DNA of 60,740 bases. Origin: Oscillospiraceae bacterium. GTDB taxonomy: Bacteria > Bacillota > Clostridia > Oscillospirales > Oscillospiraceae. Positions 1 to 60,740 of this stretch are shown piece after piece (the stretch's first letter is position 1; the number at the start of each line of letters is the position of its first letter). The stretch lies in contig JAFRQP010000041.1 in the NCBI GenBank assembly GCA_017428565.1, positions 1 to 60,740 of the forward strand, given 5' to 3'. Under the pieces are notes generated by a model. It had not been told where the DNA came from, made no database searches, and saw nothing but the letters and a program-made list of their open reading frames with translations. The position numbers and the translations under genes were made by a program.

Positions 1-13
1 GAACAGTCGCCAT

Positions 14-193
14 TTTTTCTTGCTCCGGACGCTCTGCCTCCGCATGAATCGTCCTCGCGGCCATCCGCTTCGGGATGTCCCGCGTTACGGCAGGTCTCCA
101 CACTGCCGCAGCCCGAGCCGGGCCTTTTTCCTCCTTTTTTCGGAAGCTGCGCCTATATTTGTGGAGTAGGCGCAGCTCCCGGAAATCATAAGA
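14..193. other. hairpin-rich intergenic stretch at window edge
   Basis: I see no convincing complete gene here. The plus strand has a short GC hairpin (GCCCG-AGC-CGGGC, about 113-130) followed by CTTTTT, which could end something transcribed rightward. A second 11-bp hairpin (147-179, AGCTGCGCCTA paired with TAGGCGCAGCT) lies just after the stop of the GH32 gene on the minus strand but has no T-run on either side. At 11-13 a minus-strand ATG with an upstream GGAG could start a gene that leaves the window, but only four codons are visible. Confidence 0.3.
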
Positions 194-2560
194 TCAGTCG
201 AAAATGGATTCCATTGTCGCCACATAGATCCCGACGATGGTCACGTCACCCTCGGCGAAGAGGCTGATGGCCTGGGAGTTGTGGTCCTCGGGGTAGGCGC
301 GGATGCTGATGACCTTGGAGTTCTCAAAGAAGCCCTCCACCAGAGAGCGATCCAGATAGATCTCCAGCGAGAGGATCTGATCGTCGTTGCTGAGCGCGCC
401 GGACACGGATTTGACCTTGGCGCCCTCGCCCTTGTTCTCCGTCCGGCCCTGGATCAGACCGCCCTTCACGTCATAGCTCAGACTGGTCTCGTCCCAGCGG
501 CCGCCCTGCAGCATGGTGATGCCGAAGGAGCTGGCCTTGCTCACGTCCACATCCAGCCGGATGTAGAGCATGTCCTCCCGGACCTCTGCCAGCTTGCTGT
601 TGGCCTCCTCCAGGCTGAGATTCTGCTCGTCGATCAGCACCTGGCCTTCCAGACTGTGCAGCGCCTCGATGGGGGCGATGCAGAGATCTGTGCCGTCGTC
701 ATTGAGCCAGATCCGACGGGCAAGACCCACGGTGTGGGCCCAGCCGGATGCGCCCTGCTCTGCCGCGCCGCGCTGGTCCTGCATGATGGAGAACATGTAG
801 ATCTGGCCGCTGACCGGATCCACCAGGCAACTGGGGCCGGTGAAGACGTTGTCGCCGTAGTCCAGCACGTGGGGCTCGCCCTGGAAGGCTTCGTCCGGGG
901 TGAACTTGCCGGTTGCCAGGTCAAAGTCGCCGATCCAGTAGTAGACCTTGTTGTCGGCCACACTGGCGGGAGCGGGGGAGATGGAGAAGAAGTACTTGGT
1001 GATGGAGCCGGCCTCGTTGCTCACAGGCAGGATGATGGGCAGCTCCCAGCTGGAGCCATAGAGCGCGGACGGGTTTTCCATCTCATAGACCGGGCCCTTA
1101 TACTGCCAGTCCATGTTGACGGCGCCGTCCACCAGCTCCAGGGTGTCCGTGGTGTAGAGCAGAGCCGTGCCGCCCTTTGTCTTGGCGCTGCCGGAGCAGA
1201 CCAGCATGCACCAGGTGTCTCCCTCTTTCCAGATGTGGGGGTCGCGGAACTCGCCCGGGCGGCCCTGACCCTGCTTCTGGATCAGAGCAAGCTCGTCGCA
1301 GACGATCCACTCGGTCAGCTCGGGATCGCTGAGATCGGCGGGATAGGCCACGCCGATGTTCTGGTTGGAGATCAGACCCTCCACCTCGCGGAAGCTGTCG
1401 TTGCCGGCGGTGAAGAACAGCAGGGGAACGCCGTTCTTGTCCAGAGTGGCGCCGCCGGACCAGACGCCGTCGGGCACCACGCTGTCCTCCATGGGCACGA
1501 TGGCCTCCTTCACGGGCTTCCAGTTCACCATGTCGGTGCTCACCAGGTGACCCCAGCAGATGTTGCGCCAGTAGGAGCCGGTCATGTTCTCCTGGAAGAA
1601 CAGGTGGTACATCCCGTTGTAGTACACCGGGGCGTGGGGCTCGTTCATCCAGAACTGATAAGGGCCGCCGTGGAACTGGGGCCGGGTGAAGTCGCTGCCC
1701 AGGATGTTCTGCAGCCAGATGTCCTCAAACTTGATCTCCGGCACGGTGACGCTCTTGTAGTAATCCCGGATCTCCGTCTCGGTCAGGGGAACGGAGTAGA
1801 GCTTCACCTCGTCGATGAGGCCGCTGGCCACGTTGAGATAGCCGGCGGTGAGCCGCTGGGCTCCGTCGTTGCGGCCGACCGTCAGCGGAGCGCGGTTGGC
1901 GCCCTTGATCTCGGCGCCCTTGGGCACCGAGCGGGAGGCGATCAACTCGCCGTTCAGGTAGAGGCACATCTCGCCGCCCTCTGCGTCGAAAGTGGCGGTG
2001 ACGTAGTTCCACGCATAGCGGCTCAGATTGTCGCCGTTGGACCAGACCGTGAGCCAGTCGTCTCCGGTGCCTACCTGGAAGGTCAGGCGGCCGAAGCGTT
2101 CATAGCCCAGCAGGAAGCCCTGGTTCTTTTCCTTGTTGGACTGGCTGATGATGCCGGTGGGGGCGTCCGTGCCGTTTTCAACGGCGTGCGGGTCGTCCCA
2201 CTCGAACATGCGCGGCGCGATCCAGACAGAGATCGTCAGAGCCTTGCCCTCTACGGTGATGTCGTTGCGGTTGTAGCTGAGATAGGTGGAGCTGCCGTCC
2301 AGCAGCAGGCAGCCGCCGCTGATGCCGCTCTCGCGCCACTGGGGCTCCTGGTCCTCCGGCATGTAGGCGGCGTGGGCGAGCTCGTAATTCAGGGCCGTGT
2401 CCGGAAGATTTCCGGAGGAGTCCTTCACGGTGAGTCCCTTGCCCTCGTCAAAGCTCAGGTGCAGCAGGAGCTGGTCGCTGTGCGGGTCGCTGCTGCCCCC
2501 GCAGGCCGCGAGAGCCAGCATCATTGCCACGAGGAGCACCATGCAAATTGCTTTTTTCAT
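194..2560 (-). CDS. secreted GH32 lipoprotein with LamG domain
   Basis: Predicted extracellular fructan-active glycoside hydrolase family 32 protein of 788 residues. The start at 2560 is chosen because the protein then opens with a lipoprotein signal peptide (MKKAICMV, hydrophobic core, lipobox LAAC) and is preceded by AAGGAGGG. Residues about 28-268 form a LamG/concanavalin-like domain. The five-blade GH32 domain follows, with FRDP (D440) and an SWELP element carrying the probable acid/base E506. The C-terminal 150 residues look like the usual GH32 beta-sandwich. The odd point is the first motif: it reads WMNEPHAP, so the position of the family nucleophile Asp (WMNDPNG) is Glu (E307). It may act on levan or inulin, or be a binding or altered-specificity form. 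It lies downstream of the three-repeat lipoprotein on the same strand and is probably co-expressed with it. Confidence 0.85.
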   Translation of the reverse strand: MKKAICMVLLVAMMLALAACGGSSDPHSDQLLLHLSFDEGKGLTVKDSSGNLPDTALNYELAHAAYMPEDQEPQWRESGISGGCLLLDGSSTYLSYNRNDITVEGKALTISVWIAPRMFEWDDPHAVENGTDAPTGIISQSNKEKNQGFLLGYERFGRLTFQVGTGDDWLTVWSNGDNLSRYAWNYVTATFDAEGGEMCLYLNGELIASRSVPKGAEIKGANRAPLTVGRNDGAQRLTAGYLNVASGLIDEVKLYSVPLTETEIRDYYKSVTVPEIKFEDIWLQNILGSDFTRPQFHGGPYQFWMNEPHAPVYYNGMYHLFFQENMTGSYWRNICWGHLVSTDMVNWKPVKEAIVPMEDSVVPDGVWSGGATLDKNGVPLLFFTAGNDSFREVEGLISNQNIGVAYPADLSDPELTEWIVCDELALIQKQGQGRPGEFRDPHIWKEGDTWCMLVCSGSAKTKGGTALLYTTDTLELVDGAVNMDWQYKGPVYEMENPSALYGSSWELPIILPVSNEAGSITKYFFSISPAPASVADNKVYYWIGDFDLATGKFTPDEAFQGEPHVLDYGDNVFTGPSCLVDPVSGQIYMFSIMQDQRGAAEQGASGWAHTVGLARRIWLNDDGTDLCIAPIEALHSLEGQVLIDEQNLSLEEANSKLAEVREDMLYIRLDVDVSKASSFGITMLQGGRWDETSLSYDVKGGLIQGRTENKGEGAKVKSVSGALSNDDQILSLEIYLDRSLVEGFFENSKVISIRAYPEDHNSQAISLFAEGDVTIVGIYVATMESIFD

Positions 2561-2594
2561 TGCGTTCCCTCCTTGTAGAGTGTGAAACCAACAT

Positions 2595-2665
2595 GTCATT
2601 CTGAGAAAGCGAAGCAAGCGGAAAACGCTGCTTTCATTTTTCGCCGCTCCGCTCCTCGGAATGAC
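2595..2665. repeat. small palindromic intergenic repeat (REP/MITE-like)
   Basis: The gap between the two fructan lipoprotein genes starts with GTCATTCTGAG and ends with CTCGGAATGAC, an inverted repeat bounding about 70 bases. Inside is AAAGCGAAGCAAGCGG, also partly self-complementary to GCCGCTCCGCTC. Sequences with a CATTCTGAG...CGGAATGAC layout are widely scattered non-coding repeats in bacterial genomes. Only one copy is seen in this window, so its repeat nature is inferred from the form. Confidence 0.45.
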
Positions 2666-2678
2666 GGGAGGAGGAAGA

Positions 2679-4853
2679 TTACTTCAGGTTGACAGCGAGC
2701 TGCCAGGGGATGTCCACGGTCTCGTCGGTGCCGCCGTCCTTGACGGTCTCGAAGAGATTGGCATAGTCGGGAGCCTCCTCATAGAAGGTCACGACCTCGT
2801 CGAAGAAGGCGTGAGCCCAGCCGCCCTCGATCACCTCATCCTCCAGGACGAGGTAGAGCTCCTGTCCGATGTACTCGCTCAGATCGATGACGTAGGTGCC
2901 CATGTCGGCCCAGGAGCCGCCGGCCGCCAGAGACGGGAAGTTCTGGTCGGCAAAGCGGGTCTGCCGATAGAGGCCGATCTCGGTTCCGTCAGCCAGGTAC
3001 ACGTGCACTGCGGCCGCGTTGCCGCCCATGCGCAGGGAGATGAAGCCGGAGCCGCCCAGCACGAAGTTGGTGGAGCGGAGCGCCCAGCCGTCGGGCTCGG
3101 GGATACCGGTGTTCCAGCCGTCCAGGTGGAAGTCGCCGCCCTGGTTGTAGGGCAGCTCCTCGCCCCAGTAGCTGACGGCGCTGATGACGCCGGGCAGCTG
3201 ACCCTCGACGGGCGCCCAGTTGCCGGCCACAGGGGTCCAGCCGGCCAGGTTGCCGCTCTCGAAGCCGCCGTTGGCGATGCTGCTGTGGTCGTCCATGGCC
3301 ACAACGGTGAAGCTGGCCTCGGCGGTCTTGCCGTTGAGCTCGGCGCCGTAGGTGACGGTGTAGAAGCCGGGCTCGCTCATGTCGACGGCGGCGGGATCGG
3401 CCACGGGCTCGCCGTTGACGGCGGTGATGGCCACCTCCACAGCCTCTCCGCCGTAGGTCGCGGCAGCGTCGGCCACGAAGGCGGTGAGATCCACGGTGCC
3501 GCAGTCAATCACCTGGTTCTCCGCGTAGGCGGTGAAGGTCAGGGACTCCAGAGGCACGGGATAGGGATAGTTGCTGTAGTAGTTGCGCAGGCTGGTCAGA
3601 TCGTCATAGGAAGCGGAGGTGTAGGTCTCGTTCTGGATCTTCTCCATCTGCTCGACCTCCAGAGCCGCGACCTCGTCACGGGTCAGGGAGACGCGGAAGT
3701 CGTCCACGTTGATGAAGGCGAAGCCGCCGTTGGAGCCGTCGTTGGCGTCCACGACCTTCAGGTAGACCACGCGGCCCAGGTACTCGCTGCCGTCGATGTA
3801 CACGCGCAGCAGGGTCAGAGCCAAGGCGGGATCGCTGAAGTACTCGTTCTCGACCTTGATGAGCTCTTCATCGGTGTTGCCGTCGCACAGGGCCACATAG
3901 GAGCCGCCGTTGCCGGAGCCAATCATGAAGCTGATGTAGCCGTCGCCGCCCAGGGTGAACTTACTGGAGCGGATGGCGCCGGTCAGATTCTCCTGGATGG
4001 CGCCGTTGTTGCTGCCGTCCAGATAGTACTCGCCCTCGCCGTAGACGGCGCGGTCGCTCCAGTAGTACTGGCTGGTGGGCACGATGGCCGCGCGGGAGAG
4101 CGCGGTGCCGTCCAGAATGACCCAGCCGCTCAGGTCGCCGGACTCAAAGCCGGGGTTCTGGATCTCGTTGGAGGTCTCGTCCTCCACAAAGGGCTTGGGA
4201 CCGAACTCCTCGATCTGGCGGGCGTAATCGGCCTGGGCCGCCGCGACCTCGTCGTCGTTCTGGCAGACCTTGAAGGCGTCCACATTCAGATAGGAGAGAT
4301 CGCTGCCGTCGTCGTTATCGGTGATAACGATGTAAATGTTCTTGCCCTGGTAAGCGGACAGGTCAACCACCTTGGTCAGCAGGTGCTCGGTGATGTAGAC
4401 GCCGTCGCAGTCCTCATTGACCACATGGGCGATAGGCGTGTCGTTGCCTTCCTCAAAGAAGTCCACAAAGCACTTCTCGGTGTCCTTGCCGCCGCCCATC
4501 TTGAAGGTGATGAAGCCGTTGCCGCCCAGCTTGAACACATCGGAGGTCAGCGTGCCGCGCATGGGGGGATTGCCGCCCACGGTGCCGGCAAAGTAATACT
4601 CGCCGGACTTCTCCATGACAACGCCGGCAACCTTTTCCTGGTTGGTCACGCCGCGGAAGTTGAAGGCCGCGTCATGGCGGGTCCAGCCGACCCACTGACC
4701 CTCGCTGACTTCCTCGAAATCGCCGTTGACGATATCGTCGGCGCCAGCGGTGCTGCCGGCGGTCTCGCCGGAACCCTCGCCGCAGGCGGCAAGGCCAAAG
4801 ACCATGCTGAGGATCAGCAGAGCAGAGAGCAGCTTCAGAATACTCTTTTTCAT
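2679..4853 (-). CDS. three-repeat surface lipoprotein, putative fructan-binding
   Basis: Predicted lipoprotein of 724 residues with no recognised catalytic domain. The start at 4853 gives a signal peptide with lipobox (LSMVFGLAAC) and an AAAGGA ribosome binding site; the longer open frame upstream is basic and lies across the operator. Three diverged copies of one beta-sandwich-like module are visible. Each opens with N-G/P-G/D-FE (IVNGDFEEV, IQNPGFESG, IANGGFESG), continues with GW, a GxFYLDG/DFHLDG element, LGGxGFISxxMGG and ends in VDxF/FDEV. An Ig-like domain of about 85 residues lies between copies two and three. Similar modules occur as accessory domains in large secreted GH32 enzymes, so a role in holding levan or inulin at the cell surface is inferred. 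It is transcribed from the operator-bearing promoter at 4987-5015 and sits upstream of the secreted GH32. Confidence 0.75.
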   Translation of the reverse strand: MKKSILKLLSALLILSMVFGLAACGEGSGETAGSTAGADDIVNGDFEEVSEGQWVGWTRHDAAFNFRGVTNQEKVAGVVMEKSGEYYFAGTVGGNPPMRGTLTSDVFKLGGNGFITFKMGGGKDTEKCFVDFFEEGNDTPIAHVVNEDCDGVYITEHLLTKVVDLSAYQGKNIYIVITDNDDGSDLSYLNVDAFKVCQNDDEVAAAQADYARQIEEFGPKPFVEDETSNEIQNPGFESGDLSGWVILDGTALSRAAIVPTSQYYWSDRAVYGEGEYYLDGSNNGAIQENLTGAIRSSKFTLGGDGYISFMIGSGNGGSYVALCDGNTDEELIKVENEYFSDPALALTLLRVYIDGSEYLGRVVYLKVVDANDGSNGGFAFINVDDFRVSLTRDEVAALEVEQMEKIQNETYTSASYDDLTSLRNYYSNYPYPVPLESLTFTAYAENQVIDCGTVDLTAFVADAAATYGGEAVEVAITAVNGEPVADPAAVDMSEPGFYTVTYGAELNGKTAEASFTVVAMDDHSSIANGGFESGNLAGWTPVAGNWAPVEGQLPGVISAVSYWGEELPYNQGGDFHLDGWNTGIPEPDGWALRSTNFVLGGSGFISLRMGGNAAAVHVYLADGTEIGLYRQTRFADQNFPSLAAGGSWADMGTYVIDLSEYIGQELYLVLEDEVIEGGWAHAFFDEVVTFYEEAPDYANLFETVKDGGTDETVDIPWQLAVNLK

Positions 4854-4952
4854 ATTTGCATCCTTTCTTTTTCGTGTTTTTTTGGTTTGCTTTGACAGAG
4901 GTTTTGCGAGGCTTTGCGGGGAAGATTTGGTTTGCTTTGGTTGGGACTTGCG

Positions 4953-5015
4953 GTTCAAAATAACGTTTCACGAGGAATGCGATTTTAGTATAAAGTCCGT
5001 GGGAATCCTTGTCAA
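4953..5015 (-). promoter_or_regulatory. sigma-A promoter with LacI-type operator for the fructan lipoprotein genes
   Basis: On the minus strand the -35 is TTGACA (5010-5015) and the -10 is TATACT (4987-4992), with 17 bases between them. Just past the expected start of transcription lies TCGTGAAACGTTATTTTGAA (4954-4973). Almost the same sequence, with one extra A, lies at the transporter promoter (9936-9957). An operator at this place would block the promoter when the regulator is bound. Confidence 0.8.
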
Positions 5016-5115
5016 GAAAGAATTCAAAGTGCTGAAACAAACTGTGCTTTTTCATTAAAGAAGGGAGTATGATTTGTGCAAAATACCTATTATATGTGCG
5101 TGCCACTTTATTTCG

Positions 5116-5136
5116 CGAATGTGAAACGATATTTCA
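5116..5136 (+). promoter_or_regulatory. candidate distal operator for the LacI-type regulator
   Basis: The sequence AATGTGAAACGATATTTCAA matches the core GTGAAACGTTAT of the main operators with one change. It lies about 160 bases upstream of the operator at 4953-4973, a spacing at which LacI-family tetramers could loop DNA. It may also be a weaker or non-functional copy. Confidence 0.45.
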
Positions 5137-5150
5137 AGACTGGTTTCCGC

Positions 5151-5191
5151 AAAAAAACCGCGCTCCGCTCGGTATCACCGATCGGAGCGCG
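5151..5191 (-). terminator. intrinsic terminator of the fructokinase operon
   Basis: A 9-bp GC stem (CGCGCTCCG at 5159-5167 with CGGAGCGCG at 5183-5191) contains a smaller inner hairpin and, read on the minus strand, is followed by seven T. It lies just after the fructokinase stop codon. Confidence 0.85.
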
Positions 5192-5210
5192 ATTATGTGG
5201 GGCTGCGGTA

Positions 5211-6146
5211 TTATTTCATTTCTGCCAGCGTGGGCATGGCGGGGATGGCGCCGTGCCGGCTGGTGGTGATGGCGGCGGCCTTGTTGGCGAAGCGCAGGAT
5301 ATCTTCCAGCTCCTCCGCCGTCAGCGCGTCCAGACTCTCCGCCCGGACGAGCCTGGACAGAGCTGCGCCGAAGAAGGTGTCGCCGGCGCCGTTGGTATCG
5401 CCCACCTGGACCTTGACGCCGGGCACATGGCCGATCCTGCCGCCGAAGCGGTAGAAGGCTCCCTCGGCGCCCAGAGTCACCAGCACGAGGCGGATGCCCT
5501 TCTCGGCCAGTCTTGCGCTGCCCCGATCGGGATCGCTCAGCCCGGTCAGCAGGGGCAGCTCCTCGTCGGAAACCTTCAGAATGTCCACCAACGGCAGCGG
5601 CTGCAGCATCTGCCGCACAGCCGTGGCCTCGTCGGGCCAGAGACTGGCGCGGTAGTTGGGGTCGTAGCTGATCAGAGCGCCCTTTTCTCTGGCTTCCCGG
5701 GCCGCCTTGAGTGTGGCGCTGCGGGAGGGCTCAGCCGTGAGGCTGACGGAGCCGAAGTGCAGCACCCGGGTATCCGCCAGCAGCTCCGCCGGAACGTCCT
5801 CGAAGCGCAGATTCACGTCGGCGCTGGGGTCCCGATAAAAACTGAAGCTGCGCTCGCCCCCTTCGTCCAGAGACACGATGGCCAGCGTGGTGTGCTGCCG
5901 GGGATCCACGCTGAGCCCGGAGACGTCCACGCCGTTCTGCTCCAGGGTGCTTCGCAGGAAATCGCCGTAGCTGTCCCGGCCCACCCGGCCGATGAAGGCG
6001 GTCTTGGCGCCCAGACGGGAGGCGGCCACGGCCAGGTTTGCCGGCGCGCCGCCGGGGTTGGCGTCGAAGCGGGGGATGCCCTGCTCCGTACGCCCGGATT
6101 GGGTCAGGTCAATGAGTATTTCGCCGATGGCAGTGATGTCAGTCAT
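5211..6146 (-). CDS. scrK: PfkB-family fructokinase
   Basis: Cytoplasmic sugar kinase of 311 residues, predicted to phosphorylate free fructose with ATP. The PfkB family signs are clear: an N-terminal GEILIDL strand, the GGAPANLAVAASRLG signature, and near the C-terminus the DTNGAGDTFFGA motif holding the anion hole and catalytic Asp. Length is normal for the ribokinase/fructokinase family. It is the last gene of a six-gene minus-strand chain headed by the LacI-type regulator, overlaps the preceding gene by 8 bases, has a GGAGG site and is followed by a strong terminator. Fructokinase rather than another sugar kinase is inferred from two GH32 genes nearby; the fold alone would allow 2-keto-3-deoxygluconate or another hexose. 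Confidence 0.88.
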   Translation of the reverse strand: MTDITAIGEILIDLTQSGRTEQGIPRFDANPGGAPANLAVAASRLGAKTAFIGRVGRDSYGDFLRSTLEQNGVDVSGLSVDPRQHTTLAIVSLDEGGERSFSFYRDPSADVNLRFEDVPAELLADTRVLHFGSVSLTAEPSRSATLKAAREAREKGALISYDPNYRASLWPDEATAVRQMLQPLPLVDILKVSDEELPLLTGLSDPDRGSARLAEKGIRLVLVTLGAEGAFYRFGGRIGHVPGVKVQVGDTNGAGDTFFGAALSRLVRAESLDALTAEELEDILRFANKAAAITTSRHGAIPAMPTLAEMK

Positions 6147-6669
6147 GGGATGCGTCCTCCTTTTGCGCTTGTTCGATCAGCCGCAGAACGGCCTCTTCCG
6201 TGCCCTTGGTAAAGGCGTCGTGCCGGAGCATGACGCCGGTTTTGTCTTTCGTGATCAGCAGCAGGAGATGCTCTGTGTGCAGGCAGTCCGCGATCTCTCC
6301 GTAGGGGAGACTGCGCAGCTTGCCTTCCACCTCCACCTCCAGATGGTCTTCCAGAAAGCGGGTCAGGCGCTGGGCCTGGGCTGTGCCGGCGTTTTCCATG
6401 GCCTTGTAGGCCCGCCGGGTCTTGCTGCGTGGCAGCAGCACCGCCAGCCACAGGGACACCGCCGCCAGCACCGCAAATTCCATCAGCATATAGGACAGAC
6501 TGCCGCTCTGCCACAGGGTCCAGGCGCTCAGCGCAAGCCACAGCAGGGCCAGGAGCAGCAGCGCGGTTTTCAGGCTTTTCCGGTAGTATTCCCGGGAGAC
6601 GCGGCGCATCCCCTCATAGAACAGTTCCTTGCTCAGCGTGAAGCGGTTTTCCGCGATGCATTCTCTCAT
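6139..6669 (-). CDS. YcxB-like membrane protein
   Basis: Protein of 176 residues with two adjacent hydrophobic segments (about residues 31-50 and 54-74) and a soluble C-terminal half resembling the YcxB-like C-terminal domain (LRSLPYGEIADC, then a hydrophobic LLLLITKD strand). Function of the family is unknown. The ATG at 6669 is preferred because it overlaps the stop of the upstream gene as ATGA and the extra N-terminal residues of the longer frame are a shadow of that gene. It lies inside the regulator-to-fructokinase chain, so it is presumably made when fructan is used. Confidence 0.65.
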   Translation of the reverse strand: MRECIAENRFTLSKELFYEGMRRVSREYYRKSLKTALLLLALLWLALSAWTLWQSGSLSYMLMEFAVLAAVSLWLAVLLPRSKTRRAYKAMENAGTAQAQRLTRFLEDHLEVEVEGKLRSLPYGEIADCLHTEHLLLLITKDKTGVMLRHDAFTKGTEEAVLRLIEQAQKEDASHD

Positions 6670-7439
6670 TCCTCGATCCTCCCGGGGAATTTCTCCTCGA
6701 TCTGCTCCTCCACATGGAAGTCTTCGTCCAGCTTGGGATAGATCAGGTGCAGGGCCACAAAGAGGACGTACCACAGCCCGATGATGGGAACGAGGAAGGC
6801 CGTCCAGGGCAGAAAGAGCACGATTACCGCCCACCAAAGCATCTGCACCAGGGCGGAGAGCAGTGTTTTGCCGAAGTGGAATATGCAGAACAGAAGGGCG
6901 TTTTTCACTTGCTGCAGCGCACGCTGCTCAAAGAGAACCACCTGCGCCCACCAGACGGTCAGCACCATGGTGGCCAGAACGACCGAAAAGCCCAGCAGCA
7001 GCAGGGTCCCCGGGGTGAGCGGCGCCGCCATCATTTCGATCAGCGCGATGATGAAGGTGACCATGGCCAGCAGCAGGCCCTGCACCGCGCCGGGCAGCAG
7101 GGAAGCCTTCCAGTTCTGCCGCAGGGCGCGCTTCCAGCAGAAGCTCCAGTCGTCCTGATCGTTGCGCAGCCGGCGCAGGATCAGATCCACCATACAGGCG
7201 TAGCCCGGCCCGGAAAACGCGCCGCCCGCAAGGCCGGCCAGGATGGCAAGCAGGGCGCTTTTCGTGCCCACCGCGTAGACAAGCCCCGCCCCCAGGGGAA
7301 TGATAAAGACCAGGGTGATAAAGCCGACCTTGATGAAATCCTTCCAGTTGCCCTCCAGCACTTCCCGATAGCGGGGGAAGCCCCCCTTCCGCACGCCGGG
7401 GATGACCCGATCGTCGTCCCCGCCAAGAAATAGACCCAT
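6666..7439 (-). CDS. YesL/DUF624-like integral membrane protein
   Basis: Predicted polytopic membrane protein of 257 residues with about five or six hydrophobic segments, two of them near the N-terminus (LVFIIPLGAGLVYAV and an AILAGLAGGAF stretch). The pattern FSGPGYACMVDLILRRLRNDQDDWSFCWKRALRQNWK resembles, in part, the DUF624/YesL family that is often found beside carbohydrate ABC transporters; for length reasons only the start F-S-G-P-G and the W-KR-L motif should be taken as evidence. The role of the family is not established. It starts 9 bases after the lipoprotein gene stop and ends overlapping the YcxB-like gene. Confidence 0.6.
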   Translation of the reverse strand: MGLFLGGDDDRVIPGVRKGGFPRYREVLEGNWKDFIKVGFITLVFIIPLGAGLVYAVGTKSALLAILAGLAGGAFSGPGYACMVDLILRRLRNDQDDWSFCWKRALRQNWKASLLPGAVQGLLLAMVTFIIALIEMMAAPLTPGTLLLLGFSVVLATMVLTVWWAQVVLFEQRALQQVKNALLFCIFHFGKTLLSALVQMLWWAVIVLFLPWTAFLVPIIGLWYVLFVALHLIYPKLDEDFHVEEQIEEKFPGRIEE

Positions 7440-7448
7440 TCCTCGCTC

Positions 7449-8030
7449 CTATTCTCCGTAATGGATTCCGTTCAAAAACTGCTCCAGGATCGCCTGGGGA
7501 TCCCCCGCGAAGTCCTCTGAGCACAGCAGTTCCGCGCTGATTGCCAGACCGTCTCGGACCGCAAAGGCGGCCGCGCCGTGGGTATAGGGGTTTCCCTCCC
7601 TGCCCGACAGCAGGGGATAGGAGGCGAAGGACTGCCCCGCGGCGTCCAGTTCCCGGCGGTCTCCCATGGTGTAGTTCTGCCCCTCCCGGGCCTCCCAGTC
7701 GCGAACGTTGGCCCGGGCCTCCGCCTCGCTGCCGCATTCCTTCAGCACCAGGAAGAGCTGCGCGTCGTAATAGACGATCTCCTCGCCTTCCTGTTCGCCC
7801 GGCAGAGTTTTGGGCTCGTCTCCGCAGTTGAACATCACGTACCAGATCCCCTCGGGGGACAGGACGTCGTTATATTCTCCCAGCGTGAAATCCGCCGGGG
7901 TCTCCATGGCCATCAGATTTCCGAAGCGCAGCCAGGCCTCCGGCCACTCCGGATGGAGGTCCGCCTCCGGCTCGCCGCAGCCGGCAAGCAGCAGCGTCAG
8001 GAGCAGCAGCCCGATCCAGATCCTCTTCAT
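7449..8030 (-). CDS. small lipoprotein of unknown function
   Basis: Protein of 193 residues starting with a short signal peptide and lipobox (LLLAGCGE), so likely anchored outside the membrane. The rest is mixed alpha/beta without a motif I recognise; an internal PYTHGAAAFAVRDG segment and a C-terminal Glu-rich end are the only notable points. The ATG at 8030 overlaps the stop of the upstream gene (ATGA), which supports this start over the one ten codons earlier. Translational coupling with its neighbours suggests that it works with the membrane proteins of this chain. Confidence 0.6.
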   Translation of the reverse strand: MKRIWIGLLLLTLLLAGCGEPEADLHPEWPEAWLRFGNLMAMETPADFTLGEYNDVLSPEGIWYVMFNCGDEPKTLPGEQEGEEIVYYDAQLFLVLKECGSEAEARANVRDWEAREGQNYTMGDRRELDAAGQSFASYPLLSGREGNPYTHGAAAFAVRDGLAISAELLCSEDFAGDPQAILEQFLNGIHYGE

Positions 8031-8719
8031 CGCGTCGCCCCCTCGGTCATTCGCTCCCACAGGAGCTCGTTTCCGCGCTGTGCCTCGGCCTCCCGCTCTG
8101 AATAGAAGCAGCGGCGGCCCAGATACAGGTTTTCAAACGGCGCCGGGTCCAGCTCAAGCGCTGCCAGCGCCGGACAGTCGCCCCAGCGATAGACCTTGTC
8201 CATAGCCTCGTAATCTTCGTCCTCCGGCGGGCTCCCGTCGTCCCGGGCATAGATCTGATAGGCCAGCTGTACGCCCTCCGGGTCCTCCGTCAGGAACAGA
8301 TAGCTCTCGGCCTGGGTGATGTCCGCCATCAGCTCCGTGTTGGCGGCATAGTTGTAATAGACCACGCTGGCCGGGTCGCCGCTGCGATTGACGGCGTACT
8401 GCCGCAGCTCCACCACCACGCTGCCGTCCCCGTTGCGGTCCTCAGCCAGGGGAGCGAGGGCAAGCTCAAAGGCTCTGGCGGCCTCCTCCGGGATGGGATC
8501 GCGGCCGACATAGGCCACGATCACGTCCGGTTTTACCTGCCCGATGCCCAATACGTTCCAGAGCATGCTGCCCACGATCCACAGCAGCACCGCCCCGATG
8601 ATCAACCAGAGCTTGTTGTAGTGCAGCCAGTTGAGCAGCTTTTCCTTTTTGGTCCGCTCCCGCGGAGGCGGCGCGGGCTTTTCGTCCCGCGCCTTCCATT
8701 TCAGGTATTCGCTTGCCAT
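8027..8719 (-). CDS. single-pass membrane protein of unknown function
   Basis: Protein of 230 residues. A basic, Pro-rich N-terminus (residues 1-36) precedes one transmembrane helix (about 37-57, LWLIIGAVLLWIVGSMLW). The remaining 170 residues are probably outside the cell and look like a globular alpha/beta domain containing an EDRNGDGSV segment that resembles a calcium-loop. I recognise no family. It begins 3 bases after the regulator gene and overlaps the next lipoprotein gene, so it is part of the fructan regulator operon. Confidence 0.6.
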   Translation of the reverse strand: MASEYLKWKARDEKPAPPPRERTKKEKLLNWLHYNKLWLIIGAVLLWIVGSMLWNVLGIGQVKPDVIVAYVGRDPIPEEAARAFELALAPLAEDRNGDGSVVVELRQYAVNRSGDPASVVYYNYAANTELMADITQAESYLFLTEDPEGVQLAYQIYARDDGSPPEDEDYEAMDKVYRWGDCPALAALELDPAPFENLYLGRRCFYSEREAEAQRGNELLWERMTEGATR

Positions 8720-8722
8720 GGC

Positions 8723-9715
8723 TCACTCCCGTGTGGTCCCGCCCCAGCCGTAGCTGACTGGAAGGCAAATGAGCGCCGGCGCGTTCTCGCCCCGGGGGGA
8801 GAGAACCAGCTCTACACAGTTGGCGGCAATGGCCTCCAGCGGCTGCACAATGGTGGAGCAAGTGTATTCCAGGTCGCCGAAGTGCCGCACCCCGTCGAAG
8901 CCGATGATCTGCACGTCCTCCGGGACGCGCAGCCCCATGTGCTGCGTCAACGCGCCGCGGATCACGTGTGCCATCGAGTCCGTCACACAGAAAATACCGT
9001 CAAAATCCAGCTTTCCGTCGTGGAAATGCTCTTCGAGGAATTCGAAAAAAGCGGTATACGGCGTGCCGTCGTCGATGATCTTCAGCGTATAGGGCACGTC
9101 AAGCGCCTCACATCCGGCGATAAAGCCGTCCTTGCGTTTGTTCGGTTCATTGGTGAGCTTGGAGCCGATGCGCAAAAAAGCAAGGTTTTTGCATCCGTTC
9201 TCCACCAGCTTCTCGGCGGCAAGCCTTCCGCCGCCGTAGTTGTCGCTGGCCACACAGGGGATCTGCGCGCCGAAATAGCGGTCGATGGAAACCAGCGGCA
9301 CATCCGGCGAGACCTGCAGATGGGGATTGTAGCTCAGACAGATGATGCCGTCCACCTTCTGCTGCTCGGCCAGATGAACCAGCTCCTGCTCCTGGGCCGG
9401 ATCGTAGTCCGTGGCATAGAAGAGCATACGGTACTTGCGGGCTGAGAGCTCATGATTGATGCAGTTTACCAGCTTGGAAAAGAAGGGGCTGATCAGATTC
9501 GGCACCATCACGGCGATGGTATAGGTCTTGTTGCTGCGCAGCCCTCGGGCGTAGCTGCTGACCCGGTAGTTGAGCTTTTCGATGGCCTTTTCCACCCGCA
9601 GGCGGTAATCCTCGCCAACGGGCAGGCCGTTGACGACCTTGGAAACGGTCCCCAGGGCGACGCCGGCCTCCCGGGCCACATCCTTCATGGTGGGGACGCT
9701 TTTGCTTTCGGACAT
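8723..9715 (-). CDS. LacI-family transcriptional regulator of the fructan locus
   Basis: DNA-binding repressor of 330 residues. The N-terminal helix-turn-helix is typical (TMKDVAREAGVALGTVSKVV) with the hinge helix around residues 50-62, followed by a periplasmic-binding-protein-like sensor domain with IAVMVPNLISPFF at its first strand. It is predicted to sense a fructose-derived sugar and release DNA. It has a strong promoter (9764-9792) flanked by two operator-like sites, so it is probably self-regulated, and is the first gene of the chain ending in the fructokinase. The divergent transporter operon and the lipoprotein promoter at 4987-5015 carry the same operator, which defines its likely regulon. 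Confidence 0.9.
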   Translation of the reverse strand: MSESKSVPTMKDVAREAGVALGTVSKVVNGLPVGEDYRLRVEKAIEKLNYRVSSYARGLRSNKTYTIAVMVPNLISPFFSKLVNCINHELSARKYRMLFYATDYDPAQEQELVHLAEQQKVDGIICLSYNPHLQVSPDVPLVSIDRYFGAQIPCVASDNYGGGRLAAEKLVENGCKNLAFLRIGSKLTNEPNKRKDGFIAGCEALDVPYTLKIIDDGTPYTAFFEFLEEHFHDGKLDFDGIFCVTDSMAHVIRGALTQHMGLRVPEDVQIIGFDGVRHFGDLEYTCSTIVQPLEAIAANCVELVLSPRGENAPALICLPVSYGWGGTTRE

Positions 9716-9743
9716 AGGAGGACCCTCCCGATTTCATGAAATG

Positions 9744-9815
9744 GAGTGAAACATTACACGGACAGTATAAGCGGTTCCCTCGGATTTGTAAAGGGTTTCG
9801 CGAAACGTTTTCATC
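9744..9815 (-). promoter_or_regulatory. promoter of the regulator operon flanked by two operators
   Basis: On the minus strand the -35 TTTACA (9787-9792) and -10 TATACT (9764-9769) are 17 bases apart. One operator-like site, GTGAAACATTACAC (9746-9759), covers the transcription start; it is nearly symmetrical. A second, TTTCGCGAAACGTTTTCATC (9796-9815), abuts the -35. Their positions fit autoregulation by the LacI-type protein. Confidence 0.78.
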
Positions 9816-9899
9816 CGGCAAATCACCCAAAAAAGAGAGCCTGTCTTTGGCTATTCCGGCAAAAATACGATTTGTTCTCTCTATAACCGGAATTTTTTA

Positions 9900-9957
9900 T
9901 TGACGGAAAGCCTTGCTTTGTGCTACTTTTATTATGTTCAAAAATAACGTTTCACGA
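9900..9957 (+). promoter_or_regulatory. promoter and operator of the transporter operon
   Basis: A TTGACG -35 (9900-9905) with an 18-base spacer leads to a weak TACTTT -10 (9924-9929); TATTAT at 9930-9935 is an alternative -10 with a long spacer. Directly downstream is the operator, read on the minus strand as TCGTGAAACGTTATTTTTGA (part of 9936-9957), nearly identical to the one at 4953-4973. The leader then runs about 110 bases to the permease start. Confidence 0.7.
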
Positions 9958-10068
9958 AGCTCGAGGCTGCGGATCACAGGCTGGTGACCCGGATCCGGAG
10001 ACGAGGGCGAAACCCCGCGAATCCAGCAAATCCACTGAGAAAATTGAAGAAAAGGAGGGATCCTCTGC

Positions 10069-11040
10069 GTGAGTTCCTTGGCAGAAAGCAAAGTGCTTGA
10101 AACGCCTAAGAAAAAAGCGCCGAAGAAGGCGCCGCCTCACGGAAAAACCCTGGGCCGCAGAGTTACGGAGAACTGGCAGCTCTATCTGATGCTTGTGATC
10201 CCGGTGGTCATCACGATCATCTACAAGTACATCCCCATGTACGGCATTCAGATCGCTTTCCGTGATTACAAGGCAGCGCAGGGCTTTTTCGGCAGCAAAT
10301 GGGTCGGCTGGGAGTGGTTTGAACGTTTCTTCAGCAACCGCAACTTCGGCCGCATGATCGAAAACACCATCAAGCTGAGTGTTTACGGTCTGCTCTGGAG
10401 CTTCCCGGTGCCCATCATCCTGGCTCTGGCCATCAACCAGATCCGCTTCAAGCGCTACAAGCGCGTCGTTCAGACCGTTCTGTACGCCCCGCATTTTATC
10501 GCCATCATGGTCGTCTGCGGTATGATCCGCATTTTCCTCAGCCCCAACGGCGGCCTGATCAACATCCTCTTCAACAGCGCAAATCCCGTGGACTATCTGA
10601 CGGAGCCAGGCGCCTTCCGCACCATCTACATCGCTTCGGGCATCTGGCAGGACGCCGGCTGGGGCACCATCATCTATCTGGCGACCCTGTCGGCGGTGGA
10701 TCCGGGCCTCTATGAGGCCGCCAAGATCGACGGCGCCTCCATGTGGCAGCGCATCCGCGTCATCGATATCCCCGAGCTGATCCCCATGATCGTGCTGCAG
10801 CTCATCATGGCCGCCAGCGGCATCATGAGCGTCGGCTTCGAGAAGGTCTTCCTGCTGCAGACAGAACTGAATAAGGCGACAAGCGACGTCATAGCCGTTT
10901 ACGTGTACCAGCAAGGTATCGAAAAACAGCAGTTCAGCCTGTCGACGGCGGTGGGCCTGTTCAATACGGTCATCAACGTGATCCTGCTGATCGTGGTCAA
11001 CAAGATCGCCAAGAAGGCCGCGGACGTCAGCTTTGTGTAA
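10069..11040 (+). CDS. sugar ABC transporter permease, LplB type
   Basis: Membrane component of 323 residues of a CUT1-type importer, predicted to carry fructo-oligosaccharides. A GTG start is used, preceded by AAGGAGGG at a good distance. A Lys-rich N-terminus precedes six hydrophobic segments. The cytoplasmic EAA loop, which contacts the ATPase, is clear (EAAKIDGASMWQRI). The N-terminal half (QLYLMLVIPVVITIIYKYIPM, MYGIQIAFRDY) is typical of LplB/YteP-like permeases for complex sugars. It is first in the operon with the second permease, binding protein and intracellular GH32. No ATPase gene is nearby, so a shared MsmK/MsmX-like ATPase elsewhere is inferred. Confidence 0.92.
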   Translation: MSSLAESKVLETPKKKAPKKAPPHGKTLGRRVTENWQLYLMLVIPVVITIIYKYIPMYGIQIAFRDYKAAQGFFGSKWVGWEWFERFFSNRNFGRMIENTIKLSVYGLLWSFPVPIILALAINQIRFKRYKRVVQTVLYAPHFIAIMVVCGMIRIFLSPNGGLINILFNSANPVDYLTEPGAFRTIYIASGIWQDAGWGTIIYLATLSAVDPGLYEAAKIDGASMWQRIRVIDIPELIPMIVLQLIMAASGIMSVGFEKVFLLQTELNKATSDVIAVYVYQQGIEKQQFSLSTAVGLFNTVINVILLIVVNKIAKKAADVSFV

Positions 11041-11052
11041 GGGGGTGTCGGA

Positions 11053-11943
11053 ATGAGAAAGAAACAAGGCATCCATAGTATGTCCGACAAGACCAGCGAT
11101 GTGATCCTGGTCGCCCTCATGGCGCTCATCATGCTGATCATCGCATACCCGCTTTACTACGTCATCGTCGCATCCGTCTCCGACCCCTTTGACGTGCAGG
11201 CCGGCAAGACCTTCCTCCTGCCCAGCCAGTTCACCCTGGAGGGCTATCAGCGGGTCTTCTCCAACGGCAACCTGCTCAACGGCTTTTTGAACTCCGTGAA
11301 GTACACCGTCATCGGCACCCTGTACTCCGTCGTCACCGTTTACATCACCGCCTATCCTCTGAGCAAGAAGAACCTGCCCGGCCGCAAGTGGATCAGCATC
11401 TTCTTCATCATCACCATGTATTTCGGCGGCGGTCTGATCCCCACCTACCTGGTGGTTAAGGAGACGGGCCTGATGAACAACATGTGGGCGCTGTTCCTCC
11501 CCGGCGGCGTCGGCATGGGCAACGTGATCATCGTGCGCAACTTCTTCGAAAACAACATCCCCAAGGATATGATCGAGGCGGCGCAGATCGACGGCGCGGA
11601 CGAGTTCACCACCTTCCTGCGGGTCGTGGTGCCGCTGAGCCGCTCCATCATGGCGGTCATCGTGGTCTTCTCCATGGTGGCCTTCTGGAACGACTGGTTC
11701 ACCGCTCTGATCTACCTGAACGAGAGCCAGGCGCCCTTCCCCCTGGTGATGCGCGGCATCGTCATTTCCACGGACCAGCTGACCAAGATGACCGGCGGCA
11801 TGACCCACCTGGAGGCCACCCGCATCGGCGAGCTGGTCAAGTACGCCTCCATGATCGTGGCGGCGGCACCCATGCTGATCATCTATCCCTTCGTCCAGAA
11901 GTACTTCGAGCAGGGCTTCATGACCGGCGCCGTCAAGGGCTGA
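11053..11943 (+). CDS. sugar ABC transporter permease, LplC/YtcP type
   Basis: Second membrane component of the importer, 296 residues with six hydrophobic segments and the EAA loop EAAQIDGADEFTTFLRV. The N-terminal SDVILVALMALIMLIIAYPLYYV-type helix and the PLSKKNLPGRK loop are typical for the partner of LplB-like permeases. It starts 12 bases after the first permease with a GGGGGTG site and ends with the FEQGFMTGAVKG tail characteristic of this family. It pairs with the first permease to form the channel. Confidence 0.92.
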   Translation: MRKKQGIHSMSDKTSDVILVALMALIMLIIAYPLYYVIVASVSDPFDVQAGKTFLLPSQFTLEGYQRVFSNGNLLNGFLNSVKYTVIGTLYSVVTVYITAYPLSKKNLPGRKWISIFFIITMYFGGGLIPTYLVVKETGLMNNMWALFLPGGVGMGNVIIVRNFFENNIPKDMIEAAQIDGADEFTTFLRVVVPLSRSIMAVIVVFSMVAFWNDWFTALIYLNESQAPFPLVMRGIVISTDQLTKMTGGMTHLEATRIGELVKYASMIVAAAPMLIIYPFVQKYFEQGFMTGAVKG

Positions 11944-12017
11944 GCCGGTTTTCCGACGGTCATGCCATCCGGATGGATGAAAATGCGTGTGCGATTCCTG
12001 CAGCGATGTGAAAAAGC

Positions 12018-12073
12018 AGAGGGGGAGCGCCCCTCTGAATCCCCGGCTTGAAACTGTTCGCGCATAGCGCGAA
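12018..12073 (+). other. two hairpins between permease and binding-protein genes
   Basis: AGAGGGG (12018-12024) can pair with CCCCTCT (12030-12036), and TTCGCGC (12057-12063) with GCGCGAA (12067-12073). Neither is followed by a T-run. In sugar-transport operons such structures often protect or separate segments of the transcript so that the binding protein is made in larger amounts; that role is inferred. Confidence 0.45.
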
Positions 12074-12087
12074 GAAAGGAAAGGTTT

Positions 12088-13713
12088 ATGAAAAAGATTC
12101 TTTGCATGATCCTCTGCCTCGCCATGCTCCTGGCCCTGGCGGCCTGCGGCGGCGGTGAGACGGAGAAGCGCGGCGACGAGAACCAGAACCAGTTTCTGAT
12201 CGTCGGCGGCATGTCCGCTCTCTCCAGCGGCAACGACTCCAACCCCGTTCTGATGGAGCTGGCGGAGAATGCCGGCGTTGAGATCGAATGGGACCTGATG
12301 AGCGACTCTCTCGGTGAGAAGGTCGGCGTGCTCATCGGCGGCAACCAGCTGCCCGACGCTTTCATCGCGGTGGGCTTCAACCAGAACGACATCGTCGAGT
12401 ATGGCTCTGACGGCGTCTTCATCGACCTGACCCCCTACATCACCCCCGAGATCATGCCCAACCTCTGCAAGATCCTGGATGAGCATCCTGAAATCCGCGC
12501 CGGCATCACCCAGGCCGACGGCTGCATCTACGGTCTGCCCTCCGGCGAGCTGATGGGCACCGGCGCCATCGGCGCGGAGGACGACCTGTCCATCTACGCC
12601 ATCCCCGAGTTCTCCATGATCAACAAGACCTGGCTGGACGAGCTGGGTCTGGAAATGCCCACAAACCTGACCGAGCTGCACGACGTGCTGGTCGCGTTCA
12701 AAGAGAACAACATGGGCGGTCCCAACACCATCCCCATGTCCACCGGTTTTGACCAGTGGTGCTGGGGCCAGGAGATCTTCTATGCCGGCTTCGGCTTCAC
12801 CAACTTTACCTCCGATGTCTGCTTTGACCTGATTGCCAATCCCGACGGCACCGTGCAGTTCGTCTGCACCTCCCAGGCCTACCGTGACGCCGTCACCTAC
12901 TTCCACGACTGGTATGCCGAGGGTCTGATGGATCTGGAGATGTTCTCCCAGGGCACCAGCCAGCTGATCTCCAAGGTCTCTCAGGGCCGCGTCGGCGTGG
13001 CCACCTGGTGGGAGATCCATGAGATCGCCGGCGACTACACCGACGACTTCGTGTTCCTGCCCCCGCTGAAGGGCCCTGTGGGCACCCCCTATGAGAACAC
13101 CTGCAACGTGAACATCCGTTCCGGCCCGGGCGTCACCTCCGGCAACCTGAACATCACCAGCGCATGCGGCAACCCCGAGCTGCTGCTCAAGTACTTTGAC
13201 CAGTGGTATGATCCCGAGGTCGTTATGCAGCTGCAGTACGGTCCCATCGGCATCTACTTCACCGAGAAGGACGAAAACGGCGTGTGGCAGGTCATCTCCG
13301 ACGACGAGGCCAAGGCGCAGTTCGGCAAGAGCTCCGGCGAGCTGAAGGGCCAGTACGAGGTCTTTGGCCCCCGCCTCATCCTGCCCGAGTACTACAACAG
13401 CGTTTTCTACATGGAGGATCGCGCCACGCAGCGTCTGCACGACATTGAGGACTTCTGGATGCCTTACGTCCAGTATCCCGTGGCTTACCCCAATGACGTC
13501 ACCTTCACCGAGGAGGAGCTGGAGGTCATCGACCGCTACAAGGCCGACTTCGTCAGCGCCGTCTCCGAGTATGAGGGCACCTGGCTCAAGAACGGCGGAC
13601 CCACCGATGCGGAGTGGGAAGCCTATCTGGAGATGCTGGAGGACAGCTGCGGCATGTCCCGACTGCTGGCCGTGTACCAGGACGCCTACACCCGTTATCT
13701 GCAGAACAAGTAA
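12088..13713 (+). CDS. extracellular sugar-binding lipoprotein of the ABC importer
   Basis: Solute-binding protein of 541 residues, anchored by a lipid. The signal peptide and lipobox (MLLALAACGGG) resemble those of the two surface lipoproteins at the other end of the locus. The body fits the large LplA-type family of binding proteins used with LplB/LplC permeases (elements GVEIEWDLMSD, LIGGNQLPDAFI, GLPSGELMG, and a ligand-site Trp-rich QWCWGQE). Length fits the family (500-560). Start at 12088 has GAAAGGAAAGG upstream. It is predicted to capture fructo-oligosaccharides released by the surface enzyme. Two hairpins precede and one strong hairpin follows the gene. Confidence 0.92.
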   Translation: MKKILCMILCLAMLLALAACGGGETEKRGDENQNQFLIVGGMSALSSGNDSNPVLMELAENAGVEIEWDLMSDSLGEKVGVLIGGNQLPDAFIAVGFNQNDIVEYGSDGVFIDLTPYITPEIMPNLCKILDEHPEIRAGITQADGCIYGLPSGELMGTGAIGAEDDLSIYAIPEFSMINKTWLDELGLEMPTNLTELHDVLVAFKENNMGGPNTIPMSTGFDQWCWGQEIFYAGFGFTNFTSDVCFDLIANPDGTVQFVCTSQAYRDAVTYFHDWYAEGLMDLEMFSQGTSQLISKVSQGRVGVATWWEIHEIAGDYTDDFVFLPPLKGPVGTPYENTCNVNIRSGPGVTSGNLNITSACGNPELLLKYFDQWYDPEVVMQLQYGPIGIYFTEKDENGVWQVISDDEAKAQFGKSSGELKGQYEVFGPRLILPEYYNSVFYMEDRATQRLHDIEDFWMPYVQYPVAYPNDVTFTEEELEVIDRYKADFVSAVSEYEGTWLKNGGPTDAEWEAYLEMLEDSCGMSRLLAVYQDAYTRYLQNK

Positions 13714-13740
13714 GTTTTCCTCCCCGCATTGACCCCGGCA

Positions 13741-13772
13741 CTGCAGCCGCACCCTTCGGGATGCGGCTGCAG
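13741..13772 (+). other. strong intercistronic hairpin with UUCG loop
   Basis: CTGCAGCCGCA (13741-13751) pairs perfectly with TGCGGCTGCAG (13762-13772), closed by a C(UUCG)G tetraloop. There is no T-run and the next gene starts 26 bases later, so it is more likely an mRNA-stabilising element at the 3' side of the binding-protein message than a full terminator. Confidence 0.6.
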
Positions 13773-13798
13773 CCTACAACAAGCAGGAGGTTTCCCCA

Positions 13799-15280
13799 AT
13801 GATCAGCGAAGCTTTGCAAAAAGCCCGAGAATTTGAGGAACAGTACGGAGCCTATATCGACGCGGAGGAGCGTCCGCTCTTCCATCTCACCCCGCGGATC
13901 GGCTGGATGAACGACCCAAACGGTTTCTCATTTTATAAAGGAAAGGCCCACATCTTTTATCAGTATCATCCTTACTCCACCAAATGGGGTCCCATGCACT
14001 GGGGCCACGCGGTGAGCGAGGACATGCTGCGCTGGGAGTATCTGCCCGCCGCTCTGGCCCCGGACCAGAGCTATGACAAGGCCGGCTGCTTTTCCGGCTC
14101 CGCCATTGAACTGGAGGACGGACAGCAGATGCTTCTCTATACCGGCGTGCGGGAAAAACGCCGGGAGGACGGCGTCAAGCTCGCCTACCAGACCCAGTGT
14201 CTGGCATTCGGCGACGGCAGGGACTATGTCAAGTACGCCAAAAATCCGGTGCTGGGGGAACAGGATGTGCCGGAGGGCTTCAGCCGCCACGATTTTCGTG
14301 ACCCCAAGATCTATCGCCGGCCGGAGGGCGGCTTCGGCTGTGTCATCGGCAACCGCAGCGACGACAAGAGCGGCGCCATCCTGCTCTACGAGAGCAAGGA
14401 CGCCATCCACTGGCACTTCCGCTCCGTTCTGGACCGCTGCTACAACGAGTACGGCAAAATGTGGGAGTGCCCGGACACTTTTGAACTGGACGGGAAGCAG
14501 CTCCTGCTGGTCAGCCCCCAGGACATGTGTCAGGCGGGGCTGGAGTTCCATAACGGCAACGGCACGGTCTGCCTGATCGGCAGCATCGACGAACAGCGCG
14601 GCTGCCTGGAGCGGGAGCGGGTGCAGGCCATCGACTACGGTATCGACTTTTACGCGCCCCAGACCCTGCTCACGCCGGACGGCCGGCGGGTCATGATCGG
14701 CTGGATGCAGAACTGGGACACCTGTATCGCCCCGGAGGGCAGCAAGTGGTTCGGGCAGATGTCCCTGCCCCGGGAGCTCTCTCTGCGGGACGGCCGGCTG
14801 ATCCAGCATCCCGTACGGGAGTTGGAGAGGCTGCGCGGCCGCAGGATCGCCTATCACAACGTGCCGGTTCGGGCCGAGACCGTGCTGCAGGGCATTTTCG
14901 GCCGCACCCTGGATATGACGGTGACCGTCCGGCCGCAGACCGCCGACTCTTACAGCGTGTTCCGGGTGAAGTTTGCCAAGGGCAGCCAGCACTATTCCTC
15001 CGTCTCTTATCGTCCGGACTCCTCCACCATGCGGATCAGCCGGGTACACGCCGGCTATAACCGGGACTTCGTGCACGAGCGGAAGTGCTTTGTGGCCGAT
15101 CGGGGCGGCGAGCTGAAGCTTCGTATCATCCTGGACCGATTCAGCGCGGAGGTCTTTGTCAACGACGGCGAGCAGGTGCTCACCATGACCTTCTACACCC
15201 CCCAGAGCGCCGACGGTATCAGCTTCGAGGCCCAGGGCCACGCCGTCATCGATGTGGAAAAATACGATCTGATGGTATAA
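13799..15280 (+). CDS. intracellular GH32 beta-fructosidase
   Basis: Glycoside hydrolase of 493 residues without a signal peptide, so it should split imported fructo-oligosaccharides or sucrose in the cytoplasm. All three GH32 motifs are intact: GWMNDPNG with nucleophile D39, HDFRDPK with D168 as transition-state stabiliser, and MWECPD with acid/base E223. The last 150 residues form the usual C-terminal sandwich. It follows the binding protein in the transporter operon (AGGAGG site) and is followed by a clear terminator. Absence of PTS genes suggests unphosphorylated substrates, giving free fructose for the fructokinase. Confidence 0.92.
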   Translation: MISEALQKAREFEEQYGAYIDAEERPLFHLTPRIGWMNDPNGFSFYKGKAHIFYQYHPYSTKWGPMHWGHAVSEDMLRWEYLPAALAPDQSYDKAGCFSGSAIELEDGQQMLLYTGVREKRREDGVKLAYQTQCLAFGDGRDYVKYAKNPVLGEQDVPEGFSRHDFRDPKIYRRPEGGFGCVIGNRSDDKSGAILLYESKDAIHWHFRSVLDRCYNEYGKMWECPDTFELDGKQLLLVSPQDMCQAGLEFHNGNGTVCLIGSIDEQRGCLERERVQAIDYGIDFYAPQTLLTPDGRRVMIGWMQNWDTCIAPEGSKWFGQMSLPRELSLRDGRLIQHPVRELERLRGRRIAYHNVPVRAETVLQGIFGRTLDMTVTVRPQTADSYSVFRVKFAKGSQHYSSVSYRPDSSTMRISRVHAGYNRDFVHERKCFVADRGGELKLRIILDRFSAEVFVNDGEQVLTMTFYTPQSADGISFEAQGHAVIDVEKYDLMV

Positions 15281-15297
15281 TCCAAGCAATAAGAAAG

Positions 15298-15341
15298 ACA
15301 GCGCACAGACCGCCGGATAGGGCAGCTGTGCGCTGTTTTTT
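15298..15341 (+). terminator. intrinsic terminator after the GH32 gene
   Basis: ACAGCGCACAG (15298-15308) pairs with CTGTGCGCTGT (15326-15336) and is followed by a run of T. It ends the transporter-GH32 operon. Confidence 0.9.
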
Positions 15342-15393
15342 CCTTTTCATGCACTTTGAGAAAAAGCGCGGCAAAGGAAAGAGTCGATTTCGG

Positions 15394-15422
15394 TTGCCTG
15401 CTGCGGTGGGGGATGATATAAT
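15394..15422 (+). promoter_or_regulatory. sigma-A promoter upstream of the acetyltransferase
   Basis: TTGCCT (15394-15399) and a perfect TATAAT (15417-15422) are separated by 17 bases. Transcription would begin near 15429, leaving a short leader with GAAGGGG. Confidence 0.75.
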
Positions 15423-15519
15423 ATGTCCAAGCAATCTGGCTTTGAAGGGGTGACAGGCGATAAGGATCGTAAGCTTTCAGCCGGATCGGGATCTGGAGCG
15501 TCTTGAGGCGTTTCTGCGA

Positions 15520-16410
15520 ATGCAGTTTATTCAGCGCGGCACAGCGGAATCCTGGCTGCCGGAACGGCTGCATGACCTGATCTACAGAGTCGGCGCCCAG
15601 GAGTCTGACGAGGGCAGAGCGCGCTCGTCAGACTATATCTTTCTCTGGGAGGACGGGGGAGAGATCCAGGCCTGCGTCCTTCCGGATGGGGAGAACGTCT
15701 ATTTCAGCATCAAAAACGGCTGCGAAGAGCTCTTTCCGTCCATGCTCGTGTTCAGCGAGGAGAAGTGTCGGCAGCTTTTTGCAGGGGCGGAGGACGGCTC
15801 GGTCAAATTCTGGGTCGCAATAAGCGACAGCTTTTCTTTTGCAAGGCGGACGCTGCAGGAGTCCGGCTACAGCGAGTATACGGAAAAAGAATATATGAAC
15901 TGCATCGATCCCCGCAGCGCGGCGGAAAGCGGCCCTCTGCCGGAGGGCTTCCGCCTTCTCTATGGGGAGGAATACCCGGACGAGGCGAAGAAATGGAGCG
16001 CCCTTCGACTTGGTTTTCATCCCGACTGGGAGGCTCCGGATTACAGGGCCGGCATGGCTCCCTATCACGATAGGAAACGCTCCTCTATGTCTGACAGCTT
16101 TGAATGCATCACGGTGGAGGAAAACGCCCCGAAGGAGGAGAACAATGTCTGCTCCTACTGCTACGTCTATGTGGATCGCGCATCCCGGAGCGCGCTGATC
16201 GAACCGGTGAGCACCAGGGAAAAATACCGGCGCAGGGGACTGGGGAAGGCCATGCTCCGCGGCGCTGTCCGGCGATGCGCTATGCTCGGCATCGAGAAAT
16301 GCTATGTGGACTCCTTCGGCTGGAGAAAGGATTTTTATGCGGCCGCGGGCTTCCACATCGAAAGCAGCGTCACTTTTTGGTATAAGCAACTCAAATCCGA
16401 TTTTCCATGA
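15520..16410 (+). CDS. GNAT-family acetyltransferase
   Basis: Acetyl-CoA-dependent acyltransferase of at least 296 residues. The C-terminal part shows the acetyl-CoA binding region of the GNAT fold (EKYRRRGLGKAMLRGAVRRC, followed by a YVDSFGWRKDFYAAAGF strand-helix). The substrate is unknown. The ATG at 15520 is the first ordinary start, but the same frame is open to 15454 and upstream codons read I-R-I-V-S-F-Q-P-D-R, a typical GNAT beginning, with ATA at 15460 placed 9 bases after GAAGGGG. The true start may be this ATA. It has its own promoter and precedes the GPH symporter gene by about 80 bases. Confidence 0.8.
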   Translation: MQFIQRGTAESWLPERLHDLIYRVGAQESDEGRARSSDYIFLWEDGGEIQACVLPDGENVYFSIKNGCEELFPSMLVFSEEKCRQLFAGAEDGSVKFWVAISDSFSFARRTLQESGYSEYTEKEYMNCIDPRSAAESGPLPEGFRLLYGEEYPDEAKKWSALRLGFHPDWEAPDYRAGMAPYHDRKRSSMSDSFECITVEENAPKEENNVCSYCYVYVDRASRSALIEPVSTREKYRRRGLGKAMLRGAVRRCAMLGIEKCYVDSFGWRKDFYAAAGFHIESSVTFWYKQLKSDFP

Positions 16411-16427
16411 ATTTTTGTCGCCGGGAC

Positions 16428-16447
16428 AAGACGGGGGAACCCGTCTT
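16428..16447 (+). other. small intercistronic hairpin
   Basis: AAGACGGG (16428-16435) pairs with CCCGTCTT (16440-16447) around a GGAA loop. No T-run follows. It lies between the acetyltransferase and symporter genes and could be a weak attenuating or processing element. Confidence 0.4.
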
Positions 16448-16488
16448 CCGTGACGAAAGGGAATCAAAAGAAAAGGAGCTTTGGGATC

Positions 16489-17967
16489 ATGAACGAGACC
16501 TCTTACATCGCGCGCACCAGCGGACTGAAAACGAAGGACTACGCCGGCTATGCCATGATCGATGCCGCCGGCTGCCTGGTGTTCAGCCTGGTGACCACTC
16601 TGCTGCAGATCTTTTACACCGACATCTTCCACCTGAGCCCCTTGTTCATCATGCTGATGTTCATCGGCGCCCGGGTCTGGGACGGCATCAACGACCCCAT
16701 CATGGGCCGCATCTGCGATACGGTGAAGCCCTCCCGCTTCGGCCGCTACCGCCCCTGGATCCTCTACGCGGCCTTCCCTCTGGCGCTCTCGGCGGTGCTG
16801 ATGTTCCTCAAAATCGGAAACATCGGGGAAGAGGGACACTATGTGGCCACCTGCATCTACGCTACGGTGACCTATGTCTTCTTCGGCATGGCCTACACCG
16901 TGCTGCAGATCCCCTACGGCTCCCTGGCCTCGGTGGTCACTACGGATGCGGGCGAGCGCAACAAGCTCTCCGTGTGGCGCTCCATCGGCGCGGCGCTGGG
17001 CTCCGTTCCCGTGATGCTCATCGCAAGCTTCGCCTATGCAAACCGGGTTGAGAACGGGAAAGAAGTGATCGGCGAAAACGGGAAGGTCATCCAGGATCTG
17101 CAATACAAGCCCGTGATCCTGGGCGTGGTCATTATGGCGCTCGTCTCCTTCGTTCTGCTGCTGATCGCTTTCCGCATGAACAGGGAACGGGTCAAGACCA
17201 AGCCCCAGATCCCGGAAAAGGGCGCCGCGAGGAAGACCATCAAGCTCCTCTTCCAAAATCGCGCCTTTGTCTCGGTCAGCCTGATCTCTATGCTGCTGCT
17301 CTCGGGGCAGATGTTTACCCAGAGCTTTTACACCTACCTTTTCAAGGACTACTTCAACGCCTCCTGGATGGTGCTGGCCTCCCAGGCCTGCACCTATTCG
17401 CCAATGCTGGTGATGATGTTCCTGCTGCCCGGATGGGCCCGGAAGCTGGGCAAAAAGGAAGTCTGCGCCTGGGGCGTGGCGGCGGCCGCGGCGGCGAATC
17501 TGCTGATGTTTTTCCTGCGGGGCATGGAGCCGGGCCTGCTCAAGTGGGTCTTCCTGTTCCTCTGCTTTGTCAGCGGCATCGGCCTTACCACCCTGGTCAT
17601 GCAGCTTTGGGCCATGGTGACTGATACCATCGACGATATTGAGATCCGGACCGGCAGCCGGGACGACGGAACGGCCTACTCCGTCTTCAACTTCTTCCGC
17701 AAGCTGGGTCAGGTGCTCTCCGCGGTCTGCGTCAACGGCGCCCTGCTGGGGATGCACTACAAAGTGGAGAAGGGCGCGGTGCAGACGCTGGAGAATCTGA
17801 AAACCATGTATGATCTGGCGACCCTGATCCCGGCGATCCTCTTCGGCCTTATGGCGCTGATGCTCTTTGTGTACTATCCGCTCTCCCGCAGAAGGGTGGA
17901 GGAGCTGCAGGTGGAGAAGGAGCGGCATCTGAAGGAATCCTACGAAAAGAAGGACATCGACATCTGA
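16489..17967 (+). CDS. GPH-family sugar:cation symporter
   Basis: Integral membrane transporter of 492 residues with about 12 hydrophobic segments, of the glycoside-pentoside-hexuronide family (MFS clan). Family signs are the early GYAMIDAAGCLVFSLV helix, the RVWDGINDPIMGRICD motif with its conserved Asp residues, and SRFGRYRPWIL in the first cytoplasmic loop. It should import a glycoside with Na+ or H+. The start at 16489 has AAAAGGAG and begins the family N-terminus; the frame 13 codons earlier lacks both. The convergent GH31 and esterase genes suggest a substrate such as an alpha-linked or acylated oligosaccharide. Confidence 0.88.
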   Translation: MNETSYIARTSGLKTKDYAGYAMIDAAGCLVFSLVTTLLQIFYTDIFHLSPLFIMLMFIGARVWDGINDPIMGRICDTVKPSRFGRYRPWILYAAFPLALSAVLMFLKIGNIGEEGHYVATCIYATVTYVFFGMAYTVLQIPYGSLASVVTTDAGERNKLSVWRSIGAALGSVPVMLIASFAYANRVENGKEVIGENGKVIQDLQYKPVILGVVIMALVSFVLLLIAFRMNRERVKTKPQIPEKGAARKTIKLLFQNRAFVSVSLISMLLLSGQMFTQSFYTYLFKDYFNASWMVLASQACTYSPMLVMMFLLPGWARKLGKKEVCAWGVAAAAAANLLMFFLRGMEPGLLKWVFLFLCFVSGIGLTTLVMQLWAMVTDTIDDIEIRTGSRDDGTAYSVFNFFRKLGQVLSAVCVNGALLGMHYKVEKGAVQTLENLKTMYDLATLIPAILFGLMALMLFVYYPLSRRRVEELQVEKERHLKESYEKKDIDI

Positions 17968-17979
17968 TTTCCTGTCAAC

Positions 17980-18025
17980 ATAAGAGAATCCCTCTTCGGT
18001 TCAAACCGAAGAGGGATTCTCTTAT
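17980..18025. terminator. long perfect hairpin between convergent genes
   Basis: A 21-bp perfect stem (17980-18000 with 18005-18025) around a TCAA loop separates the symporter and GH31 genes, which end toward each other. The base of the stem is A/T rich (ATAAGAGAATCCC). There is no long T-run outside, so it is probably a bidirectional terminator of modest strength. Confidence 0.6.
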
Positions 18026-18027
18026 GC

Positions 18028-20055
18028 TCAAATTTGCTCTCCCGCCCGCAGGAACCAGATCGGCTCGTCATCGGGCAGACAGGGAACGGTCAGCGCAAGC
18101 CCGCCGGGGAGGGGCTCTCCCTTGCCCCGCAAAAGCCAGCCCATTTCCGACAGCGGCAGCTTTACACTCGCAGATACGCCGCCCTCGTCGAAGATCGGGC
18201 AGGCAAGAATAGAGTCTCCGCAGAAGAAGCAGTCGCTTTCGCAGTCGTAGTCCGGCTCCTGTAGGAATACCGGGAAGATCAGCGGCTCGTGCCGCCTGCG
18301 GCTGCGCTCATATTCCAACTGCAGATAGGGCATTAACCTCTCCCGTAGGGAAAAAATGCGGCGCACCGCGTCCATACAGTCCGGGTAGAGCCAGGGCATG
18401 TTGCTCTCTTCGCCGGGCTTCCAGGAGTGCAGCACGAAGCGGGGCGTAAAGATCCCGTACTGCAGCCAGCGCAGGAAGAGCTCCCGGGAAGGCACAGGAC
18501 CTGCAAAGCCGCCGATGTCCGCCCCGAAGAAGGAAAAGCCCGTCAGCGCCATGGTCATGGCCTGCTTGTGATTGTAGCGCAGCTCCCGGAAGTCCGTCAG
18601 ATTATCGCCGGTCCAGGTGGTGGCCACCCGCTGGGTCCCCGCAATGGCGCAGCGGGAGACGTGGAAGGGGATCGTTTCTTCGCCGTCGAGCTCCAGGCAT
18701 GCCTCTCGGCTGGCCCGGGACATGAGGTAGGAGAAGAGCGGGCGGATGCGCCGCGCGGGCAGCTCCCGCCCGAAGCCGCAGGCAAGCACCTCGAGATCCT
18801 GCACGTCATACTCGTTGTTGTCGTTCCAGATGTTGCGATAGCCCTTTTCCGCCAGCTGTTCCCGCACGCAGCGTTTCCAAAAGACGTAGGCTTCCGGATT
18901 GGTAAAATCCAGATAGGCCGCCATCCCGCCCCAGAAGGGGAAGAGAGCGGGGCTCCCATCGGCATAGTGCAGGAAATAGCCCTTCTCCGCAAGTTCTCGG
19001 TACAGCGGGTGCTCCGTCAGAAAAGCGGGCTTCACGTTGGGCAGCAGCTCCATCCCGTTTTCCCGGAAATACGCCGCCAGTCCCTCCGGCGAGGGGATCT
19101 TGTCCCGGTTCCAGTGGAAGACGCAGCGGCGCTCTCCGATCTGGGTGTAACCGCTGGAGAGGTAGAAGCCGCCGGCGCGGATGCCCTTGCCTCTGCATTT
19201 TTCCACAAAGCCCCGCAGCTGCCTGTCGGCGTCCGGGGCGTCGGTGTACGCCATGGTGCTGCCGCAGTAGCGAAAGGCCCAGTCCGGCAGGGTCGGCAGC
19301 TCTCCGCAGAGAGCGGAAAAACTCCGCAGGATCTCCATCGGGCTTCCCAGAAAGAGGTAGAACACCAGATTCTCCTCCTCCAGACGAATGGAGTTGAAGG
19401 GCTCATAATAGTTGTCGTGCTCCCGGCCAAAGTCTACCCGGCCGTTTGCGTAGCTGTCATAGTAGAGCCCGTAGGCGCCGGCGCTGTTTTGGCAGATATA
19501 GAAAGGGATCTGCTTATAGAGCGGGTCGCTGCTCTCGGCCCGAAAGCCCATGGAATCTGTGGCGGCAAGGGTGAAGCTGCGCCCGGCCTTGTTCACGTCT
19601 CCGCCCTTGTCGCCAAGGCCGAAGATCCGCTCTCCCGGCTCCCGACGGGTGTAGTGGACGGAGCCGTCGCCCAGCTCGCCAGCAAAGTTATAGGCCAGAC
19701 CCGAGCGGTCGGCATACAGAACGCCCTTTTCGTTCCGCGCCGTGATGCGAAAGTTTTTCTTCTCTACGGTGAAATCCACGTCAGAAATCGAGAAGCGCAG
19801 CGTCTCCGCGTCCTCTGTGATCTGGGGAGCGCTCAGCTTCAAGCCCTCGGTGGAGAGCTTGTCCCGCCCTTCCAGGGGGCAGTCTCCCGGCAGGGGCCAG
19901 ACGCTCCAGGTGGGCACGAGGGGCACGCCCTCCCGCAGCAGCGCCACACGCAGCCCCTGTTCCAGATAATCCAGCCGCATGGAAACCCCGTCCGCCTCAT
20001 AGAGGCGCATGGCAGGCGTCGCCTGCCGGAGCGTGAAGCGGTGGTCAAATTTCAT
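18028..20055 (-). CDS. GH31 glycoside hydrolase (alpha-glucosidase/alpha-xylosidase type)
   Basis: Cytoplasmic glycosidase of 675 residues. It has the N-terminal beta-sandwich of GH31 followed by the (beta/alpha)8 barrel. The nucleophile motif reads NIWNDNNEYD (D412), and TWTGDNLTDF carries the probable acid/base D484; GGADIGGF-like FFGADIGGFAG follows. Activity on an alpha-glycoside is expected, with exact specificity unknown. The ATG at 20055 overlaps the stop of the esterase gene as ATGA and has a GGAG site; the longer frame is a shadow of the esterase. No signal peptide is present, so it acts on imported sugar. Confidence 0.88.
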   Translation of the reverse strand: MKFDHRFTLRQATPAMRLYEADGVSMRLDYLEQGLRVALLREGVPLVPTWSVWPLPGDCPLEGRDKLSTEGLKLSAPQITEDAETLRFSISDVDFTVEKKNFRITARNEKGVLYADRSGLAYNFAGELGDGSVHYTRREPGERIFGLGDKGGDVNKAGRSFTLAATDSMGFRAESSDPLYKQIPFYICQNSAGAYGLYYDSYANGRVDFGREHDNYYEPFNSIRLEEENLVFYLFLGSPMEILRSFSALCGELPTLPDWAFRYCGSTMAYTDAPDADRQLRGFVEKCRGKGIRAGGFYLSSGYTQIGERRCVFHWNRDKIPSPEGLAAYFRENGMELLPNVKPAFLTEHPLYRELAEKGYFLHYADGSPALFPFWGGMAAYLDFTNPEAYVFWKRCVREQLAEKGYRNIWNDNNEYDVQDLEVLACGFGRELPARRIRPLFSYLMSRASREACLELDGEETIPFHVSRCAIAGTQRVATTWTGDNLTDFRELRYNHKQAMTMALTGFSFFGADIGGFAGPVPSRELFLRWLQYGIFTPRFVLHSWKPGEESNMPWLYPDCMDAVRRIFSLRERLMPYLQLEYERSRRRHEPLIFPVFLQEPDYDCESDCFFCGDSILACPIFDEGGVSASVKLPLSEMGWLLRGKGEPLPGGLALTVPCLPDDEPIWFLRAGEQI

Positions 20056-21410
20056 GCCTTCGGATCTCCTTTTGTCAGCATATTCAGGGCGAGCTTCCCG
20101 TAGTTCACGTGTCCCATGGCCGTTTTCTTCGGCGCGAAGTGCAGCGCCCGGGCGGCATGCTTCCCGGCCTTTTTCCAAAGAGCCAAACCCGGACCGTTGG
20201 GGTCGCCGCAGCGGGCGAAGTTGGCCAGATAGTCCGCCAGCTGGGACGCCGCCTCATAGTCCCGCGCTGCATAGGGCCGCCAGCTGCCACCCAGGCTCTC
20301 GAACACATAGCGCAGGTCGCAGGAGTGGAAGGCCCGGTTGTCGTCGCCGGGGGCGTTAAGGTCGAAGTAATAGACATATGCGCCGTTTGCCTTGGCATAG
20401 CGGTTGCCGATGAAGGCCATCACCGGGGCGTACATGTCGTTGTTGGTGTAGCCGATCAGATAGTCCAGCGGCAGGGGAGATCGGATCATTTTGTCGATGG
20501 GCGCGGGGATCAGCGCACCGTCGATCACCGGCATGGTGTGGTAGATCCCGTCTTTTCTCCGCAGCTTCATGGTTTCCATGGCGTCGAACAGCGCGTCCAG
20601 CGGGGCGCGGCGAAGCTCCTCCAGGGTCCGGCAGCCCGCGGCCTCCAGGTACTCCAGCCAATAGGCGTGGGTGTCCTCCGCCCGGCGGGGCAGGGCAAAT
20701 TTGGGGAACATGCCGCCTCCGGACATCATGGCCGCACGGCGGAAAAGCCCGGCATTTTCGGGGTTGAGGCAAAGGTACTGGATGGATATGGCCCCCGCGC
20801 TCTGGCCCAGCAGGGTGAGATTTTCCGGGTCGCCGCCGAAGTCTCCGATGTGGGCCTTCACCCAGCGTACAGCCGTCAGCTGATCGTCCAGGCCGAAGTT
20901 GCCATCCCGCCCGAACTGCTTTTGGATCTCCTCATGGGTCAGATAGCCCAGCGGCCCCACCCGGTAGTTGGCAAACACCGTCACAATGCCCCGGGAGGCA
21001 AGTCCTTCGCCGTCGAAGGGGTCCTCGCTGTTGATGCCGGAATCAAAGCCGCCTCCGTGGAAGAAAAGGATCACGGGGCAGTCGGAGGCGTTTTTGGGCG
21101 TGAAAATATTGAGATTCAGACAGTCCTCGCTGTAGCGGAATTCGCTGCCCTCCCGGTATTCCTTCTTGTAGAACAGCCGGGTGGGGTGCTCCAGATGCTC
21201 GTGCCAGCCCCGGTTCTGTGGGCAGGCATAGCCGGGTTTTGCGGCGTCCAGCGTCCCGTCGATCGAATCCACGGGGCTTGCGTAGGCAAAGCGCTCCGCC
21301 CGGGCATAGGGGACGCCCAGAAATTCCAGGCATCTTTCCCGCTCGTTGCCCCTGACGCTGCCGCCCAGGGCGGAGATCGTGACGGGGCCGAGAATGGTTT
21401 TGTTCAGCAT
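20052..21410 (-). CDS. type-B carboxylesterase
   Basis: Alpha/beta hydrolase of 452 residues of the carboxylesterase/para-nitrobenzyl esterase family. The nucleophile elbow is GQSAG (S204), and the oxyanion-hole FFHGGGF and the EDCLNLNIF motif are plain. No signal peptide is seen. It is somewhat shorter than the usual 490-550 residues. It is translationally coupled to the GH31 gene and shares its promoter, so it may remove acyl groups from an imported glycoside before GH31 action; that role is inferred only from position. Confidence 0.85.
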
Positions 21411-21430
21411 GCGATCACCCTCTTTTTTGT

Positions 21431-21436
21431 ATTATA
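21431..21436 (-). promoter_or_regulatory. extended -10 promoter of the esterase-GH31 pair
   Basis: On the minus strand TGGTATAAT gives a perfect TATAAT with an upstream TG, 20 bases before the esterase start codon. No good -35 is seen, which fits an extended -10 promoter. Confidence 0.6.
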
Positions 21437-21513
21437 CCAGATGCCCTCCCGCTTTTCCACAGCTTTTCTTGTTTCTTCGATTATCGGATGCGGCGGAAAA
21501 TGCCCGGTTTATC

Positions 21514-21542
21514 TTGTGTTTTGGCTGCGGACATGGTACAAT
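21514..21542 (+). promoter_or_regulatory. sigma-A promoter of uvrB
   Basis: TTGTGT (21514-21519) and TACAAT (21537-21542) are separated by 17 bases, about 30 bases before the uvrB start codon. No LexA-like CGAAC...GTTCG box is evident in the gap. Confidence 0.7.
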
Positions 21543-21571
21543 ATCATGAAAAAATGTTTGCGGAGAGAGTT

Positions 21572-23536
21572 ATGGATCGCTTTAAGCTCGTTTCTGATTA
21601 CAAACCCACCGGCGACCAGCCGGAGGCCATCGACGATCTGGTCCTGGGGCTGGAAAACGGCCTGGAGGAGCAGGTGCTCCTGGGCGTCACCGGCTCGGGC
21701 AAGACCTTCACCATGGCCAACGTCATCGCCCGGCTGAATCGTCCCACTCTGGTTCTGGCCCATAACAAGACCCTGGCGGCGCAGCTTTGCAGCGAGTTCA
21801 AGGAGTTTTTCCCGGATAACGCGGTGGAGTACTTCGTCAGTTATTACGACTACTACCAGCCCGAGGCCTACATTCCTCATACCGACACCTATATCGAGAA
21901 GGACGCCTCCATCAACGATGAGATCGAGCGCCTGCGTCACAGCGCCACCTCCAGCCTCTTCGAGCGGCGGGATGTGATCGTGGTGGCCTCTGTCTCCTGC
22001 ATCTACGGCCTGGGCGACCCCATCGACTACGCGAATATGGTCATCTCCCTGCGTCCCGGTCAGACCCGGAATTTTGATGAGCTGCTGCGCAAGCTCATCG
22101 AGATCCGCTACGAGCGCAACGACATCGCCTTCGAGCGCAACATGTTCCGCGTCCGGGGCGACACGGTGGAGATCTTCCCGGCCTACTCCAACGACAAGGC
22201 CATCCGGGTGGAGTTTTTCGGCGACGAGATCGACCGGATCAGCGAGATCAACATGGTCACCGGCGTCCCCACCCGGGTACTGAACCATGTGGCCATCTAC
22301 CCGGCCAGCCATTACGTAACCACAAAAGAAAAAATGGCCGCCGCCATCGACCGCATCCGGGCCGAGTGCGACGAGCGTGTGGCCTGGTTCGAGGCGAACA
22401 ACAAGCTGCTGGAGGCCCAGCGCATCCGCCAGCGGACGGACTACGATATCGAGATGATGCAGGAGCTGGGCTACTGCTCCGGCATCGAGAACTACTCCCG
22501 GGTCATTTCCAACCGGGCGCCCGGCAGCCCTCCCATGACCCTGTTGGATTATTTTCCCAAGGACTTCCTGCTTTTCGTGGACGAGAGCCATGTGACCCTG
22601 CCCCAGGTGCGGGCCATGTACCGGGGCGACCGAGCGCGAAAGGAGTCTTTGGTGGATTTCGGTTTCCGTCTGCCCTCCGCCTTTGACAACCGGCCCCTGA
22701 AATTCGACGAGTTTACCCAGCGGATCCACCAGCGCATCTATGTCTCCGCAACGCCGGGGGACTATGAAAAGGAGCGGGCTGGCCAGGTGGTGGAGCAGAT
22801 CATCCGCCCCACGGGCCTGCTGGATCCGGAGATCTTCGTGCGCCCCGTGGAGGGGCAGATCGACGACCTGATCGATGCGATCCACGAGAAGAACGAAAAA
22901 GGCCAGCGGGTTCTGGTGACCACGCTGACCAAAAAGATGGCGGAGGACCTGTCCGGCTTCCTGCTGAACGCCGGCATCCGCTGCCGCTACATGCACCACG
23001 ACATCGGCACCATCGAGCGCATGGAGATCATACGGGATCTGCGCCTGGGCGAGTTCGACGTGCTGGTAGGCATCAATCTCCTGCGGGAGGGCCTGGACCT
23101 GCCGGAGGTGGGTTTGGTCGCCATTCTGGACGCGGACAAGGAGGGCTTTCTCCGCAGCGAGACCAGCCTGATCCAGACTGTGGGCCGGGCCGCCCGGAAC
23201 GCCGAGAGCTATGTGATCATGTACGCGGATACCATCACGCCTTCCATGCGCGCCTGTATTGACGAGACCAAGCGCCGCCGCTCCAAGCAGATGGCCTATA
23301 ACCAGGCCAACGGCATCGTGCCCCAGACCATCGTCAAGAGCGTACGAGATCTGCTGGAGATCTCCGCCGCGCCGGAGAGCACGGCCAAGTCCCGCGGCGT
23401 GAAGATGACCGAGCGGGAGCGCCGGGAGCTCATCGCCGAGCTGGAGAGCAAGATGCGCAAGGCGGCCCAGATGCTGGAGTACGAGATTGCCGCCCAGCTG
23501 CGGGACGAGATCATTCGCCTCAGAGGCGAGAAGTGA
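21572..23536 (+). CDS. uvrB: excinuclease ABC subunit B
   Basis: DNA damage-loading helicase of nucleotide excision repair, 654 residues. The start at 21572 gives the family N-terminus ([20 protein letters not shown]); earlier in-frame codons lack a site. Walker A is [14 protein letters not shown], the beta-hairpin region carries [17 protein letters not shown] is the helicase motif II, and QTVGRAARN is motif VI. The C-terminal UVR domain (residues about 615-650) is present for UvrC contact. Unlike in many clostridia, uvrA does not follow; polA does, 9 bases downstream. Confidence 0.97.
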
Positions 23537-23545
23537 GGATTTTGC

Positions 23546-26101
23546 ATGAAACTGATGATTTTAGATGGGAACAGCATCGTCAACCGGGCCTTCTTCGGCG
23601 TCCGTCCACTGACCGCGCCGGACGGAACCCCCACCAACGCCCTCTACGGCTTCCTGGCCATCCTCCAGCGCCTGCTGGACGAGCAGAAGCCGGAGGCCCT
23701 CTGCGTCAGCTTTGACCTGAAGGCGCCCACTTTCCGGCATCGGGCCTATGAGGGCTACAAGGCCAAGCGCGCCGGCATGCCCGAGGAGCTGGCCGCCCAG
23801 ATGCCCATTCTCAAGGAGCTGCTGGACGCCATGGGCGTGAAGCGCTATGAGCTGGAGGGCTACGAGGCCGACGATATCCTGGGCACCGCCGCCCGGATCT
23901 GCGAGGAAAAGGGCTGGGACTGCGTCATCGTCACCGGCGACAAGGACAGCCTGCAGCTGGTCAGCGAGCGCACCAGCGTCTGCAACGTCAAGACCCGCAT
24001 GGGCCAGACCGAGACCATCCTGTACACCCCGCAGGTTTTTGAGAGCGAGTACGGCTTTGCGCCGGCAAAGATGGTGGATCTGAAAGCCCTGATGGGCGAC
24101 AGCAGCGATAATATCCCCGGCGTCCCCGGCATCGGGGAGAAGACCGCCATGGATCTGCTGCACCGCTACGGCAGCCTGGACGGGATCTACGGGGATCTGG
24201 ACGCCCTGGACGTGAAAGAGGGCGTGCGCAAAAAGCTGCGGGAGGGGGAAAAGAGCGCCCGCCTGTCCTATTGGCTGGCCACCATCCTGCGGGAGGTGCC
24301 CCTGCCCTTCGAGCCGGCGGAGAACCTTTGGGATCATGCCTACACCCCCGGGCTCTACCCCCTGATGCTCCGCCTGGGTTTTGCCAAGTTCATCGAGAAA
24401 TGGGGCCTGGAGCCCACGGAAGAGGCCGTCGCCGCCGGGTCGAGCGAGAGCCTGCCCCGCGTGGAGCTGGACGAGGCTGGGGCCATGGATCTGGCCGCGC
24501 GTCTGCAGGAGCTGGGACCCCTTGCGATCTTTCCCCTTGACGGGCTGGACCGGCTGGAGCTCTGCGATGGCAAAACGGCGTACACCGCCGCATGGACCGC
24601 CTGCGGAGAGAGCTATCAGGCGCTGCTGCGCGCGCTATTCTCCCCGGAGATCCCCAAGCTCGCTCACGACTTGAAAGACCTGATGGGCCTTCTGCTGAAA
24701 GAGAAGCTGCCGCTGGAGGGGTTTCTCTTTGACACGGCCCTTGCCGGCTATCTGCTGGAGGCCACCGCGGGCAGCTATGCGCTGGAAAAGCTGTCCCTGC
24801 GCTGGCTGGGGAGGGAGCTTCACGGGGCCGAGGCGGTCTGGAAGCTCCGCCAGCCGCTGGAGCAGAAGCTGCGGGAGCTGGATATGGAGGAGCTCTATCT
24901 GCAGGCCGAGCTGCCTCTCTGCGCCGTGCTGGCCCGGATGGAGGAGAGCGGCTTTCTGGTGGACCGCAAGGCCCTCTCCGACTTCGGAGACAGCCTGAAC
25001 GCCGGCATCGCCGCCCTGCAGGAGAGCGTCTGGCAGCTTGCGGGCCACGAGTTCAACATCCAGTCTCCCAAGCAGCTGGGCGCCGTGCTCTTTGAGGAGC
25101 TGATGCTGCCCTCCGGAAAGAAGACCAAGACCGGCTGGAGCACCAACGCCGACGTGCTGGACAAACTCCGGGGCAAGCACCCCATCGTGAACCAGGTGCT
25201 GGAATACCGGGAACTGACCAAGCTGAAATCCACTTATGCCGACGGGCTTTTGAAGGTCATCGACGCCGATGGGCGCATCCACACCAGCTTTCAGATGACC
25301 GTCACCGACACGGGCCGCCTGTCCTCCCGGGAACCGAACCTGCAGAATATCCCCATCCGCAAAAAGCTGGGCGGTCAGATCCGCAACATGTTCGTGGCGG
25401 CCCCCGGCAAGGTGCTGGTGGACGCGGACTACAGCCAGATCGAGCTGCGGCTGCTGTCCCATATTTCCGACGACAAGGCCATGCAGGAGGCTTTTCTCAG
25501 CGGTGAGGACTTCCATGCCGTCACCGCCTCCAAGGTCTTCAACGTCCCCCTGGAGGACGTGACGCCCACCCTGCGCAGCAGAGCCAAGGCGGTGAATTTC
25601 GGCATCGTCTACGGGATCTCCGCCTTTTCGCTGAGCCAGGATATCGGCGTTTTCCCCAATGAGGCCAAGGCCTACATGGAGGCCTATCTGGAGCGCTTCC
25701 ACGGCGTGCGGGATTATATGAAGCGCGTGGTGGAGGAGGCCAAGGAGCGGGGCTATGTGTCCACGCTCTACGGCCGCCGGCGGGAGCTGCCCGAGCTCAA
25801 GAGCAGCAACTTCAATCTCCGCTCCTTTGGAGAGCGGGTTGCGCTGAACATGCCCATCCAGGGCACCGCCGCCGACATCATGAAGCTTGCCATGGTCCAC
25901 GCGGACCAGCGCCTGCGCAGAGAAATGCCGGAGGCCCGGCTCCTTCTGCAGGTGCACGACGAGCTGATCGTGGAGTGTCCCGCGGAAGTGAGCGAGGCTG
26001 TCTCCCGCATCCTGAAGGAGGAGATGGAAAACGCCGCGGCCCTCTCCGTCCCGCTGACGGTGGATGTCCACAGCGGACACAGCTGGGGGGAGGCGCACTG
26101 A
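23546..26101 (+). CDS. polA: DNA polymerase I
   Basis: Repair and Okazaki-fragment polymerase of 851 residues. The 5'-nuclease domain (residues 1-about 290) has LDGNSIVNRAFF and GDSSDNIPGVPGIG. The middle domain keeps the 3'-exonuclease fold but I cannot find the catalytic DxE pair, so proofreading is probably lost, as in many Bacillota. The polymerase domain has motif A (DYSQIELRLLSH), motif B (RSRAKAVNFGIVYG) and motif C (VHDEL). It follows uvrB closely and its stop overlaps the start of rimI by one base, so a repair-and-maintenance operon is likely. Confidence 0.97.
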   Translation: MKLMILDGNSIVNRAFFGVRPLTAPDGTPTNALYGFLAILQRLLDEQKPEALCVSFDLKAPTFRHRAYEGYKAKRAGMPEELAAQMPILKELLDAMGVKRYELEGYEADDILGTAARICEEKGWDCVIVTGDKDSLQLVSERTSVCNVKTRMGQTETILYTPQVFESEYGFAPAKMVDLKALMGDSSDNIPGVPGIGEKTAMDLLHRYGSLDGIYGDLDALDVKEGVRKKLREGEKSARLSYWLATILREVPLPFEPAENLWDHAYTPGLYPLMLRLGFAKFIEKWGLEPTEEAVAAGSSESLPRVELDEAGAMDLAARLQELGPLAIFPLDGLDRLELCDGKTAYTAAWTACGESYQALLRALFSPEIPKLAHDLKDLMGLLLKEKLPLEGFLFDTALAGYLLEATAGSYALEKLSLRWLGRELHGAEAVWKLRQPLEQKLRELDMEELYLQAELPLCAVLARMEESGFLVDRKALSDFGDSLNAGIAALQESVWQLAGHEFNIQSPKQLGAVLFEELMLPSGKKTKTGWSTNADVLDKLRGKHPIVNQVLEYRELTKLKSTYADGLLKVIDADGRIHTSFQMTVTDTGRLSSREPNLQNIPIRKKLGGQIRNMFVAAPGKVLVDADYSQIELRLLSHISDDKAMQEAFLSGEDFHAVTASKVFNVPLEDVTPTLRSRAKAVNFGIVYGISAFSLSQDIGVFPNEAKAYMEAYLERFHGVRDYMKRVVEEAKERGYVSTLYGRRRELPELKSSNFNLRSFGERVALNMPIQGTAADIMKLAMVHADQRLRREMPEARLLLQVHDELIVECPAEVSEAVSRILKEEMENAAALSVPLTVDVHSGHSWGEAH

Positions 26102-26547
26102 TGGGCTTTCGGATCGTGAACGCCTCGCCCCGGCACCTGCCGGAGCTGGAGACCCTGGAAAAGCGCTGCTTCTCCCTGCCCTGGACGGAGGAGATGCTGA
26201 TGGGCCAGCTTCCCGACGACTCCCACGAATTTCTGGCAGCCGAGTCCGAGACCGGCGAGCTGCTGGGCTATGTGGGCATGATGACCGTGCTGGACGAGGG
26301 TTATATTTCCAACGTTGCGGTCGCCCCGGAGCAGCGGCGGCAGGGGATCGCCGACGCGCTGATCACAGAGCTGCTGGAGCGTGCCGCCCTGCGGGCGCTG
26401 AGCTTTGTGACCCTGGAGGTCCGGGAGCACAACGGGCCAGCCATCGCCCTTTACGCAAAGCATGGCTTCGTCCCCGTGGGCCTGCGGAAGAATTATTACG
26501 AGGCACCGGTGGAAAACGCGATTTTGATGACCAAGTTTTTGAAATGA
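26101..26547 (+). CDS. rimI: ribosomal protein S18 N-acetyltransferase
   Basis: GNAT enzyme of 148 residues. Acetyl-CoA site motif EQRRQGIADALI and the ALYAKHGFVPVG end match RimI, as does the N-terminal CFSLPWTEEML segment. The ATG at 26101 overlaps the polA stop (TGATG); the longer frame is a shadow of polA. Its place directly before tsaD is common in Bacillota and supports RimI over other GNATs. The target in this organism is inferred from the family. Confidence 0.88.
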   Translation: MGFRIVNASPRHLPELETLEKRCFSLPWTEEMLMGQLPDDSHEFLAAESETGELLGYVGMMTVLDEGYISNVAVAPEQRRQGIADALITELLERAALRALSFVTLEVREHNGPAIALYAKHGFVPVGLRKNYYEAPVENAILMTKFLK

Positions 26548-26556
26548 GGTGAGGCA

Positions 26557-27558
26557 ATGAAAATTCTTGCCTTTGAGTCCACCTGCGACGAGACCGCCGT
26601 GGCCGTCGTGGAGGATGGACGGCATATCCTGACCGATCAGATCTTTTCCCAGGCCCAGCTCCACGCGGTTTACGGCGGCGTGGTGCCGGAGATCGCCTCC
26701 CGCTGCCATGTGGAGTCGATTTCCTTGCTTGCCCAGCGTGCCATCGAGGCCGCCGGTATCACCCGCGCCGACATTGACGCCGTGGCCGTCTCCTATGCGC
26801 CCGGCCTCATCGGCGCGGTGCTGGTGGGCGTGAACTTCGCCAAGGCGACGGCCCTCTCCCTGGGCGTGCCGCTGGTCCCGGTGCACCATATCCGGGGCCA
26901 CATCGCCGCAAACTACCTGGCCTACCCAGAGCTGGAGCCGCCCTTCCTGTGCCTCGCCATCTCCGGCGGCAACACCATTCTGGTGGACGTGCGGGGCTAC
27001 ACGGACATGAAGATCCTGGGCGCCACCCGGGACGACGCGGCAGGGGAGTGCTTTGACAAGACCGCCCGGGTTCTGGGCCTGCCCTATCCAGGGGGCAAGC
27101 CCATCGACCAGCTCTCCCGGGGCGGGGACGACACAAAGTATTCCTTCCCCCTGGCCCATGTGGCCGGGCACCCCTATGACATGAGCTTCTCCGGCCTGAA
27201 GACCGCGGTGATCAACCTGGTCCACAACGCCGAGCAGAAGGGGGAGGAGATCGATCGGGCCTCACTGGCCGCATCCTTTACCAAGGCTGTCAGCGACAGC
27301 CTGGTGCCCCGTACCGTGGCCGCGGCAAAAGAGCTGGGCTATGACAAGGTAGTGGTGGCCGGCGGCGTGGCCGCAAACTCCCGCATCCGCTCCGATTTCC
27401 AGAAGGCCGCGGAGAAAGAGGGCTTCCGGCTCTTTATCCCGCCGCTGAAGCTCTGCGGTGACAACGGCGCCATGATCGGCGCCCAGGGCTACTATGAGTA
27501 TTTGGCCGGCGTTCGGGCCGGCAGCGAGCTCAACGCTTACGCTACCATGGATCTCTGA
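26557..27558 (+). CDS. tsaD: tRNA N6-threonylcarbamoyladenosine transferase
   Basis: Metal-dependent transferase of 333 residues that places the threonylcarbamoyl group on A37 of ANN-decoding tRNAs. ASKHA-fold motifs are clear: FESTCDETAVAVV at the N-terminus, HHIRGHIAANYL with the two metal His, ISGGNT, and VAGGVAANS near the C-terminus. Normal length. It follows rimI with a 9-base gap and a GAGGTGAGG site. Confidence 0.97.
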   Translation: MKILAFESTCDETAVAVVEDGRHILTDQIFSQAQLHAVYGGVVPEIASRCHVESISLLAQRAIEAAGITRADIDAVAVSYAPGLIGAVLVGVNFAKATALSLGVPLVPVHHIRGHIAANYLAYPELEPPFLCLAISGGNTILVDVRGYTDMKILGATRDDAAGECFDKTARVLGLPYPGGKPIDQLSRGGDDTKYSFPLAHVAGHPYDMSFSGLKTAVINLVHNAEQKGEEIDRASLAASFTKAVSDSLVPRTVAAAKELGYDKVVVAGGVAANSRIRSDFQKAAEKEGFRLFIPPLKLCGDNGAMIGAQGYYEYLAGVRAGSELNAYATMDL

Positions 27559-27585
27559 TTCTTCGAGTAAGGAGGACCCTCCCTC

Positions 27586-28275
27586 ATGGCCATACACGAC
27601 GGACACCGGGAGCGGCTGCGGGACTGCTTTCGAAAGGACGGGCTTGCCGGCTTTGACGCTATCCGGTCCCTGGAGCTTCTGCTGCAGTACGCCATCCCCC
27701 GCAGGGACGTCAATCCCATTGCCCACGCCCTGCTGGAGCGCTTTGGCTCGCTGCAGGAGGTCTTTGACGCCAGCGAGCAGGAGCTTTTGCAGGTGGAGGG
27801 CGTGGGGCCCACCGCCGCGGTGCTGATCCGGCTGATCCCACAGCTGGCCCGCAAAAGCGCGGTGGACCGGGCGGCCTCCATGCGGGCGATCCTCTCCACA
27901 GCGGACGCCCGGGATTATCTGATGCCCCATTTTCTCTATGAGCGGAACGAGCTTGCTATGCTTTTGTGCCTGGACAGTCAGAAACGGGTCATCAAGTGCG
28001 AGGAGCTGTCCCGGGGCGTGGTGAATTCCGTCAGTATCGACGTGCGCCGGGTGCTGGAGATTGCGCTGAAGCAGCGCTCCTGCAGCCTGATCCTGGCCCA
28101 CAATCACCCGGACGGCCCCGCCGCCAACTCCCGGGAGGACGACGCGGTTACGCGGCAGGTGCTGCTGGCTCTTCGCACCGTGGGGATCCAGCTCCAGGAC
28201 CATTTGATCTTCGCCCGGGACGGGGTGTTCTCCTATCGGGATTCCGGCGCGCTGCAGATTTGCGAGTATTTGTAA
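27586..28275 (+). CDS. radC: RadC-family JAB-domain protein
   Basis: Protein of 229 residues with an N-terminal helix-hairpin-helix region (LLQVEGVGPTAAVLI, about 68-82) and a C-terminal JAB/MPN domain with the metal motif LILAHNHPDG and downstream D. The biochemical role of the RadC family is unsettled; DNA repair was an early assignment. It ends the uvrB-polA-rimI-tsaD run. GGAGGACC precedes the ATG. Confidence 0.92.
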   Translation: MAIHDGHRERLRDCFRKDGLAGFDAIRSLELLLQYAIPRRDVNPIAHALLERFGSLQEVFDASEQELLQVEGVGPTAAVLIRLIPQLARKSAVDRAASMRAILSTADARDYLMPHFLYERNELAMLLCLDSQKRVIKCEELSRGVVNSVSIDVRRVLEIALKQRSCSLILAHNHPDGPAANSREDDAVTRQVLLALRTVGIQLQDHLIFARDGVFSYRDSGALQICEYL

Positions 28276-28356
28276 ACGCCGTTATGGTAACCGATTTTTG
28301 TCGGAATTTTGTAACCAATCCTCATTTGCGGCTTCGACATTTTTTTCCTGTTTGCC

Positions 28357-28571
28357 GCAAAAAGCCCGTTGTGCCGACAAAAACGGGCTGTTGAAAAAGC
28401 TGTTGAAAATGTTGATAACTATTTGAAGAATTTTTATTCCGCTCGATTATGTTACTCTTTTTATCGGAAACCGGAGGTTGATTTTTCCCTCTTCCTGCGG
28501 AGAAACCGGCACATTTTTCTCAGACTTAAGGCGTTGTTTCACCATTTTATTCCAAATTGAAATATCCGGCT
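28357..28571 (-). ncRNA. candidate small minus-strand transcript
   Basis: On the minus strand a perfect TATAAT (28578-28583) lies 17 bases after TTATCG (28601-28606), so a transcript could start near 28571. It would end at a hairpin (AGCCCGTT at 28382-28389 with AACGGGCT at 28363-28370, reading on the minus strand) followed by five T. The product of about 215 bases would hold a possible 32-codon frame with only a weak site. It may be a small RNA, a small-protein gene or an accident of sequence. I do not recognise a known RNA family. Confidence 0.35.
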
Positions 28572-28691
28572 GAAATCATTATACGATTTGTAATTTTTTG
28601 CGATAAGCCATGCGCCTGCGGCGGAGAATGCACGGCAGAGGCGGCTTTCGCGGATCCTTTTCGCAGGCGCCGGGAATCGGGAACTTTCTTG

Positions 28692-28720
28692 TTGACGAAT
28701 GGCCGTTGCTGTGCTATACT
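28692..28720 (+). promoter_or_regulatory. promoter of the tRNA gene
   Basis: TTGACG (28692-28697) and TATACT (28715-28720) are 17 bases apart and lie 19 bases before the mature tRNA. Confidence 0.85.
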
Positions 28721-28739
28721 CTCTCTCGCTGAATCAAAT

Positions 28740-28815
28740 GCTGGTATAGCTCAGTCGGTAGAGCAGCTGATTCGTAATCAGCAGGTCGTGTGTTCGAGTC
28801 ACATTACCAGCTCCA
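28740..28815 (+). tRNA. tRNA-Thr (anticodon CGU)
   Basis: A full cloverleaf can be drawn. Acceptor stem GCTGGTA pairs with TACCAGC, the D-arm has AGCTCAGTCGGTAGAGC, the anticodon arm is GCTGA-TTCGTAA-TCAGC, and the T-arm is GTGTG-TTCGAGT-CACAT. The anticodon CGT reads ACG for threonine. The CCA end is encoded (28813-28815). Confidence 0.96.
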
Positions 28816-28819
28816 GTTG

Positions 28820-28851
28820 GCCGGACTGTCGAGAAGGATCGACGGTCCGGC
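28820..28851 (+). terminator. hairpin after the tRNA gene
   Basis: GCCGGAC (28820-28826) pairs with GTCCGGC (28845-28851), extended by TGTCGA/TCGACG. It is followed by TTGTGCTATTTT, a broken T-tract, and starts five bases after the tRNA end. Confidence 0.65.
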
Positions 28852-28975
28852 TTGTGCTATTTTCGGCGTATCCGTGCATTTCGGGGCTTTTCTTTTTTGC
28901 GCTATTCTGTTATAATAAATTGTCTTGGTGAGAACATGCCGCGGAAGCGGTTCAAAACGAGAAAGGAGCATCGTG

Positions 28976-29821
28976 ATGGGACTGTTTGACAAGAAATACT
29001 GTGATATCTGCCGCAGCAAGATCGGCCTTCTCGGCAACCGCAAGCTGGAGGACGGCAATCTCTGCAAGGACTGCGCGGCAAAGCTCTCTCCTTGGTTCAG
29101 CGAGCGCCGCAAGAGCACCGTGGAGGACATTCGCGGGCAGCTGGCCTATCGGGAAGAAAACCGGGCCTCTGTTGCAAACTTCCATGTGACCCGCACGCTT
29201 GGCCGCAATACCAAGGTGCTTCTGGATGAGGACGCCAGAAAATTTATGGTCACCTCTTCGAAAAACCTGGCCGAGGCCAACCCGGACGTGCTGGATTATT
29301 CCCAGGTCACCGGCTGCAATCTGGACGTGGACGAGCACAGGAACGAGCTCAAGCACGCCGATAAGGACGGCCGTCAGGTCAGCTTCATTCCTCCGCGCTA
29401 TGAGTATTCCTACGATTTCAAAATCATCATCTACGTGAATCACCCCTATTTTGACACCATCAGCTTTCGGCTGAATCCCTCTTCCGTCAAGGTGGGGCAC
29501 CAGCCTGTGGGCAGCATCAACCACCGCAACATGAGCAGACCCTCTCCCGGCATCAAGGGCCAGATCGTCAGCAACGTTCTGGGCGTGCTGGCGGGACAGG
29601 CGGCCACGCCCATGGTCAGTATGAACGCGGAGTATAACGAGTATTATAATATGGGGCAGGAGATCGTGAGCGCTCTGACCCAGGCCCGGCAGGAGATCCG
29701 GGACGAGGTCGCCGCGCAGAACGCCCCCAGGATGGCCGTCACTTGTCCCTGGTGCGGCGCCACCACGATCCCGGACGCGTCCGGCTGCTGCGAATACTGC
29801 GGAGGCTCTGTTAAAGGCTGA
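28976..29821 (+). CDS. DUF4428 domain protein with C-terminal zinc ribbon
   Basis: Protein of 281 residues. The N-terminus is a zinc-binding DUF4428 module (CDICRSKIGLLGNRKLEDGN, then CKDC). The middle, about residues 60-180, is a beta-rich domain with an YDFKIIIYVNHPYFDTISF core. A helix-rich stretch with GQIVSNVLGVLAGQ follows, and the C-terminus is a second zinc ribbon (CPWCGATTIP, CCEYCGG). No enzyme motif is seen; a binding or scaffold role is likely. TATAAT at 28911-28916 and an AAAGGAG site serve it. The start at 28976 is chosen by that site. Confidence 0.8.
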   Translation: MGLFDKKYCDICRSKIGLLGNRKLEDGNLCKDCAAKLSPWFSERRKSTVEDIRGQLAYREENRASVANFHVTRTLGRNTKVLLDEDARKFMVTSSKNLAEANPDVLDYSQVTGCNLDVDEHRNELKHADKDGRQVSFIPPRYEYSYDFKIIIYVNHPYFDTISFRLNPSSVKVGHQPVGSINHRNMSRPSPGIKGQIVSNVLGVLAGQAATPMVSMNAEYNEYYNMGQEIVSALTQARQEIRDEVAAQNAPRMAVTCPWCGATTIPDASGCCEYCGGSVKG

Positions 29822-29858
29822 GCGAGCTTATTTCCAGGCATAGAAAGGTCACAGGAAC

Positions 29859-30461
29859 ATGAAGGCGTTATTCCGAGGCAAAATTCTGACAATTCCCAAT
29901 ATCCTCTCCCTGATCCGCGTCTGTCTGATCCCACTCTTTGTTTGGCTCTATCTGGCGCAGGACGATGTGCTGGCAACGGCGATCGTGCTGCTCCTCTCCG
30001 GGCTGACCGATGCGCTGGACGGCTTTATCGCCCGGCACTTCAATATGATCAGCGACTTCGGCAAGGCGCTGGACCCCTTTGCGGACAAGCTGACCCAGTT
30101 TGCCATGCTCTGCTGTCTGGTGATCCGCTACCCGCGGATGATCTGGCTGATCGTGGTGCTCTGCGTCAAGGAAATCTGCGTGGCTATCAGTCAGATCGTC
30201 GTGATTCAGAAGAGAGACCTTGTGCTGGGAGCGGCCTGGCACGGGAAGGTCACCACGATCCTGCTCTACGCCGTCATGACCCTGCATCTGCTTTGGCTGG
30301 AGATCCCGGACGCACTCTCCTGGGCCCTGGTGCTGCTGTGTATTTGCATGCTCCTGCTCTCCGGCGTGCTCTACGGCATCCGGAACTACCGGGCGACCCA
30401 CCAGGAGCCGGACACGGCGGAAAATACCGCCTCCTCCGACGAGCCTGCCGGGGAAGCCTGA
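29859..30461 (+). CDS. pgsA: CDP-alcohol phosphatidyltransferase (PgsA-like)
   Basis: Integral membrane enzyme of 200 residues with about five hydrophobic segments. The family signature D-G-x2-A-R-x8-G-x3-D-x3-D is intact (DGFIARHFNMISDFGKALDP, then FADK). It most likely joins CDP-diacylglycerol and glycerol-3-phosphate to begin phosphatidylglycerol or cardiolipin synthesis; another alcohol acceptor cannot be excluded. It follows the DUF4428 gene by 37 bases and ends at a bidirectional terminator. Confidence 0.85.
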   Translation: MKALFRGKILTIPNILSLIRVCLIPLFVWLYLAQDDVLATAIVLLLSGLTDALDGFIARHFNMISDFGKALDPFADKLTQFAMLCCLVIRYPRMIWLIVVLCVKEICVAISQIVVIQKRDLVLGAAWHGKVTTILLYAVMTLHLLWLEIPDALSWALVLLCICMLLLSGVLYGIRNYRATHQEPDTAENTASSDEPAGEA

Positions 30462-30472
30462 AATACAATCGA

Positions 30473-30516
30473 AAAAACGCACCCTTTTTCCCGGCGGGAA
30501 AAGGGTGCGTTTTTTA
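30473..30516. terminator. bidirectional intrinsic terminator
   Basis: AAACGCACCCTTTTTCCC pairs with GGGAAAAGGGTGCGTTT around a short loop, with A-run on the left and T-run on the right. It serves pgsA on the plus strand and the 132-residue gene on the minus strand. Confidence 0.9.
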
Positions 30517-30519
30517 TGT

Positions 30520-30918
30520 TCAGGAAAATCTGGGACGTTCCTTCCCGTCGGCCGGAGGGACGTAGCCGTGCCGGATAGCGGGATGGATCTCCTGCAGGCG
30601 GGCGTGGATCCGATCCACGTCCTCTTCCTTGTTGAAGATGAGGTTTGCGAACTCTTTCTCTCCGTGCACCAGGATCAGCCGGTAGTAGTAATAGGCGGGA
30701 CTGTCGTCCGGCTGGCACTCGCTGACGCGGGTAAAGGAGCGGTCGATGTAGTCATAGGGGACGTAGTACTTTTTCCCCAGATCCCGGTAGTAGAGGCAGA
30801 GCTTGCCGAGCCTTACCCGACCGATGGCCTCGGCGGACTGATAGTCCTGCGCGTGTTCCTCATCGGAGATCTTTTTCTTGTCTATGCCGCGAAATTTCAG
30901 CTTGCCGAGTCCAAACAT
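30520..30918 (-). CDS. small cytoplasmic protein of unknown function
   Basis: Protein of 132 residues with no signal peptide or membrane segment. It has a basic start (GLGKLKFRGIDKKK), a Tyr-rich centre (YYRDLGKKYYVPYDYID, then YYYYRLILVHG) suggestive of a PH-like or beta-barrel fold, and a C-terminal helix (EEDVDRIHARLQEIHPAIR). I recognise no family. It overlaps the end of the PAP2 gene by 22 bases and is likely co-transcribed with it. Confidence 0.7.
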   Translation of the reverse strand: MFGLGKLKFRGIDKKKISDEEHAQDYQSAEAIGRVRLGKLCLYYRDLGKKYYVPYDYIDRSFTRVSECQPDDSPAYYYYRLILVHGEKEFANLIFNKEEDVDRIHARLQEIHPAIRHGYVPPADGKERPRFS

Positions 30919-31547
30919 TCTTCATCCTCGTCTTTCTTTTTCAACAGATCCCAGCGATACCAGAACTTGGGCAGGAAAAGAGAGATCAGCACGCCGAGCA
31001 TGCCGGCCAAGCTGCCGGTGATCATGCCGCCGATCACGTCGGTGGGATAATGCACCACCAGGTACACGCGGGAGACCGCCATCAGCACACCGAAGACCAG
31101 CGCAAGCCAGCTCCAGCGCTTTTTGCCCAGGATGAACAAAGGCACCATGGCGGCAAAGGCGGCGTTGGTGTGGCCCGAGGGGAAGCAGAAGTCGCTCTCC
31201 ACATTCTGGCCCACCAGAGCCCAGAGAGCCGCGTATTCCTCATGGGTATAGGGCCGGGGACGGGCGACGGCGACCTTCAGGAAAACGTTGACAAAAAGAA
31301 CGCCGATGGCCAGGCCGATGGCCATAGCGGTGCCGAAGCGGCGGGTCTTTTTGAAGAATACCAGCGTCAGCGAAAGCAGGATCAGGAAAGCGCCCTTCCA
31401 GCCCAGAAGGGAGATCAGTTCCATGATCTTGGTCATGAGATTGCCGCCCCACTCGTACAGCTTGTGAATGAAAAGCGTAACGCCGTAATCAAAGGCGGCA
31501 AAAACACTGTTGAGCCAGGCGGCTATAGGGGTCAGTTCAAGGGCCAT
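30897..31547 (-). CDS. PAP2-family membrane phosphatase
   Basis: Integral membrane protein of 216 residues with about six hydrophobic segments. The three phosphatase motifs are intact: KVAVARPRP, then CFPSGH with the proton-donating His, and SRVYLVVHYPTD with the nucleophile His. Likely substrates are undecaprenyl pyrophosphate or phosphatidylglycerol phosphate; the nearby phosphatidyltransferase makes a lipid substrate attractive but does not decide it. The ATG at 31547 has GAGGAG seven bases upstream, better placed than the ATG two codons earlier. Confidence 0.85.
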   Translation of the reverse strand: MALELTPIAAWLNSVFAAFDYGVTLFIHKLYEWGGNLMTKIMELISLLGWKGAFLILLSLTLVFFKKTRRFGTAMAIGLAIGVLFVNVFLKVAVARPRPYTHEEYAALWALVGQNVESDFCFPSGHTNAAFAAMVPLFILGKKRWSWLALVFGVLMAVSRVYLVVHYPTDVIGGMITGSLAGMLGVLISLFLPKFWYRWDLLKKKDEDEECLDSAS

Positions 31548-31619
31548 AGTCATTCTCCTCTCCAAATGGATAGGCATATTTTAACACAGCCCTGCCGGGA
31601 AAGTCCACCCTGAAAATCG

Positions 31620-31625
31620 TATAAT
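31620..31625 (+). promoter_or_regulatory. -10 element before the SLH protein gene
   Basis: A perfect TATAAT lies about 50 bases before the SLH-protein start. The corresponding -35 (GGGAAA) is poor, so the promoter is tentative. Confidence 0.4.
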
Positions 31626-31675
31626 TCCCTCCGGGAGAACCAAAATAGGAAAAAAGAAAGAGAGGGGCGCGGGAG

Positions 31676-32458
31676 ATGAGGCATAAAATCGCGGCGCTGC
31701 TGCTAGCGGCTGTGCTGTTACCTGTTCAGGAGTGCGTGGAGGCGGAGGAGAGCGCTTTGTTTTCTCCGCAGGAGCTGCTGACCTATGAGAACACCTCCGT
31801 GGGCGGAAGCCTTGCTCACCTTGGCGTGGGGGAGTGCCGATACGCCGTGACGGCGGAGCCGGTGAAGGGAAGTCTCTGCCTGCTGGAGGACGGGAGCTTT
31901 GTCTATACCCCGCGGGAGGGGAAGCTTGGTCGGGACAGCTTTTATTATCTCTGCAGCGACGGATCCGGCGAGCTGTCCCGGGAAATCTGCGTGCGGATCC
32001 GGATCGAGAGCCAGACCGGCGGCGTGCACTATGAGGATATGCGCGGAAGAGGGGAGGCCTTCGCGGCGGCGCGGCTGAGCGAGGCGGGGCTTTTCACGGG
32101 CGAGCAGCTTCTGGGACGCTATTGTTTCCATCCGGACAGGGTCGTCACCCGGGGAGAATTTCTGAGCATCTGTCTGCGCCTCTCCGGGCGTCCGATCCTG
32201 GGCCCGGTGCAGAGCACCGGCTTTCCGGACGACGAGGCGATCCCCGTCTGGTTGAAGAGCTATGTGCTCTCTGCCTCGGTGCAGGGGATCGGCGTGGATC
32301 GCGAAGAGTGTTTTGCGGCAGAGGAGCCCATCAGCCGGGGAGAGGCCGCCGACATCGCCGAAGAGCTGCTGGGGCTCCGCTGGGATGCGGCGGAGCCGGA
32401 GGCGAACCTGGATCGGGCGGCCATGGCGAGGCTTCTTTTGGACTGTCTGCCCGGATAG
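31676..32458 (+). CDS. exported protein with Ig-like and SLH domains
   Basis: Protein of 260 residues starting with a signal peptide (LLLAAVLLPVQ). Residues about 30-115 form a cadherin/VCBS-like tandem beta domain (TAEPVKGSLCLLEDGSFVYTP, then GRDSFYYLCSDG). The rest holds about two S-layer homology repeats, seen as VTRGEFLSICLRLSG and ISRGEAADIAEELLG with an FPDDEAIPVWLKSYV spacer. SLH repeats usually bind pyruvylated cell-wall polymer, so it may be wall-attached. It is short for an SLH protein and lacks a third complete repeat. Its role is unknown. Confidence 0.75.
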   Translation: MRHKIAALLLAAVLLPVQECVEAEESALFSPQELLTYENTSVGGSLAHLGVGECRYAVTAEPVKGSLCLLEDGSFVYTPREGKLGRDSFYYLCSDGSGELSREICVRIRIESQTGGVHYEDMRGRGEAFAAARLSEAGLFTGEQLLGRYCFHPDRVVTRGEFLSICLRLSGRPILGPVQSTGFPDDEAIPVWLKSYVLSASVQGIGVDREECFAAEEPISRGEAADIAEELLGLRWDAAEPEANLDRAAMARLLLDCLPG

Positions 32459-32464
32459 TTTTTC

Positions 32465-32493
32465 TTGACGAAAGAGACGGACAGCAATACAAT
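32465..32493 (+). promoter_or_regulatory. sigma-A promoter of the ABC exporter gene
   Basis: TTGACG (32465-32470) and TACAAT (32488-32493) are 17 bases apart, just after the SLH-protein stop codon and 28 bases before the exporter start. Confidence 0.75.
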
Positions 32494-32520
32494 AAAGAAA
32501 AAAACAAAGGAGGCGGCAGC

Positions 32521-34362
32521 ATGGCAGGTTTTGGACGGGGCATGGGTCCCCGGGGCTTTTTGACGGACGAAGAAAAGCAGAACATGCCCAAGGTGGACGG
32601 CACGCTGATCAGGCGCATCCTCTCCTATCTCAAGCCCTATTGGTTCCAGTTCCTTCTGGTCTTTGCGGCGATCCTGTTTTCGGCGGTGCTGGGCCTGCTG
32701 CCCAGCATCATCACCGGCCGCATCGTGGACGAGGCGCTGGTGGGGAAGAATATGACCCTGCTCATCAAGCTGCTGATCCTGGCCTTCGTCACGCTTGGCG
32801 GGTCCCAGGTCATCAGCGTGCTGGAGAGCTACATAAACGCCTGGATCTCCCAGCGCATCATCTTCGACATGAAGAACCAGATGTTCGATCATCTGCAGCA
32901 CATGCCCCACGCCTTCTTCACCTCGGAGCGGCAGGGGGACATCATCACCCGTATGAATACGGACATCTCCGGCGTGAGCTCGGTGATCTCCGGCACCCTG
33001 TCCAGCATCGTCTCCAATATCGTGACGGTGGTGACGACCCTGGTGGCTCTCTTCACCATGAGCTGGAAGCTGGCGCTGGTGGGTATCGTGGTGATCCCGC
33101 TTCTGGTGATCCCCACCCGGAGCGTGGGCAAGACCCGCTGGAAGATCCTTTCGGAGAGCCAGACCAAGAACGACGAGATGAACCAGATGGTGAACGAGAC
33201 GCTGTCCGTCTCCGGCTCGCTGCTGGTGAAGCTCTTCACCCGGGAGGAGCGGGAGTACGAGCGCTTCGTGGGCGTCAACGAGGAGGTCACCCGCCTGCAG
33301 CTCAAGGAGCAGCGCAGCGGCAAATGGTTTCGGGTCATCATGGGCATGTTCACGCAGCTGGCGCCGCTTCTCATCTACTTTGCCGGCGGCTGGTTCATCA
33401 TCGCCAAGGCCGACTCCACACTGACCGTCGGTACCATCACGGCCACGGTGGCCCTGGTGAACCGGCTTTACCGGCCCATCGAGAGCCTGCTGAACATCCA
33501 TGTGGATTTCACCCGCTCCCTGGCCCTCTTCACCCGCATCTTCGACTACTTTGACATGGAAAATCCCATCCAGTCTCCGGAGAACGGTTTGACGCCGGAC
33601 GTGACCGACGCGGACATCGTCTACGACCATGTGGAGTTTGCCTACGATCCGGAAAAGCCCTTGCTGCGGGACATCAACTTCACCGTGCCCGGCGGGAAGA
33701 TGTACGCCATCGTCGGCCCCTCCGGCTCCGGCAAGTCCACAGTGGTGAATCTGATCCCCCGGCTCTACGACGTGCTGGGCGGCAGCGTGAAGATCGCCGG
33801 GGTGGACGTGCGGGACTTCGATCTCAAATTCCTGCGGCAGCAGATCGGCGTGGTCACCCAGGACAGCTATCTTTTCAACGGCACCATCCGGGAAAACCTG
33901 CTGTACGCCAAGGAGGACGCCACGCCCGAGGAGCTGGAGGCCGCCTGCTATATCGCCAATCTCAACGACTTTATCGCCGCCCAGCCGGAGGGGATGGAGA
34001 CCATGGTGGGCAACCGGGGCCTTAAGCTCTCCGGAGGCGAGAAGCAGCGTCTCTCCATCGCCCGGGTCATTCTGAAGGATCCCAAGATCCTGATCCTGGA
34101 CGAGGCCACCTCCGCCCTGGACTCCATTACGGAGAACGCCATCCAGGAGGCGCTGGAGGCGCTGATGGAGGGGCGCACCAGCATCGTCATCGCCCACCGG
34201 CTCTCCACCATTTTGAAGGCGGACCGGATCCTGGTGGTGGAAAACGGCGTCATCGCCGAATCCGGCACCCACGAGGAACTGCTGGAACGGGGCGGCACCT
34301 ACCGCAAGCTCTACGAGACCCAGTTCCGGCAGATCCTGGACAACGAGGCTGGCAAACAATAA
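32521..34362 (+). CDS. ABC transporter, fused membrane and ATPase domains
   Basis: Half-size exporter of 613 residues. The N-terminal ABC_membrane domain has six hydrophobic segments (about residues 35-320). The nucleotide-binding domain has Walker A GPSGSGKST, Q-loop, the LSGGEKQRLSIAR signature, Walker B ILILDEATSALD and the switch His in VIAHRLST. It would work as a homodimer, or with a partner encoded elsewhere, in drug or lipid export; the substrate cannot be read from sequence. The ATG at 32521 has AAAGGAGG; the longer frame upstream shadows the SLH gene. It has its own promoter and terminator. Confidence 0.92.
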   Translation: MAGFGRGMGPRGFLTDEEKQNMPKVDGTLIRRILSYLKPYWFQFLLVFAAILFSAVLGLLPSIITGRIVDEALVGKNMTLLIKLLILAFVTLGGSQVISVLESYINAWISQRIIFDMKNQMFDHLQHMPHAFFTSERQGDIITRMNTDISGVSSVISGTLSSIVSNIVTVVTTLVALFTMSWKLALVGIVVIPLLVIPTRSVGKTRWKILSESQTKNDEMNQMVNETLSVSGSLLVKLFTREEREYERFVGVNEEVTRLQLKEQRSGKWFRVIMGMFTQLAPLLIYFAGGWFIIAKADSTLTVGTITATVALVNRLYRPIESLLNIHVDFTRSLALFTRIFDYFDMENPIQSPENGLTPDVTDADIVYDHVEFAYDPEKPLLRDINFTVPGGKMYAIVGPSGSGKSTVVNLIPRLYDVLGGSVKIAGVDVRDFDLKFLRQQIGVVTQDSYLFNGTIRENLLYAKEDATPEELEAACYIANLNDFIAAQPEGMETMVGNRGLKLSGGEKQRLSIARVILKDPKILILDEATSALDSITENAIQEALEALMEGRTSIVIAHRLSTILKADRILVVENGVIAESGTHEELLERGGTYRKLYETQFRQILDNEAGKQ

Positions 34363-34372
34363 GCGATCCCTC

Positions 34373-34417
34373 CAAAAGATTTTCAGGGCGGCAAAGGGCC
34401 GCCCTGAAAATCTTTTG
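34373..34417 (+). terminator. long hairpin after the ABC exporter gene
   Basis: A 20-bp perfect stem (34373-34392 with 34398-34417) with a 5-base loop. The distal arm ends AAAATCTTTTG, which supplies a partial T-tract. It separates the exporter from the sigma-factor gene. Confidence 0.75.
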
Positions 34418-34499
34418 ATGATCCCTGACCCCAAAAGCCCTTTTCAAACGTATCCCTTATGACAGCGAAAAATAAAGCTGTCGGGAAGGAGATGAAGCC

Positions 34500-34991
34500 A
34501 TGGAAAGCGCGCTGCAGCGTACGGGCAGTAGCTTTCGCGACATGTACGAGGCCTTTTTGCCGATGGTATATCGCCTCGCCTATACTTTTCTGAAAAATCC
34601 GCAGGACAGCGAAGACGCGGCCCAGGAGACCTTTCTGCGGCTCATGCGTCTGACGAAGCCCTTGCAGAGCCGGGAGCACTGCAAGGCCTGGCTGATCGTC
34701 ACGGTGGGCAACGTCTGCAAGGACATGCTCCGCAGGAAACGCCACACAGAGCTCCCGCTGGAGGACTGCTATGATCTTCAGGCGGAGCCCGCGCCGGATC
34801 ACGAGCTGCTGCGGGAGATCATGGAGCTGCCGGACAAGTATAAAACGGCGGTGTATCTGTACTATTACGAGGGATATTCGGTGAAGGAAATGGCGGAGCT
34901 GCTTGGACAGGAGCGTGAGACGGTCAAGACCTGGCTGCGCCGCGCCCGTGCCCAGCTGAAGCAGAGATTGGGGGAGGATTTTGATGCATAA
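34500..34991 (+). CDS. ECF-type RNA polymerase sigma factor
   Basis: Sigma-70 family member of 163 residues with only regions 2 and 4. Region 2 shows MVYRLAYTFLKNPQDSEDAAQETFLRL; region 4 has the helix-turn-helix GYSVKEMAELLGQERETVKTWLRRAR. A short linker of about 35 residues joins them. It is expected to direct RNA polymerase to a small stress or surface regulon. Its stop overlaps the next gene, a membrane protein that is its likely partner. GGAAGGAGATG lies upstream of the ATG. Confidence 0.9.
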   Translation: MESALQRTGSSFRDMYEAFLPMVYRLAYTFLKNPQDSEDAAQETFLRLMRLTKPLQSREHCKAWLIVTVGNVCKDMLRRKRHTELPLEDCYDLQAEPAPDHELLREIMELPDKYKTAVYLYYYEGYSVKEMAELLGQERETVKTWLRRARAQLKQRLGEDFDA

Positions 34992-36393
34992 GGAAAAATG
35001 GCGCGAAGCCTACGAGAGCCTGGGCCCGGCAGAGGAGCAGCGGGAGCGCATCTGGGCCCGGCTCATGGCGGAAGGGGAGGCGGTCTCGCCGGATCAGGAG
35101 ATCGTGGCGAAGCCGAAACCGGGAAAACGCAGGATCTGGCGCACGGCGCTGCTGGCCGCGGTGATCACGGGCCTCATGGGCGCCTCCGCCTATGCCCTGG
35201 GCGTCTTCGGGCGGGAGGCGCTGGAACTCCGGGAGCCGGAGATCACGCCCCACAAGCTGGTGATTGGCGAAGATGGGAAGGGCCATCAGGAAGAAAACCC
35301 CGAGGAGGGCGGCTTCTTTTCCATCACCCAGCCCCAGGAGCTTCCGGAGGACATGGATCCCGCGCTGCGGGAAAAGGTGGAGAACAGTCGGGCTGCCTGG
35401 GCCGAGTGGACGGAATGGAAGGAAGCCAACAGCATTCGGATCCCGGCCAGCTTCGAGCCGCCGGAAGGCAGCATGCGCTCCGAGCTGCGGGAGGAAGCGG
35501 ACGGGAGCTGGACCCTGGTGTTCAGCCGTCCGGACAAGTCCGATGAGGAGCTGATCGCCTGGACCAACCGGATCGAAGATACGATGAATGAGGACCGGGA
35601 AAAGGGCCTTGCCCTTCAGGCGGAGTATGACGCGTATTTCAGCGACCCGGAAAACTGGGTGATCCTGGAGGAACGCAGCGTCACCGCTGCAGAGGTGGAA
35701 CAAAACCGCCTGGCCCTGGAGCAGAGCGGCCGGACGCTGGAGGGCTATGACGCCAACTACCGGATCCAGAACGAGGAGCAGGCGGCTAAGCTGGAGGAGA
35801 TCGCCGGGAAATACGGTCTCAGCCTGCGGAAGGACCGGCAGACCCTCTTCGGTCGGGTCAGCGACTACTTCGCCGTCCACGGAAAGCCCGACTGGATGAG
35901 CGAGGAGGTCTATCAGCAGCAGCTGCGGGACACCCAGGGCGAGACGGCTGAGGCGATGCTGACCGCTCTGTCGGAGCAGTGCTGCCGCGGTGAGCTGTTT
36001 GCGGCGCCGCCCGCCTTTGTGGATCATCTGTATTGGTATCAGGAGGGCAGTTTCGGCGTGAATTACACCTGGCTCACCCGGAGCAGGAAGCTCGCAGACT
36101 GCTATCTGTATAATTCCATGTACGCCACCCTCTCCAGCGGCTGGGAGCTTTTTGACGAGATCGAGGATATTTCCTCCTACACGGCCAGGACTTACCGCGC
36201 GAAGGACGGCACAGAGCTGGTGATCCTGGAGAGCGACCATCAGAACGCCTGGGGCTGGCATGCGGATTCTTATCTGTATGTCTTCCTGGAAGACTCCTTC
36301 CTGGTGGTCAAGGTCAGCCGGGAGGAGGGACTGAGCCCTGCCGAGCTGGAGGAGATCGCCGACAGCCTGAATTACAGCCGGATCAATAAGTAG
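34984..36393 (+). CDS. membrane-anchored partner of the ECF sigma factor (putative anti-sigma)
   Basis: Protein of 469 residues. A cytoplasmic N-terminus of about 55 residues (EKWREAYESLGPAEEQRERI) is followed by one transmembrane helix (about 56-75, TALLAAVITGLMGASAYALG) and a large outer domain rich in charged residues. This layout, and the 8-base overlap with the sigma-factor gene, fit an anti-sigma factor of the kind found in Bacillota; there is no zinc-binding HxxxCxxC motif. The ATG at 34984 (GGGGGAGGA upstream) is preferred to TTG one codon earlier. The outer domain has no family that I recognise and could sense an extracellular signal. Confidence 0.7.
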   Translation: MHKEKWREAYESLGPAEEQRERIWARLMAEGEAVSPDQEIVAKPKPGKRRIWRTALLAAVITGLMGASAYALGVFGREALELREPEITPHKLVIGEDGKGHQEENPEEGGFFSITQPQELPEDMDPALREKVENSRAAWAEWTEWKEANSIRIPASFEPPEGSMRSELREEADGSWTLVFSRPDKSDEELIAWTNRIEDTMNEDREKGLALQAEYDAYFSDPENWVILEERSVTAAEVEQNRLALEQSGRTLEGYDANYRIQNEEQAAKLEEIAGKYGLSLRKDRQTLFGRVSDYFAVHGKPDWMSEEVYQQQLRDTQGETAEAMLTALSEQCCRGELFAAPPAFVDHLYWYQEGSFGVNYTWLTRSRKLADCYLYNSMYATLSSGWELFDEIEDISSYTARTYRAKDGTELVILESDHQNAWGWHADSYLYVFLEDSFLVVKVSREEGLSPAELEEIADSLNYSRINK

Positions 36394-36410
36394 ACATCGG
36401 AACAAGTGGA

Positions 36411-36452
36411 GAACAGTCTCCCCGCAAAAGCTGCGCGGGAGACTGTTCTTTG
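36411..36452 (+). terminator. intrinsic terminator of the sigma/anti-sigma pair
   Basis: GAACAGTCTCCC (36411-36422) pairs with GGGAGACTGTTC (36437-36448), followed by TTTGCTTT. Confidence 0.8.
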
Positions 36453-36461
36453 CTTTGCCTC

Positions 36462-36490
36462 TTGCAAAATCCGGGCGGGCATTGTAATAT
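36462..36490 (+). promoter_or_regulatory. sigma-A promoter of the methyltransferase-dprA-topA run
   Basis: TTGCAA (36462-36467) and TAATAT (36485-36490) are 17 bases apart. Transcription would start near 36497, which argues that the TTG there is not the start codon of the next gene. Confidence 0.7.
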
Positions 36491-36529
36491 ACACTATTGT
36501 ATATAACAAAACGGAAAGCAGGCGCGGCT

Positions 36530-37279
36530 TTGGAAAAGATCAGTTCCCGTAAAAATGCCTATATCCGCCATGTGCGGCTCCTTGCCTTCGACGGGGCCTA
36601 CCGCCGGGAGCGGGGGGAGTATCTCTGCGACGGGATGAAGACCCTGCGGGAGGCGCTCGCCTTCGGCGCCCGGGTGACCAGCGTGCTGTGGAAGGAGCGG
36701 GCGGAGGACTGCCCCCTTCCGCCGGAGACGGTGCAGCTCTGCGCCCCCGGGGATCTCTTTGACTACGCCTCGCCCATGCAGAACAGCCCGGGCCCTCTGT
36801 TCACCGTCTCCATCCGCGGCTGCGGCAAGCCCGGGAAGCTCCGCAGCGCCATCGTGCTGGAGGGCGTGCAGGACCCGGGCAACGTGGGCACCGTCATCCG
36901 CACGGCCAACGCCTTCGGGGCAGACGCGGTGATCCTTACCGGCGGCTGCGCCGATTTGTACCACCCAAAAACCGTGCGCTCCACCATGGGCGCCATTTTT
37001 CGGCAGCGGGTGCTGGAGCTGGAGCTGCCTTATCTGAAGGACTTTTTGCGGGAGCAGGAGCTTTCGCTCTACGCTGCCGCGCTGGACGAGAGGGCCCTGG
37101 ATGTGCGCAAGGTGGATCTGCACCATGCGGCAGTGGCCGTGGGCAGCGAGGGGCGCGGTCTCAGCGCGGAGATGCTGGAGCAGGCGGACGGGACCGTCAT
37201 CATCCCCATGCGGCCCGACAGCGAATCGCTGAACGCGGCAGTTGCCGCGGCTGTTCTGATGTGGGAGGCTTTCCGATAA
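36530..37279 (+). CDS. SpoU/TrmH-family RNA 2'-O-methyltransferase
   Basis: SPOUT-class methyltransferase of 249 residues. The substrate-binding N-terminal domain (residues about 1-90) precedes the knot domain with its three motifs: VLEGVQDPGNVGTVIRTANAFGA, VGSEGRGLS, and IPMRPDSESLNAAVAAAVLM. It probably modifies rRNA or tRNA ribose; the exact site is unknown. A TTG at 36530 is chosen because the only upstream in-frame start (TTG 36497) coincides with the expected transcription start; the site upstream is weak. It is followed by dprA 21 bases on. Confidence 0.88.
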   Translation: MEKISSRKNAYIRHVRLLAFDGAYRRERGEYLCDGMKTLREALAFGARVTSVLWKERAEDCPLPPETVQLCAPGDLFDYASPMQNSPGPLFTVSIRGCGKPGKLRSAIVLEGVQDPGNVGTVIRTANAFGADAVILTGGCADLYHPKTVRSTMGAIFRQRVLELELPYLKDFLREQELSLYAAALDERALDVRKVDLHHAAVAVGSEGRGLSAEMLEQADGTVIIPMRPDSESLNAAVAAAVLMWEAFR

Positions 37280-37300
37280 AACCAGAAAGGATGTGAGATC

Positions 37301-38497
37301 ATGGCGGCTTTGGAATACTGGATCTGGCTTTCCGCGGCGAACGTGAGCCCGCGGGCGAAGGCCGCGCTGATCGAGCATTTTGGCGACGCGGAGGCGGCCT
37401 ATTTTGCCGCCAAGGGCGTCTATGCCTTGATCCCCGGCGTGACCGCCCAGGAGGCGGAGCGCCTGGAAAAACGGGATCGGAGTATGGTCAACCGGATCCT
37501 GGGCGCCTGCGAGGAGCAGCATCTGCAGATCCTGACCTATCAGGACGCGGGCTATCCCAGGAGACTGAAGAATATTTTCGCTCCTCCCGTGGTATTGTAT
37601 GCGAGGGGGAAGCTGCCCGATGTGGATGCGGAGGCGCTGATCTCCGTGATCGGCACCCGGCGCGCCAGCTACTACGGGCTGAAGATGGGCCGGGATCTGG
37701 CCTATCAGATCTGTCGGGACGGCGGCGCGGTGGTATCGCTGCTCACAAACGGGGTGGACGCCAAGGCGGCCGAGGGCGCGCTGCTGGCTGAGGGCCGGTG
37801 TATCGGCGTTCTCGGCACCGCCCACGAGGAAGAGCACGGCCTCCTCGCTCAGGAGCTGGCCGTCCGCGGCGCGCTGCTCAGCGAGTATCCGCCCGGCACC
37901 CGCTCCCAGCGGCAGTTTTTCCGGGAGCGCAACCGGATCGCCGCCGGGCTTTCCGTCGGCGTCGTGGTGGTGGAAGCTCCGGCCCGCAGCGGCACCCGGC
38001 TCTTTGCCAACGAGGCGCTGGAGCAGGGGAAGGAGCTCTTCGCCGTACCCGGCAACGTGGACGCGGAAAACTGCGCCGGCTGCCTGGAGCTCATTAAAAA
38101 TGGGGCGAAGCTGGTCACCTGCGGCTGGGACGTGCTGGAGGAATTCACCGGGCTTTTCCCCGGAAGACTGCAGGATCGCGGCGCGGAATCGGCCCCTGTG
38201 CTGCCGGAAAAGCACAAAGAGGAGGAGCCGGAGCCCCCGGTCGAGGAGAAAAAAGACGTTGACAAGGAAAAGGACGGTTGCTATATTGACCTGAGAGAAC
38301 AGCTCTCCCAGCTTTCCGGGGACGAGCTGGCCGTGGTGACCGCCATCGAGCGGGAGAGCACCCATGTGGACGATATCATCGCCAAAACCGGTCTTCCCAC
38401 TGCGGCGGTGCTCCGGGTGCTGACGCTCCTTTCCATTAAGAAGTACGTCAAGCGCAACCCCGGCAATTTCTATTCCCTGAATATCACAGCAAAGTGA
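37301..38497 (+). CDS. dprA: DNA processing protein A
   Basis: Single-stranded DNA-binding RecA loader of natural transformation, 398 residues. An N-terminal SAM-like helical part is followed by the Rossmann-like DprA domain (SVIGTRRASYYGLKMGRDLA, RERNRIAAGLS, VVVVEAPARSGT, FAVPGN). The common SGLARGID motif is here SLLTNGVDAKAAEGAL. A Glu/Lys-rich linker leads to a C-terminal winged helix (about 335-398, SDELAVVTAIERE-type). The order dprA-topA-trmFO is common in Bacillota. AAAGGATGTGAG precedes the ATG. Confidence 0.9.
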   Translation: MAALEYWIWLSAANVSPRAKAALIEHFGDAEAAYFAAKGVYALIPGVTAQEAERLEKRDRSMVNRILGACEEQHLQILTYQDAGYPRRLKNIFAPPVVLYARGKLPDVDAEALISVIGTRRASYYGLKMGRDLAYQICRDGGAVVSLLTNGVDAKAAEGALLAEGRCIGVLGTAHEEEHGLLAQELAVRGALLSEYPPGTRSQRQFFRERNRIAAGLSVGVVVVEAPARSGTRLFANEALEQGKELFAVPGNVDAENCAGCLELIKNGAKLVTCGWDVLEEFTGLFPGRLQDRGAESAPVLPEKHKEEEPEPPVEEKKDVDKEKDGCYIDLREQLSQLSGDELAVVTAIERESTHVDDIIAKTGLPTAAVLRVLTLLSIKKYVKRNPGNFYSLNITAK

Positions 38498-38506
38498 GGA
38501 ACGATC

Positions 38507-40756
38507 ATGGCAAAGGATCTTGTCATTGTGGAATCTCCCGCCAAGGCGAAGACCATCGAAAAATACCTGGGCGGAAGCTATAAAGTAAAAGCGTCCATGG
38601 GCCATCTGCGGGACCTGCCCAAGAGCAAGATGGGCGTGGACATTGAAAACGGCTTTGAGCCCCAGTATATCCCCGTGCGGGACAAGACGGAGCTGATCCA
38701 GGAGCTGAAAAAAGACGCCAAAAGCGCTAAAACCGTCTATCTCGCCACCGACCCTGACCGGGAGGGCGAGGCCATCTCCTGGCATTTGAAGGAGCTGCTG
38801 GAGCTGCCGGACGACAAGGCCCGCCGCGTCACCTTCAACGAGATCACCAAAAAGGTTGTCACCGAGAGCATCCAGCACCCCCGGGACATCGACCAGAACC
38901 TGGTAGACGCCCAGCAGGCTCGCCGCATCCTGGACCGCATCGTGGGCTACACCCTGTCCCCACTGCTCTGGCGCAAGGTCAAGCGCGGCCTCTCTGCCGG
39001 ACGGGTCCAGTCCGTTGCCACCCGCATGGTGGTGGACCGGGAAGAGGAGATCGAGAGCTTCGTCAAAGAGGAATACTGGCTGCTGGACGCGCTCTTGTCC
39101 CTGGAGGCCGGCGGCAGTTTCACCGCTCGCTTCTTCGGAAAAGGGGAGAAGAAGCAGGAGCTCAAATCCCGCGCGGATGTGGACGCGATCATCGACGCCA
39201 CCAAGGACCGTCCCTTTACCGTGGAGAGCGTGAAGCGCGGCGAAAAGCAGCGCAGCCCCGCTCCGCCTTTCATCACCTCCACGCTGCAGCAGGAGGCCTC
39301 CCGCCGCCTGGGCATGACGCCCCGGCGCACCATGTCCATCGCCCAGCAGCTCTATGAGGGTGTGGAGATCGCGGGACAGGGCTCTGTCGGCCTTATCACC
39401 TATATGCGAACCGATTCGCTGCGCCTTTCGGAGGAGGCCATCGCCGCCGCCAGAGGCTATATCGGCGAGCGCTACGGCAGCGCCTATCTCCCGGCCCAGC
39501 CCCGGCGCTATAAGACCAAGGCCGGCGCACAGGACGCCCATGAGGCCATCCGCCCCACGGACGTGCGCCTGACGCCGGAGCTGGTACGCAAGGATCTGAC
39601 CCAGGAGCAGTATCGGCTTTACCGGCTGATCTGGGGGCGCTTTACCGCCTGCCAGATGGCCAATGCCGTCTATGACAACGTCTCCGTGGACGTTGTGAGC
39701 GCGGGCTATACCTTCCGCGCCAATTATTCCGAGCTCAAGTTCCCCGGCTACACCGCGGTCTACGAGGAGGCCCGGGACGAGGAGAGCGACGAGATCTCCA
39801 GCCCGCTGCCCACCCTCAGCGAGGGGGAGAGGCTGAACCTGGAAAAGATGCTGGCGGATCAGCAGTTTACCCAGCCTCCCGCCCGCTACACCGAGGCTAC
39901 TTTGATCCGTGCCATGGAGGAGAAGGGCATCGGCCGCCCCTCCACCTATGCGCCGACTATCACCACCATCACCTCCCACGACTATGTGGTCAAGGAGGGT
40001 AAATATCTCCGTCCCACGCCGCTGGGCCAGGTGGTCACGGAGCTGATGGAGGGCCATTTTGCCGACATCGTGGATCTGAAGTTCACCAACCACATGGAGT
40101 CGGAGCTGGACGGGATCGAGCAGGGCAAGGCCGCCTGGCGGGATGTGCTGCAGGAGTTTTACGGCGGCTTCCATCGGGAGATGGAGGCGGCGGAGCAGGA
40201 GCTGGACGGCGTGCGCATCAAGGTGCCCGACGTGCTCAGCGACGAATACTGCGAGATCTGCGGCCGGCAGCTGGTGGTCAAGAAGGGCAAATTCGGCCAG
40301 TTCCTGGCCTGCCCCGGCTTCCCGGAGTGCAGCTTCACCAAGCCCATCGTAGTGGAGATGCCGGGCAAGTGCCCCAAGTGCGGCAGCAAGATCCTCAAGC
40401 GCACCTCCAAGAAGGGTTATGTGTTTTATGCCTGCGAACGGGGCACCGACTGCGGCTTTATCACCTGGGACGTACCCACCAAGGATTTCTGTCCCGCCTG
40501 CGGCAAGACCATGTTTAAAAAGTCCGGACGCGGCGCGCTCAAGCCCTTCTGCGTCAATGAAGAATGCGTGAATTACGTCCCCGAGGAAAAGCGGGGCTAT
40601 CAGAAAAAGAAGACGGTGGAGACAGAGGGGGAGGAGAAAAAGCCTTCCGCCCGGAAGACTGCCGCCAAAAAGAGCACAAGCCGGAAGCCTGCTGCCAAAT
40701 CGGCGGCGAAGAAGGCCCCGGCGAAGAAGACCGCCAAGGCAAAGGATCAGGCATGA
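38507..40756 (+). CDS. topA: DNA topoisomerase I
   Basis: Type IA topoisomerase of 749 residues that relaxes negative supercoils. The Toprim domain starts IVESPAKAKTIEKYL and has the DPDREGEA metal motif; the active-site Tyr lies in GLITYMRTDSLRLS. Two or three C4 zinc modules follow (CEICGRQLVVKKGKFGQFLACPGFP in part, CPKCGSK, CPACGKT). The last 45 residues are a Lys/Ala/Pro tail resembling histone H1 (KSTSRKPAAKSAAKKAPAKK). Start with GAGGAACGATC. Its stop overlaps the trmFO start as ATGA. Confidence 0.97.
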   Translation: MAKDLVIVESPAKAKTIEKYLGGSYKVKASMGHLRDLPKSKMGVDIENGFEPQYIPVRDKTELIQELKKDAKSAKTVYLATDPDREGEAISWHLKELLELPDDKARRVTFNEITKKVVTESIQHPRDIDQNLVDAQQARRILDRIVGYTLSPLLWRKVKRGLSAGRVQSVATRMVVDREEEIESFVKEEYWLLDALLSLEAGGSFTARFFGKGEKKQELKSRADVDAIIDATKDRPFTVESVKRGEKQRSPAPPFITSTLQQEASRRLGMTPRRTMSIAQQLYEGVEIAGQGSVGLITYMRTDSLRLSEEAIAAARGYIGERYGSAYLPAQPRRYKTKAGAQDAHEAIRPTDVRLTPELVRKDLTQEQYRLYRLIWGRFTACQMANAVYDNVSVDVVSAGYTFRANYSELKFPGYTAVYEEARDEESDEISSPLPTLSEGERLNLEKMLADQQFTQPPARYTEATLIRAMEEKGIGRPSTYAPTITTITSHDYVVKEGKYLRPTPLGQVVTELMEGHFADIVDLKFTNHMESELDGIEQGKAAWRDVLQEFYGGFHREMEAAEQELDGVRIKVPDVLSDEYCEICGRQLVVKKGKFGQFLACPGFPECSFTKPIVVEMPGKCPKCGSKILKRTSKKGYVFYACERGTDCGFITWDVPTKDFCPACGKTMFKKSGRGALKPFCVNEECVNYVPEEKRGYQKKKTVETEGEEKKPSARKTAAKKSTSRKPAAKSAAKKAPAKKTAKAKDQA

Positions 40757-42078
40757 GAGGCGTGACGGTTTTGGGCGCCGGCCTTGCCGGAAGCGAATGC
40801 GCCTGGCAGCTTTCCAAGCGGGGCATCCCCGTGCGCCTGGTCGAGATGAAGCCCGCCAAAATGACGCCGGCCCACAGTTCTCCCTGGTTTGCGGAGCTGG
40901 TCTGCTCCAACTCCCTGCGCAGCGACGAGCTTACCAACGCCGTGGGCCTTCTGAAAGAGGAGATGCGGCGCCTGGGCTCTCTCATCATGGAGAGCGCGGA
41001 TCAAAACCGCGTAGCCGCCGGGGGCGCCCTGGCGGTGGACCGGGTGGGCTTTTCCCGGTATATCACCGAGAGGCTCCGCGCCTGCGGGAATGTGGAGATC
41101 GTGGAGGCGGAGGCGGACGCCATCCCGGAGGGGGAAGTGGTGATCGCCACCGGCCCACTGTCCAGCGACGTCATCGCCGATCGGATCGCCGCGCTTTGCC
41201 CTGAGAGCGATCTGCATTTCTATGACGCAGTGGCCCCTATCGTGACCCTGGAGAGCGTGGATATGGACAGCGCCTTCTTCGCCTCGCGCTACGACAAGGG
41301 AACGGCGGATTATGTAAACTGCCCCATGGACAAGGATGAGTATCTGGCCTTTGTGACGGAGCTGGTCTCCGCCAAGGAGGCGGAGGTGCACGGCTTTGAC
41401 GACGGCGGGGTCTTCGAGGGCTGCATGCCGGTGGAGGTCATGGCCCGCCGGGGCGTGGACACCCTGCGCTACGGCCCCCTGAAGCCGGTGGGCCTGCGGG
41501 ATCCCCGCACGGGGAAGGAGAATTACGCCGTGGTGCAGCTGCGGCGGGATAACGCCGACGGCACGCTCTACAATCTGGTGGGCTTTCAGACCCATCTGAC
41601 CTGGGGCGAGCAGAAGCGGGTCTTTTCCATGGTCCCCGCTCTGCGAAACGCGGAATTTGTGCGCTACGGCGTCATGCACCGCAACACCTATCTCAACAGT
41701 CCCCAGCTGCTGGACCGATATTACCGGCTCCGCACCGACCCGCGCATCTCCTTCGCCGGACAGATGACCGGCGTCGAGGGCTATGTGGAGTCCGCGGCCT
41801 CCGGAATGCTGGTGGGGATCGAGACGGCCGCCCGGGTGCTGGGTCTCCCCGCCGTGGATTTTCCCCAGGAGACGGCCATAGGCGCCCTAGGGCTCTACAT
41901 ATCCGGCGGCAGCGTGGGCGATTTCCAGCCCATGAACATCAACTTCGGCATCATCAGCCCCCTGGGGTACCGGGTAAAGGGAAAGAGAAACAAGAACGCC
42001 GAGATTTCCCGGCGTTCCCTGGAGATCATAGAGAAGCTGCGGGAGAAGGAGGTTTTCCACTGTGAAGATCATTGTTGA
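40753..42078 (+). CDS. trmFO: tRNA U54 5-methyltransferase, folate/FAD dependent
   Basis: Flavoprotein of 441 residues that makes ribothymidine at tRNA position 54 using methylenetetrahydrofolate. The FAD-binding start VLGAGLAGSECAWQLSKRG and the family motifs CSNSLRSD, DRVGFSRYITE and FAGQMTGVEGYVESAASG are intact. The ATG at 40753 overlaps the topA stop; the longer frame is a shadow of the topA tail. The end overlaps plsX by 17 bases. Confidence 0.96.
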   Translation: MRGVTVLGAGLAGSECAWQLSKRGIPVRLVEMKPAKMTPAHSSPWFAELVCSNSLRSDELTNAVGLLKEEMRRLGSLIMESADQNRVAAGGALAVDRVGFSRYITERLRACGNVEIVEAEADAIPEGEVVIATGPLSSDVIADRIAALCPESDLHFYDAVAPIVTLESVDMDSAFFASRYDKGTADYVNCPMDKDEYLAFVTELVSAKEAEVHGFDDGGVFEGCMPVEVMARRGVDTLRYGPLKPVGLRDPRTGKENYAVVQLRRDNADGTLYNLVGFQTHLTWGEQKRVFSMVPALRNAEFVRYGVMHRNTYLNSPQLLDRYYRLRTDPRISFAGQMTGVEGYVESAASGMLVGIETAARVLGLPAVDFPQETAIGALGLYISGGSVGDFQPMNINFGIISPLGYRVKGKRNKNAEISRRSLEIIEKLREKEVFHCEDHC

Positions 42079-43078
42079 CGCCATGGGCGGCGATCACGCC
42101 CCTCCGGAGATCGTGAAGGGCGCCCTGCGCGCAAAGAAGGAGCTGGGCGTGGAGCTGCTGCTGGTCGGCAGGGAAGAGGCGATCCGGGAGATCCTTGCCC
42201 AGGAAAACGCGGATCAGACCGGCATCGAGATCGTAGACGCCCGGGAGATCATCACCATGGAGGATGATCCCAGCACGGCCACCCGGAGGAAGAAGGATTC
42301 CTCCATGGCGGTGGCGCTGAACCTGCTGAAGGACGGTCGGGGCGACGCGGTGGTGTCCGCCGGCAGCACCGGCGCGCTCCTCACCGGGGCTACGCTGACG
42401 GTGAAGCGTATCAAGGGCATCCGCCGGGCGGCGCTGGCTCCGGTGCTCCCCGCAGGCGAACACGGCGTCATGCTCATCGACTGCGGCGCCAATGTGGAGT
42501 GCACGGCGGAATATCTGCTGCAGTTTGCCTATATGGGCAGCTTTTACGCCAAAAAGCTCATGGGCTGCGAGAATCCCCGGGTGGGCCTGCTGAACGTGGG
42601 CACCGAGGACACCAAGGGCGGACAGCTGCAGCACCAGACCTTTGCGCTGCTCAAGGAGGCCCATGCGGAGGGCCGCATCAATTTCGTGGGCAACGTGGAG
42701 GGCACCGGCGTCTTCGACGGCAGCGCCGACGTGGTGGTCACCGACGGTTTTACCGGAAACGTGCTGCTCAAGGGCACCGAGGGCGTCATCAAGTACATGA
42801 TGAAGTCTTTGAAGGGCGTTTTTTATGCCAGCGGGAAGAACAAGCTGGCGGCTCTTGTGCTGAAAAAGGATCTGGCTGCCATGAAGAAGTCCATGGACGT
42901 GAACGAGGTGGGCGGCACGGCTCTGGTGGGGATCTCCAAGCCTGTCATCAAGGCCCACGGTTCCTCCAAGGAAGCCAGCTTCTTCGCCGCCATCCGGCAG
43001 GCTGTTGCTTTCGTCAAGTCCGGGATCATCGACGAGATCACAGACAATATTGACTACATGAAGCTGAAAACGGAATAA
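42062..43078 (+). CDS. plsX: phosphate acyltransferase
   Basis: Peripheral membrane enzyme of 338 residues that makes acyl-phosphate from acyl-ACP for phospholipid synthesis. The N-terminus IIVDAMGGDHAP and the internal VVSAGSTGALL and LLNVGTEDTKG motifs are typical. A GTG start is used after AAGGAGG. In many Bacillota acpP lies between plsX and rnc; here rnc starts 2 bases after plsX and acpP is absent. Confidence 0.96.
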   Translation: MKIIVDAMGGDHAPPEIVKGALRAKKELGVELLLVGREEAIREILAQENADQTGIEIVDAREIITMEDDPSTATRRKKDSSMAVALNLLKDGRGDAVVSAGSTGALLTGATLTVKRIKGIRRAALAPVLPAGEHGVMLIDCGANVECTAEYLLQFAYMGSFYAKKLMGCENPRVGLLNVGTEDTKGGQLQHQTFALLKEAHAEGRINFVGNVEGTGVFDGSADVVVTDGFTGNVLLKGTEGVIKYMMKSLKGVFYASGKNKLAALVLKKDLAAMKKSMDVNEVGGTALVGISKPVIKAHGSSKEASFFAAIRQAVAFVKSGIIDEITDNIDYMKLKTE

Positions 43079-43080
43079 GC

Positions 43081-43761
43081 ATGCAGAATCTTGAAGCGAA
43101 AATCGGATATACCTTCCGGGATCGGAGCCTTTTGCTCACCGCGCTGACCCACAGCTCCTACGCCAACGAGCGCCACAGCGACAACAGCGAGAGCTATGAG
43201 CGGCTGGAATTTTTGGGCGATTCTATCCTGGGCTATTTGACGGCGGACTTTCTCTATCGCTATCAGCCGCCCATCCCCGAGGGGCGCATGACCCGTCTTC
43301 GGGCGGAGCTGGTTTGCGAGGCCAGCCTTCACCAGATCGCCCAGCGGCTGGATCTGGGCGCGTACATGCGCCTGGGAAAGGGGGAGGAGCGCACCGGCGG
43401 ACGGGAGCGGCCCTCGATCCTGGCGGACATGGTGGAGTCTCTGATCGCTGCCATGTACCTGGATTCCGGCTCTCTGGAGGCGCCGCGGGATTTTGTTCAC
43501 CTGCAGCTCCTGCAGAAGGCGGAGATCGGCGAACAGCACCGCAGCGCGGATTACAAGACCGAGCTGCAGGAGCTGGTGCAGCGCAGGCCCAACCGGCATA
43601 TCAGCTATGAGATGATCGGAGAGACGGGGCCGGACCATGACAAGACCTTCACCTTCCGGGTCTCCGTGAACGGCGTTCCCGTGGGCGAGGGCAGCGGACG
43701 CAGCAAGAAGGAAGCCGAGCAGATGGCGGCCAGACAGGCGCTGGAGCGCGGCGGGGAATGA
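43081..43761 (+). CDS. rnc: ribonuclease III
   Basis: Double-stranded RNA endonuclease of 226 residues acting in rRNA and mRNA maturation. The catalytic signature ERLEFLGDSILGYL is intact with later DMVESLIAA, and the C-terminal dsRNA-binding domain (about 155-226) ends GSGRSKKEAEQMAARQAL. It overlaps the next gene by 4 bases. Confidence 0.97.
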   Translation: MQNLEAKIGYTFRDRSLLLTALTHSSYANERHSDNSESYERLEFLGDSILGYLTADFLYRYQPPIPEGRMTRLRAELVCEASLHQIAQRLDLGAYMRLGKGEERTGGRERPSILADMVESLIAAMYLDSGSLEAPRDFVHLQLLQKAEIGEQHRSADYKTELQELVQRRPNRHISYEMIGETGPDHDKTFTFRVSVNGVPVGEGSGRSKKEAEQMAARQALERGGE

Positions 43762-44834
43762 GCGCTAGAGCGTGCATCATCCCGGTTTTCGTGCCGCATC
43801 TGGGCTGTCCCCACGCCTGCGTCTTCTGCAATCAGCGGCGCATCACCGGGCAGCTTCGCCCGGCGGACGCGCAAACAGTGCGCAGGGTGATCGAGCAAGC
43901 AGCCGCCTTGCCCCCTAACGGGGCAGAGCGGCAGCTAGCCTTTTACGGCGGCAGCTTTACGGCCATCCCCGCAGAGCAGCAGGAAGAACTGCTGCAGGCC
44001 GCGCACGACGCGCTGGAGCGGGGGAAGATCGACAGCATCCGTCTCTCCACAAGGCCCGACGCCGTCAACGAGCAGGTTTTGGCCCGTCTGCGCCGCTTTG
44101 GCGTGGAAACCGTGGAGCTGGGGGCCCAGTCCATGGATGATGAGGTGCTGCGCCTCTCCGGCAGGGGGCACACGGCCGAAGACGTTGCGCGCGCTTCCGA
44201 ACAGATCAAGGCAGCCGGCTTCAAGCTCATCCTGCAGATGATGACCGGTCTTCCCGGGGACACACTCGACCGCTGCGTCGAGACGGCGAAGCGCATCATC
44301 CGCCTGCAGCCGGACGGCGTGCGGATCTATCCCACTGTGATCGTGAAGGACACCCGGCTTTATGATCTCTGGCGGCAGGGGAAGTATCGGGAGCATACGG
44401 TGCAGGACGCGGTCAGCGTCTGCGCAAGGCTCCTGCCTCTCTTTGAGAAGGCGGGGATCCCGGTGATCCGCCTGGGGCTTAACCCAACGGAGGAGCTCTC
44501 CGGCGGGGCAGCTGTGGCGGGGGCCTATCACCCAGCCTTGGGCGAGCTGGTGAAGAGCCGGATCCTGCTGAACCGGGCGCGGGAGCTTCTCGCCGGCGTT
44601 TTGCCGGGCAGCTGTGTTGTGCTGGGGATCGGAGCAAGACGCCTTTCCCAGCTGATCGGGCAGAAAAGAGAAAATGCCGAGAGCCTGCGCAGGGACTTTG
44701 CCCTGAGCGAGCTGAAGTTTGTTCCCCTGGAGGATCGGGACGCCGCGCTAAGTCTTCTCGGGGTGGAGAGGGGACCGATAGCCCCGGAAAGAGAGCAAGT
44801 TCCTTCGGGAAAAGCTCCCTTGCCTCTTGATTAA
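43758..44834 (+). CDS. Elp3-like radical SAM protein
   Basis: Radical SAM enzyme of 358 residues without the acetyltransferase half of Elp3. The cluster-binding motif is CPHACVFC (C-x3-C-x2-C) near residue 17-24, followed by FYGGSFTAIP, and the TIM-barrel motifs RPDAVNEQVL, VELGAQSMDDEVL, and MTGLPGDT. It is commonly found between rnc and smc in clostridia. Its substrate is not established. Four-base overlap with rnc suggests tight co-expression with it. Confidence 0.88.
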   Translation: MSARACIIPVFVPHLGCPHACVFCNQRRITGQLRPADAQTVRRVIEQAAALPPNGAERQLAFYGGSFTAIPAEQQEELLQAAHDALERGKIDSIRLSTRPDAVNEQVLARLRRFGVETVELGAQSMDDEVLRLSGRGHTAEDVARASEQIKAAGFKLILQMMTGLPGDTLDRCVETAKRIIRLQPDGVRIYPTVIVKDTRLYDLWRQGKYREHTVQDAVSVCARLLPLFEKAGIPVIRLGLNPTEELSGGAAVAGAYHPALGELVKSRILLNRARELLAGVLPGSCVVLGIGARRLSQLIGQKRENAESLRRDFALSELKFVPLEDRDAALSLLGVERGPIAPEREQVPSGKAPLPLD

Positions 44835-44854
44835 ATCTTGATTCATGTTATAAT
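44827..44854 (+). promoter_or_regulatory. sigma-A promoter of the AspT-like permease
   Basis: TTGATT (44827-44832) and a perfect TATAAT (44849-44854) are 16 bases apart; the -35 overlaps the stop codon of the radical SAM gene. Confidence 0.78.
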
Positions 44855-44868
44855 GCTTTGGGCGACGA

Positions 44869-44898
44869 AAAAGGGGCAGCTTTGCGTCCCTTTTTTGC
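44869..44898 (+). terminator. terminator-like hairpin in the permease leader
   Basis: AAAAAGGG pairs with CCCTTTTT around GCAGCTTTGCGT and is followed by further T. It lies after the permease promoter, so it could terminate upstream readthrough or act as an attenuator of the permease gene. Confidence 0.6.
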
Positions 44899-44934
44899 CG
44901 TTCTATGAAATGAATTCGAGGGAGCTGAACCGTC

Positions 44935-46134
44935 ATGGATTACCTGGGCAATCTGATTTCCAGCATTTTTTCCATGGTCTTCATCGTTTTTCTGATCGGC
45001 ACCGTGGGCTATTTTCTCGGCGCCATCTCCGTCAAGGGCATTTCCCTGGGCACCGCCGGCGTTCTGGTGGCCGCCCTGCTGTACGGGATTCTCACAAGCT
45101 ACGTCCCTTCCTTTACCGTTGGCACGAAGGAGATCGTGCTGTTTGATGACAGCGTCAAAAAGACCTTCAATCTGGTTTCCAGCCTTGGTACGGCCATGTT
45201 TGTCACCTCCGTCGGCTTTATCGCGGGACCGAAGTTCTTCCGCAGCTTCAACCGTTCTACCATGTCCTATGTTTACATGGGCCTGATCACCATTGGCATC
45301 GGTTCTCTGATCACCGTCCTCTTCGTTCTGATCGACCATAAGCTCGACGCCTCCACGGCCACCGGTTTGATGACTGGCGCCCTGACCAGCACGCCCGGCC
45401 TCTCCGCGGCCAAGGAGGTCGCAGGCGAGGGGGAGGACCTGGTCACCGCAGGCTATGGCATCGCTTATCTGTTCGGCGTTCTCGGCGTGGTGTTTTTTGT
45501 GCAGCTCATGCCCCGCATCCTTAAGATCGATATCGCCGCCGAGCGGGAACGCTTTGTGGCGGTCAACACGATCCCTGCGGGAACCATCAAGCGCAGTCTT
45601 GCCAAGGTTGACCCCTTTGGCTTCCTGCCCTTCTTCTTGGCTGTTGCTTTCGGCTGCGTGATCGGCGCCGTCAAGATCCCCGGCATCAACTTCTCTCTCG
45701 GCAACTCCGGCGGATGCCTGATCGCCGGCTTGATCGTGGGACACTTTGGTCATGTGGGAAAGATCGACATGCGGATCGAAAAGGCCACTTTGAACTTTTT
45801 CCGTGAACTGGGCCTGGTGCTCTTCCTGATCGGCGCGGGCGTCCCCGGCGGCGTCAACTTCATTTCCAACATTGAGCTGAAGTACTTTATCTACGGCGCT
45901 CTGATCACGCTGGTTCCCATGATCGGCAGTTATTTTATCGGCCGCTATGTCTTCAAGCTGGACATCTTCAATAACCTGGGCTCCATCACCGGCGGCATGA
46001 CCAGTACCCCTGCGCTGGGCGCGCTCATCACCACCGCCGGCACCGACGAGGTTGCCGCCTCCTACGCCGCGACCTATCCGGTCGCTTTGGTATTCGTGGT
46101 GGTGGCTGCCAAGGTGATCGTGCTGCTGCTGTAA
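44935..46134 (+). CDS. AspT/YidE/YbjL-family permease
   Basis: Integral membrane transporter of 399 residues with about ten hydrophobic segments. The AspT-type duplication is plain: TGLMTGALTSTPGLSAAKEV in the first half and TGGMTSTPALGALITTAGTDE in the second, each with the GxxTSTPAL motif. The cytoplasmic TrkA-C domains found in YidE and YbjL between the halves are missing. A dicarboxylate or amino-acid exchange role is likely but the substrate is unknown. It has its own promoter, leader hairpin and terminator and so is an independent unit inserted between the radical SAM gene and smc. Confidence 0.85.
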   Translation: MDYLGNLISSIFSMVFIVFLIGTVGYFLGAISVKGISLGTAGVLVAALLYGILTSYVPSFTVGTKEIVLFDDSVKKTFNLVSSLGTAMFVTSVGFIAGPKFFRSFNRSTMSYVYMGLITIGIGSLITVLFVLIDHKLDASTATGLMTGALTSTPGLSAAKEVAGEGEDLVTAGYGIAYLFGVLGVVFFVQLMPRILKIDIAAERERFVAVNTIPAGTIKRSLAKVDPFGFLPFFLAVAFGCVIGAVKIPGINFSLGNSGGCLIAGLIVGHFGHVGKIDMRIEKATLNFFRELGLVLFLIGAGVPGGVNFISNIELKYFIYGALITLVPMIGSYFIGRYVFKLDIFNNLGSITGGMTSTPALGALITTAGTDEVAASYAATYPVALVFVVVAAKVIVLLL

Positions 46135-46150
46135 GAATAAGACGCAAAAG

Positions 46151-46180
46151 GAAGCGGGAGATTCTCCCGCTTCTTTTTTT
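46151..46180 (+). terminator. intrinsic terminator after the permease gene
   Basis: GAAGCGGGAG (46151-46160) pairs with CTCCCGCTTC (46164-46173), followed by seven T. Confidence 0.93.
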
Positions 46181-46211
46181 CAAAATTTGCGGGAAAACCT
46201 GCGGCGTTTTC

Positions 46212-46240
46212 TTGATTCGCCGGGAAATATCTGCTATAAT
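46212..46240 (+). promoter_or_regulatory. sigma-A promoter of smc
   Basis: TTGATT (46212-46217) and TATAAT (46235-46240) are 17 bases apart, giving a leader of about 87 bases before the smc start. Confidence 0.82.
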
Positions 46241-46333
46241 GATTCGATTTCATCTTTGCCTGTCCTTTTGGGGCGTCGGAGTGGGCGCCTGTGCCATGGA
46301 TGAAGCAGACTGTACGGAGCAGAGGATAATAGA

Positions 46334-49300
46334 TTGTATCTGAAAGCATTGGAGATCCAGGGCTTCAAGTCCTTTCCGGACAAGACCCGGCTCACATTTG
46401 AAAAAGACGTCACAGCCATCGTCGGGCCCAACGGCTCGGGGAAATCGAATATTGCCGACGCGATCCTATGGGTCATGGGCGAGCAGCGCAGCCGCGCGCT
46501 TCGCGGCTCCAAGATGGAGGATGTGATCTTCGGCGGCACCGAAAAGCGCAGCGCTCTGGGCTATGCGCAGGTGTCTCTGATCATCGACAATTCTGCCCGG
46601 ATCTTCGATTCGGACCTGCCCGAGATCGCGCTGACCCGCCGCTATTATCGCAGCGGGGAAAGTGAATATTATATCAACCGCGAAGCAGTCCGCCTGAAGG
46701 ATATCAACAGCCTGCTGATGGACACCGGCCTGGGAAGAGACGGTTATTCCATCATTGGCCAGGGGCGCATTGCGGACATCATTTCCAGCAAGTCCACCGA
46801 CCGGCGCGAGGTCTTTGAGGAAGCGGCTGGCATCTCCCGTTACCGTTACCGGAAAGAAGAGGCCGAACGGAAGCTGGAAAAGACGGAAGAGAACCTGCTT
46901 CGCATTCGGGACAAGATCGAAGAGCTGGAAATGCAGGTCGGTCCGCTGAAATCCCAGTCGGAGACTGCCAAGCGCTATCTGGTGCTGCGGGACGAGCTGC
47001 GCGTGATGGAGATCTCAGCCTGGATGACTACGCTGGATAAGCTCCATGCCCAGGCGGAGGCCATCAGCCGGGAGTATGAGCAGGCCCGCTCCGAGCTGGA
47101 GCAGGCCAAGGCGGAGCTGGAAGCGTTGTACGCCTCCTCCGGCAACCTGACCGAGCGGATGCACCGCAAGGATATCGAGAGCGAAGAGGCGCGGGAGCGC
47201 CTGTCCCAGACCGAGGCGCTGGTCTCCGAGTGCGAATCCAACATCGCCGTGCTGCGGGCAAACGTGCAGAGCAGCATGGAGAGCAAGGAGCGCCTGCTCC
47301 GGGATATCCGGGAACAGGAGAGCCGCACGGCGGAGGTGAAGGCCGGCATCCGGGACGCGGAGGAACGCCTTGCCTCCATTTCCCGGGAACAAAAGGAGCT
47401 GGACGAGCAGACCGTTCAGAACAACAACGTGCTGGAAGGCTGCCGCATCAAGCTCAAAAGCAGGGAGGAGCAGTTCTCCCAGCTCTCCCAGCGCAGCAGC
47501 GCTCTCTCTGTGGACGGACGCAGCATGGATGGCCGCATCCAGCTGCTGACGGAGATGGAGAAGGACTATGAGGGCTATTCCCGCGCGGTGAAAACCGTGA
47601 TGCGGGAGAGCGTGCGGGGCAATCTCCGCGGGGTGCATGGTCCTGTGGCGAACCTTCTGCGCACCGATGAGGAATGCGCGCTGGCCATTGAGACCGCCCT
47701 GGGCGCCGCGGGACAGAATATTGTGATCGACAGCCAGAATGACGGCCGTCTGGCTATTGAGATGCTCAAACGATCTGACGCCGGCCGTGCCACGTTCCTG
47801 CCGCTGGATACCATCCGCGGCAGCGAAATGACGGACGCGCCGGACCGGGACCCGGGCTTTGTGGGCGTCGCATCGCAGCTTGTGCGCTTTGACCCGAAAT
47901 ATGAGCAGATCATGCTGAATCTGCTGGGCCGCACCGTGGTGGCGGAGACGCTGGGCGACGCGGTAAGAATGTCCAAACAGAGCGGCAACCGTCTGCGCAT
48001 CGTGACCCTGGACGGGCAGATGATCCACGCGGGCGGCTCCATGACCGGTGGCAGCAGCGCCAAAAACAGCGGCATCCTCTCCCGGGCCAACGAGCTGGAA
48101 AAGCTGCGGAAGCAGCGCAGAAAGCTGGCTGAGCAGGAGAGGGCCTGCGGCGAGGAGCTGGAGCGGGCCAAATCCGCACTGGCCACCCTGCGCTATCAGA
48201 TGGATCTGGCGCAGGAGGACGCCTCCGAGCTGCGCAGCAAGGCATCTTCTCTGGAGGCGGAACAGCGGGCGGTGCAGAATTCCGTTCAGCAGTTTACGCT
48301 TTTGCTGGAGAGTCTGACAGGGGACAGCGAGTCCCGCCGCAGCGCCGTGGAGGCCGCGGAGCGGCAGATCGAGAGCTTCTGGCAGCGTCAGGCGGAGAAA
48401 GAAGCGGAGCTCAGCCGGATCCAGACCCGCGCCGCCGCCATTCGGGACGAGATCGCGGCCCTCACCCAAAACAAGCTGGAGCTGGAGGGCAAGCGCACCC
48501 GGACGGAGAAGGAAGCCCAGACCCGCAACGCCGACATTTTGGAGCTGGAGCGTCGCGCCGCCAGAATCGAGCAGAAAAAGCTTTCCGCCGACATGGAGGA
48601 AAAACAGATCCTGGACAAGCTCTGGGAGAATTATGAGCTGAGCCGCAGCGCGGCTAACGCCCTGCGCCAACCGGTGGAGAACCTGCAGAAGGCCAACAAG
48701 GCCATCGGAGAAATGCGCCGGCAAATCAGCGCCCTGGGCTCACCCAACCTTGGCGCCATTGCGGAATACGAGCGGGTCAACAACCGCTACGAATTCCTTA
48801 CCGGCCAGCGGGACGACGTGGAAAAGGCCAAAAAGGAGCTGCTGGACATCATCTCCCAGATCACGGGAGAGATGACGGATCTGTTCCTGACCCGATTCCG
48901 GGAGATCGACGTCTGCTTCCGGCAGACCTTCCTGGAACTTTTCTGCGGCGGCAAGGCGTCCCTGGCGCTGGAGGACGAAAACGCGGTTCTGGACTGCGGG
49001 ATCGAGATCAAGGTGCAGCCTCCTGGCAAGGCCCTGTCCAATATCAGCCTGCTCTCCGGCGGCGAGATGGCGTTTGTGGCCATCGCCCTGTATTTTGCGA
49101 TTTTGAAGGTGCGGCCAACGCCCTTCTGCGTCATGGACGAGATCGAGGCCGCCCTGGACGAGGCCAATGTGAACCGCTTTGCCGACTATATGCGGCGCAT
49201 GTCCGACAAGACGCAGTTTTTGGTGATTACCCACCGCCGCGGCACCATGGAGGAGGCGGACATGCTCTATGGCGTGACCATGCAGGAAAAGGGCGTCTCC

Positions 49301-49351
49301 ACCGTGGTGGAGCTGGACCTGGAAAGCGCCAAAAAGACAGTGGAGGAATAA
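46334..49351 (+). CDS. smc: chromosome segregation ATPase SMC, short-armed
   Basis: Condensin-type SMC of 1005 residues, starting with TTG after AGAGGA and giving the family N-terminus YLKALEIQGFKSFPDKT. Head motifs are intact: Walker A GPNGSGKSN, signature LSGGEMAFVAIAL and Walker B FCVMDEIEAALDEANV. The hinge lies at about residues 410-580 (starting YEGYSRAVK, with GGSMTGGSS near its end). The N-arm coiled coil is about 240 residues and the C-arm about 210, against about 310-330 in the 1186-residue B. subtilis protein. Both heads and hinge look complete, so the shortening is in both arms. The next gene is ftsY, 3 bases on, as is usual. Confidence 0.94.
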   Translation: MYLKALEIQGFKSFPDKTRLTFEKDVTAIVGPNGSGKSNIADAILWVMGEQRSRALRGSKMEDVIFGGTEKRSALGYAQVSLIIDNSARIFDSDLPEIALTRRYYRSGESEYYINREAVRLKDINSLLMDTGLGRDGYSIIGQGRIADIISSKSTDRREVFEEAAGISRYRYRKEEAERKLEKTEENLLRIRDKIEELEMQVGPLKSQSETAKRYLVLRDELRVMEISAWMTTLDKLHAQAEAISREYEQARSELEQAKAELEALYASSGNLTERMHRKDIESEEARERLSQTEALVSECESNIAVLRANVQSSMESKERLLRDIREQESRTAEVKAGIRDAEERLASISREQKELDEQTVQNNNVLEGCRIKLKSREEQFSQLSQRSSALSVDGRSMDGRIQLLTEMEKDYEGYSRAVKTVMRESVRGNLRGVHGPVANLLRTDEECALAIETALGAAGQNIVIDSQNDGRLAIEMLKRSDAGRATFLPLDTIRGSEMTDAPDRDPGFVGVASQLVRFDPKYEQIMLNLLGRTVVAETLGDAVRMSKQSGNRLRIVTLDGQMIHAGGSMTGGSSAKNSGILSRANELEKLRKQRRKLAEQERACGEELERAKSALATLRYQMDLAQEDASELRSKASSLEAEQRAVQNSVQQFTLLLESLTGDSESRRSAVEAAERQIESFWQRQAEKEAELSRIQTRAAAIRDEIAALTQNKLELEGKRTRTEKEAQTRNADILELERRAARIEQKKLSADMEEKQILDKLWENYELSRSAANALRQPVENLQKANKAIGEMRRQISALGSPNLGAIAEYERVNNRYEFLTGQRDDVEKAKKELLDIISQITGEMTDLFLTRFREIDVCFRQTFLELFCGGKASLALEDENAVLDCGIEIKVQPPGKALSNISLLSGGEMAFVAIALYFAILKVRPTPFCVMDEIEAALDEANVNRFADYMRRMSDKTQFLVITHRRGTMEEADMLYGVTMQEKGVSTVVELDLESAKKTVEE

Positions 49352-49354
49352 AGA

Positions 49355-50263
49355 ATGGGATTGTTTGACAAAATGTTCTCGGGTCTCAGCAAGACCCGCA
49401 AGAATATGGTGGAGCTGGAGGAGCTGTTTCAGGACTACGCGCCGGACAGCGAGCAGTTCTACGAGGATCTGGAAGAGCTGCTGGTGCTGGCGGACGTTGG
49501 CGCCGCCACCGCCCAGCAGGTGGACTATCTGATGCACAAGGCCACCTGGGTGGAACGTTACCGCAAGGGCTATGAGGCACGGGAGGGCTTGATCCGGGTG
49601 CTGAAAAAGCTTCTGGACGTGGGCGACACCAGCCTGAAGCTGAACACCAAGCCCTCGGTGATCCTGATGGTGGGCGTGAACGGCGTGGGCAAGACAACCA
49701 CCATCGGAAAGCTGGCCCATCAGCTCAAGGAGCAGGGCAAGAAGGTGCTTCTCATTGCGGGCGATACCTTCCGCGCCGCGGCTGCGGAGCAGCTGAGCAT
49801 CTGGGCGGAGCGCTCCGGCGCCGACTTTGTGCGGCACGAGGAGGGGAGCGACCCCGGCGCCGTGGTCTATGACGGCATCTGCGCGGCCAAGGCCCGCGGG
49901 GCCGATGTGATCATCATCGACACCGCCGGCCGCCTGCACAACAAGCAGAATCTGATGAATGAGCTGGCCAAGATCAGCCGCATCATCAATCGGGAGCTGC
50001 CCGAGGCGGATGTGGAGACGCTGATGGTCCTGGACGCCACCACCGGACAGAACGGGCTCATCCAGGCCAAGCAGTTTCTGGAGACCTCCGGCCTCACCGG
50101 CATCGTGCTGACCAAGCTGGACGGCACGGCCAAGGGCGGCATCGTCTTCGCCATCGCAAACGAGCTGAAGCTGCCGGTGAAATTCGTGGGCGTGGGAGAA
50201 GGGATCGACGATCTGATCCCCTTCGACCCCGAGAATTTCGTGACGGCGCTGTTCAAGAATTGA
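49355..50263 (+). CDS. ftsY: signal recognition particle receptor FtsY
   Basis: SRP GTPase of 302 residues that receives ribosomes at the membrane. The NG domain is complete: G1 GVNGVGKTTTIGKLA, the DTFRAAAAEQL insertion-box start, DTAGRLHNKQNLMNEL, and TKLDGTAKGG. The acidic A domain of the E. coli protein is absent, as is usual in Bacillota. AGAATGG-type spacing directly after smc implies co-transcription. Confidence 0.97.
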   Translation: MGLFDKMFSGLSKTRKNMVELEELFQDYAPDSEQFYEDLEELLVLADVGAATAQQVDYLMHKATWVERYRKGYEAREGLIRVLKKLLDVGDTSLKLNTKPSVILMVGVNGVGKTTTIGKLAHQLKEQGKKVLLIAGDTFRAAAAEQLSIWAERSGADFVRHEEGSDPGAVVYDGICAAKARGADVIIIDTAGRLHNKQNLMNELAKISRIINRELPEADVETLMVLDATTGQNGLIQAKQFLETSGLTGIVLTKLDGTAKGGIVFAIANELKLPVKFVGVGEGIDDLIPFDPENFVTALFKN

Positions 50264-50273
50264 GGAGAGAAAA

Positions 50274-50585
50274 ATGGCAATTTCCAGTAAACAGAGAGCG
50301 CAGCTGCGCGGCCTCGCTATGAGCGAGGATACCATTGTCCAGGTCGGCAAGGGCGGCATCACGGAGAACGTGGTCGCCTCGGTGAACGCGGCGCTGAAGG
50401 CCAGAGAGCTGGTGAAAGGCCGCGTTCTGGAGACCTGCGAGTACAGCCCCCGGGAGGTGCTGGACGCGCTGTGCGAGGCCTGTGAGGCCGAACCCGTGCA
50501 GGTCATCGGCACCAAGTTCGTGATCTTCAAGCGCAACCACGCCGAGCCGAAGATCGAGCTGGTCAAGGACAAAAAGAAGAAATGA
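50274..50585 (+). CDS. yhbY: YhbY-family RNA-binding protein
   Basis: CRM-domain protein of 103 residues thought to act in large-subunit ribosome assembly. The start SSKQRAQLRGLAMSEDTIVQVGKGG and the G-x-K-F/V-I-FKRN end (VIGTKFVIFKRN) fit the family. It begins ten bases after ftsY (GAGGAG site) and overlaps the nadD-yqeK fusion by 4 bases. Confidence 0.93.
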   Translation: MAISSKQRAQLRGLAMSEDTIVQVGKGGITENVVASVNAALKARELVKGRVLETCEYSPREVLDALCEACEAEPVQVIGTKFVIFKRNHAEPKIELVKDKKKK

Positions 50586-51763
50586 GCGTGCTGCTCTACG
50601 GAGGCGGCTTCAACCCGCCTCATCCGGGCCATGTCGCGGCGCTGAAAAGCGCGGTGGAGGATCTGCGGCCGGAGCGGGTGCTGGTGATCCCGGACGGGAG
50701 ACCGCCCCATAAACTCCTGCCCGCCGATACTCCCTCTGCGGAGGATCGGCTGCGCCTGGTCCGGCTTGCCTTCCGGGAGATCCCGTCTGCGGAGATCCTG
50801 GACCTGGCGATCCGGCGGGACGGCCCCTGTTATATGGTCGATACCCTTGCGGAGCTGCGGCGCCGTTTTCCCGCGGAGGACTGGATCCTCCTGCTGGGCT
50901 CGGACATGCTGCTTTGCCTGGATCAGTGGTTCCGGGCTGAAGAGCTGCTGCGCGGCTGCACCGTTGCGGCACTTTGCCGCAGGGACGGCCAGCGGGACGA
51001 GCTGGAGCGAAAGGCGGCGGAACTGCGAGCCCGTTACGGCGCGCGGATCCTGCTGCTGGAGCATGAGCCTCTTCCCCTCAGCTCTTCCCAGATCCGCGCT
51101 CTGCTGCCCAAACGGAAGGGGAGCGAGCTGCTGGACGGGGAGGTCTATCGGGAGATCATCCGCCGCAGATTATACGGCGCGCTTCCGGAGCTCTCCTGGC
51201 TGCGGCAGCAGGTATACGCCATGCTGAAGCCCAAGCGCATCCCCCATGTGGCCGGCTGCGAGCAGGCCGCCCGCCGTCTGGCGGAGCGCTGGGGGCTGGA
51301 TCCGGAGCAGGCGGCGGAGGCCGGCATCCTGCACGACATGACCAAATACTGGCCGGACGAGGAGCAGCTTGCCTACTGCGCGCGCATGGGCGTCGTGCTG
51401 GATGAGGCGGAGCGGCAGAATCCGCTGCTCTACCACGCCCGCACAGGCGCGGTGGCCGCCCGGGAGCTTTTCGGGGCCCCGCCGGAGATCTGTGAAGCCA
51501 TCCGCTGGCACACAACAGCCAAGCCCGGAATGAATCAACTGGAAAAGATCCTGTATCTGGCGGACAAGCTGGAGCAGACCCGGGACTATCCCGGAGTGAA
51601 GCGCCTGCGCGGTCTGGCCAAAAAGGATCTGGACGCCGCCATGGCGGAATCCCTGCGCATGACCGTGCAGGATATCCGCGACAGGCATTTGGACGTATAT
51701 AAAGACACGCTGGAGGCAGCTGAATTCTACGCCTCCCGCGCGGACGAAATAAAGGAGGAATAA
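50582..51763 (+). CDS. nadD: NadD-YqeK fusion: nicotinate-nucleotide adenylyltransferase plus HD phosphohydrolase
   Basis: Fusion protein of 393 residues. Residues about 1-200 are NadD, with the GGGFNPPHPGH nucleotidyltransferase motif, the DMLL/LDQW region and the C-terminal PLSSSQIRALL. Residues about 207-385 are a YqeK-type HD domain: HVAGCEQAARRLAERWG, ILHDMTKYW with the HD pair, YHARTGAVAA, and IRWHTTAKPGM. YqeK enzymes split diadenosine tetraphosphate. In most Bacillota the two are adjacent separate genes; here one frame runs through both without a stop. NAD synthesis and Ap4A clearance are thus made as one chain. It overlaps yhbY and is 2 bases from rsfS. Confidence 0.92.
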   Translation: MSVLLYGGGFNPPHPGHVAALKSAVEDLRPERVLVIPDGRPPHKLLPADTPSAEDRLRLVRLAFREIPSAEILDLAIRRDGPCYMVDTLAELRRRFPAEDWILLLGSDMLLCLDQWFRAEELLRGCTVAALCRRDGQRDELERKAAELRARYGARILLLEHEPLPLSSSQIRALLPKRKGSELLDGEVYREIIRRRLYGALPELSWLRQQVYAMLKPKRIPHVAGCEQAARRLAERWGLDPEQAAEAGILHDMTKYWPDEEQLAYCARMGVVLDEAERQNPLLYHARTGAVAARELFGAPPEICEAIRWHTTAKPGMNQLEKILYLADKLEQTRDYPGVKRLRGLAKKDLDAAMAESLRMTVQDIRDRHLDVYKDTLEAAEFYASRADEIKEE

Positions 51764-51765
51764 AC

Positions 51766-52143
51766 ATGTTAACTCCCGCTGAAATCGCAGCCGTCGCCGC
51801 CAAGGCGCTGGAAAACAAGAAGGCCCGGGACATCAAGGTGCTCAAGACGGTGGAGCAGACCGTCCTTGCGGACTATTTTGTGATTTGCAACGGCACCTCT
51901 TCCACCCACATCAAGGCCCTGGTGGACGAGGTGGACAAGCTGCTCTCCGAGGCCGGGGAGCCCCCCATCCGTCGGGAAGGCCTGCGCTCGGACATCTGGG
52001 TGCTGATGGACTTCGGCTGTGTCATCGTCCACGTGTTCACCGACGAGGCGCGCAAGTTCTACAATCTGGAGCGGCTGTGGAGCGATTCTCAGGAGATCGA
52101 CCCCGCCACGCTGCCTCTGCCGGAGCTGCCGGAGGAAGAATAA
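51766..52143 (+). CDS. rsfS: ribosomal silencing factor RsfS
   Basis: Protein of 125 residues that binds L14 and blocks subunit joining during starvation. The family core is intact: [32 protein letters not shown], and [17 protein letters not shown], then [10 protein letters not shown]. The C-terminus is a short acidic tail. It follows the NadD-YqeK gene by 2 bases (GGAGGAATAAAC site). Confidence 0.96.
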
Positions 52144-52162
52144 GAAAAAGAGGAACGGAACA

Positions 52163-54670
52163 ATGAAGTACGATTTTGCAGCTATTGAGAAGAAATGGCA
52201 GGATCGCTGGGAGGAATCCAAGCCCTACGCCGCCGTTACCGGCAGCGATAAGCCCAAGTTCTATGGGCTCATTGAGTTCCCTTATCCCAGTGCCGCCGGT
52301 CTGCATGTGGGTCATCCCCGCCCTTTTACCGCCCTGGATATCGTCACCCGCAAAAAGCGGATGGAGGGCTACAATGTGCTTTTCCCCATCGGCTATGACG
52401 CCTTCGGTCTGCCGACGGAGAATTTCGCCATTAAGAACCATATTCACCCCGCCATCGTTACCCGCCAGAACATCCAGAACTTCACCCGCCAGCTGAAGAT
52501 GCTGGGATACGGCTTCGACTGGGACCGGGTGGTGGACACCACCGATCCCCAGTACTACAAGTGGACCCAGTGGATCTTCCTGCAGATGTTCAAGAAGGGC
52601 CTGGCCTACAAGACCACCATGCCTGTGAACTGGTGCACCAGCTGCAAGTGCGTGCTGGCCAACGAGGAAGTGGTGGAGGGCGTCTGCGAGCGCTGCGGCA
52701 GCGAGGTCGTGCGCAAGGAGAAGAGCCAGTGGATGCTGGCCATCACCAAGTACGCCCAGCGTCTGGTGGATGATATCGACGATCTGGATTTCATCGAGCG
52801 GGTCAAGATCCAGCAGAAGAACTGGATCGGGCGCTCCACCGGCGCGGAGGTCACCTTCAAAACCAATGCCGGGGACGATGTGGTGGTCTACACCACCCGC
52901 CCGGACACCCTGTTCGGCGCCACCTATATGGTCCTCTCGCCGGAGCACCCCTATGTGAAGAAATGGCAGCCTCTGCTATCCAACTGGGACGCCGTGGCCG
53001 CCTATGTGGACGAGGCCGCCCATAAGTCCGACTTCGAGCGGGCCGAGCTCAACAAGGAGAAGACCGGCGTCCGTCTGGAGGGCGTGCGCGCCGTTAACCC
53101 GGTGAATGGGAAAGAGATCCCCATTTTTATTTCCGACTACGTCCTGGTGACCTACGGCACCGGCGCCATTATGGCCGTCCCCGGGCATGATGACCGGGAC
53201 TGGGAGTTTGCCAAAAAGTTCGGCTGCGAGATCATCGAGGTGGTCAAGGGCGGCAACATCGAGGAAGCGGCCTTTACGCTGAAGGACGACACCGGTATCA
53301 TGGTCAATTCCGGCTTCCTCAACGGGCTCACCGTCCGCCAGGCCATCCCCGCCATGAAAAAGTGGCTTGCCGAGCAGGGCATCGGCGAGGAGAAGGTGAA
53401 CTTCAAGCTGCGCGACTGGGTCTTCTCCCGCCAGCGCTACTGGGGCGAGCCCATCCCTCTTGTGAACTGCCCCAAGTGCGGCTGGGTCCCCGTGCCGGAG
53501 GAGCAGCTGCCCGTATTGCTGCCCCAGGTGGATTCCTATGAGCCCACCGACGACGGGGAATCGCCCCTTTCCAAGATGACCGACTGGGTCAATACCACTT
53601 GCCCCTGCTGCGGCGGCCCCGCCAAGCGGGAGACGGACACCATGCCCCAGTGGGCCGGCTCCAGCTGGTACTTCCTGCGCTACATGGATCCCCACAACGA
53701 CAAGGAGCTGGTCTCCAAAGAGGCCGAGGAATACTGGGGGCCAGTGGACTGGTACAACGGCGGCATGGAGCATACCACCCTGCACCTGCTCTACAGCCGT
53801 TTCTGGCACAAGTTCCTGTATGACATCGGCGTGGTGCACACCAAAGAGCCCTACGCCAAGCGCACTTCCCACGGCATGATCCTGGGCCGCAATCCCCACT
53901 ATGTGGGCTACGCCAAGAGCGAAGAGGAGAAGCAGGCCCTCATCGCCAAGTACGGCAGCCAGGCCTTGCGGGAGTCTGTGAAGATGTCCAAGTCCCTGGG
54001 GAACGTGGTGAACCCGGACGATGTGGTGAAGGCCTACGGCGCGGACACCATGCGCGTCTACATCATGTTCATCGGCGATTTTGAGAAGACCGCTACCTGG
54101 TCGGACGATGCCGTCAAGGGCTCCAAGCGTTTCCTGGACCGCTGCTGGAATCTGATAGACCAGGCAGGGGAGAGCTTTGCGATTTCGCCCAAGAATGAGA
54201 GCATCATTCATAAGACTATCAAGAAGGTGGGAGAGGATATTGAGAATCTGAAGCTCAATACCGCCATTGCCGCCCTCATGACCATGGTCAACGAATTCTA
54301 CGCAAACGGCGTCACCAAGGGCGATCTGGAGCAGCTGATCCTGCTGCTCAGCCCCTTCGCGCCCCATATTGCAGAGGAGATGTGGGAGCTGCTGGGCCTC
54401 GCCGCCAAGTATGGCAAGATGGCCATGCAGATGCCCTGGCCGGTTTATGACGAGGCCAAGACTGTGGACGCCGCGGTGGAGATCGCGGTGCAGGTTAACG
54501 GCAAGCTCCGCGGCACCGTCACCGTCCCCACGGACTCCGACGAGGAAACCGTTATCGCCGCCGCCAAGGGAGAAGAGAAGATCCGCCGCCAGCTGGAGGG
54601 CATGGAGATCCTCAAGGTCATCTTCCGCCCCAACCGTCTGCTGAACCTGGTCGTTCGTCCTGCAAAATAA
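52163..54670 (+). CDS. leuS: leucyl-tRNA synthetase
   Basis: Class I synthetase of 835 residues. HIGH-type motif HVGHP lies in [16 protein letters not shown]; the KMSKS loop is [14 protein letters not shown]1 editing domain (about residues 215-410), two zinc-type CxxC pairs (CTSCKC and CERCGSE; CPKCG) and the C-terminal anticodon-binding and tail domains are present. The ATG at 52163 has AGAGGAACGGAAC; longer frames shadow rsfS. No T-box leader precedes it, since it lies 19 bases after rsfS. Confidence 0.97.
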
Positions 54671-54700
54671 AAGAAAACATTTGTGAAAAACAAGTAATTC

Positions 54701-54729
54701 TTGACAAAAGGCATACGAGCGATTATAAT
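54701..54729 (+). promoter_or_regulatory. consensus sigma-A promoter of rpsU
   Basis: TTGACA (54701-54706) and TATAAT (54724-54729) are 17 bases apart, a perfect match to consensus. The leader of about 65 bases has a GCGCC-GCAA-GGCGT stem-loop (about 54767-54780) shortly before the GGAGGGAGG site. Confidence 0.92.
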
Positions 54730-54800
54730 ACTGCTGTTACAAAGCCAATTGCCAGTTGGCCCTTAAAGCGCCGCAAGGCGTGTTGGAGGGAGGGAAATAC

Positions 54801-54986
54801 ATGTCTGAAATCTATGTCAAAGAGAACGAGTCTCTGGACAACGCACTGAAGCGCTTCAAGCGCAGCTGCGCCAAGTCCGGCGTCCTGGCGGATCTGAGAA
54901 AGAAGGAGTACTATCAGAGCCCCAGCGTGAAACGCCGCAAGAAATCTGAGGCCGCGCGCAAGAACAAGAACAAGCGTTTCTATTGA
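54801..54986 (+). CDS. rpsU: small ribosomal subunit protein bS21
   Basis: Ribosomal protein of 61 residues. Family features are [16 protein letters not shown] near the start, then C-A-K-S-G, the [17 protein letters not shown] segment, and a very basic end. The ATG at 54801 follows GGAGGGAGGG. It is monocistronic with a consensus promoter and terminator, fitting very high expression. Confidence 0.97.
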
Positions 54987-54995
54987 TGACAAAAC

Positions 54996-55027
54996 AAAAA
55001 ACCAGCACCGAAAGGTGCTGGTTTTTT
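54996..55027. terminator. intrinsic terminator after rpsU
   Basis: AAACCAGCACC pairs with GGTGCTGGTTT around GAAA; A-run on the left and TTTTTT on the right make it usable in both directions, ending rpsU and the convergent deaminase-like gene. Confidence 0.93.
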
Positions 55028-55054
55028 ATGTTCCTGATTGTGAAACCGCGCTTT

Positions 55055-57508
55055 TCAGCGCAGGCGATGTTTTATCAGAATACTCTCCGCAGGGTCGTCC
55101 GCGGGGCGAAAAACGCTGACATAGCCCTGCAGTGCGGATGCCTTGGTGCGCAGGTTGCGGGAGCGTCCGTCAATGTAGATGTCGCACTTCTCCCGTCCAT
55201 TTTTCGCCTCCTGCACCAGATTTGCCGCCGCGCTGTTCCCGTCAAAGGCCAGCAGCACGGAGGGGCGGCGCTTGAAGATCTCATAGGCGAAGCTTTTGTA
55301 CAGGCCCAGCATGGTGGGCTCGATGGAGATGCGCACGGACACGCCGCTCTGGACGATCCGGTCCCGCTCCTTGGCGCTGATCATGCTGGGGACGATGGCA
55401 AAAACCTCGAATTTGCCCTTGTTCTGCTCCAGCAGGTAACGCTCGAAGCCGGAGACGGAGCTGCCGATGACAAAAAAGAGCTTTTCGGGATCGGCCTCGT
55501 CCAGGAGCTTGTCCAAGATCTGCCGCCCCTGGGAGCGCAGGCGGGTGATGTGGCGGTCGTTGTTGAAGCTGCCTCCGGCAAGTACGATGGGCAGCTTTCC
55601 CGCCGGCAGCTCCCGAATCTGCGCGGCCAGGGCGATCTGGGCATCAAGCTTCCCACTGTTCACCCAGAGTGCCTCGCTGGCTTTTTCTGTTTCCTCGATG
55701 CGCACGGAGAGAAAGTCTCCCACGTCCCTCCCGTCGAGCAGGCGGTCAAAGACCTCCGATTTCTCACAGAAGATCCGTCTGCTGCCTTCATCGATCCGTC
55801 GATCGTGCCTGCGCATCAAGCAGAGCTCCTCATAGCTCAGATCCAGCAGCTTTTCCAGGCTCAGCTCCTCTTCAATGGGATCTGTACCGTATAGAGCGCA
55901 GCCGTCCGTCCCCTGGACGCAGAAGACGCCCGCGCGCAGATAGGTTTTCAGCGGGTGCAGACCGGGATCGGTGAGGTTGTTCAGCCGTACGTTGGAAGTG
56001 ATCTGAAATTCCAGCACCACTTCGTTTTCGATCAGCTCCTGGATGAGCTTCTGCCCCTTGGGGCTGCGCAGATCGGCAGCGTAGAGTCCGTGGCCGATGC
56101 GCAGGTGGGGCATTTTCTGCCCGGGCGCGAGGGATTCCCGCACCAGACGGACGCTGTTGGCCACGTTGTTCCGCAGACTGTCGTTCTCGCCGGCGTGGAT
56201 GCGGATGACGAAGCCCGGATCCAGCGCGGCGATCCGTACCAGCTCCCGGATCACGGGGCGCAGCTCGAGAATATCGTTGATCTCTTCACCCAGAATGTCT
56301 CCGCCCGCCACATAGGGATCAGCCGCCACGGCCCGCAGCACCTGCAGATTCTCGGCCAGGTAGTCGTTGGGGGTCACGGCGTCCTTGATGATGGTCAGAG
56401 GCACCCGGCGGATGCCCGCCAGGAAGCGGATCAACACGCCGGTTTCCCGGGTAACGGCGGGCATAACAGCGTGGATCTGCCGCAGGACTTCAACCGACTC
56501 CTTTCTTTTCACCAGGGAGGTGTCGGAGATCTCCACATAGTCGATGCCGCAGCGGGCGTAGGAACGGGCGATCCACAGGAGTTTGTCCTGGAAGAGTGTG
56601 TTGTTCCGGTAGTCCGGGTCCGCCCGGTCCGCCAGGATGCGGGCGCAGATGCGCAGCACGTCCGGCTCCGGGATCTCCTCCAGCCGCCGCAGGGAAAAAG
56701 GCTCCTCCGAGGGTACGCCCTTGGTGAAGACGTAGCGGTACAGATAGACCTTCTCCAGATTGGCAAAGACCGCCTGGCCGTCCTTGGGGATGGTGAGGGA
56801 GTTGCGGATCTGGACGATGTTCCAGGCGGCGTCCTCCAGATTGCCAAGAATCAGCTCGGCAAAATTTAGAAAAGTATTGTCGTCGATGCGGCGCTCCAGA
56901 TACTTGCCCGTCAGGGCGGAGTCTTGAAAGCGGCAGGCCACCAGGGCCCGCTGGGTCTCCAATCGGCTCCGTTGCTCCTCCGTGCAGCGCAGACCCAGCT
57001 TTTTGATGTAGTACAGAGGGTAGCGGATCTGGTGCATGATGCCCAGGGCGATCAGAATGTCGGGGGAGAGGTTGGCGTTCATGTGGGTGTGCAGATCGGT
57101 GCGGAACTTGGCCTCGCTGCGGATATAGGTCTTCACGATGGTGCGCATCTCGTCCAGACGGTAGTCCTTGGTCTGGCTCATCAGCGTTTTGGAGATAGCG
57201 GGGATGGAGGCCTTCAACTCGATGTTCCCGTCGGGCCAGATGTTGGCCACCTTGGTGTTGCCAAGGCGGAAGATGAAGAGCTGCCGCGCCTGCCCGTCCA
57301 CATAGCTGGGGACGATGCCGCGGATGACCTTCAGCCCCTGCTCGTCCTCGCTGATGGGGAGCTTGCACAGCCTGGCCAGATTCGTGATCAGATTTCCGCT
57401 GTGATGGTTGGGCGTGCGCAGCACATAGTGCAGACCGTCCTCCTCCTGGCTCAGATCGACCACGATATCCTTTTCCTTATCCAGATAAAAATGACCGAAA
57501 TTCGTCAT
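55055..57508 (-). CDS. adenosine-deaminase-like protein with C-terminal Rossmann/SLOG-like domain
   Basis: Cytoplasmic protein of 817 residues with an unusual layout. Residues 1-130 are a beta-rich part that I do not recognise. The centre carries the deaminase metal-site motifs in order: DLHTHMN (H140, H142), IHAGEN (H438, E441), RIGHG (H473), ITSN and GTDG (D535). In deaminases the last is normally TDDP; the second Asp, which contacts the purine, is Gly536 here. About 300 residues separate the first two motifs, far more than in simple adenosine deaminases. Residues about 638-817 look like a nucleotide-binding Rossmann fold (IVLAGGSFNND, FFVIGSSVSGFERYLLE, VFAIVPSMIS). Large deaminases of this size include RdrB of the RADAR phage-defence system, but no ATPase partner is adjacent. 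It is last in a run with an Ntn-type hydrolase 48 bases upstream; AGGAAAGGAG precedes the ATG. Confidence 0.72.
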   Translation of the reverse strand: MTNFGHFYLDKEKDIVVDLSQEEDGLHYVLRTPNHHSGNLITNLARLCKLPISEDEQGLKVIRGIVPSYVDGQARQLFIFRLGNTKVANIWPDGNIELKASIPAISKTLMSQTKDYRLDEMRTIVKTYIRSEAKFRTDLHTHMNANLSPDILIALGIMHQIRYPLYYIKKLGLRCTEEQRSRLETQRALVACRFQDSALTGKYLERRIDDNTFLNFAELILGNLEDAAWNIVQIRNSLTIPKDGQAVFANLEKVYLYRYVFTKGVPSEEPFSLRRLEEIPEPDVLRICARILADRADPDYRNNTLFQDKLLWIARSYARCGIDYVEISDTSLVKRKESVEVLRQIHAVMPAVTRETGVLIRFLAGIRRVPLTIIKDAVTPNDYLAENLQVLRAVAADPYVAGGDILGEEINDILELRPVIRELVRIAALDPGFVIRIHAGENDSLRNNVANSVRLVRESLAPGQKMPHLRIGHGLYAADLRSPKGQKLIQELIENEVVLEFQITSNVRLNNLTDPGLHPLKTYLRAGVFCVQGTDGCALYGTDPIEEELSLEKLLDLSYEELCLMRRHDRRIDEGSRRIFCEKSEVFDRLLDGRDVGDFLSVRIEETEKASEALWVNSGKLDAQIALAAQIRELPAGKLPIVLAGGSFNNDRHITRLRSQGRQILDKLLDEADPEKLFFVIGSSVSGFERYLLEQNKGKFEVFAIVPSMISAKERDRIVQSGVSVRISIEPTMLGLYKSFAYEIFKRRPSVLLAFDGNSAAANLVQEAKNGREKCDIYIDGRSRNLRTKASALQGYVSVFRPADDPAESILIKHRLR

Positions 57509-57556
57509 AGAAGCTCCTTTCCTCCCAACACAGGCTTTTCCGGGACTTGTCTATGC

Positions 57557-58255
57557 TCACGCCTCGCCTTGCGAGAATCGCTGCATCCTGATCTTGTCCC
57601 ACTCCCGGTTTTCGCACCAGAACACCGTTCGCTCTCCCAGGTCGTAGACCATGGAGACCACCGTGGGGCAGACGGTCTGGGACACCTGGCGCAGCACCGC
57701 AAAGCAGTCGTCCACGTCAAAGTCGTCCCCGGCCTTTTGCAAAAGCTCCTCCGCCTTCTGATACCGGTCCCAGCCCATCCAGGGGTGGGTCTCGGCGTTC
57801 CGCTTGAAGGGGGAGAAGTTCGTCAGGATCTTGTACGGGGGCTTTTCGTAGTACAGGCACCCCTGGCCGGGCACGATGTGCAGCACGTTTCCCTCCCGGT
57901 CCGAGAGCGCGGCCATGAAGGTCAGCCCCGGCACGCTGCAGACACGCTCCCGCTCCGCGATGGCCCGGGTCTCCTGCAGGCTCCGTTTCTGCAGCAGCAG
58001 GTCGATATCAAGCTCGATGATGTTCCGGCTCCCTTCGCAGGGGTCGCTGCGCCGGTCATAGGGCCAGCAGGTGGGCATACCCACGAAATCGCCCCTGGCG
58101 TTTGCACCGAAGAGTGGCATCCAGCCCTCCGTGGCGTCGTTGACTTCGATATACACGCCCTCCGGCGTGCTGCGGACCCGGTGCTCCATGTCCAGCAGAT
58201 CCAGATTCCAGCCCACCAGGGTTTTCTTTTTGTTTACGACAAGGCTTGTGCACAT
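57557..58255 (-). CDS. N-terminal-nucleophile amidohydrolase (choloylglycine hydrolase-like)
   Basis: Protein of 232 residues starting MCTSLVV, so that removal of Met exposes Cys2, the expected nucleophile of the linear amide C-N hydrolase / acyltransferase fold. Further family features are LVGWNLDLLD (Asp/Arg region) and a later Asn-rich ILTNFSPF. It is shorter than bile-salt hydrolases (about 320) and nearer to the C45-type group. The substrate is unknown. AGGAG lies well placed before the ATG. It lies between an unknown gene (30 bases upstream) and the deaminase-like gene (48 bases downstream). Confidence 0.72.
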   Translation of the reverse strand: MCTSLVVNKKKTLVGWNLDLLDMEHRVRSTPEGVYIEVNDATEGWMPLFGANARGDFVGMPTCWPYDRRSDPCEGSRNIIELDIDLLLQKRSLQETRAIAERERVCSVPGLTFMAALSDREGNVLHIVPGQGCLYYEKPPYKILTNFSPFKRNAETHPWMGWDRYQKAEELLQKAGDDFDVDDCFAVLRQVSQTVCPTVVSMVYDLGERTVFWCENREWDKIRMQRFSQGEA

Positions 58256-58285
58256 GGTGATCTCCTGCTTTCCTTCTGCGTCAGT

Positions 58286-58729
58286 TCAGCAGATCCATTC
58301 AAACTCCACGAAATCGATCATAGCATCCAAAATGATGGTGTCGTGCAGATATAGCTTCGTGATGATGGAGCAATACCCGACGTTGTGGTACAAGTATTCC
58401 AATGGTTTCTTGCCTTCGGCAAGCTTCGGCAGCACATAGTTTTTGAGCCGGATATAACGACCGTCTATGTTAAAGAGCCTGGAAAGAAGCCGATTTGGCT
58501 TGACCCATTTGTAAAGGGAATAATCATCCGGGTCATCGGCAAAATGATATCGGATGATCAGAGATTTGGCGTCCGGCTTATAGAATCGGATGGAATCACG
58601 TTCGGAAATGTTGTCCTCAAAATGAAATTCCAGGCACTGATCCTTCAGAAGGATCTTCTTGATGACGCAATCGTGGGGCACGGGTATGGTCGGCAGGGAA
58701 TCTCCGTTCAGATAGTATGTTTCCTTCAT
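58286..58729 (-). CDS. protein of unknown function
   Basis: Cytoplasmic protein of 147 residues, rich in Tyr, Asp and Lys. It resembles a beta-sandwich or barrel with segments VIKKILLKDQCLEFHFED and IIRYHFADDPDDYSLYKW, and a C-terminal MIDFVEFEWIC that is typical of small uncharacterised proteins found near acetyltransferases. No family is recognised. The ATG at 58729 has AAGGAG; the longer frame reads into the neighbouring gene. Lower G+C than the housekeeping genes. Confidence 0.7.
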   Translation of the reverse strand: MKETYYLNGDSLPTIPVPHDCVIKKILLKDQCLEFHFEDNISERDSIRFYKPDAKSLIIRYHFADDPDDYSLYKWVKPNRLLSRLFNIDGRYIRLKNYVLPKLAEGKKPLEYLYHNVGYCSIITKLYLHDTIILDAMIDFVEFEWIC

Positions 58730-58793
58730 GCATTCTCCTTCGTTTCTGTCTTGCACGGGAAGCGTCTGTGCTGCAGTCTCGCTGAAGCGTGCG

Positions 58794-59276
58794 TTAGCGG
58801 CGCAGTTCCATATACACATGCTCGTCTGTACGGTCGTACTCGATGAAACCGCATTTTTGATAGACGTGGATGGCCCTGCTGTTTTGGGGATCAGTCCTTA
58901 GGACGATTCGTTTCAGTCCAAGCTGACGACCGGCGAATTCCGCAAGGGCCGAAACTGCCTCCGTCCCATAGCCTGCGTTCTGCTTGGCTGCTGTGATGGC
59001 GATGCCGAGCTCGCCTACATCGTGCTTAACATCCATCAGCTCGATGTTTCCGATAAACGCCCCGCCGGTCTTTTCGAGCATCGAGAAGACCATAGCCTTC
59101 TCCCGCAGTTTTTCATGGATCCATTCAAGTTCCTGTTCCGCAGTAAAAGTCTTGTGCTTGCCGCCGATGAAGCGGTTGACGTTCTCGTAATCATTCACGA
59201 GGATAAGATAATCGTTTACGAGCCGCTCCGACACCTCAACAAAACGAATGCGGCTCGATTCAAATACCTGTTTCAT
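58794..59276 (-). CDS. GNAT acetyltransferase, RimJ/RimL type
   Basis: Acetyltransferase of 160 residues. The acetyl-CoA loop reads QNAGYGTEAVSALAEFAGRQ and is followed by LKRIVLRTDPQNSRAIHVYQ and KCGFIEYD, the typical end of RimJ/RimL-like enzymes. Substrate unknown. GGAGGCAAGG precedes the ATG at 59276, supporting it over the ATG seven codons earlier. It follows the methyltransferase gene by 25 bases. Confidence 0.82.
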   Translation of the reverse strand: MKQVFESSRIRFVEVSERLVNDYLILVNDYENVNRFIGGKHKTFTAEQELEWIHEKLREKAMVFSMLEKTGGAFIGNIELMDVKHDVGELGIAITAAKQNAGYGTEAVSALAEFAGRQLGLKRIVLRTDPQNSRAIHVYQKCGFIEYDRTDEHVYMELRR

Positions 59277-59301
59277 CCTTGCCTCCACAAAGCGCAATGT
59301 A

Positions 59302-60084
59302 TCATTCTTTTTGGAGGACGTCCAGCGTGTGGTGAGAAGCCCCGATCAGATCCTGCCGCTCGCAGATCGTAAAGTGATAGTCCATCCATTTGTCAAAGGT
59401 CTCATCGTCCATGGCGTCGATATACTCTCGCATATAGTTTGTCGCGCCGTCTGTGGCAACCAGCTTGATCCTTCTGACAGGGACCAGAGAATCCAGCTCC
59501 GCGATCTCTTCTGTGCGCACCATCTCAAATATATCCTTCGGTTCGCTGATGCAGTGCCAGTCCGCGGTCAGCATATGGAGATCCATGAGCTCGTGCAGCT
59601 TGTTCATGCCGAACACATACTGGATGACGGTCGGCTCGTTCATGCAATATGCCACCAGGATATGACCGCCGGCCTTTGTCACACGCACGGCCTCGGAGAG
59701 CGCCCCCAGTTTCTCTTCCTTCGTGTAGAGGTGATACATCGGGCCGAGGAGCAGGGTCAAATCAAAAGTAGCATCCCGGAATCGGGACAGGTCCAGCGCA
59801 TTCCCTTGTACGGCCGTGATCGCTTCCGTGCCATCCAATTTGGATTTCAAGATTTCCAGGTTGTGTTCCACCAGCTCAACTGCCGTCACCCGGAATCCCT
59901 GCTTTGCCAGAGTTACGCTGTATCGTCCCGTGCCGGCTCCCACTTCAAGGATGACGGGGTCTGCAATATCTTTCAGACACGCTGCTATGGTTTTCATCGT
60001 GGTCAGGTATTCCACCTGGCCGTGACGGGAAAGAAGACGGCCATCCTCGTCGTAATGCTTGTAATGTTCTTCCAGATAATTCAT
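59302..60084 (-). CDS. class I SAM-dependent methyltransferase
   Basis: Methyltransferase of 260 residues. Motif I is ILEVGAGTGRYSVTLA, followed by VTAVELVEHNLEIL, QGNALDLSRF and DLTLLLGPMYHL (motifs II-IV). The C-terminal 100 residues are probably a substrate lid. Substrate unknown; small-molecule methyltransferases of this type are common in clostridia. It overlaps the upstream GNAT gene by 4 bases (ATGA). Confidence 0.85.
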   Translation of the reverse strand: MNYLEEHYKHYDEDGRLLSRHGQVEYLTTMKTIAACLKDIADPVILEVGAGTGRYSVTLAKQGFRVTAVELVEHNLEILKSKLDGTEAITAVQGNALDLSRFRDATFDLTLLLGPMYHLYTKEEKLGALSEAVRVTKAGGHILVAYCMNEPTVIQYVFGMNKLHELMDLHMLTADWHCISEPKDIFEMVRTEEIAELDSLVPVRRIKLVATDGATNYMREYIDAMDDETFDKWMDYHFTICERQDLIGASHHTLDVLQKE

Positions 60085-60557
60085 GGTTTTTCCTCATAAA
60101 GCGGGATTTGTGCCGATAATTCCTTCACCATATACCGCGGCGCATATTCGGCGTATCCATGCTTCGGGTAGAATGAATAGGACTCAAACCACTGTTCCGG
60201 CGGATCGCCCAAATGTACCCGTGCCGTCGTAATGCTGTTGTCGCGCATTCCCGCCTCGATCGTTTCAAGCAGAGCCGATCCGATGCCTTTGCGCTTTTCG
60301 GACGCCTTTACGTACAGCCGATGGAGAAAGGCTTCGTTCGTTCCTTCGATCCTCGAATACCCGCCGCAGCCGATCACCCGGTCATCCTTGTCCACCGCGA
60401 TCCAGAACAGATCCCCTCGGTCATAATAATGCTTCCGGATATCAAGCAGATCTTCATTGATCCTCGGTATCCGCCCAAGCGCGTCCTTGGCCTGTAAGAC
60501 CATGAAGATCATATCATCCCTGTATTTATCTTCGTAACATTTGATTTCCATGTTCAT
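60081..60557 (-). CDS. GNAT acetyltransferase
   Basis: Acetyltransferase of 158 residues. The fold is marked by WIAVDKDDRVIGCGGYSR, then the acetyl-CoA loop ASEKRKGIGSALLETIE and a C-terminal FYPKHGYAEY. Substrate unknown. The ATG at 60557 lacks a strong site; an ATG two codons later (60551) is equally possible. First complete gene of the minus-strand run that leads into the deaminase-like gene. Confidence 0.82.
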   Translation of the reverse strand: MNMEIKCYEDKYRDDMIFMVLQAKDALGRIPRINEDLLDIRKHYYDRGDLFWIAVDKDDRVIGCGGYSRIEGTNEAFLHRLYVKASEKRKGIGSALLETIEAGMRDNSITTARVHLGDPPEQWFESYSFYPKHGYAEYAPRYMVKELSAQIPLYEEKP

Positions 60558-60652
60558 TTGCGCTTCTACATCTGGCGGCCTCTCTTCATCAATACCACCG
60601 TCTCAATGAATTGCCGCTTTGTAAACAAATCGACAAACAGGAATTGTTATCG

Positions 60653-60739
60653 TTATCCGATGGCTTTTATAAAACGTTTTTGTACTTTGTCGCAAGAATA
60701 ACCCTTGTGCTGATAGAAGATATGTGCATTCGTGCGAGT
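60653..60739 (-). CDS. partial GNAT acetyltransferase, C-terminal end
   Basis: The last 28 codons of a gene that enters from beyond the window. Read on the minus strand they give TRTNAHIFYQHKGYSCDK followed by VQKRFIKAIG and a TAA stop at 60653-60655. The N-x-A-x-x-FY-x-x-x-GY pattern is the usual end of a GNAT enzyme. It is 95 bases upstream of the next gene of the run. Only the C-terminus can be seen, so the assignment is tentative. Confidence 0.55.
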   Translation of the reverse strand, partial: TRTNAHIFYQHKGYSCDKVQKRFIKAIG

Positions 60740-60740
60740 A

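Follow-up and report, generated by a model that had tools for sequence, protein, structure and literature searches.

Cad1 is a sensor-fused deaminase that needs a CRISPR-made messenger, and deamination by RADAR needs an ATPase partner. In the published accounts, RdrB of RADAR is described as a dodecameric shell converting ATP to ITP (PMC9994260), and conversion of ATP to ITP is also reported for Cad1 (PMC12669630, PMC11645235). In TaqCad1, the 2 aspartates that contact adenosine, D296 and D19, are replaced by Asn and Gly, respectively, and the enzyme is described as not deaminating adenosine (PMC12669630); the same source cites the Asp296-to-Asn change in mouse adenosine deaminase (ADA) as severely impairing binding and catalysis. 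PpnN is described as a purine enzyme gated by an alarmone (PMC6717881). Here, we analyzed a gene in which an ADA barrel is joined to a SLOG-like domain. Among the titles and abstract openings listed in the literature search, none names such an ADA-SLOG fusion. What is reportedly the main SLOG paper, published in 2015 as a survey on nucleotide-centric conflict systems, may mention it.

The gene lies at positions 55055..57508 on the reverse strand of the window (the whole stretch of 60,740 nucleotides analyzed), as do all features described below on that strand, and encodes a protein of 817 amino acids with a GC content of 0.604 vs. 0.605 in the window. The N-terminal part (approximately residues 1–135, 57104..57508), which the initial annotation had called novel, is beta-rich in the modeled secondary structure and has no assigned fold. 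It is followed by an ADA barrel assigned by Pfam and Foldseek (approximately residues 136–570, 55799..57103), which carries a helical insert delimited from the model and conservation (approximately residues 171–310, 56579..56998) that lies between HxH and the remainder of the barrel. A variable helical linker (residues 571–634, 55607..55798), with a mean conservation of 0.414 and no invariant columns, leads to a SLOG-like Rossmann domain (approximately residues 635–800, 55109..55606) identified from the AlphaFold2 model and Foldseek and carrying GGSF, YKS, and DGNS. The N-terminal part, barrel, and SLOG domain are strongly conserved in the alignment, with a mean of 0.778 of rows agreeing over residues 1–130, and the insert has a mean conservation of 0.678 with 26 invariant columns. 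In all 80 loci compared, the matched part of the reading frame is free of stops. Separately, 1 stop is present in 3 copies of the gene from its own genus.

The Pfam family A_deaminase matched the protein with an E value of 7e-13 (48.7 bits; cut-off, 27). The structure model of the whole protein (mean pLDDT 87, pTM 0.82) confidently predicts a deaminase barrel, with ADAs as its best PDB matches in Foldseek and Helix pomatia AMP deaminase and Cad1 also among the matches of the barrel. The motifs HxH, HAGE, RIGHG, and TD occur in the order that had been read from the sequence: HTH at residues 140–142 (57083..57091), HAGE at 438–441 with a zinc His and the catalytic Glu (56186..56197), H473 (56090..56092) within IGHG at 471–474, and TDG at 534–536 (55901..55909). 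All 65 aligned relatives have the identical residue at H140, H142, H438, E441, H473, D535, and G536, and HxH, HAGE, GH, and TD on a TIM barrel place the protein in the adenosine deaminase superfamily. The very long insert claimed between the first 2 motifs was also recovered, as H142 and H438 are 296 residues apart, compared with approximately 197 for the same spacing in mouse ADA. In E. coli RdrB, the corresponding distance is given as 344 residues (H154–H498; PMC9994260).

The initial annotation had further proposed that purine contacts must differ, with Gly in place of the second Asp of TDD, and the alignment bears this out. D535 is retained and Gly replaces D296 of ADA, with GTDG in 65 of 65 rows and a TDD/SDD-type motif in none of them, and the position of mouse ADA D19, 2 residues past H142, is held by N144 (Asn in 58 and Ser in 7 of the 65). 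Both of the Asp positions that mark a canonical adenosine deaminase (EC 3.5.4.4) are therefore occupied by other residues. The protein shares the zinc site and catalytic Glu with canonical ADA and AMP deaminase, whereas TDG for TDD, Asn/Ser at D19, and a length of 817 amino acids set it apart from them. The predicted barrel with its zinc site would hydrolytically remove the amino group of a purine base, and the loss of both adenosine-contacting aspartates suggests that the substrate may be an adenine nucleotide carrying a 5' phosphate (AMP, ADP, ATP, or one of their deoxy forms) rather than adenosine, a suggestion drawn from 2 residues and 1 analogue. An AMP-preferring ADGF is described as sharing its catalytic residues with adenosine-preferring ADGFs, and therefore, other features of the pocket also set specificity (PMC10358891). 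Deamination or hydrolysis of a nucleotide that is modified or lacks adenine (for example, a damaged base or an aminopurine or pterin-like compound typical of the gut or rumen) is highly improbable, since the general ADA machinery is complete, including the HAGE glutamate, and the comparative evidence favors no such compound. What speaks for it are the pocket motifs near EFQITSNVRLNNL and QGTDGxALYGT, which are almost invariant and differ from ADA motifs, and the origin of the loci with a host or organ in their title, all from ruminants and their kin.

The C-terminal domain, described earlier as nucleotide-binding-like, is SLOG-like by predicted fold. Modeled alone with AlphaFold2 (pLDDT 92.9, pTM 0.89), it has a Rossmann-like fold matching DprA, LOG, the Moco carrier, and TRPM, as is characteristic of SLOG. 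Foldseek returned 10 matches at E ≤ 0.001, comprising Moco carrier (3), H. pylori DprA (4), ShosA, TRPM4, and YgdH, all of which we take to be members of the SLOG superfamily; with a best E of 1e-4 and a TM of approximately 0.5 by query, the similarity to these PDB entries is modest. GGSF and YKS are each present in all 65 aligned relatives and DGNS in 59. By sequence, 0 Pfam families matched the C-terminal domain of the 817-residue protein, the Pfam scan of the C-terminal domains gave weak Toprim-like and scattered matches (commonest Toprim_2, in 15 of 65, best E 0.0055), and the C-terminal profile gave only 3 weak matches to PDB sequences (E of at least 0.43). The glycine loops are altered relative to the usual SLOG form in the branch of this protein. 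The LOG motif PGGxGTxxE (PMC6717881) was found in 0 of 65 rows, which separates the domain from LOG phosphoribohydrolases and PpnN; LOG-type catalysis by it was rejected for the absence of this motif. The SLOG profile always occurred together with the deaminase, with 8 of 8 matches from 291 genomes falling in open frames of 783–869 amino acids.

A distant relative of 783 amino acids (locus L137, 8226–10577) aligned to the protein with an hhalign probability of 100 and an E value of 1.4e-45, the 2 sharing 27% identity across 689 columns. Its parts are colinear with those of the 817-residue protein, it retains TDG, and its plainer SLOG domain matches LSDAT_prok, the prokaryotic family of SLOG in TRPM, with 16.1 bits (E 0.0069), below the cut-off of 25.4. 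Carriage of this relative by a phage or plasmid was not found in the collections searched. The PADLOC model CARF_ADA also matches it (E 5.5e-17), which we read as superfamily similarity because stand-alone ADA-sized frames score far better (best 2.3e-62); special closeness to Cad1 was ruled out on this preference.

Pattern matching across the genome collection gave 544 stretches with relatives of the ADA-SLOG fusion. Within its own genus, the gene has a patchy distribution (48 of 102 genomes; 12 of 34 good genomes); it is near-core in another genus, g36 (31 of 35 good genomes, with 1 match in 42 of 45 carrier genomes and 2 in the other 3), and rare in a sample of the phylum (2 of 398 genomes, one being its own). 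Viral contigs, plasmids, and phages yielded no relative, the viral-contig scans having used short patterns that can miss relatives. The best reading is that the gene is resident in host genomes, and near-core presence would generally be expected to be unusual for a mobile defense gene. A regulated housekeeping role in purine salvage, such as that of an AMP deaminase converting AMP to IMP and sensing energy or alarmones allosterically through SLOG, would agree with the near-core, mostly single-copy state in g36, with the strong conservation of the N-terminal part, barrel, and SLOG domain, with AMP deaminase among the fold matches, and with the scarcity of canonical ADA (>200 bits) in its own genus, where 7 of 102 genomes have one. 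We nevertheless consider this rather unlikely, given the rarity in the phylum, the failure to find the gene in about half of its own genus, the lack of recognized purine genes beside it, and the severe effect of the Asp296 change in mouse ADA.

A survey of the neighborhood gave no recurrent partner, as any one family occurs within 400 bases of the gene in at most 3 of 81 loci. The immediate neighbors are mixed: the 137 scanned proteins (135 distinct), taken from 83 loci, mostly belong to ordinary genes with scattered PADLOC matches (for example, mad8, 5; mad3, 3; pVip, 1; DRT-type reverse transcriptase model, 1; LmuA, 1), no defense model recurs in more than 5 of them, and no cas genes were recognized among the neighbor families listed (25 of 34 and 25 of 154). 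TIR genes were present in 35 of 48 genomes with the ADA-SLOG gene and 33 of 54 without it (Fisher p 0.29), and none was found in its own genome (84% complete); a TIR/Thoeris partnership was rejected for this lack of association. ShosA, one of the SLOG-domain fold matches, is a defense protein akin to DprA and, together with the patchiness in the genus and the few PADLOC-matching neighbors, points toward a single-gene phage-defense effector, in which a nucleotide signal raised by infection would act through SLOG to turn (d)ATP into (d)ITP and stop growth, as in RADAR and Cad1. Both well-studied ATP-deaminating relatives are described as defense proteins (PMC12669630, PMC9994260, PMC11645235), and ThsA of Thoeris is described as sensing by SLOG (PMC12948488). 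Such an effector is still somewhat unlikely, as the ordinary neighbors, the TIR results, the near-core presence in g36, the phage and plasmid collections without a match, and the absence of a PADLOC match for the protein itself all count against it.

A working partnership with the adjacent Cys2 Ntn hydrolase, suggested in the initial annotation, was not supported. This Ntn-hydrolase-like (C45-like) neighbor (57557..58255, 232 amino acids) starts with Met-Cys, matches the NCBIfam C45 family weakly (E 3.7e-5, 23.2 bits; cut-off, 85), and has nothing above cut-off in Pfam. It was found beside none of the 106 further distinct copies of the deaminase gene, for which linkage was rejected, and the stretch 57557–60557 has a GC content of 0.538 vs. 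0.604 in the deaminase gene. The neighbor is probably not part of the ADA-SLOG system.

A nucleotide-sensing deaminase, as originally suggested, is plausible because a deaminase barrel, a SLOG-type domain, and altered purine contacts occur together. The reading we tentatively favor is a resident, single-gene, SLOG-gated deaminase of 5'-phosphorylated adenine nucleotides. Its C-terminal SLOG domain would most likely bind a nucleotide-type ligand and, when bound, may turn the barrel on or off via the helical linker and N-terminal part. No linked messenger-making gene was seen near the ADA-SLOG gene, so a general alarmone or a nucleotide already in the cell is the probable ligand, and the enzyme would therefore convert A to I in the purine pool under stress (starvation or infection). 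The patchiness in its own genus would also fit a transferred defense gene. A bolder version, possible but doubtful, is a new family of purine deaminases that act alone under the control of a signal, or "Cad1 without CRISPR," in which a nucleotide messenger or alarmone without a linked synthase would, through SLOG, turn on deamination of ATP (or AMP), with a single gene serving as a widespread switch for stress or immunity in gut and rumen Firmicutes. If a single-gene ADA-SLOG system is true, controlled nucleotide deamination would be a more general control point, with substrate and ligand both approachable by simple assays on a single protein.

Compared with RdrB, the protein is likewise a large ADA that is extended at the N terminus (HxH at 152–154 in E. 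coli RdrB and 140–142 here) and has an insert between HxH and HAGE (PMC9994260), but the closer kinship considered earlier was not supported. At E up to 1, 0 PADLOC families, RdrB and CARF models included, matched the 817-residue protein, whereas the RdrB of a control RADAR locus in the same genus (genome G523, locus L103) scored 1.8e-37 with the RdrB model; the protein compared with this RdrB gave a BLAST E of 0.16 and an hhalign probability of 2.6%, with matches limited to short motif stretches, and membership of RdrB was thereby ruled out. RdrB is also absent among the best 50 of 71 Foldseek matches at E ≤ 0.001. Unlike RdrB, the protein lacks a long insertion past the last His (H473–D535, 62 residues), has a SLOG domain and TDG for SDD, and has no RdrA ATPase adjacent to its gene in the window. 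ThsA of Thoeris (SIR2-SLOG) similarly places an enzyme and a SLOG sensor on a single chain (PMC12948488), but the enzyme differs and the ADA-SLOG gene lacks a TIR association. PpnN/YgdH and LOG share the fold of the C-terminal domain, whereas in PpnN, the LOG-like domain is itself the catalyst. Cad1 resembles the protein in fusing an ADA barrel to a Rossmann-like sensor and in the replacement of both adenosine-contacting Asp residues (PMC12669630), and the working mode may be similar, with SLOG instead of CARF and at the opposite, C-terminal end; a CARF model match is absent, and the N-terminal region and barrel insert are extra. The ADA-SLOG protein is a variation on the theme of the sensor-fused deaminase, with SLOG as the sensor.

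We identified the ADA-SLOG protein as an 817-residue reverse-strand ORF (55055-57508), with A_deaminase as its sole Pfam family (E 7.4e-13, residues 314-561). NCBIfam adenosine-deaminase models matched it far under their cut-offs, no PADLOC model matched at up to E 1, and the 9 distinct PDB sequences that phmmer matched at E ≤1 were all ADAs, with the best stretches in the second half of the barrel. In Foldseek, ADAs ranked highest against the full predicted model (mean pLDDT 87, pTM 0.82), and the matches listed further included Cad1, ADA2, and the AMP deaminase of Helix pomatia; the deaminase barrel proposed in the initial annotation was present in the prediction. TM by query was approximately 0.25-0.36 (rmsd 6-15 Å) and TM by target up to 0.75, the pattern expected if only the barrel aligns.

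The main alignment comprised the window protein and 64 of the 80 retained loci (16 were omitted for a small set), and H140, H142, H438, E441, H473, and D535 were unchanged in all 65 rows. The loss of an Asp from the TDD motif, noted previously, extends across the family (TDG, residues 534-536, in the window protein): the position of the adenosine-contacting D296 (mouse ADA numbering) was Gly in 65 of 65 rows, and that of D19 was likewise replaced (Asn in 58, Ser in 7). This correspondence was drawn from motif spacing and a published Cad1 account (PMC12669630). According to the same account, TaqCad1, in which D296 is replaced by Asn and D19 by Gly, converts ATP to ITP and does not deaminate adenosine; another Cad1 study (PMC11645235) reports that activity on adenosine, AMP, and dATP was not significant. 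Because its residues are conserved and its zinc site is complete, the enzyme half is probably active; it is probably not an adenosine deaminase.

The C-terminal 212 residues, predicted separately from the same 65 proteins (pLDDT 92.9, pTM 0.89), gave ten PDB matches at E ≤0.001, to Moco carrier protein, H. pylori DprA, ShosA, TRPM4, and YgdH, which we take to be SLOG members or kin, followed by LOG and LOG-like proteins (about E 0.002-0.02). These matches support the SLOG-like tail described earlier. The LOG catalytic motif was found in 0 of 65 rows, GGSF and YKS in all 65, and DGNS in 59; the domain is probably an SLOG that binds a ligand.

When the SLOG profile was run against 291 genomes of the class, it matched 8 times, counting the own genome, and each match lay in a frame of 783-869 aa. 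A distant 783-aa protein with an SLOG profile match (locus L137, 8226-10577, genome G1140) aligned with the window family over 689 columns (hhalign probability 100, E 1.4e-45) and, in a local alignment, had the same letter at 103 columns agreeing in at least 62 of 65 rows. Its SLOG glycine loops are nearer the textbook form, and Pfam identified A_deaminase (E 1.3e-21) and, under the cut-off, LSDAT_prok (SLOG in TRPM, prokaryote; E 0.0069). A search of 98 genomes of its family found it in 1, G1140 itself (1.2 Mb). Since this protein aligns and keeps TDG, the zinc residues, and SLOG, the ADA-SLOG order would predate the window's branch.

In a search of 99 genomes (own and its relatives, E 0.001), 29 matched the window protein. 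Of these, 27 were from its own genus; the remaining two matches (E 3e-4, 6e-4) spanned approximately 100 residues around the ADA motifs. The genome collection held at least 596 pattern stretches, at least 544 of them encoding a relative; the best 80 were retained and the other 464 left out. Titles of these relatives included Clostridia, Oscillospiraceae, Lachnospiraceae, and Erysipelotrichaceae among other groups, many of them ruminant-derived, whereas searches of viral contigs, plasmids, and phages turned up no relative. Eight Erysipelotrichaceae rows, requiring three changes in a quick tree of all 80 loci and the window, may have a single origin.

The gene was present in 48 of 102 own-genus genomes (12 of 34 good ones), 45 of 61 genomes of genus g36 (31 of 35 good ones), 27 of 295 genomes and 5 of 129 genera in the order of genome G240, and 2 of 398 in a phylum sample, own genome among the 2. 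Three of the 48 (G496, G499, and G500) had one in-frame stop each within the match and may represent decayed copies or assembly errors. Canonical ADA above 200 bits was identified in 7 of 102 own-genus and 7 of 61 g36 genomes, with stop codons in two of the latter frames. Two further own-genus proteins (499 aa, L104 4333-5832; 484 aa, L105 4033-5487) carry ADA motifs and begin with what resembles a signal peptide; they are possibly secreted ADGF-like deaminases.

The initial annotation suggested a partnership with the neighboring Ntn hydrolase, which lies in a reverse-strand cluster of short accessory genes (57557-60557: C45-like hydrolase, 177-aa protein, GNAT, methyltransferase, GNAT). This stretch looks like a later arrival because its GC is 0.538, against 0.604 for the deaminase gene and 0.605 for the window. 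We sought the five same-strand upstream genes in 127 loci representing 107 distinct gene copies, own included; beyond the own locus, the sole match was to the methyltransferase gene (L004). The partnership was not upheld, with no hydrolase match beside any of the 106 other copies, absence being least certain for the 13 of 107 with a total flank under 3.1 kb.

We clustered the ORFs surrounding 81 loci, using a simple longest-frame call under which some ORFs shadow real genes, and saw no partner recurring next to the gene. The most frequent cluster (15 of 81 loci, ABC-ATPase-like by eye) never lay within 400 bases of it, and listed families that did were each in at most 3 loci. The 17 loci of other genera (9 g36, 6 g370, 2 others; L128 and L033 mark a single place) had some context common to near relatives and no general gene. 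In two of the closest relatives (L021 and L022), leuS was near the gene. Pfam on 137 neighbor proteins (135 distinct; 83 loci; out of 219 candidates) gave mixed ordinary genes (best 25 of 154 families). As to the suggested defense linkage, PADLOC matches in these neighbors were present but scattered (for example, mad8 in 5, mad3 in 3, and pVip, LmuA, and a reverse-transcriptase model in 1 each; best 25 of 34 families). TIR domains were identified in 35 of 48 genomes carrying the gene versus 33 of 54 lacking it (Fisher p 0.29); a search of the own genome (84% complete) yielded none.

Because the gene is solitary and near-core in a genus, a ligand of general occurrence in the cell seems likelier than a messenger made for this enzyme; given the gene's patchiness elsewhere, a defense role may still apply. 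The sequence, its residues, the predicted folds, the distribution, and, within the neighborhoods scanned, the lack of partners are what we show; substrate class, ligand class, gating, and role are what we infer.

Comparison with RADAR was possible within the genus, where genome G523 carries a RADAR locus (L103 573-7498, G523:C17; RdrA ORF 916 aa, RdrB 854 aa; RdrB model 1.8e-37, RdrA model 1.5e-10). An unassigned 662-aa ORF precedes these genes and extends into the beginning of RdrA in its longest frame. Identity of the window protein with RdrB was ruled out (G523 RdrB against the window family: BLAST E 0.16, hhalign probability 2.6%). G523 RdrB has SDD where the window protein has TDG, and by inspection a long stretch after the GH motif that the window protein lacks; the E. 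coli RdrB layout used for comparison came from PMC9994260. The plan shared with Cad1 is a deaminase and a sensor-superfamily domain in one chain, although the sensor differs.
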